Assembly (NCBI GenBank): GCA_943325355.2
Contig: CALPPA020000012.1
Coordinates: 1 to 14,961 of the forward strand
Length of the DNA stretch: 14,961 nucleotides
From: Klebsiella pneumoniae
GTDB taxonomy: Bacteria > Bacteroidota > Bacteroidia > Flavobacteriales > Flavobacteriaceae
Reading direction: 5' to 3'
Every line of letters begins with the position of its first letter. The stretch's first letter is position 1. Both the position numbers and the translations under genes were made by a program. Shown piece by piece: positions 1 to 14,961 of the stretch. Below the pieces are notes generated by a model. The model did not search any database. It saw nothing but the letters and a program-made list of their open reading frames with translations, and was not told the DNA's origin.

Positions 1-165
1 AATAGTATGGTCTGGTGATTTAAAAGTAAAAAATCCTTTGGCATTCCCACTTTTGATCAACACCGATTTCCCGTCTTTTTTGGACATTTGAAATTGAATC
101 GGTGCCATTTCGACACAATAATTGCAGCCAATACATTTGGCTCTTTGGAGCGTTACAATAACCAT
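1..165 (-). CDS. 4Fe-4S ferredoxin, partial (C-terminus beyond window)
   Basis: The reverse strand encodes 55 codons from an ATG at 165-163 to the window edge with no stop. The protein starts MVIVTLQRAKCIGCNYC and has Cys11, Cys14 and Cys17 in a CxxCxxC array followed by Pro22, the usual first half of a bacterial 4Fe-4S ferredoxin. The fourth cysteine should lie beyond the edge. The ATG overlaps the TAA stop of trhP (TAATG), so translation of the two is very likely coupled. Small ferredoxins carry single electrons between cytoplasmic enzymes. The tight link to a U32 hydroxylase suggests, by inference only, that it serves that enzyme or its Fe-S cluster. The family call is firm; the partner is not proven. 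Confidence 0.85.
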   Translation of the reverse strand, partial: MVIVTLQRAKCIGCNYCVEMAPIQFQMSKKDGKSVLIKSGNAKGFFTFKSPDHTI

Positions 166-1406
166 TAGGCTTCCACGATTTTATATAATTTGTCCGACAT
201 TCGGATGCGGAATGGTAATTTTAAAGTACAATCGTCTCCTTTTGCAGCTTTTTCTGCCACGGCATCATTCACATACATTTCTTCGATAATCATTTCTTGT
301 GCACCAGTGCTTGGACCTGTTACCAATATTTTGTCGCCAATTTTAATATCGTAAGCCTCGATTTTGAATTGTCCAATGGCTGCTTTTGGGAAAAAATGAG
401 TTCCTTTTCCAACATATACTTTTTTCTGGGTTGCCATCGATCCCGAAACATCGCTCCATTCGCCCAATTCCTGTCCGAGATAATAGCCTGCCCAAAATCC
501 GCGATTGTAAACTGTGTTCAAAGCTTCCATCCAAACCGTCACTTTTTCTTTTGAAAAGGTGTTTTCATAATAACTATCAATCGCCTCACGATAGGTTTTG
601 ATTACGGTGGCAACATATTCTGGAGCGCGACCACGTCCTTCAATTTTCAAGACTTTAATTCCGGAGTCAATCACTTGATCCAGAAAATCTATGGTACATA
701 AATCTTTTGGTGACATTAAATACTCGTTCTCAACCTCGATTTCAAAACCGGTTTCTTGGTCAATAACGGTGTATTTCTTGCGGCAATTTTGCTTGCAAGC
801 GCCACGATTTGCCGATGAATTATCAGAATGCAAACTCAAATAACATTTCCCCGAAACCGCCATACACAAAGCACCGTGACCGAAGATTTCTATTTCTACC
901 AAGTTTCGGCTTGGTCCTTTGATTTGTTCTTTTTCGATTTGTTCCGTAATTTTTTTCACTTGACGCAAACTCAATTCACGAGACAAAACGATGGTGTCTG
1001 CAAAAAGGCTGTAGAATTTTACGGTTTCAGCATTGGTCACGTTCAATTGCGTCGAAATATGAACTTCCATCCCGATTCCTCTCGCCATTGCAATAACAGC
1101 TTGATCGGAGGCAATCACTGCGGTAATTTTTGCTTCCTTGGCTTTGGCCAATAATGTTTTTACGACTGATAAATCGTGATCGTAAATAATGGTGTTTAAT
1201 GTCAGGTAACTTCGAACATTTTTGGCTTCGCAACGACGGGTAATTTCCGGCAAATCAGCTATCGTGAAATTTACGGTGGCACGAGCGCGCATATTCAATT
1301 GTTCTACGCCAAAGTAAACGGAATCTGCTCCGTTGTCAAGTCCTGCTTGCAAGGATTCGAAATTCCCGGCGGGAGCCATTAATTCTATTTTGTTATTGGT
1401 GTTCAT
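165..1406 (-). CDS. trhP: Peptidase U32 family tRNA uridine-34 5-hydroxylase TrhP
   Basis: A 413-residue U32 protein without a signal peptide, so cytoplasmic. The N-terminal barrel opens with ELMAPAGNFESL, and the U32 signature is at about 173-191 (EIFGHGALCMAVSGKC). Cys181, Cys188, Cys204/Cys208 and Cys237 resemble the spacing of Fe-S ligands in the U32 protein UbiU, so a cluster is plausible. Residues 328-413 form the U32 C-terminal domain. In E. coli, TrhP (YegQ) makes 5-hydroxyuridine at tRNA position 34 using prephenate. Despite the old name, no protease activity is expected. The ATG is 6 bases after the trhO stop, and the TAA overlaps the ferredoxin ATG, so this is the middle gene of a three-gene operon. 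Another U32 role (such as the rRNA hydroxylase RlhA) is possible, but RlhA is longer and the trhO neighbour favours TrhP. Confidence 0.85.
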   Translation of the reverse strand: MNTNNKIELMAPAGNFESLQAGLDNGADSVYFGVEQLNMRARATVNFTIADLPEITRRCEAKNVRSYLTLNTIIYDHDLSVVKTLLAKAKEAKITAVIASDQAVIAMARGIGMEVHISTQLNVTNAETVKFYSLFADTIVLSRELSLRQVKKITEQIEKEQIKGPSRNLVEIEIFGHGALCMAVSGKCYLSLHSDNSSANRGACKQNCRKKYTVIDQETGFEIEVENEYLMSPKDLCTIDFLDQVIDSGIKVLKIEGRGRAPEYVATVIKTYREAIDSYYENTFSKEKVTVWMEALNTVYNRGFWAGYYLGQELGEWSDVSGSMATQKKVYVGKGTHFFPKAAIGQFKIEAYDIKIGDKILVTGPSTGAQEMIIEEMYVNDAVAEKAAKGDDCTLKLPFRIRMSDKLYKIVEA

Positions 1407-1412
1407 AATAAA

Positions 1413-2768
1413 TTAGTTTAAAATTTTATATAATTTATCAGACAATCGAATCCTGAACGGGACTTTAAAAGTACAAGTATCTCCTGAAACAGCTTTTTCT
1501 GAAGCTATTTCGTTGACAAACATTTCGTCAATAATCATATGTTGTTCCCCAGTTGTGGAACCTTTGATGAGAATGGTATCACCAACCTTGATTTCGTTTT
1601 CCTCAATTAGAAACTGGGCAATATTTGCTTTTGGAAAAAAGTGTGTTCCTTTTCCAATATAGATTTTCTTTAATTTTGGTTCTTTCTTTAAAACTTTTTT
1701 TGTTTCTTCTGTAGTGAAAACAACATAACTTTCAATGTTGTTCTTGAAAGTCAAAACATCGGATTTCCCTTTTTTGAAAATTTTGTTTCCGTTTTTGATT
1801 CCTCTTCGAATAGCTTTTTGCTCTTCTTCCGGCAAATGAATAACCTCAACGCATTCAGTTGAACAGCAGCCTTCCATTTTTTGCTTACAAGAATCACATT
1901 GGATAAAAAGCAAATGACAACCTTCGTTGGTGCAATTAGTGTGAACGTCGCAAGGTTCACCACATTGATGGCATTGAGAAACAATATCGTCGGTGATTCT
2001 TTCGCCCAAGCGAGGGTCGAACACAAAGTTTTTTCCAATGAATTTGCTTTCCAGACCTTCGGCTTTTACTTGACGGGTGTATTCTATGATTCCGCCTTCG
2101 AGTTGGTACACGTTTTCGAAACCTTTGTGTTTGAAGTAGGCGCTGGCTTTTTCGCAACGAATTCCGCCGGTGCAATACATCAATAGTTTTTTGTCTTGTT
2201 TGTGTTCTGAAAGTTGTTCTTCGATAATGGGCAATGATTCTCTGAAAGTATCGACGTCGGGTTTTATGGCATTGGTAAAATGACCGATTTCCGATTCGTA
2301 ATGATTTCTCATATCGACCACAATCGTATTTGGGTCTTCGAGTAGTTCATTGAATTCATTGGCTTTTAGATGAATTCCAATGTTGGTTACATCGAAAGTT
2401 TCATCCACTAATCCATCAGCTACTATTTTGTCACGGACTTTTACCGTAAGTTTCAAAAAGGAATGATCGTCTTGCTCTACAGCAATGTTCAACCGAATAC
2501 CTTTCATAAAATCGTATTTTTCGATAGTGTCTTTGAAGGCATAAAAATTATCGGCAGGAATTGACAACTGAGCGTTAATTCCTTCGTTGGCAACATAAAT
2601 TCGTCCTAAAACCTCAAGTGGATTCCAAGCTAAGAATAATTCGTTACGAAATTGTGTGGGATTTGAGATTTGCGCATAAGCATAAAAAGACAATGTGAGA
2701 CGTTGCTTTCCGGCATCGTCAATCATAGTGGCTCTTTCCTCTGCGCTTAAAGTGTTGTACAGTTGCAT
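1413..2768 (-). CDS. trhO: Rhodanese-type tRNA uridine-34 5-hydroxylase TrhO with an extra C-terminal U32-like domain
   Basis: A 451-residue cytoplasmic protein. Order: an N-terminal alpha/beta domain (about 1-120) typical of TrhO/YceA, a rhodanese domain (about 125-235) with active-site loop CTGGIRC (Cys199-Cys205), and a cysteine-rich stretch at 266-306 with ten cysteines, likely metal binding. A lysine-rich linker follows, then an extra domain at 367-451. E. coli TrhO (YceA) is about 350 residues and performs O2-dependent 5-hydroxylation of tRNA U34. The extra domain closely matches the C-terminus of the neighbouring TrhP, including GKGTHFFPKA and PFRIR. The start at 2768 follows a TACCTTTG promoter box by 34 bases. 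It is the first gene of the trhO-trhP-ferredoxin operon. The enzyme assignment rests on family membership; the role of the added domain is unknown. Confidence 0.88.
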   Translation of the reverse strand: MQLYNTLSAEERATMIDDAGKQRLTLSFYAYAQISNPTQFRNELFLAWNPLEVLGRIYVANEGINAQLSIPADNFYAFKDTIEKYDFMKGIRLNIAVEQDDHSFLKLTVKVRDKIVADGLVDETFDVTNIGIHLKANEFNELLEDPNTIVVDMRNHYESEIGHFTNAIKPDVDTFRESLPIIEEQLSEHKQDKKLLMYCTGGIRCEKASAYFKHKGFENVYQLEGGIIEYTRQVKAEGLESKFIGKNFVFDPRLGERITDDIVSQCHQCGEPCDVHTNCTNEGCHLLFIQCDSCKQKMEGCCSTECVEVIHLPEEEQKAIRRGIKNGNKIFKKGKSDVLTFKNNIESYVVFTTEETKKVLKKEPKLKKIYIGKGTHFFPKANIAQFLIEENEIKVGDTILIKGSTTGEQHMIIDEMFVNEIASEKAVSGDTCTFKVPFRIRLSDKLYKILN

Positions 2769-2802
2769 GCTATAAACAGTTAAGTTGAGAAATTTAATTT
2801 TG

Positions 2803-2810
2803 CAAAGGTA
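2803..2810 (-). promoter_or_regulatory. Candidate -7 box for the trhO operon
   Basis: Read on the minus strand, TACCTTTG matches the Bacteroidetes -7 consensus TAnnTTTG exactly and lies 34 bases before the trhO ATG. I see no clean TTTG -33 element at the usual spacing. The transcription start is inferred. Confidence 0.55.
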
Positions 2811-2820
2811 GAATGTTTAC

Positions 2821-2870
2821 AGTAAAGGCGCAAGGTTTTTGCGAAGTTCACAAAGAGTTGCGTAAAATCA
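2821..2870. repeat. Degenerate GCGCAAGG / GCGAAG / CACAAAG intergenic repeat
   Basis: The noncoding stretch upstream of trhO repeats variants of a G(C/T)G(C)AA(A)GG-like unit: GTAAAGGCGCAAGG, GCGAAG, CACAAAG and TTGCGTAAAA. Similar units are common between genes in Flavobacterium genomes. This is from memory of such genomes, not a search. It contains no gene. Confidence 0.4.
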
Positions 2871-2903
2871 AGTGAATTTTGTTCAGTAGAATTGTATAAA
2901 CTT

Positions 2904-3290
2904 TTACTTTATAATGGTACAAACTCCGTTAATACATTTTACCTCGGTAGGAGGCAATGCATACATACAATCCGATATAGCATTGGTTTGAATGTTGTAC
3001 AACCTATTCATTTCATTGTAGTTTGCCACCATTTCCTTCAGTTTAGTTAAGTTAACGCTATTGGAAAAAAGTAAATACGTATAAGGACCACCGCAAGGTT
3101 TTGTGCCAAAAGCAATAAAACTACAACCCACACTTTCAGAACAGCTAAAACTGTTGATATAGTTTTGAATTTCTTGCTTTTTTACATCTAATTGCGCTGA
3201 AGTAATATCAGCTGAAGGCTCATTTGAGTCAGAACATTGAAAACTTTGAAGTAGGATAAAAAGCACTACTATTTTAAAAAACAATTTCAT
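2904..3290 (-). CDS. Small cysteine-rich lipoprotein of unknown function
   Basis: A 128-residue protein from ATG at 3290. The reading frame extends upstream to a TTG at 3299, but the ATG gives a clean signal sequence (MKLFFKIVVLFILL) ending at a cysteine (SFQC-SDS), a plausible lipoprotein cleavage site. The mature part holds six further cysteines, enough for three disulfides, in SFSC, GCSF, KPCGGPYTY, DCMY and KCINGVC contexts. The CGGP and final KCxNGxC motifs resemble small secreted proteins I recall from other Flavobacteriia, but I cannot name a family or function. It probably sits in the periplasm or at the outer membrane. It lies between ppk2 and trhO on the same strand with gaps over 130 bases, so it is likely its own transcription unit. 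Confidence 0.75.
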   Translation of the reverse strand: MKLFFKIVVLFILLQSFQCSDSNEPSADITSAQLDVKKQEIQNYINSFSCSESVGCSFIAFGTKPCGGPYTYLLFSNSVNLTKLKEMVANYNEMNRLYNIQTNAISDCMYALPPTEVKCINGVCTIIK

Positions 3291-3321
3291 AACAATCAAG
3301 ATTGGTTTGTGTCTATAAATG

Positions 3322-3329
3322 TAAAGATA
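3322..3329 (-). promoter_or_regulatory. Candidate -7 box for the lipoprotein gene
   Basis: Minus-strand TATCTTTA differs from TAnnTTTG by one base and lies 31 bases before the lipoprotein ATG. No convincing -33 box is seen, so this is a weak call. Confidence 0.35.
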
Positions 3330-3445
3330 AAAAATAGTTTTATTTTATTGTAAATTTTCTGTTTTGGCAATTTGCCGCCAATGAGCTAGCGTAATTTTGA
3401 TATTTTTCATTCGCTATACAAATCCTTTTAAGAACCTCTACCGAA

Positions 3446-4399
3446 TTATTTTTCGTCTAGTAATGTTTTTTTAATAGCTTGTAATTCTTCTAATTTTTCA
3501 GTGCTAACGGTTGGATATTCCAAGTCCATTTCATCTAAAGTAGTAATAATTGCTGATGCAATCGCAATTCTTGCATAGGATTTATCATCGGCAGGAATAA
3601 CATACCAAGGTGATTTTTTGGTCGAAGTATTTTTGATTAATTCTTGGTAAGCGTGCATATAATCATCCCAGTATTCTCTTTCTTTGACATCTCCTGTGCT
3701 AAATTTCCAATTTTTGTCTTGATCCTCAATGCGTTCAATAAAGCGTGCTTTTTGTTCTTCTTTTGATACGTTTAGAAAAATTTTGATTACGATAGTCCCA
3801 TTTCTATTTAGATATTTTTCGAAGTTGCGAATGTCTTCAAAACGTTCTTCCCAAATGTTTTTGGTTACTAACTTTTCAGCGAGTTTTTGACCTTTCAAAA
3901 TCGCTTCATGCACTCTAACCACCAGTACTTCTTCATAATAAGAACGATTAAAAATGCCAATTCGTCCTCTTTCTGGCAAATGTTTTTGACAACGCCATAA
4001 AAAATCATGGTCTAATTCTTCAGAACTAGGTGCTTTAAAAGAGGAAACTTGGCACCCTTGTGGATTTACGCCTGACATTACATGCTTAATGGCACCATCT
4101 TTCCCAGCGGCATCCATTGCTTGAAAAATAATTAATAGAGACCATTTGTCTTGAGCATACAAAATTTCTTGCATTGCAGCTAAGGCATCAACACCCATTT
4201 GTAGAGTTTCTTTAACCAATGATTTTCCTTCTGAGCCTAAATTAAAAGTGGCTTTGGTTTCAAAATCATTTAGGTTAAAATCAGCTCCTTTGCTAATACA
4301 ATATTGGTTGGAGAAATTTTTTGCATGTTGAATAAGGCCTTTTTTATTTATAGTAGTTAAAACTTTTGATTTTTCTGAAAAGGGGTTTGATTTTGACAT
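3446..4399 (-). CDS. ppk2: Polyphosphate kinase 2 family, class III-like polyphosphate:nucleotide phosphotransferase
   Basis: A 317-residue cytoplasmic PPK2 protein. The Walker A loop AMDAAGKDG is at 94-102 with Lys100. The class-typical HVMSGVNPQGCQV follows at 106-118, and the Walker B/lid region (NRSYYEEVLVVRVH) is at 151-164. PPK2 enzymes transfer phosphate between inorganic polyphosphate and nucleotides. Single-domain proteins with this motif set belong to the branch that phosphorylates AMP and/or ADP from polyphosphate (class III). The first Walker A glycine is alanine here; I recall this in related proteins and do not read it as inactivation. Length is normal. The start is the first ATG and there is no signal peptide. 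It is probably monocistronic, with an AT-rich palindrome about 20 bases upstream. No polyP-synthesising ppk1 is in the window. The family is certain; nucleotide preference is not. Confidence 0.9.
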   Translation of the reverse strand: MSKSNPFSEKSKVLTTINKKGLIQHAKNFSNQYCISKGADFNLNDFETKATFNLGSEGKSLVKETLQMGVDALAAMQEILYAQDKWSLLIIFQAMDAAGKDGAIKHVMSGVNPQGCQVSSFKAPSSEELDHDFLWRCQKHLPERGRIGIFNRSYYEEVLVVRVHEAILKGQKLAEKLVTKNIWEERFEDIRNFEKYLNRNGTIVIKIFLNVSKEEQKARFIERIEDQDKNWKFSTGDVKEREYWDDYMHAYQELIKNTSTKKSPWYVIPADDKSYARIAIASAIITTLDEMDLEYPTVSTEKLEELQAIKKTLLDEK

Positions 4400-4659
4400 A
4401 AATAGTAGTGTTTTTAATTATAAAATTTTATAACTTGAAAAAGAGATGGCTTAATTTTGATTCTCGGTTTAAAAATATAATCACTTAAAATCATCAAAAT
4501 CATTGTTGGATTATTTTGGATTTAAAAATGCGATGTAATTTATAAAAAAAATTACTTTGTAAAAATGATAATTAAAAAAAAAAGTTAATTTAGCTTTTTT
4601 GAATTTTAAACTATTATTAATAAGCTGAATATTAACACATCATAATACTAAATTGCAAA
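4400..4659. promoter_or_regulatory. AT-rich divergent intergenic region between ppk2 and the efflux operon
   Basis: These 260 bases must hold the promoters for both ppk2 (minus) and the RND operon (plus). The stretch is extremely AT-rich with A-tracts around 4545-4585. TTTG at 4556-4559 and TAGCTTTT at 4591-4598 resemble -33 and -7 elements for the plus strand, but their 31-base spacing is too wide for a confident pair. No regulator gene or small reading frame is supported here. Confidence 0.5.
4418..4433. repeat. 16-bp perfect palindrome upstream of ppk2
   Basis: TTATAAAATTTTATAA reads the same on both strands and ends 19 bases before the ppk2 ATG. It could be an operator for a dimeric regulator, but in DNA this AT-rich it may be chance. 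Confidence 0.4.
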
Positions 4660-5808
4660 ATGAAACAAACGTACTTTTTATCTGCAATACTATCACTTTT
4701 TATAATGCAATCGTGCAAGAAAGGAGCTGCTCCTGAAATGAAACCACTTGAAATTTCTGTTACTGAAGTTTTGGAACAAGATGTAAGACTTGAATCTGAA
4801 TTTACAGGGCAAACCTTCGGACAATCGGACATTCAAATTAATCCCAGAGTTGATGGCGTTATTGAAAGTCTTAATTTTAAAGAGGGCAGTTTGGTGACCA
4901 AAGGTCAGTTGCTATACGCCATCGATCCACTTCCATACCAAGCTAAAGTAAATCAGGCAGAAGGAGCATTGGCAGAGGTAGAAGCTACATTAGTAAAAAC
5001 CAAATCAGACTATGATATGATGGTTCCCTTAGCCAAAATGAATGCAGTGAGCCAAAGAGAATTAATAGCTGCAAAAGCGGCTTATAATGCATCGATAGCT
5101 TCTATAACTGCTTCAAAGGCAAGTTTGCAAAACGCAAAATTAGAATTGGGCTACTGCAGAATATTATCGCCAATTACAGGATTAATTGGAATTTCAAAAG
5201 TGAGAGTAGGCGATTATGTTCGTCCCGGTCCAACTTCGGTTTTGAATACCGTTTCTGATTTGGGAGATGTAAGGGTTCGTTTTACTATGAGTGAACAAGA
5301 ATTTCTGAGGATTTTCAGGGAAATAAACAAAAAAGATTCCAGTCTAAAAGGAGCAGGACAATCCATTTCATTGAAACTATCAGATGGTACGATGTATCCA
5401 CAAACAGGAAAAATGAGTTTCGCCGATAGGCAAATTGACCCAACTACTGGAGCCATAACTTTTGAAGCGGCATTCCCAAATCCTGACAAGTTATTGCGTC
5501 CAGGTCAATATGTTAAAATTGCTGTGGTTACTGATGTTCGCAAAGAAGCCTTGATTATTCCTCAACGTGCTGTTATCGAAATGCAAGGAATTTATCAGGT
5601 ATATGTTTTGGGAGATAGTAGTAAAGTTCAGATGCAAATTATCAAAACAGGACCTTCTTATAAAGACGGTTATGTGGTTGAAGAGGGTTTAAAATCGGGT
5701 GATAAAATTGCTTTGGGAGGAACTTCATTGTTGAAAAACGGAAGCGTTATTATCCCAAAAAATACTCCTTGGCAACCTGGTCAACCTCAAACAGCAACAA
5801 TAAAATAA
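4660..5808 (+). CDS. RND efflux periplasmic adaptor lipoprotein (AcrA/MexA type)
   Basis: A 382-residue membrane fusion protein. The signal sequence ends at MQSC with Cys19, so it is a periplasmic lipoprotein. Order: the first half of the barrel-sandwich (about 57-92, with GVIESLNFKEGSLVTKGQ), an alpha-helical hairpin (about 95-163, with the typical hairpin-tip region AVSQRELIAAKAAYN), then the second half of the sandwich (about 164-200, SPITGLIGISKVRVGDYV). Beta-barrel and membrane-proximal domains follow. Such adaptors join the inner-membrane RND pump to an outer-membrane channel. It is the first gene of a three-gene operon; the permease starts 18 bases after its stop. The first ATG is chosen because it opens the signal peptide. 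The substrate cannot be read from the sequence. Confidence 0.93.
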   Translation: MKQTYFLSAILSLFIMQSCKKGAAPEMKPLEISVTEVLEQDVRLESEFTGQTFGQSDIQINPRVDGVIESLNFKEGSLVTKGQLLYAIDPLPYQAKVNQAEGALAEVEATLVKTKSDYDMMVPLAKMNAVSQRELIAAKAAYNASIASITASKASLQNAKLELGYCRILSPITGLIGISKVRVGDYVRPGPTSVLNTVSDLGDVRVRFTMSEQEFLRIFREINKKDSSLKGAGQSISLKLSDGTMYPQTGKMSFADRQIDPTTGAITFEAAFPNPDKLLRPGQYVKIAVVTDVRKEALIIPQRAVIEMQGIYQVYVLGDSSKVQMQIIKTGPSYKDGYVVEEGLKSGDKIALGGTSLLKNGSVIIPKNTPWQPGQPQTATIK

Positions 5809-5826
5809 TTTTAGAGAACTAGTATT

Positions 5827-8800
5827 ATGGGAGAATTTTTCGTTCGAAGACCAATTGTTGCTATGGTAATCAGTATCATCATTGTGATACTTGGATTGCT
5901 GGCATTGCAAAAAACACCTATTTCACAATATCCAGATATCAATCCACCGGTTGTAAAAATCACCACTAGTTTTACAGGAGCTAATGCCTTGAATGTGGAG
6001 CAAGCTGTTGCCACTCCTATTGAACAAAAAGTGAATGGCGTTGAGAAAATGTTGTATATAAAATCAATCAACACTTCTGATGGTGCTTGTACTATTGAAG
6101 TAACTTTTGATGTTGGGACTAACTTGGATAATGCCAATATGCTTACGCAAAATAGGCAGAATCAATCGTCGCCTTTTATGCCTTCAAGTGTAAAACAACA
6201 GGGTGTAGTGGTAAAAAAATCATTATCATTCCCAATGATGTTAATTACCATCACATCGGACAATCCAAAATTTGATGCCAAATTTTTGAATAACTATGCC
6301 AGCATCAATGTTCTTGATCAATTATCACGTATAAAAGGAGTTGGTGAAGTGGCTCTTTTTGGTGGAAGTGATTATGCTATGCGGGTTTGGTTGAAACCAG
6401 ATGTAATGTCCAAATTGGGCGTTACTGTTGACGATGTGAAAAATGCCTTAAACTCTCAAAATATGATCAGTCCCGGTGGAAAATTCGGAGCTGAACCTGC
6501 ACCAACGGGAACTGATTTTACTTATGGCGTTACACTTCAAGATCGTTTAGTTACCGAAAAGCAATTTGCCAATATCGTTGTTCGAAGTAAGGAAGATGGC
6601 GCTCAAGTTTTATTAAGTGACATTGCTCGTATCGAATTAGGAACTGAGAATTATAGTTCATCGGCTCGAAGAAACAATGCGCCGAGTGCCGCTCTTGCCT
6701 TATATCAAATGCCAGGAAGTAATGCATTGGAAGTAGCTGCTGAAGTAAAAAAAGCAATGAAGCAAGTCTCAGAAAAATTCCCTGAAGGTATAAAATACCA
6801 AGAGTCTCTAGATACTACACTGGCGATAACTGCGGGCGTTGATGATATTGTTCACACCCTGTTTGAAGCCATTTTATTGGTAATTCTAGTTGTATTTATC
6901 TTTTTGCAAAATTGGCGTGCAACATTAATTCCATTGATTACTGTACCCGTTTCGTTGATTGGTACCATTGCGGTTTTTCCTTTGTTGGGATTCTCAATCA
7001 ATACTTTGTCACTATTAGGACTGGTTTTGGCTATTGGTATTGTCGTCGATGATGCCATTGTAGTAGTAGAAGCTGTAATACATCACATTGAAAAAGGGAA
7101 GACCCCACGAGAGGCGACGATTCAGGCTATGAAAGAAGTTTCTGGACCTGTAATTGCAATTGCTTTAATTTTGTGTGCGGTTTTTATTCCTGTGGCAATG
7201 ACACCGGGTATTACTGGTCGTTTTTACCAGCAATTTGCTATTACCATAGCCGTATCTGTTGCTTTTTCTGCTTTTAGTGCGTTGTCACTGAGTCCTGCTC
7301 TTTGTGCAATGTTATTGAAACCTACTAAACCAGTAGAAGAACAAACCGGATGGTTGGCCAAATTCTTTGCTGGCTTCAATAGAGTTTTCGAAAAAGTTAC
7401 TGGTGGTTATTTAAAGGGAGCTACTTTTTTTGCCAAAAAATCGATGCGAATTGTTGCTTTACTTGGCGTCATATTACTTGGCGTTGTTCTGCTTGGCAAA
7501 AAAATACCAATGGGATTTATTCCAGAAGAAGATCAAGGATATGTACTGGTCAATATTGTCTTACCTCCTGCCTCATCCTTACAGCGCACCGCTGAAGTTT
7601 CGAAAAAAGTAGACAGCTTTCTAGCGGAAGAAGAATCAATATTGTCTTATACCACGATAAACGGATACAGTGCACTTACCAGTTCGTTTCAGCCAAACAC
7701 CGCATTCGTATTTATTTCTTTAAAACCTTGGGAAGAACGTTCAGAAACGGCAAAGCAAGTGCTAGACAAATTAAATATGAAGCTTTCTACTCAGATTACC
7801 AATGCGACTGCATTTGCCTTTGGGCCGCCTGCGGTTCAAGGACTGGGAGCTTCAGCTGGATTTAGTATGATGTTACAAGATAGAGGAGGTAATTCACCTC
7901 AATATTTGGCACAGCAAACACAAGCATTTTTAGCTGCTGCTCAAAAACGTCCTGAAATAAAGAGGGTTTATAGCACTTATAATGCTGGAACGCCTCAAAT
8001 TAAATTAGAGATTGACAACGACAAAGCAATGAAACTAGGTGTTCCTGTTTCGAAAGTCACTGAAGCTTTGGGGGCATTTTTAGGAGGAACCTATGTAAAT
8101 GACTTTAATCGTTTTGGTCGTCAATATAAAGTCTATTTACAAGGAGAAGCTGTTGATAGGGTGAAACCTGAAAACTTAAATCTAATTTATGTAAAAAATA
8201 ATAATGGAGATATGTTGCCAATTTCTACTTTAGTGACCGCAACAAAAGTTAATGGTCCTGAATTTACAAACCGTTTGAATCTTTTTCGTTCGGCAGAAAT
8301 TGGCGGAGGTCCAGCAGAAGGTTACAGTTTCATAGAGGCCCAAAATGCTTTAGAGGAAGTTGCAAAAGAAACCCTACCGGCAGATATGAGTTATGACTTT
8401 ATCAATCTATCGTATCAGATAAAACATTCACCAAGCGGAAGCTCGGTATTTCTAATGGCATTAATATTCGTGTTCTTAATTCTAGCAGCACAGTACGAAA
8501 GTTGGAAATTACCTTTTAGTGTATTACTTGGAGCACCACTGGCCGTTTTTGGAGCGTTTTTAGGTTTGTTTTTAGCTAGATTTACGAGCGACGCTTATGT
8601 GAATAATGTATTTGCCCAAATTGGATTGGTATTGCTTATTGGATTGGTGGCGAAAAATGCGATTCTTATTGTAGAATTCGCCAAAGAAGAGCACGAAAGG
8701 GGAACGCCTTTGTACCAAGCTGCGATGGTAGCTGCAAAGCTTCGTTTTCGTCCGATATTGATGACCGCTTTTGCATTTATTCTTGGAGTTGTCCCTTTGT

Positions 8801-8997
8801 TAACAGCCACTGGTGCAGGTTCTCAAGCGCGAATTGTGATGGGTATGGCGGTATTTTCAGGGATGTTAATTGCTACGGTTCTAGGTATATTAATTGTACC
8901 TGGTTTATACGTCGCTATTGAAAATATCGGAAAAAAGAAAGAATTGGTTTCAGATGAAGAAAATAATACGGATTCAAAAACAACAAATCATGAATAG
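5827..8997 (+). CDS. RND multidrug efflux permease, HAE1 family (AcrB type)
   Basis: A full-length 1056-residue inner-membrane proton antiporter. It starts GEFFVRRPIVAMV, the usual amphipathic helix and first membrane helix of AcrB-like pumps. The proton-relay residues are present: Asp408-Asp409 (VVDDAIVVVE), Lys943 (GLVAKNAILIVEFAKE), and Arg973 and Thr980 (RFRPILMT). Two large periplasmic loops follow membrane helices 1 and 7, as in the family. The two adjacent aspartates and overall size fit a drug/amphiphile (HAE1) pump, not a heavy-metal (CzcA) pump. It would export hydrophobic compounds from the periplasm or inner membrane through the adaptor and channel encoded on either side. Its last 8 bases overlap the start of the outer-membrane gene, consistent with coupled translation. 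The drug range is unknown. Confidence 0.95.
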   Translation: MGEFFVRRPIVAMVISIIIVILGLLALQKTPISQYPDINPPVVKITTSFTGANALNVEQAVATPIEQKVNGVEKMLYIKSINTSDGACTIEVTFDVGTNLDNANMLTQNRQNQSSPFMPSSVKQQGVVVKKSLSFPMMLITITSDNPKFDAKFLNNYASINVLDQLSRIKGVGEVALFGGSDYAMRVWLKPDVMSKLGVTVDDVKNALNSQNMISPGGKFGAEPAPTGTDFTYGVTLQDRLVTEKQFANIVVRSKEDGAQVLLSDIARIELGTENYSSSARRNNAPSAALALYQMPGSNALEVAAEVKKAMKQVSEKFPEGIKYQESLDTTLAITAGVDDIVHTLFEAILLVILVVFIFLQNWRATLIPLITVPVSLIGTIAVFPLLGFSINTLSLLGLVLAIGIVVDDAIVVVEAVIHHIEKGKTPREATIQAMKEVSGPVIAIALILCAVFIPVAMTPGITGRFYQQFAITIAVSVAFSAFSALSLSPALCAMLLKPTKPVEEQTGWLAKFFAGFNRVFEKVTGGYLKGATFFAKKSMRIVALLGVILLGVVLLGKKIPMGFIPEEDQGYVLVNIVLPPASSLQRTAEVSKKVDSFLAEEESILSYTTINGYSALTSSFQPNTAFVFISLKPWEERSETAKQVLDKLNMKLSTQITNATAFAFGPPAVQGLGASAGFSMMLQDRGGNSPQYLAQQTQAFLAAAQKRPEIKRVYSTYNAGTPQIKLEIDNDKAMKLGVPVSKVTEALGAFLGGTYVNDFNRFGRQYKVYLQGEAVDRVKPENLNLIYVKNNNGDMLPISTLVTATKVNGPEFTNRLNLFRSAEIGGGPAEGYSFIEAQNALEEVAKETLPADMSYDFINLSYQIKHSPSGSSVFLMALIFVFLILAAQYESWKLPFSVLLGAPLAVFGAFLGLFLARFTSDAYVNNVFAQIGLVLLIGLVAKNAILIVEFAKEEHERGTPLYQAAMVAAKLRFRPILMTAFAFILGVVPLLTATGAGSQARIVMGMAVFSGMLIATVLGILIVPGLYVAIENIGKKKELVSDEENNTDSKTTNHE

Positions 8998-10357
8998 TAA
9001 AATAAAAATAGTTGTTGTAATTCTTATACTTGCTATACTTCCGGTAGGATGTTTGGTAGGACCTAAATATAAAAAGCCTGAAAATCAAAATGCAGCTACT
9101 TTTCAAAACAGTGCGGCAAATGTAGATACTTTAGCCTCTGTAGTAAATGTTAAATGGTTTGATCTTTTTAATGATGATGTTCTGAAAGGACTTATCACCA
9201 AAGGATTAGCCAACAATTATGATATAAAAATCGCTCTAGCTCGAATAGATCGTACTCGGGCGGAATTAGGCTATACCAAAGCCGATTTATTACCAGCCAT
9301 TGGATATAGAGCAACAGTAAATAGTAATGAAAAAGCATTTCCATTCTCCAATGCATCGGCAGCGCTTTCTTGGGAATTGGACTTTTGGGGCAAAATTCGA
9401 CACGAAAACAGAGCCGTTCAAAATGAATTATTGGCAAGCGAAGAAGGTCGTAAAGTGATTCTGTCTAATTTGGTGAGCGATATTGCGGTAACGTATTTCC
9501 AACTTCGTGATTTTGACAATCGTTTGGTCATTTCTCAAAACACTTTAGAAACCAGACAAAAAGGATATGATATCATAAATCAAAGGTTTAAAGCAGGATA
9601 CGTTTCAGAAGTGGATTTAATGCAAATCGAACAACAAGTAGCCATTGCCGAAGCTACTATTCCCGCAATTCAACGCCAAATCACCATTCTTGAAAACACC
9701 ATTTCAATACTAATTGGTCAAGTTCCTGGACCTATCCAACGTGGTAAAACTAGTTCTGAACTTCAAGTGTCTAAAGATATACCTGTTTCAATCCCATCTA
9801 TTTTATTAAGAAACAGACCCGATGTAAACAGAGCTGAAAAAGCCTATATGGCAGCTAATGAAAGAATTGGTGTGGCTCAAGCCTTGCGTTTTCCGTCTTT
9901 TAATATTGCAGCTTTAGCTGGTTTTTCTAACAGTTCTATAAGTTCTTTGTTTGATGGATCTTCTTATTTGCAAAACGCTAGTGCAGGTGTTGCAGGTCCA
10001 ATTTTTAATTTTGGAAAAAATAAACGTAGAGTTGAGATTTACCGTCAAATTGCTGAAGAATCTAGACTTTCTTATCAAAAAACGTGTATAGTAGCTGTTG
10101 CTGAAGTAGAACAATCCTTGCAAAACGTGAAAACCTACAAAGAGGAATGGACAGCCCGAAACAGGCAAGTAGTTGCGGCCAGAAAAAACTTTGAACTCTC
10201 CAATGCCAGATATTATAACGGTTATGTTTCTTATTTGGAAGTCCTGGATATTCAACGTTCTTTATTTGAAGCCGAATTAAGTCTCTCGGAATTAACACAA
10301 AACCAACTGAGTTCTATGATTCAATTGTATAAATCCTTAGGAGGTGGATGGAATTAA
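8990..10357 (+). CDS. Outer-membrane efflux lipoprotein, NodT/OprM family (TolC-like)
   Basis: A 455-residue channel protein from ATG at 8990. The open frame reaches further upstream inside the permease gene, but this ATG alone gives a proper lipoprotein signal (MNSKIKIVVVILILAILPVGC, Cys21). VGPKYKKPE, the usual start of NodT-type factors, follows directly. Two OEP repeats form the rest. ALSWELDFWGKIRHENRA and SRLSYQKT-like helices mark the first and second alpha-barrel halves, and RNRPDVNRAEKAY is a typical inter-repeat motif. Trimers form the outer-membrane exit duct of the pump. The start overlaps the permease stop by 8 bases, so it is the third gene of the operon. Two stem-loops with T-tracts follow immediately. 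Confidence 0.93.
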   Translation: MNSKIKIVVVILILAILPVGCLVGPKYKKPENQNAATFQNSAANVDTLASVVNVKWFDLFNDDVLKGLITKGLANNYDIKIALARIDRTRAELGYTKADLLPAIGYRATVNSNEKAFPFSNASAALSWELDFWGKIRHENRAVQNELLASEEGRKVILSNLVSDIAVTYFQLRDFDNRLVISQNTLETRQKGYDIINQRFKAGYVSEVDLMQIEQQVAIAEATIPAIQRQITILENTISILIGQVPGPIQRGKTSSELQVSKDIPVSIPSILLRNRPDVNRAEKAYMAANERIGVAQALRFPSFNIAALAGFSNSSISSLFDGSSYLQNASAGVAGPIFNFGKNKRRVEIYRQIAEESRLSYQKTCIVAVAEVEQSLQNVKTYKEEWTARNRQVVAARKNFELSNARYYNGYVSYLEVLDIQRSLFEAELSLSELTQNQLSSMIQLYKSLGGGWN

Positions 10358-10372
10358 CCATCACTTTTTTTT
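10344..10372 (+). terminator. First terminator of the efflux operon, overlapping the stop codon
   Basis: GTGGATGG (10344-10351) pairs with CCATCAC (10358-10364) with one bulged G. The 6-base loop AATTAA contains the TAA stop of the outer-membrane gene, and eight T follow. The stem is short and forms only after the last ribosome leaves. Confidence 0.55.
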
Positions 10373-10377
10373 AATTT

Positions 10378-10410
10378 AAAAAACCATTCTGATTTTAGGA
10401 TGGTTTTTTT
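10378..10410 (+). terminator. Second terminator of the efflux operon
   Basis: AAAAAACCATTCT (10378-10390) pairs with AGGATGGTTTTTT (10397-10409) with one mismatch and a 6-base loop. The A and T tracts make it a classical intrinsic terminator. Confidence 0.8.
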
Positions 10411-10483
10411 GTTTTTGGCAATCTCGGGATTTAATTAACAAAAGCTTATTTGAAATTATTATGCATAGTTCAATATAATTCAC

Positions 10484-10491
10484 TAACTTTA
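10484..10491 (+). promoter_or_regulatory. Candidate -7 box for the PAS-protein gene
   Basis: TAACTTTA is one base from TAnnTTTG and lies 47 bases before the PAS-protein ATG. A TTTG at 10449-10452 is 31 bases upstream, wider than the usual gap, so this is weak. Confidence 0.3.
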
Positions 10492-10538
10492 AGTTCGTTA
10501 TGATTGATTGATAGGTATTTATTTTAATATCACAAAGT

Positions 10539-11987
10539 ATGAAAATTTCTCTTGAAAATAAAATACTTATAGGATTTATCGTCAACTTGGTTGTTGTCAT
10601 TGCTTCGGGATGGATTTTTATCTCACGACTAGACAAACAAAGAAATAAAGAGATGGACACCATATTAGATTGGATTGAACTGTCTTTGTTCGGGCTTTCG
10701 ATTGTCTTATTAGTTATTGTTTATTTCATTATTCAATCTCAATTAAAGGCCAAAAATATTTCTCAAAAACTACTTTCTGACAACAAACAGCTGCTTCAAT
10801 CCATTATTGACAACACTTCAAACCCTATCTTTATTAAAGAAATTAATGGACAATATTTATTGATTAATAAACAATATGAGTCTTTATTTCACATCTCGAA
10901 TGAAGAAATAATTGGTAAAACCGACTATGATTTCTTGACTAAAGAAGTTGCAGATGCCTATCGAAATTCTGATCTAGAGGTGGTAAAAGCACTACGGGAA
11001 CTAAAAACTGAAGAGACTATTGAACAACCTGACGGCAGACATATTTACATTGCCGTTAAATTCCCATTGTATGATGCTGATGGAAGAGTTTATGCTATTG
11101 GAGGTATTTCAACTGATATCACCGAAAGAAAAAAAATGGAAGAATCTTTAAAGGAGGCTGTCAAATTCTTCAATATGTCATTTGACATTCTTACCGTAGC
11201 GAAAGACGAGCATTTTATCAAAATTAATCCTGCTCTGACAAAAACTCTTGGATATGACCAAGAGGATATGAACCGGATAAAATTTATGGATTTAATTCAT
11301 CCCGATGATTCAAAAATTGCCAATGAAGTTTTGGCTAGTCATTTAAAAGGCAACCCTGTCGCTCATCTCAGGACACGTTTTCTTTGTAAAGACGGAACCC
11401 ACAAATGGTTAGATTGGAATAGTAATATCGATATGAAACAAGGAGTGTTTTATTCTGTTGCGAGAGACGTAACGGAACTGGTTCAATTAGAAATGGAGAA
11501 GGAAATTGCGACTAATGAACTTTATCAGGACGAAGAAAAATTAAGATTGATAGTCGAAAATATTGGAGAGGGAATTATTGTGGCCAATGCCAATAAAAAA
11601 ATAATTTTGGCTAATGATATGGCCAATACCCTTTTTGGAATCAAGGAAGATGATAAAATCTCATCTAACTTTGTCAATCATTTTGAAGTTTATTTCCCAG
11701 ATCAAAAAACTGTTTTTCCTTCCCAAAACTTGCCTATGGAGCGTGCTTTTAATGGCGAAGCTACTGATGATATTGATGTGATGCTTTGGGATCCCAACAA
11801 ACAGGAAAAGAAACGAGTTCTAATTAGTGGAAGACCCTTAGTAGATCAAAACAACAACGTAGTTGCAGCAGTTGTTACAATAAAGGATATCAGCAAATAC
11901 AAACAATTAGAGGAAGAACTGAAGGAAACCGAATTAAAGTATCGTCAATTAATAGGCTATAAAACAGGCTCGAGTAAAGAATCTTAG
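10539..11987 (+). CDS. Membrane-anchored triple-PAS protein without an output domain
   Basis: A 482-residue protein with two membrane helices (about 8-29 and 46-67) and a short extracytoplasmic loop. Three cytoplasmic PAS domains follow: about 81-198 (closing with GGISTDITERKKMEE), 203-320 (closing with YSVARDVTELVQLE) and 331-458 (closing with VVTIKDISKYKQLEEE). Helical linkers join them. The last linker (ELKETELKYRQLIG) is the sequence that normally leads into a further PAS or a histidine-kinase domain, but the protein stops 12 residues later. No HisKA, HATPase, GGDEF, EAL, phosphatase or DNA-binding domain is present. A strong terminator follows within 15 bases, so output cannot be hidden in another frame. 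It may be a truncated histidine kinase or an input partner for another kinase. The ligand is unknown. Confidence 0.85.
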   Translation: MKISLENKILIGFIVNLVVVIASGWIFISRLDKQRNKEMDTILDWIELSLFGLSIVLLVIVYFIIQSQLKAKNISQKLLSDNKQLLQSIIDNTSNPIFIKEINGQYLLINKQYESLFHISNEEIIGKTDYDFLTKEVADAYRNSDLEVVKALRELKTEETIEQPDGRHIYIAVKFPLYDADGRVYAIGGISTDITERKKMEESLKEAVKFFNMSFDILTVAKDEHFIKINPALTKTLGYDQEDMNRIKFMDLIHPDDSKIANEVLASHLKGNPVAHLRTRFLCKDGTHKWLDWNSNIDMKQGVFYSVARDVTELVQLEMEKEIATNELYQDEEKLRLIVENIGEGIIVANANKKIILANDMANTLFGIKEDDKISSNFVNHFEVYFPDQKTVFPSQNLPMERAFNGEATDDIDVMLWDPNKQEKKRVLISGRPLVDQNNNVVAAVVTIKDISKYKQLEEELKETELKYRQLIGYKTGSSKES

Positions 11988-12001
11988 TACATTTATTAAA
12001 A

Positions 12002-12032
12002 ACAAAAACCACGCAATTTGCGTGGTTTTTGT
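12002..12032. terminator. Bidirectional terminator between the PAS gene and the bacilliredoxin gene
   Basis: ACAAAAACCACGC (12002-12014) pairs perfectly with GCGTGGTTTTTGT (12020-12032) around the 5-base loop AATTT. T-rich tracts follow on both strands, so it can end the plus-strand PAS gene and the convergent bacilliredoxin gene. Confidence 0.9.
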
Positions 12033-12050
12033 TTTAATGCAATTGTAACA

Positions 12051-12461
12051 TTAACAATATTCGTTAAAAGCGTCTTTCAAGTTATCTGCAATCAATTCAG
12101 CAGGACGACCTTCGATATGATGACGCTCAAGCATATGAACTAACTCACCATTTTTGAACAAGGCAATGCTTGGCGATGATGGAGGAAAAGGGAACATATG
12201 TTGTCTCGCTGCATCAACCGCCTCTTTGTCAACTCCTGCAAAAACCGTGATTAAATGATCTGGTTTTTTTGCGCCTTCTAAACTCATTGCTGCTCCTGGA
12301 CGTGCATTTCTTGCAGCACAACCACATACTGAATTTACGACTACTAGTGTCGTTCCTTCTGCATTTATGGCAGCATCAACTGCTTCTGCGCTATGTAAAT
12401 CTTGAAAACCTGCTCCTGTTAATTCAGCTTGCATTGGTAATACCATTTCTTGTGGATACAT
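12051..12461 (-). CDS. BrxA/BrxB family bacilliredoxin (YphP/YqiW)
   Basis: A 136-residue cytoplasmic thioredoxin-fold protein of normal family length. It starts MYPQEMVLPMQAELT, as in YphP/YqiW proteins, and has the family active site CGC (Cys46-Gly47-Cys48) in NSVCGCAARNARP. In Bacillus, BrxA and BrxB remove bacillithiol from oxidised protein thiols, and Cys46 is the expected nucleophile. Bacillithiol is also reported in Flavobacteriia, so the same role is likely here, though BrxA and BrxB cannot be told apart from one sequence. The FPFPPSSPSIALF segment supplies the cis-proline near the active site. It is probably a single-gene unit with its own TATCTTTG promoter box inside a palindrome and a shared terminator at the 3' end. 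Confidence 0.92.
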   Translation of the reverse strand: MYPQEMVLPMQAELTGAGFQDLHSAEAVDAAINAEGTTLVVVNSVCGCAARNARPGAAMSLEGAKKPDHLITVFAGVDKEAVDAARQHMFPFPPSSPSIALFKNGELVHMLERHHIEGRPAELIADNLKDAFNEYC

Positions 12462-12470
12462 ATTATTTTA

Positions 12471-12495
12471 GATTTTAGATTAATGATTTTAGATT
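12471..12495. repeat. Direct repeat GATTTTAGATT, two copies
   Basis: GATTTTAGATT occurs at 12471-12481 and 12485-12495, and a related TGCAGATT follows. It lies in the 5' leader of the bacilliredoxin gene. Read on the minus strand it is the ATCTAAAATC-type low-complexity repeat I recall between genes in flavobacterial genomes; this is not checked. Confidence 0.55.
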
Positions 12496-12515
12496 GCAGA
12501 TTTATCTACAAAGAA

Positions 12516-12530
12516 ATCTTTGCAAAGATA
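12516..12530 (-). promoter_or_regulatory. Bacilliredoxin promoter -7 box embedded in a palindrome
   Basis: Minus-strand TATCTTTG (12530-12523) matches the TAnnTTTG consensus exactly and lies 61 bases before the ATG. It overlaps the perfect 14-bp palindrome ATCTTTGCAAAGAT (12516-12529), so a dimeric regulator bound there would cover the promoter. No -33 TTTG is evident. Confidence 0.5.
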
Positions 12531-12625
12531 AAGAGATTTCTAATTTGAAGAATGTTTCCAGTATAAAGTTTTGTTATAGTTTGATAGAAAGGCTTTGGGT
12601 TTAGAAAACATACTTTAAAAGAAAT

Positions 12626-13093
12626 CTATTTTTTTACTTTTTCAAGAACCACAAGCAGTTCCTCAGCCTTTATAAAAGAATGTTTTTGAAATAATATTGA
12701 ATAATCAGATCCTAAAATAGTAGTTGTTGGATAAATTAATTGCGAATTAATGGTACCAAGTGATATGGCAAGTTCGTGAAGTCCTGTGTTATTTCCGTTG
12801 GTTGAGAATTTGAATGTATGATTGTTGAAATGAATATCGTTTTTGCTTTCAGCATCCAATGAAATAAAATAAAAATCAGTATTTAAAATCGTGATAATTT
12901 CTGGATTTTTTAAAGTGGAATTCTCCATCATTTTGCAAAAATTACACCAAGAAGCATTGATAAAAACTACAAAAGGTTTGGGGGTTTCTTTAGCTAATTT
13001 TTCTGCTTCTTCAAATGTATACGTTTTCAATTGGGCAAAACTAGAAGGAATCGCCCAAAAGAAAATCAATAGAATGTAAACCAATTTTTTCAT
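12626..13093 (-). CDS. Exported thioredoxin-like protein
   Basis: A 155-residue protein from ATG at 13093. A GTG 45 bases upstream is in frame, but the ATG opens a clear signal peptide (MKKLVYILLIFFWAIPSSFA) with likely cleavage after SFA. The mature part has a thioredoxin fold: FVVFINASWCNFC with Cys50 and Cys53 (CxxC), and YPTTTI with Pro122 as the cis-proline. The size and the ENSTLKNPEI stretch after the active site fit the thioredoxin_7/DsbD-gamma-like group, which acts on disulfides in the periplasm. The WCNFC active site differs from WCGPC of cytoplasmic thioredoxin. It lies downstream of the TonB receptor on the same strand, 110 bases away across a 48-bp inverted repeat, so co-transcription is possible. 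The substrate protein is unknown. Confidence 0.85.
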   Translation of the reverse strand: MKKLVYILLIFFWAIPSSFAQLKTYTFEEAEKLAKETPKPFVVFINASWCNFCKMMENSTLKNPEIITILNTDFYFISLDAESKNDIHFNNHTFKFSTNGNNTGLHELAISLGTINSQLIYPTTTILGSDYSILFQKHSFIKAEELLVVLEKVKK

Positions 13094-13133
13094 TTTAGTT
13101 AGTATGCTTTGATAGTAAATCTCAATTTTATTT

Positions 13134-13181
13134 GACACAGATTTTACAGATTAATTTGTGAAAATCCGTAAAATCTTTGTC
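13134..13181. repeat. 48-bp imperfect inverted repeat, likely dispersed repeat
   Basis: GACACAGATTTTACAGATT (13134-13152) pairs with AATCCGTAAAATCTTTGTC (13163-13181) at 17 of 19 positions around a 10-base loop. It fills most of the gap between the TonB receptor and the thioredoxin-like gene. The CACAGATTTTACAGATT wording resembles repeats I recall between genes in many flavobacterial genomes. It lacks a T-tract directly after the stem, so it is not a clear terminator but could form a strong RNA hairpin. Confidence 0.7.
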
Positions 13182-13203
13182 AACATTTATATCCCATTTT
13201 CAT

Positions 13204-14961
13204 TTAATATAAATTATAACGCAACCCAAAGAATCCTCTAATCCCTTGATTTGGACCATAAACATAAGAGGTATCAAATGTTAAGCCATAAGGGTTGTCA
13301 GGAGTTACCATTGCTTGTCCATTCGAATCATATTGAACATTTTTGTCAAAAGGATCTTCAGTTCGGGAAATTAAGAAAGGATTATTACGTTTAGGCGTAA
13401 AGTTAAGTAGATTTTTTATTCCCCCAAACAATTCAAAGTTTTTCCAGCCTGAATACGTAAATTGAATGTTTTGTAAACTGTACCAAGGCGAATCAGGATT
13501 TCTCGGATCGGTTTCGCTTAATAGTGGTAATTTCATCGGGCTGTACACATTTCCGGTGTAATCAATGGATAATTTAATTGGATTAATTTTATACGAAACG
13601 GTCCAAGTTCCTGTAAAATTTTCGGTCAATATTGGTCTTATTTTTACGCCATTTTCAACATTCAATACATCCATATATGTTGCTCCGATTATGAATTTTA
13701 ATCCATTGGTAAAATTAAGGTCGGTATTGCAACTAATTCCTTGGCTTAAAGCATAGCCATCAATGTTGTTGTAAATGATTTTGTTGGGATCAGCTTCATA
13801 ATTGGGAATTATTTTATTGCTAAAACGGGTATAAAATGCGGTGGTTTCGACTCCCAAAAACGTTCCATTATCGAAGTAGATTTTCTTGATGAAATTCAAA
13901 TTAGCATTTACTGATTTTTCAGGATTTAGATTGTTTGCAATAACAACTTCTCTGGCACCAGTTAAAGCGGCGTGATCCTCTGTAAATAAGTTCACAACTC
14001 TAAATCCGGTTCCAGCGTTAAAACGAAAGATGTTATTGTCGTTGATTTTCCATTTATACGCCAATCGTGGAGTTAAAATAGTTCCGTGAATGGAATTGTA
14101 ATCGTATCGCAATCCCAATAAAACTTTGTGTTTTTCGTTAAAATTAATTTCGTCTTGTACAAATATCCCTGGAAGCCAAGTTTTTTCTGGATTATTTGCG
14201 GTTAAAATTGCCGTTGCTGGCGTATTGTCATCATAGTGAGTGTATCGGGATGCAATTCCAGCCAATACATCGTTTTTCCCTATTTTCTTGTCCCAAGTGA
14301 GTTGTAGAAATCCAATTTTTTGATTGGCAATATAAGATGTTGTTCCGTAACGACTGTCTTGAAAATGAATATTTCCAGAAAAGGACAGCATTAGTTTTTC
14401 GGTGGTGGGCATTTGATAACTTCCTATAAGTTCACCCCGTTTTGTGTAAATACTTTCGCCGTAAATTTCATCACTGCCGCGGTATTTCTTCTCCCATCGT
14501 ACATCGCCGCCCCAACGGTCTTCGTACATTCCGCGAACGGCAACCGAAAATAATCGGTTTTGATTTCGAGAAAAATTCCATTTATTAAAAACTGAAATTC
14601 TATTTTGTGCCGTTACATCTGTGAATCCATCTTTATCATTATCAATGGTTTGGTTGTAATTGAAATAATTGACTCCCAATAATGAAGTGGCTTTTTTGTT
14701 GATATTGAATTTCACTCCCAAATCGGTATTGGTTTCCAACCAAGAAGAGGTAAAAACATCTGCTGAAAATAGGGGAGCATTACTTGGATTTTTCGTTATA
14801 ATATTGATTAAACCGCCCACGGCTTCGCTTCCGTACAAAGAGGAAGCAGGTCCTTTCACTATTTCGATTCTTTCTACCAATGAATTCGGAATTCCAGACA
14901 AACCATAAACAGTAGATAAGCTACTGACAATTGGCATTCCATCAATCATCACCGAAGTATA
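13204..14961 (-). CDS. TonB-dependent outer-membrane receptor, N-terminus beyond window
   Basis: The C-terminal 585 residues of a receptor whose start lies past the window end. The frame is open to the last base and begins YTSVMIDGMPIVSS. The end of the plug domain is seen first: GIPNSLVERIEIVKGPASSLYGSEAVGGLINIITK, a typical plug motif. A 22-strand barrel follows, ending GFFGLRYNLY with a terminal aromatic residue as expected for outer-membrane insertion. GFRVVNLFTEDH and NLNPEKSVNA correspond to the FRAP- and NPxL-like segments of siderophore, heme and cobalamin receptors, with a histidine between them, so iron or heme uptake is possible but unproven. DNDKDGFTD (14617-14643) resembles a calcium-binding loop. 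It lacks a SusD partner nearby, so a polysaccharide SusC is unlikely. An exported thioredoxin-like protein is encoded downstream. Confidence 0.92.
   Translation of the reverse strand, partial: YTSVMIDGMPIVSSLSTVYGLSGIPNSLVERIEIVKGPASSLYGSEAVGGLINIITKNPSNAPLFSADVFTSSWLETNTDLGVKFNINKKATSLLGVNYFNYNQTIDNDKDGFTDVTAQNRISVFNKWNFSRNQNRLFSVAVRGMYEDRWGGDVRWEKKYRGSDEIYGESIYTKRGELIGSYQMPTTEKLMLSFSGNIHFQDSRYGTTSYIANQKIGFLQLTWDKKIGKNDVLAGIASRYTHYDDNTPATAILTANNPEKTWLPGIFVQDEINFNEKHKVLLGLRYDYNSIHGTILTPRLAYKWKINDNNIFRFNAGTGFRVVNLFTEDHAALTGAREVVIANNLNPEKSVNANLNFIKKIYFDNGTFLGVETTAFYTRFSNKIIPNYEADPNKIIYNNIDGYALSQGISCNTDLNFTNGLKFIIGATYMDVLNVENGVKIRPILTENFTGTWTVSYKINPIKLSIDYTGNVYSPMKLPLLSETDPRNPDSPWYSLQNIQFTYSGWKNFELFGGIKNLLNFTPKRNNPFLISRTEDPFDKNVQYDSNGQAMVTPDNPYGLTFDTSYVYGPNQGIRGFFGLRYNLY

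Follow-up and report, generated by a model that had tools for sequence, protein, structure and literature searches.

The stretch of DNA analysed here (14,961 nt; hereafter, the window) carries trhO and a gene of the peptidase U32 family, and the products of both genes end in a copy of the same small domain (Table 1). TrhO exceeds the equivalog cut-off of its NCBIfam model (NF001133; 266.5 bits versus 170), contains the Pfam domains UPF0176_N, Rhodanese, and Rhodanese_C, and shows the CxGGxR active-site loop as CTGGIR at residues 199–204. The U32 protein had been labelled TrhP in an earlier note on this DNA. Its family and its best NCBIfam model, TrhP (NF011996), agree with that label, but its score (198.8 bits) is far below the 534-bit cut-off of the model, and judged by sequence it is therefore named only TrhP-like. 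The same model matches all 25 relatives scanned (E up to 1e-5). Residues E173, C181, and C188 of the protein align with E162, C170, and C177 of Escherichia coli TrhP, for which the Glu and two Cys residues of the U32 motif are reported to be essential (PMC6599085). Elsewhere in the window are a PPK2-family gene (3446–4399), a gene set for membrane-fusion, RND pump, and outer-membrane efflux components (4660–10357), and a gene for a 482-aa PAS-domain protein (10539–11987) in which Pfam (E up to 0.001) detected neither a kinase nor any other output domain.

Table 1. Features of the trhO region of the window.
Feature	Position (nt)	Strand	Basis
TrhP-like U32 gene, 413 aa, downstream of trhO	165..1406	minus	Pfam Peptidase_U32, 234.7 bits
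Domain copy, TrhP-like protein residues 328–413	168..425	minus	BLASTP
Six-base intergenic spacer between trhO and U32 gene	1407..1412	minus	
trhO, 451 aa, with C-terminal extension	1413..2768	minus	NCBIfam NF001133 and Pfam
Domain copy, TrhO residues 367–451	1416..1670	minus	BLASTP and predicted fold
Lys-rich linker, TrhO residues 345–366	1671..1736	minus	Low pLDDT; missing from short TrhOs
TrhO catalytic core, residues 1–344	1737..2768	minus	Alignment to E. coli TrhO

The similarity reported between the two copies is confirmed. BLASTP aligned TrhO residues 367–450 with TrhP-like residues 328–411 without gaps, with 55 of 84 positions identical and 68 similar (E 3e-36), and the local alignment score of the pair was 304, far above the maximum of 51 obtained among 2000 shuffles. 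The hand count of about 55 identities in 85 given in the earlier note was thus right in the number of identities and one residue too long in the alignment. The similarity that it described between the 3′ ends of the two genes is also borne out, with 178 of 252 nt identical (66, 70, and 42 of 84 at the first, second, and third codon positions, respectively), compared with 100 of 252 for the next-best in-frame match of this length between the two genes (one fifth of offsets tried). A repeat search paired 178–425 with 1423–1670 (71% over 248 nt). Similarity between TrhO and the TrhP-like protein breaks off sharply at the KK with which the domain starts. Two unrelated folds, one rhodanese-type and one U32, share one appended domain, as had been proposed. 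An apparent third copy in the same MAG, on contig C172, was rejected, since the first 341 nt of this contig match window positions 1–341 at 95.6%, which is more probably due to a strain variant or overlapping contigs than to a third gene. This overlap at the left end of the window (L003 1–341) suggests a strain mixture or unjoined contigs; beyond it, C172 contains what we take to be a 98-aa ferredoxin-like ORF and a PSP1-like ORF.

The domain is predicted to be a beta-barrel. The solved structure that it matches best is the U32 peptidase C-terminal domain of Geobacillus thermoleovorans (PDB 4he5/4he6), with the same predicted fold at 16% sequence identity. Sequence-based searches gave fainter signals. 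The Pfam model Peptidase_U32_C (PF16325) did not match the domain copies of the window at E up to 1, matched 31 of 72 domain copies (best E 2.4e-5), and, at E up to 0.01, found a match in 3 of 51 rows of full-length TrhO. Profile comparison with the C-terminal domain of E. coli TrhP gave a weak match (E 0.0028, probability 11%), and PDB sequence searches with the TrhO domain and the whole TrhP-like protein returned no relatives at E up to 1. On its predicted structure, the domain is a divergent Peptidase_U32_C barrel of the EF-Tu-domain-2 type. It is of a known type, which the earlier note had left unnamed, and forms a regular part of the U32 protein but an add-on in TrhO. The TrhP-like copy stands behind Peptidase_U32, the usual position of Peptidase_U32_C, whereas the TrhO copy follows a rhodanese-type core; elsewhere, in the cases examined, Peptidase_U32_C was attached to U32 proteins and never to a rhodanese-type enzyme. 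In the full-length TrhO model, pLDDT falls under 50 at residues 325–334 and 346–362, which suggests that the barrel is a tethered module on TrhO.

E. coli TrhO (YceA), an oxygen-dependent tRNA U34 hydroxylase, is identical to the window protein at 178 of 339 positions (53%) over window residues 3–340 and shares the CxGGxR loop, but it is 350 aa long and has no C-terminal barrel; the alignment stops at window residue 340, in agreement with the earlier note. E. coli TrhP (YegQ), a prephenate-dependent tRNA U34 hydroxylase, has Peptidase_U32 followed by a C-terminal barrel, as does the window U32 protein, with which it shares ~28% identity. A C-terminal motif has been pointed out on E. coli TrhP and Bacillus subtilis YrrO (PMC6599085), and among the matches listed in the open-licence literature on TrhO, TrhP, and peptidase U32, no description of the domain on TrhO was found.

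In an order-level sample of 146 genomes, of which 103 have TrhO and 56 have the domain, 40 of the 103 TrhOs bear the extension. These comprise all 16 TrhOs of the genus of the window (window included), identified as Flavobacterium as far as named proteins among 120 listed of 743 matches indicate, and all 24 of a second family, Weeksellaceae (Chryseobacterium-type). The remaining 63 TrhOs were assigned as lacking the domain by reading of the sequence (27) or by a short open frame with no domain match (36), and all 12 TrhOs sampled from sister genera are of this short form. TrhP-size U32 genes were found in 32 of the 146 genomes, with the domain present on all 32. Across a phylum sample of 198 genomes, in which TrhO positions were compared by eye with domain-match coordinates, 12 of the 110 genomes with TrhO have an extended form, all in Flavobacterium or Weeksellaceae. 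The earlier note had held that a domain carried by most TrhOs would speak against its proposal; the extension proved to be this restricted within Bacteroidota, E. coli being the sole comparison outside the phylum. A Weeksellaceae TrhO query retrieved 540 relatives, and the 80 kept, all from Weeksellaceae, all carry the domain; a TrhP-like gene lies near TrhO, within the retrieved flank, in seven of them. Stand-alone short matches to the domain numbered 281, the best 120 of which are mostly on short contigs and are probably fragments. A decayed second domain copy with two internal stops lies ~3 kb from an intact copy in a distant Bacteroidota genome (G250:C4:561008–561229).

In each of 20 sampled genomes that possess both genes, trhO and the TrhP-like gene are adjacent on the same strand. 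Gaps do not exceed 1631 nt, some pairs overlap, and 19 of the 20 have trhO in the upstream position. The reversed order occurs in G081 (L085 1764–4352), where the TrhP-like gene is upstream of a short TrhO. The short TrhOs of sister genera end at, or a few residues from, the point where the linker of extended TrhOs begins, and the linker is missing from them. A single event probably attached a barrel copy from the neighbouring TrhP-like gene to the 3′ end of trhO, at the former stop codon, with a new flexible linker between the TrhO core and the acquired barrel. The downstream gene, or its end, would have been duplicated and the interval up to the domain of the duplicate then lost, which we regard as the simplest route.

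A tree of 75 TrhO cores (extension removed; 14 distant rows of 89 dropped) placed the 40 extended TrhOs in one clade (support 100/99.9), and a short search with all 89 rows, distant ones included, gave the extended clade a support of 99. In a tree of 71 domains (one very long row of 72, G045, dropped), the 40 TrhO domains likewise form one clade (100/92.8), which groups with the TrhP-like domains of the genus (91/88). When the best tree is rooted on distant copies, the TrhO copies nest within the TrhP-like copies, the question for which the earlier note had proposed such a tree; independent origins, which it had counted against itself, are not what the trees give, with one clade each for domains and cores. 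Its proposal of local duplication and fusion is accordingly upheld as to a single origin on TrhO and the adjacency of the two genes, but the donor lineage among TrhP-like proteins is less sharply defined, as several alternatives were not rejected: TrhO domains grouped with Weeksellaceae TrhP-like domains (p 0.41), TrhP-like domains of the genus grouped to the exclusion of TrhO (p 0.41), and TrhO domains joined to TrhP-like domains from other Flavobacteriaceae (p 0.067).

The core tree also bears on how the fused gene spread. Grouping all TrhOs of the window's family without Weeksellaceae was rejected (p 1.2e-5), and therefore the fused gene appears to have crossed families, provided that family labels follow species history; grouping the extended TrhOs of the genus alone without Weeksellaceae was not rejected (p 0.41). 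Passage between Flavobacterium and Weeksellaceae lineages may have occurred in either direction. Because the TrhP-like tree favours a split of the window's family (p 0.03), it offers no clean species yardstick. The best reading of these results is one duplication-and-fusion at the old stop codon of TrhO, followed by inter-family transfer.

The TrhO domains fall into two types, type B, comprising the window copy and those of four relatives, and type A, to which the remaining 35 belong (their cores formed a clade at 92/96, not starred). Type B is nearer to the TrhP-like domains of the genus (mean identity 60%) than is type A (47–48%), and holding type B with these TrhP-like domains was not rejected (p 0.26), as would be expected if the two types had been fused separately or if the type B domain had been replaced by a TrhP-like copy. 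We consider such a two-event history unlikely, given that the domains and the cores of all 40 each form the single clade described above and that the own-genome pair of TrhO and TrhP-like domains comes out on top in just 3 of 16 genomes, which speaks against recent conversion. On the same count, ongoing gene conversion between the neighbours was rejected.

For the TrhO domain and the core, respectively, median dN/dS was 0.090 and 0.025 in type B, where 2 of 10 pairs were usable; 0.097 and 0.029 in type A of the genus, where 8 of 11 sequences yielded 18 usable pairs among 28; and 0.065 and 0.018 in type A of Weeksellaceae, where 11 of 24 sequences yielded 16 usable pairs among 55. Domain values are higher than core values in 35 of the 36 usable pairs, yet they remain well under 1 (at most 0.173 among usable pairs); these rates indicate that the TrhO domain is under purifying selection that is weaker than that on the core but real. 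Its faster evolution, and the 12 sister-genus TrhOs that manage without it, would also suit dispensable baggage retained by chance; this we regard as very improbable in view of the low absolute ratios and of the presence of the domain on every one of the 40 TrhOs sampled from the two groups.

As E. coli TrhO makes ho5U34 on tRNA (PMC6599085) without such a domain, the barrel is an accessory on TrhO. It does not act solely through TrhP, because 24 of the 40 genomes with an extended TrhO have no TrhP-size U32 gene. The extended TrhO was also considered as a substitute for TrhP and rejected, since the counts run in the opposite direction, a TrhP-size gene occurring in 16 of the 40 extended-TrhO genomes and in 4 of the 63 short-TrhO genomes (the genomes being related). 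The predicted barrel fold is common to domain 2 of EF-Tu/EF1A, IF2, and EF-Sec; these factors carry a GTPase, whereas the TrhO/TrhP-like barrel stands without one, and its contact with RNA is putative. Because this fold is shared with tRNA-handling translation factors and here sits on two U34 enzymes, RNA docking is the role that we somewhat favour for the barrel. In both enzymes, it would grip the tRNA outside the anticodon while the core hydroxylates U34. Counting against this role are the net charge of the domain, only about +1 to +3.5, and its weaker constraint relative to the core.

The same barrel fold is also found in proteins that bind other proteins, and the main rival is accordingly protein docking, in which the barrel would recruit both TrhO and its TrhP-like neighbour to one shared partner, be it a methyltransferase acting downstream or the translation machinery, or would serve in oligomerization. 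Barrels of the EF-Tu-domain-2 type are generally known to make protein contacts too, and a domain common to two enzymes that would both supply one subsequent step with their product fits this role. However, no partner was found, CmoB being above cut-off in none of 31 genomes of the genus; TrhO keeps the domain in the 24 genomes mentioned above; and basic residues occupy nine positions in at least 94% of the copies, both among the 40 on TrhO and among the 32 on TrhP-like proteins. We give protein docking perhaps one chance among several. A fused barrel derived from the TrhP-like neighbour and acting as a tethered RNA-docking module in both enzymes is, on balance, the reading that we hold to be probable.

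The extended TrhO represents a natural domain swap, in which a single small domain passed from one to the other of two non-homologous enzymes that presumably modify the same nucleotide alike, and it singles out the U32_C domain as the likely substrate-handling part common to TrhO and TrhP-like enzymes. No role for this domain was found in the passages of PMC6599085 examined, which report that the favoured tRNAs differ between E. coli TrhP and TrhO. More tentatively, and with the balance leaning against it, the U32_C barrel might be a portable tRNA-recognition cassette through which TrhO took on part of a TrhP-type tRNA preference; if so, two non-homologous ho5U34 hydroxylases would share one substrate-selecting module. 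TrhOs of the short and the extended form, some beside a TrhP-like gene and others not, exist as matched sets for comparison. Many genomes of the genus (e.g. G114:C9 and G122:C7) also encode a second, longer U32 protein, with open frames of 621–639 aa, similar in size to E. coli RlhA (653 aa).
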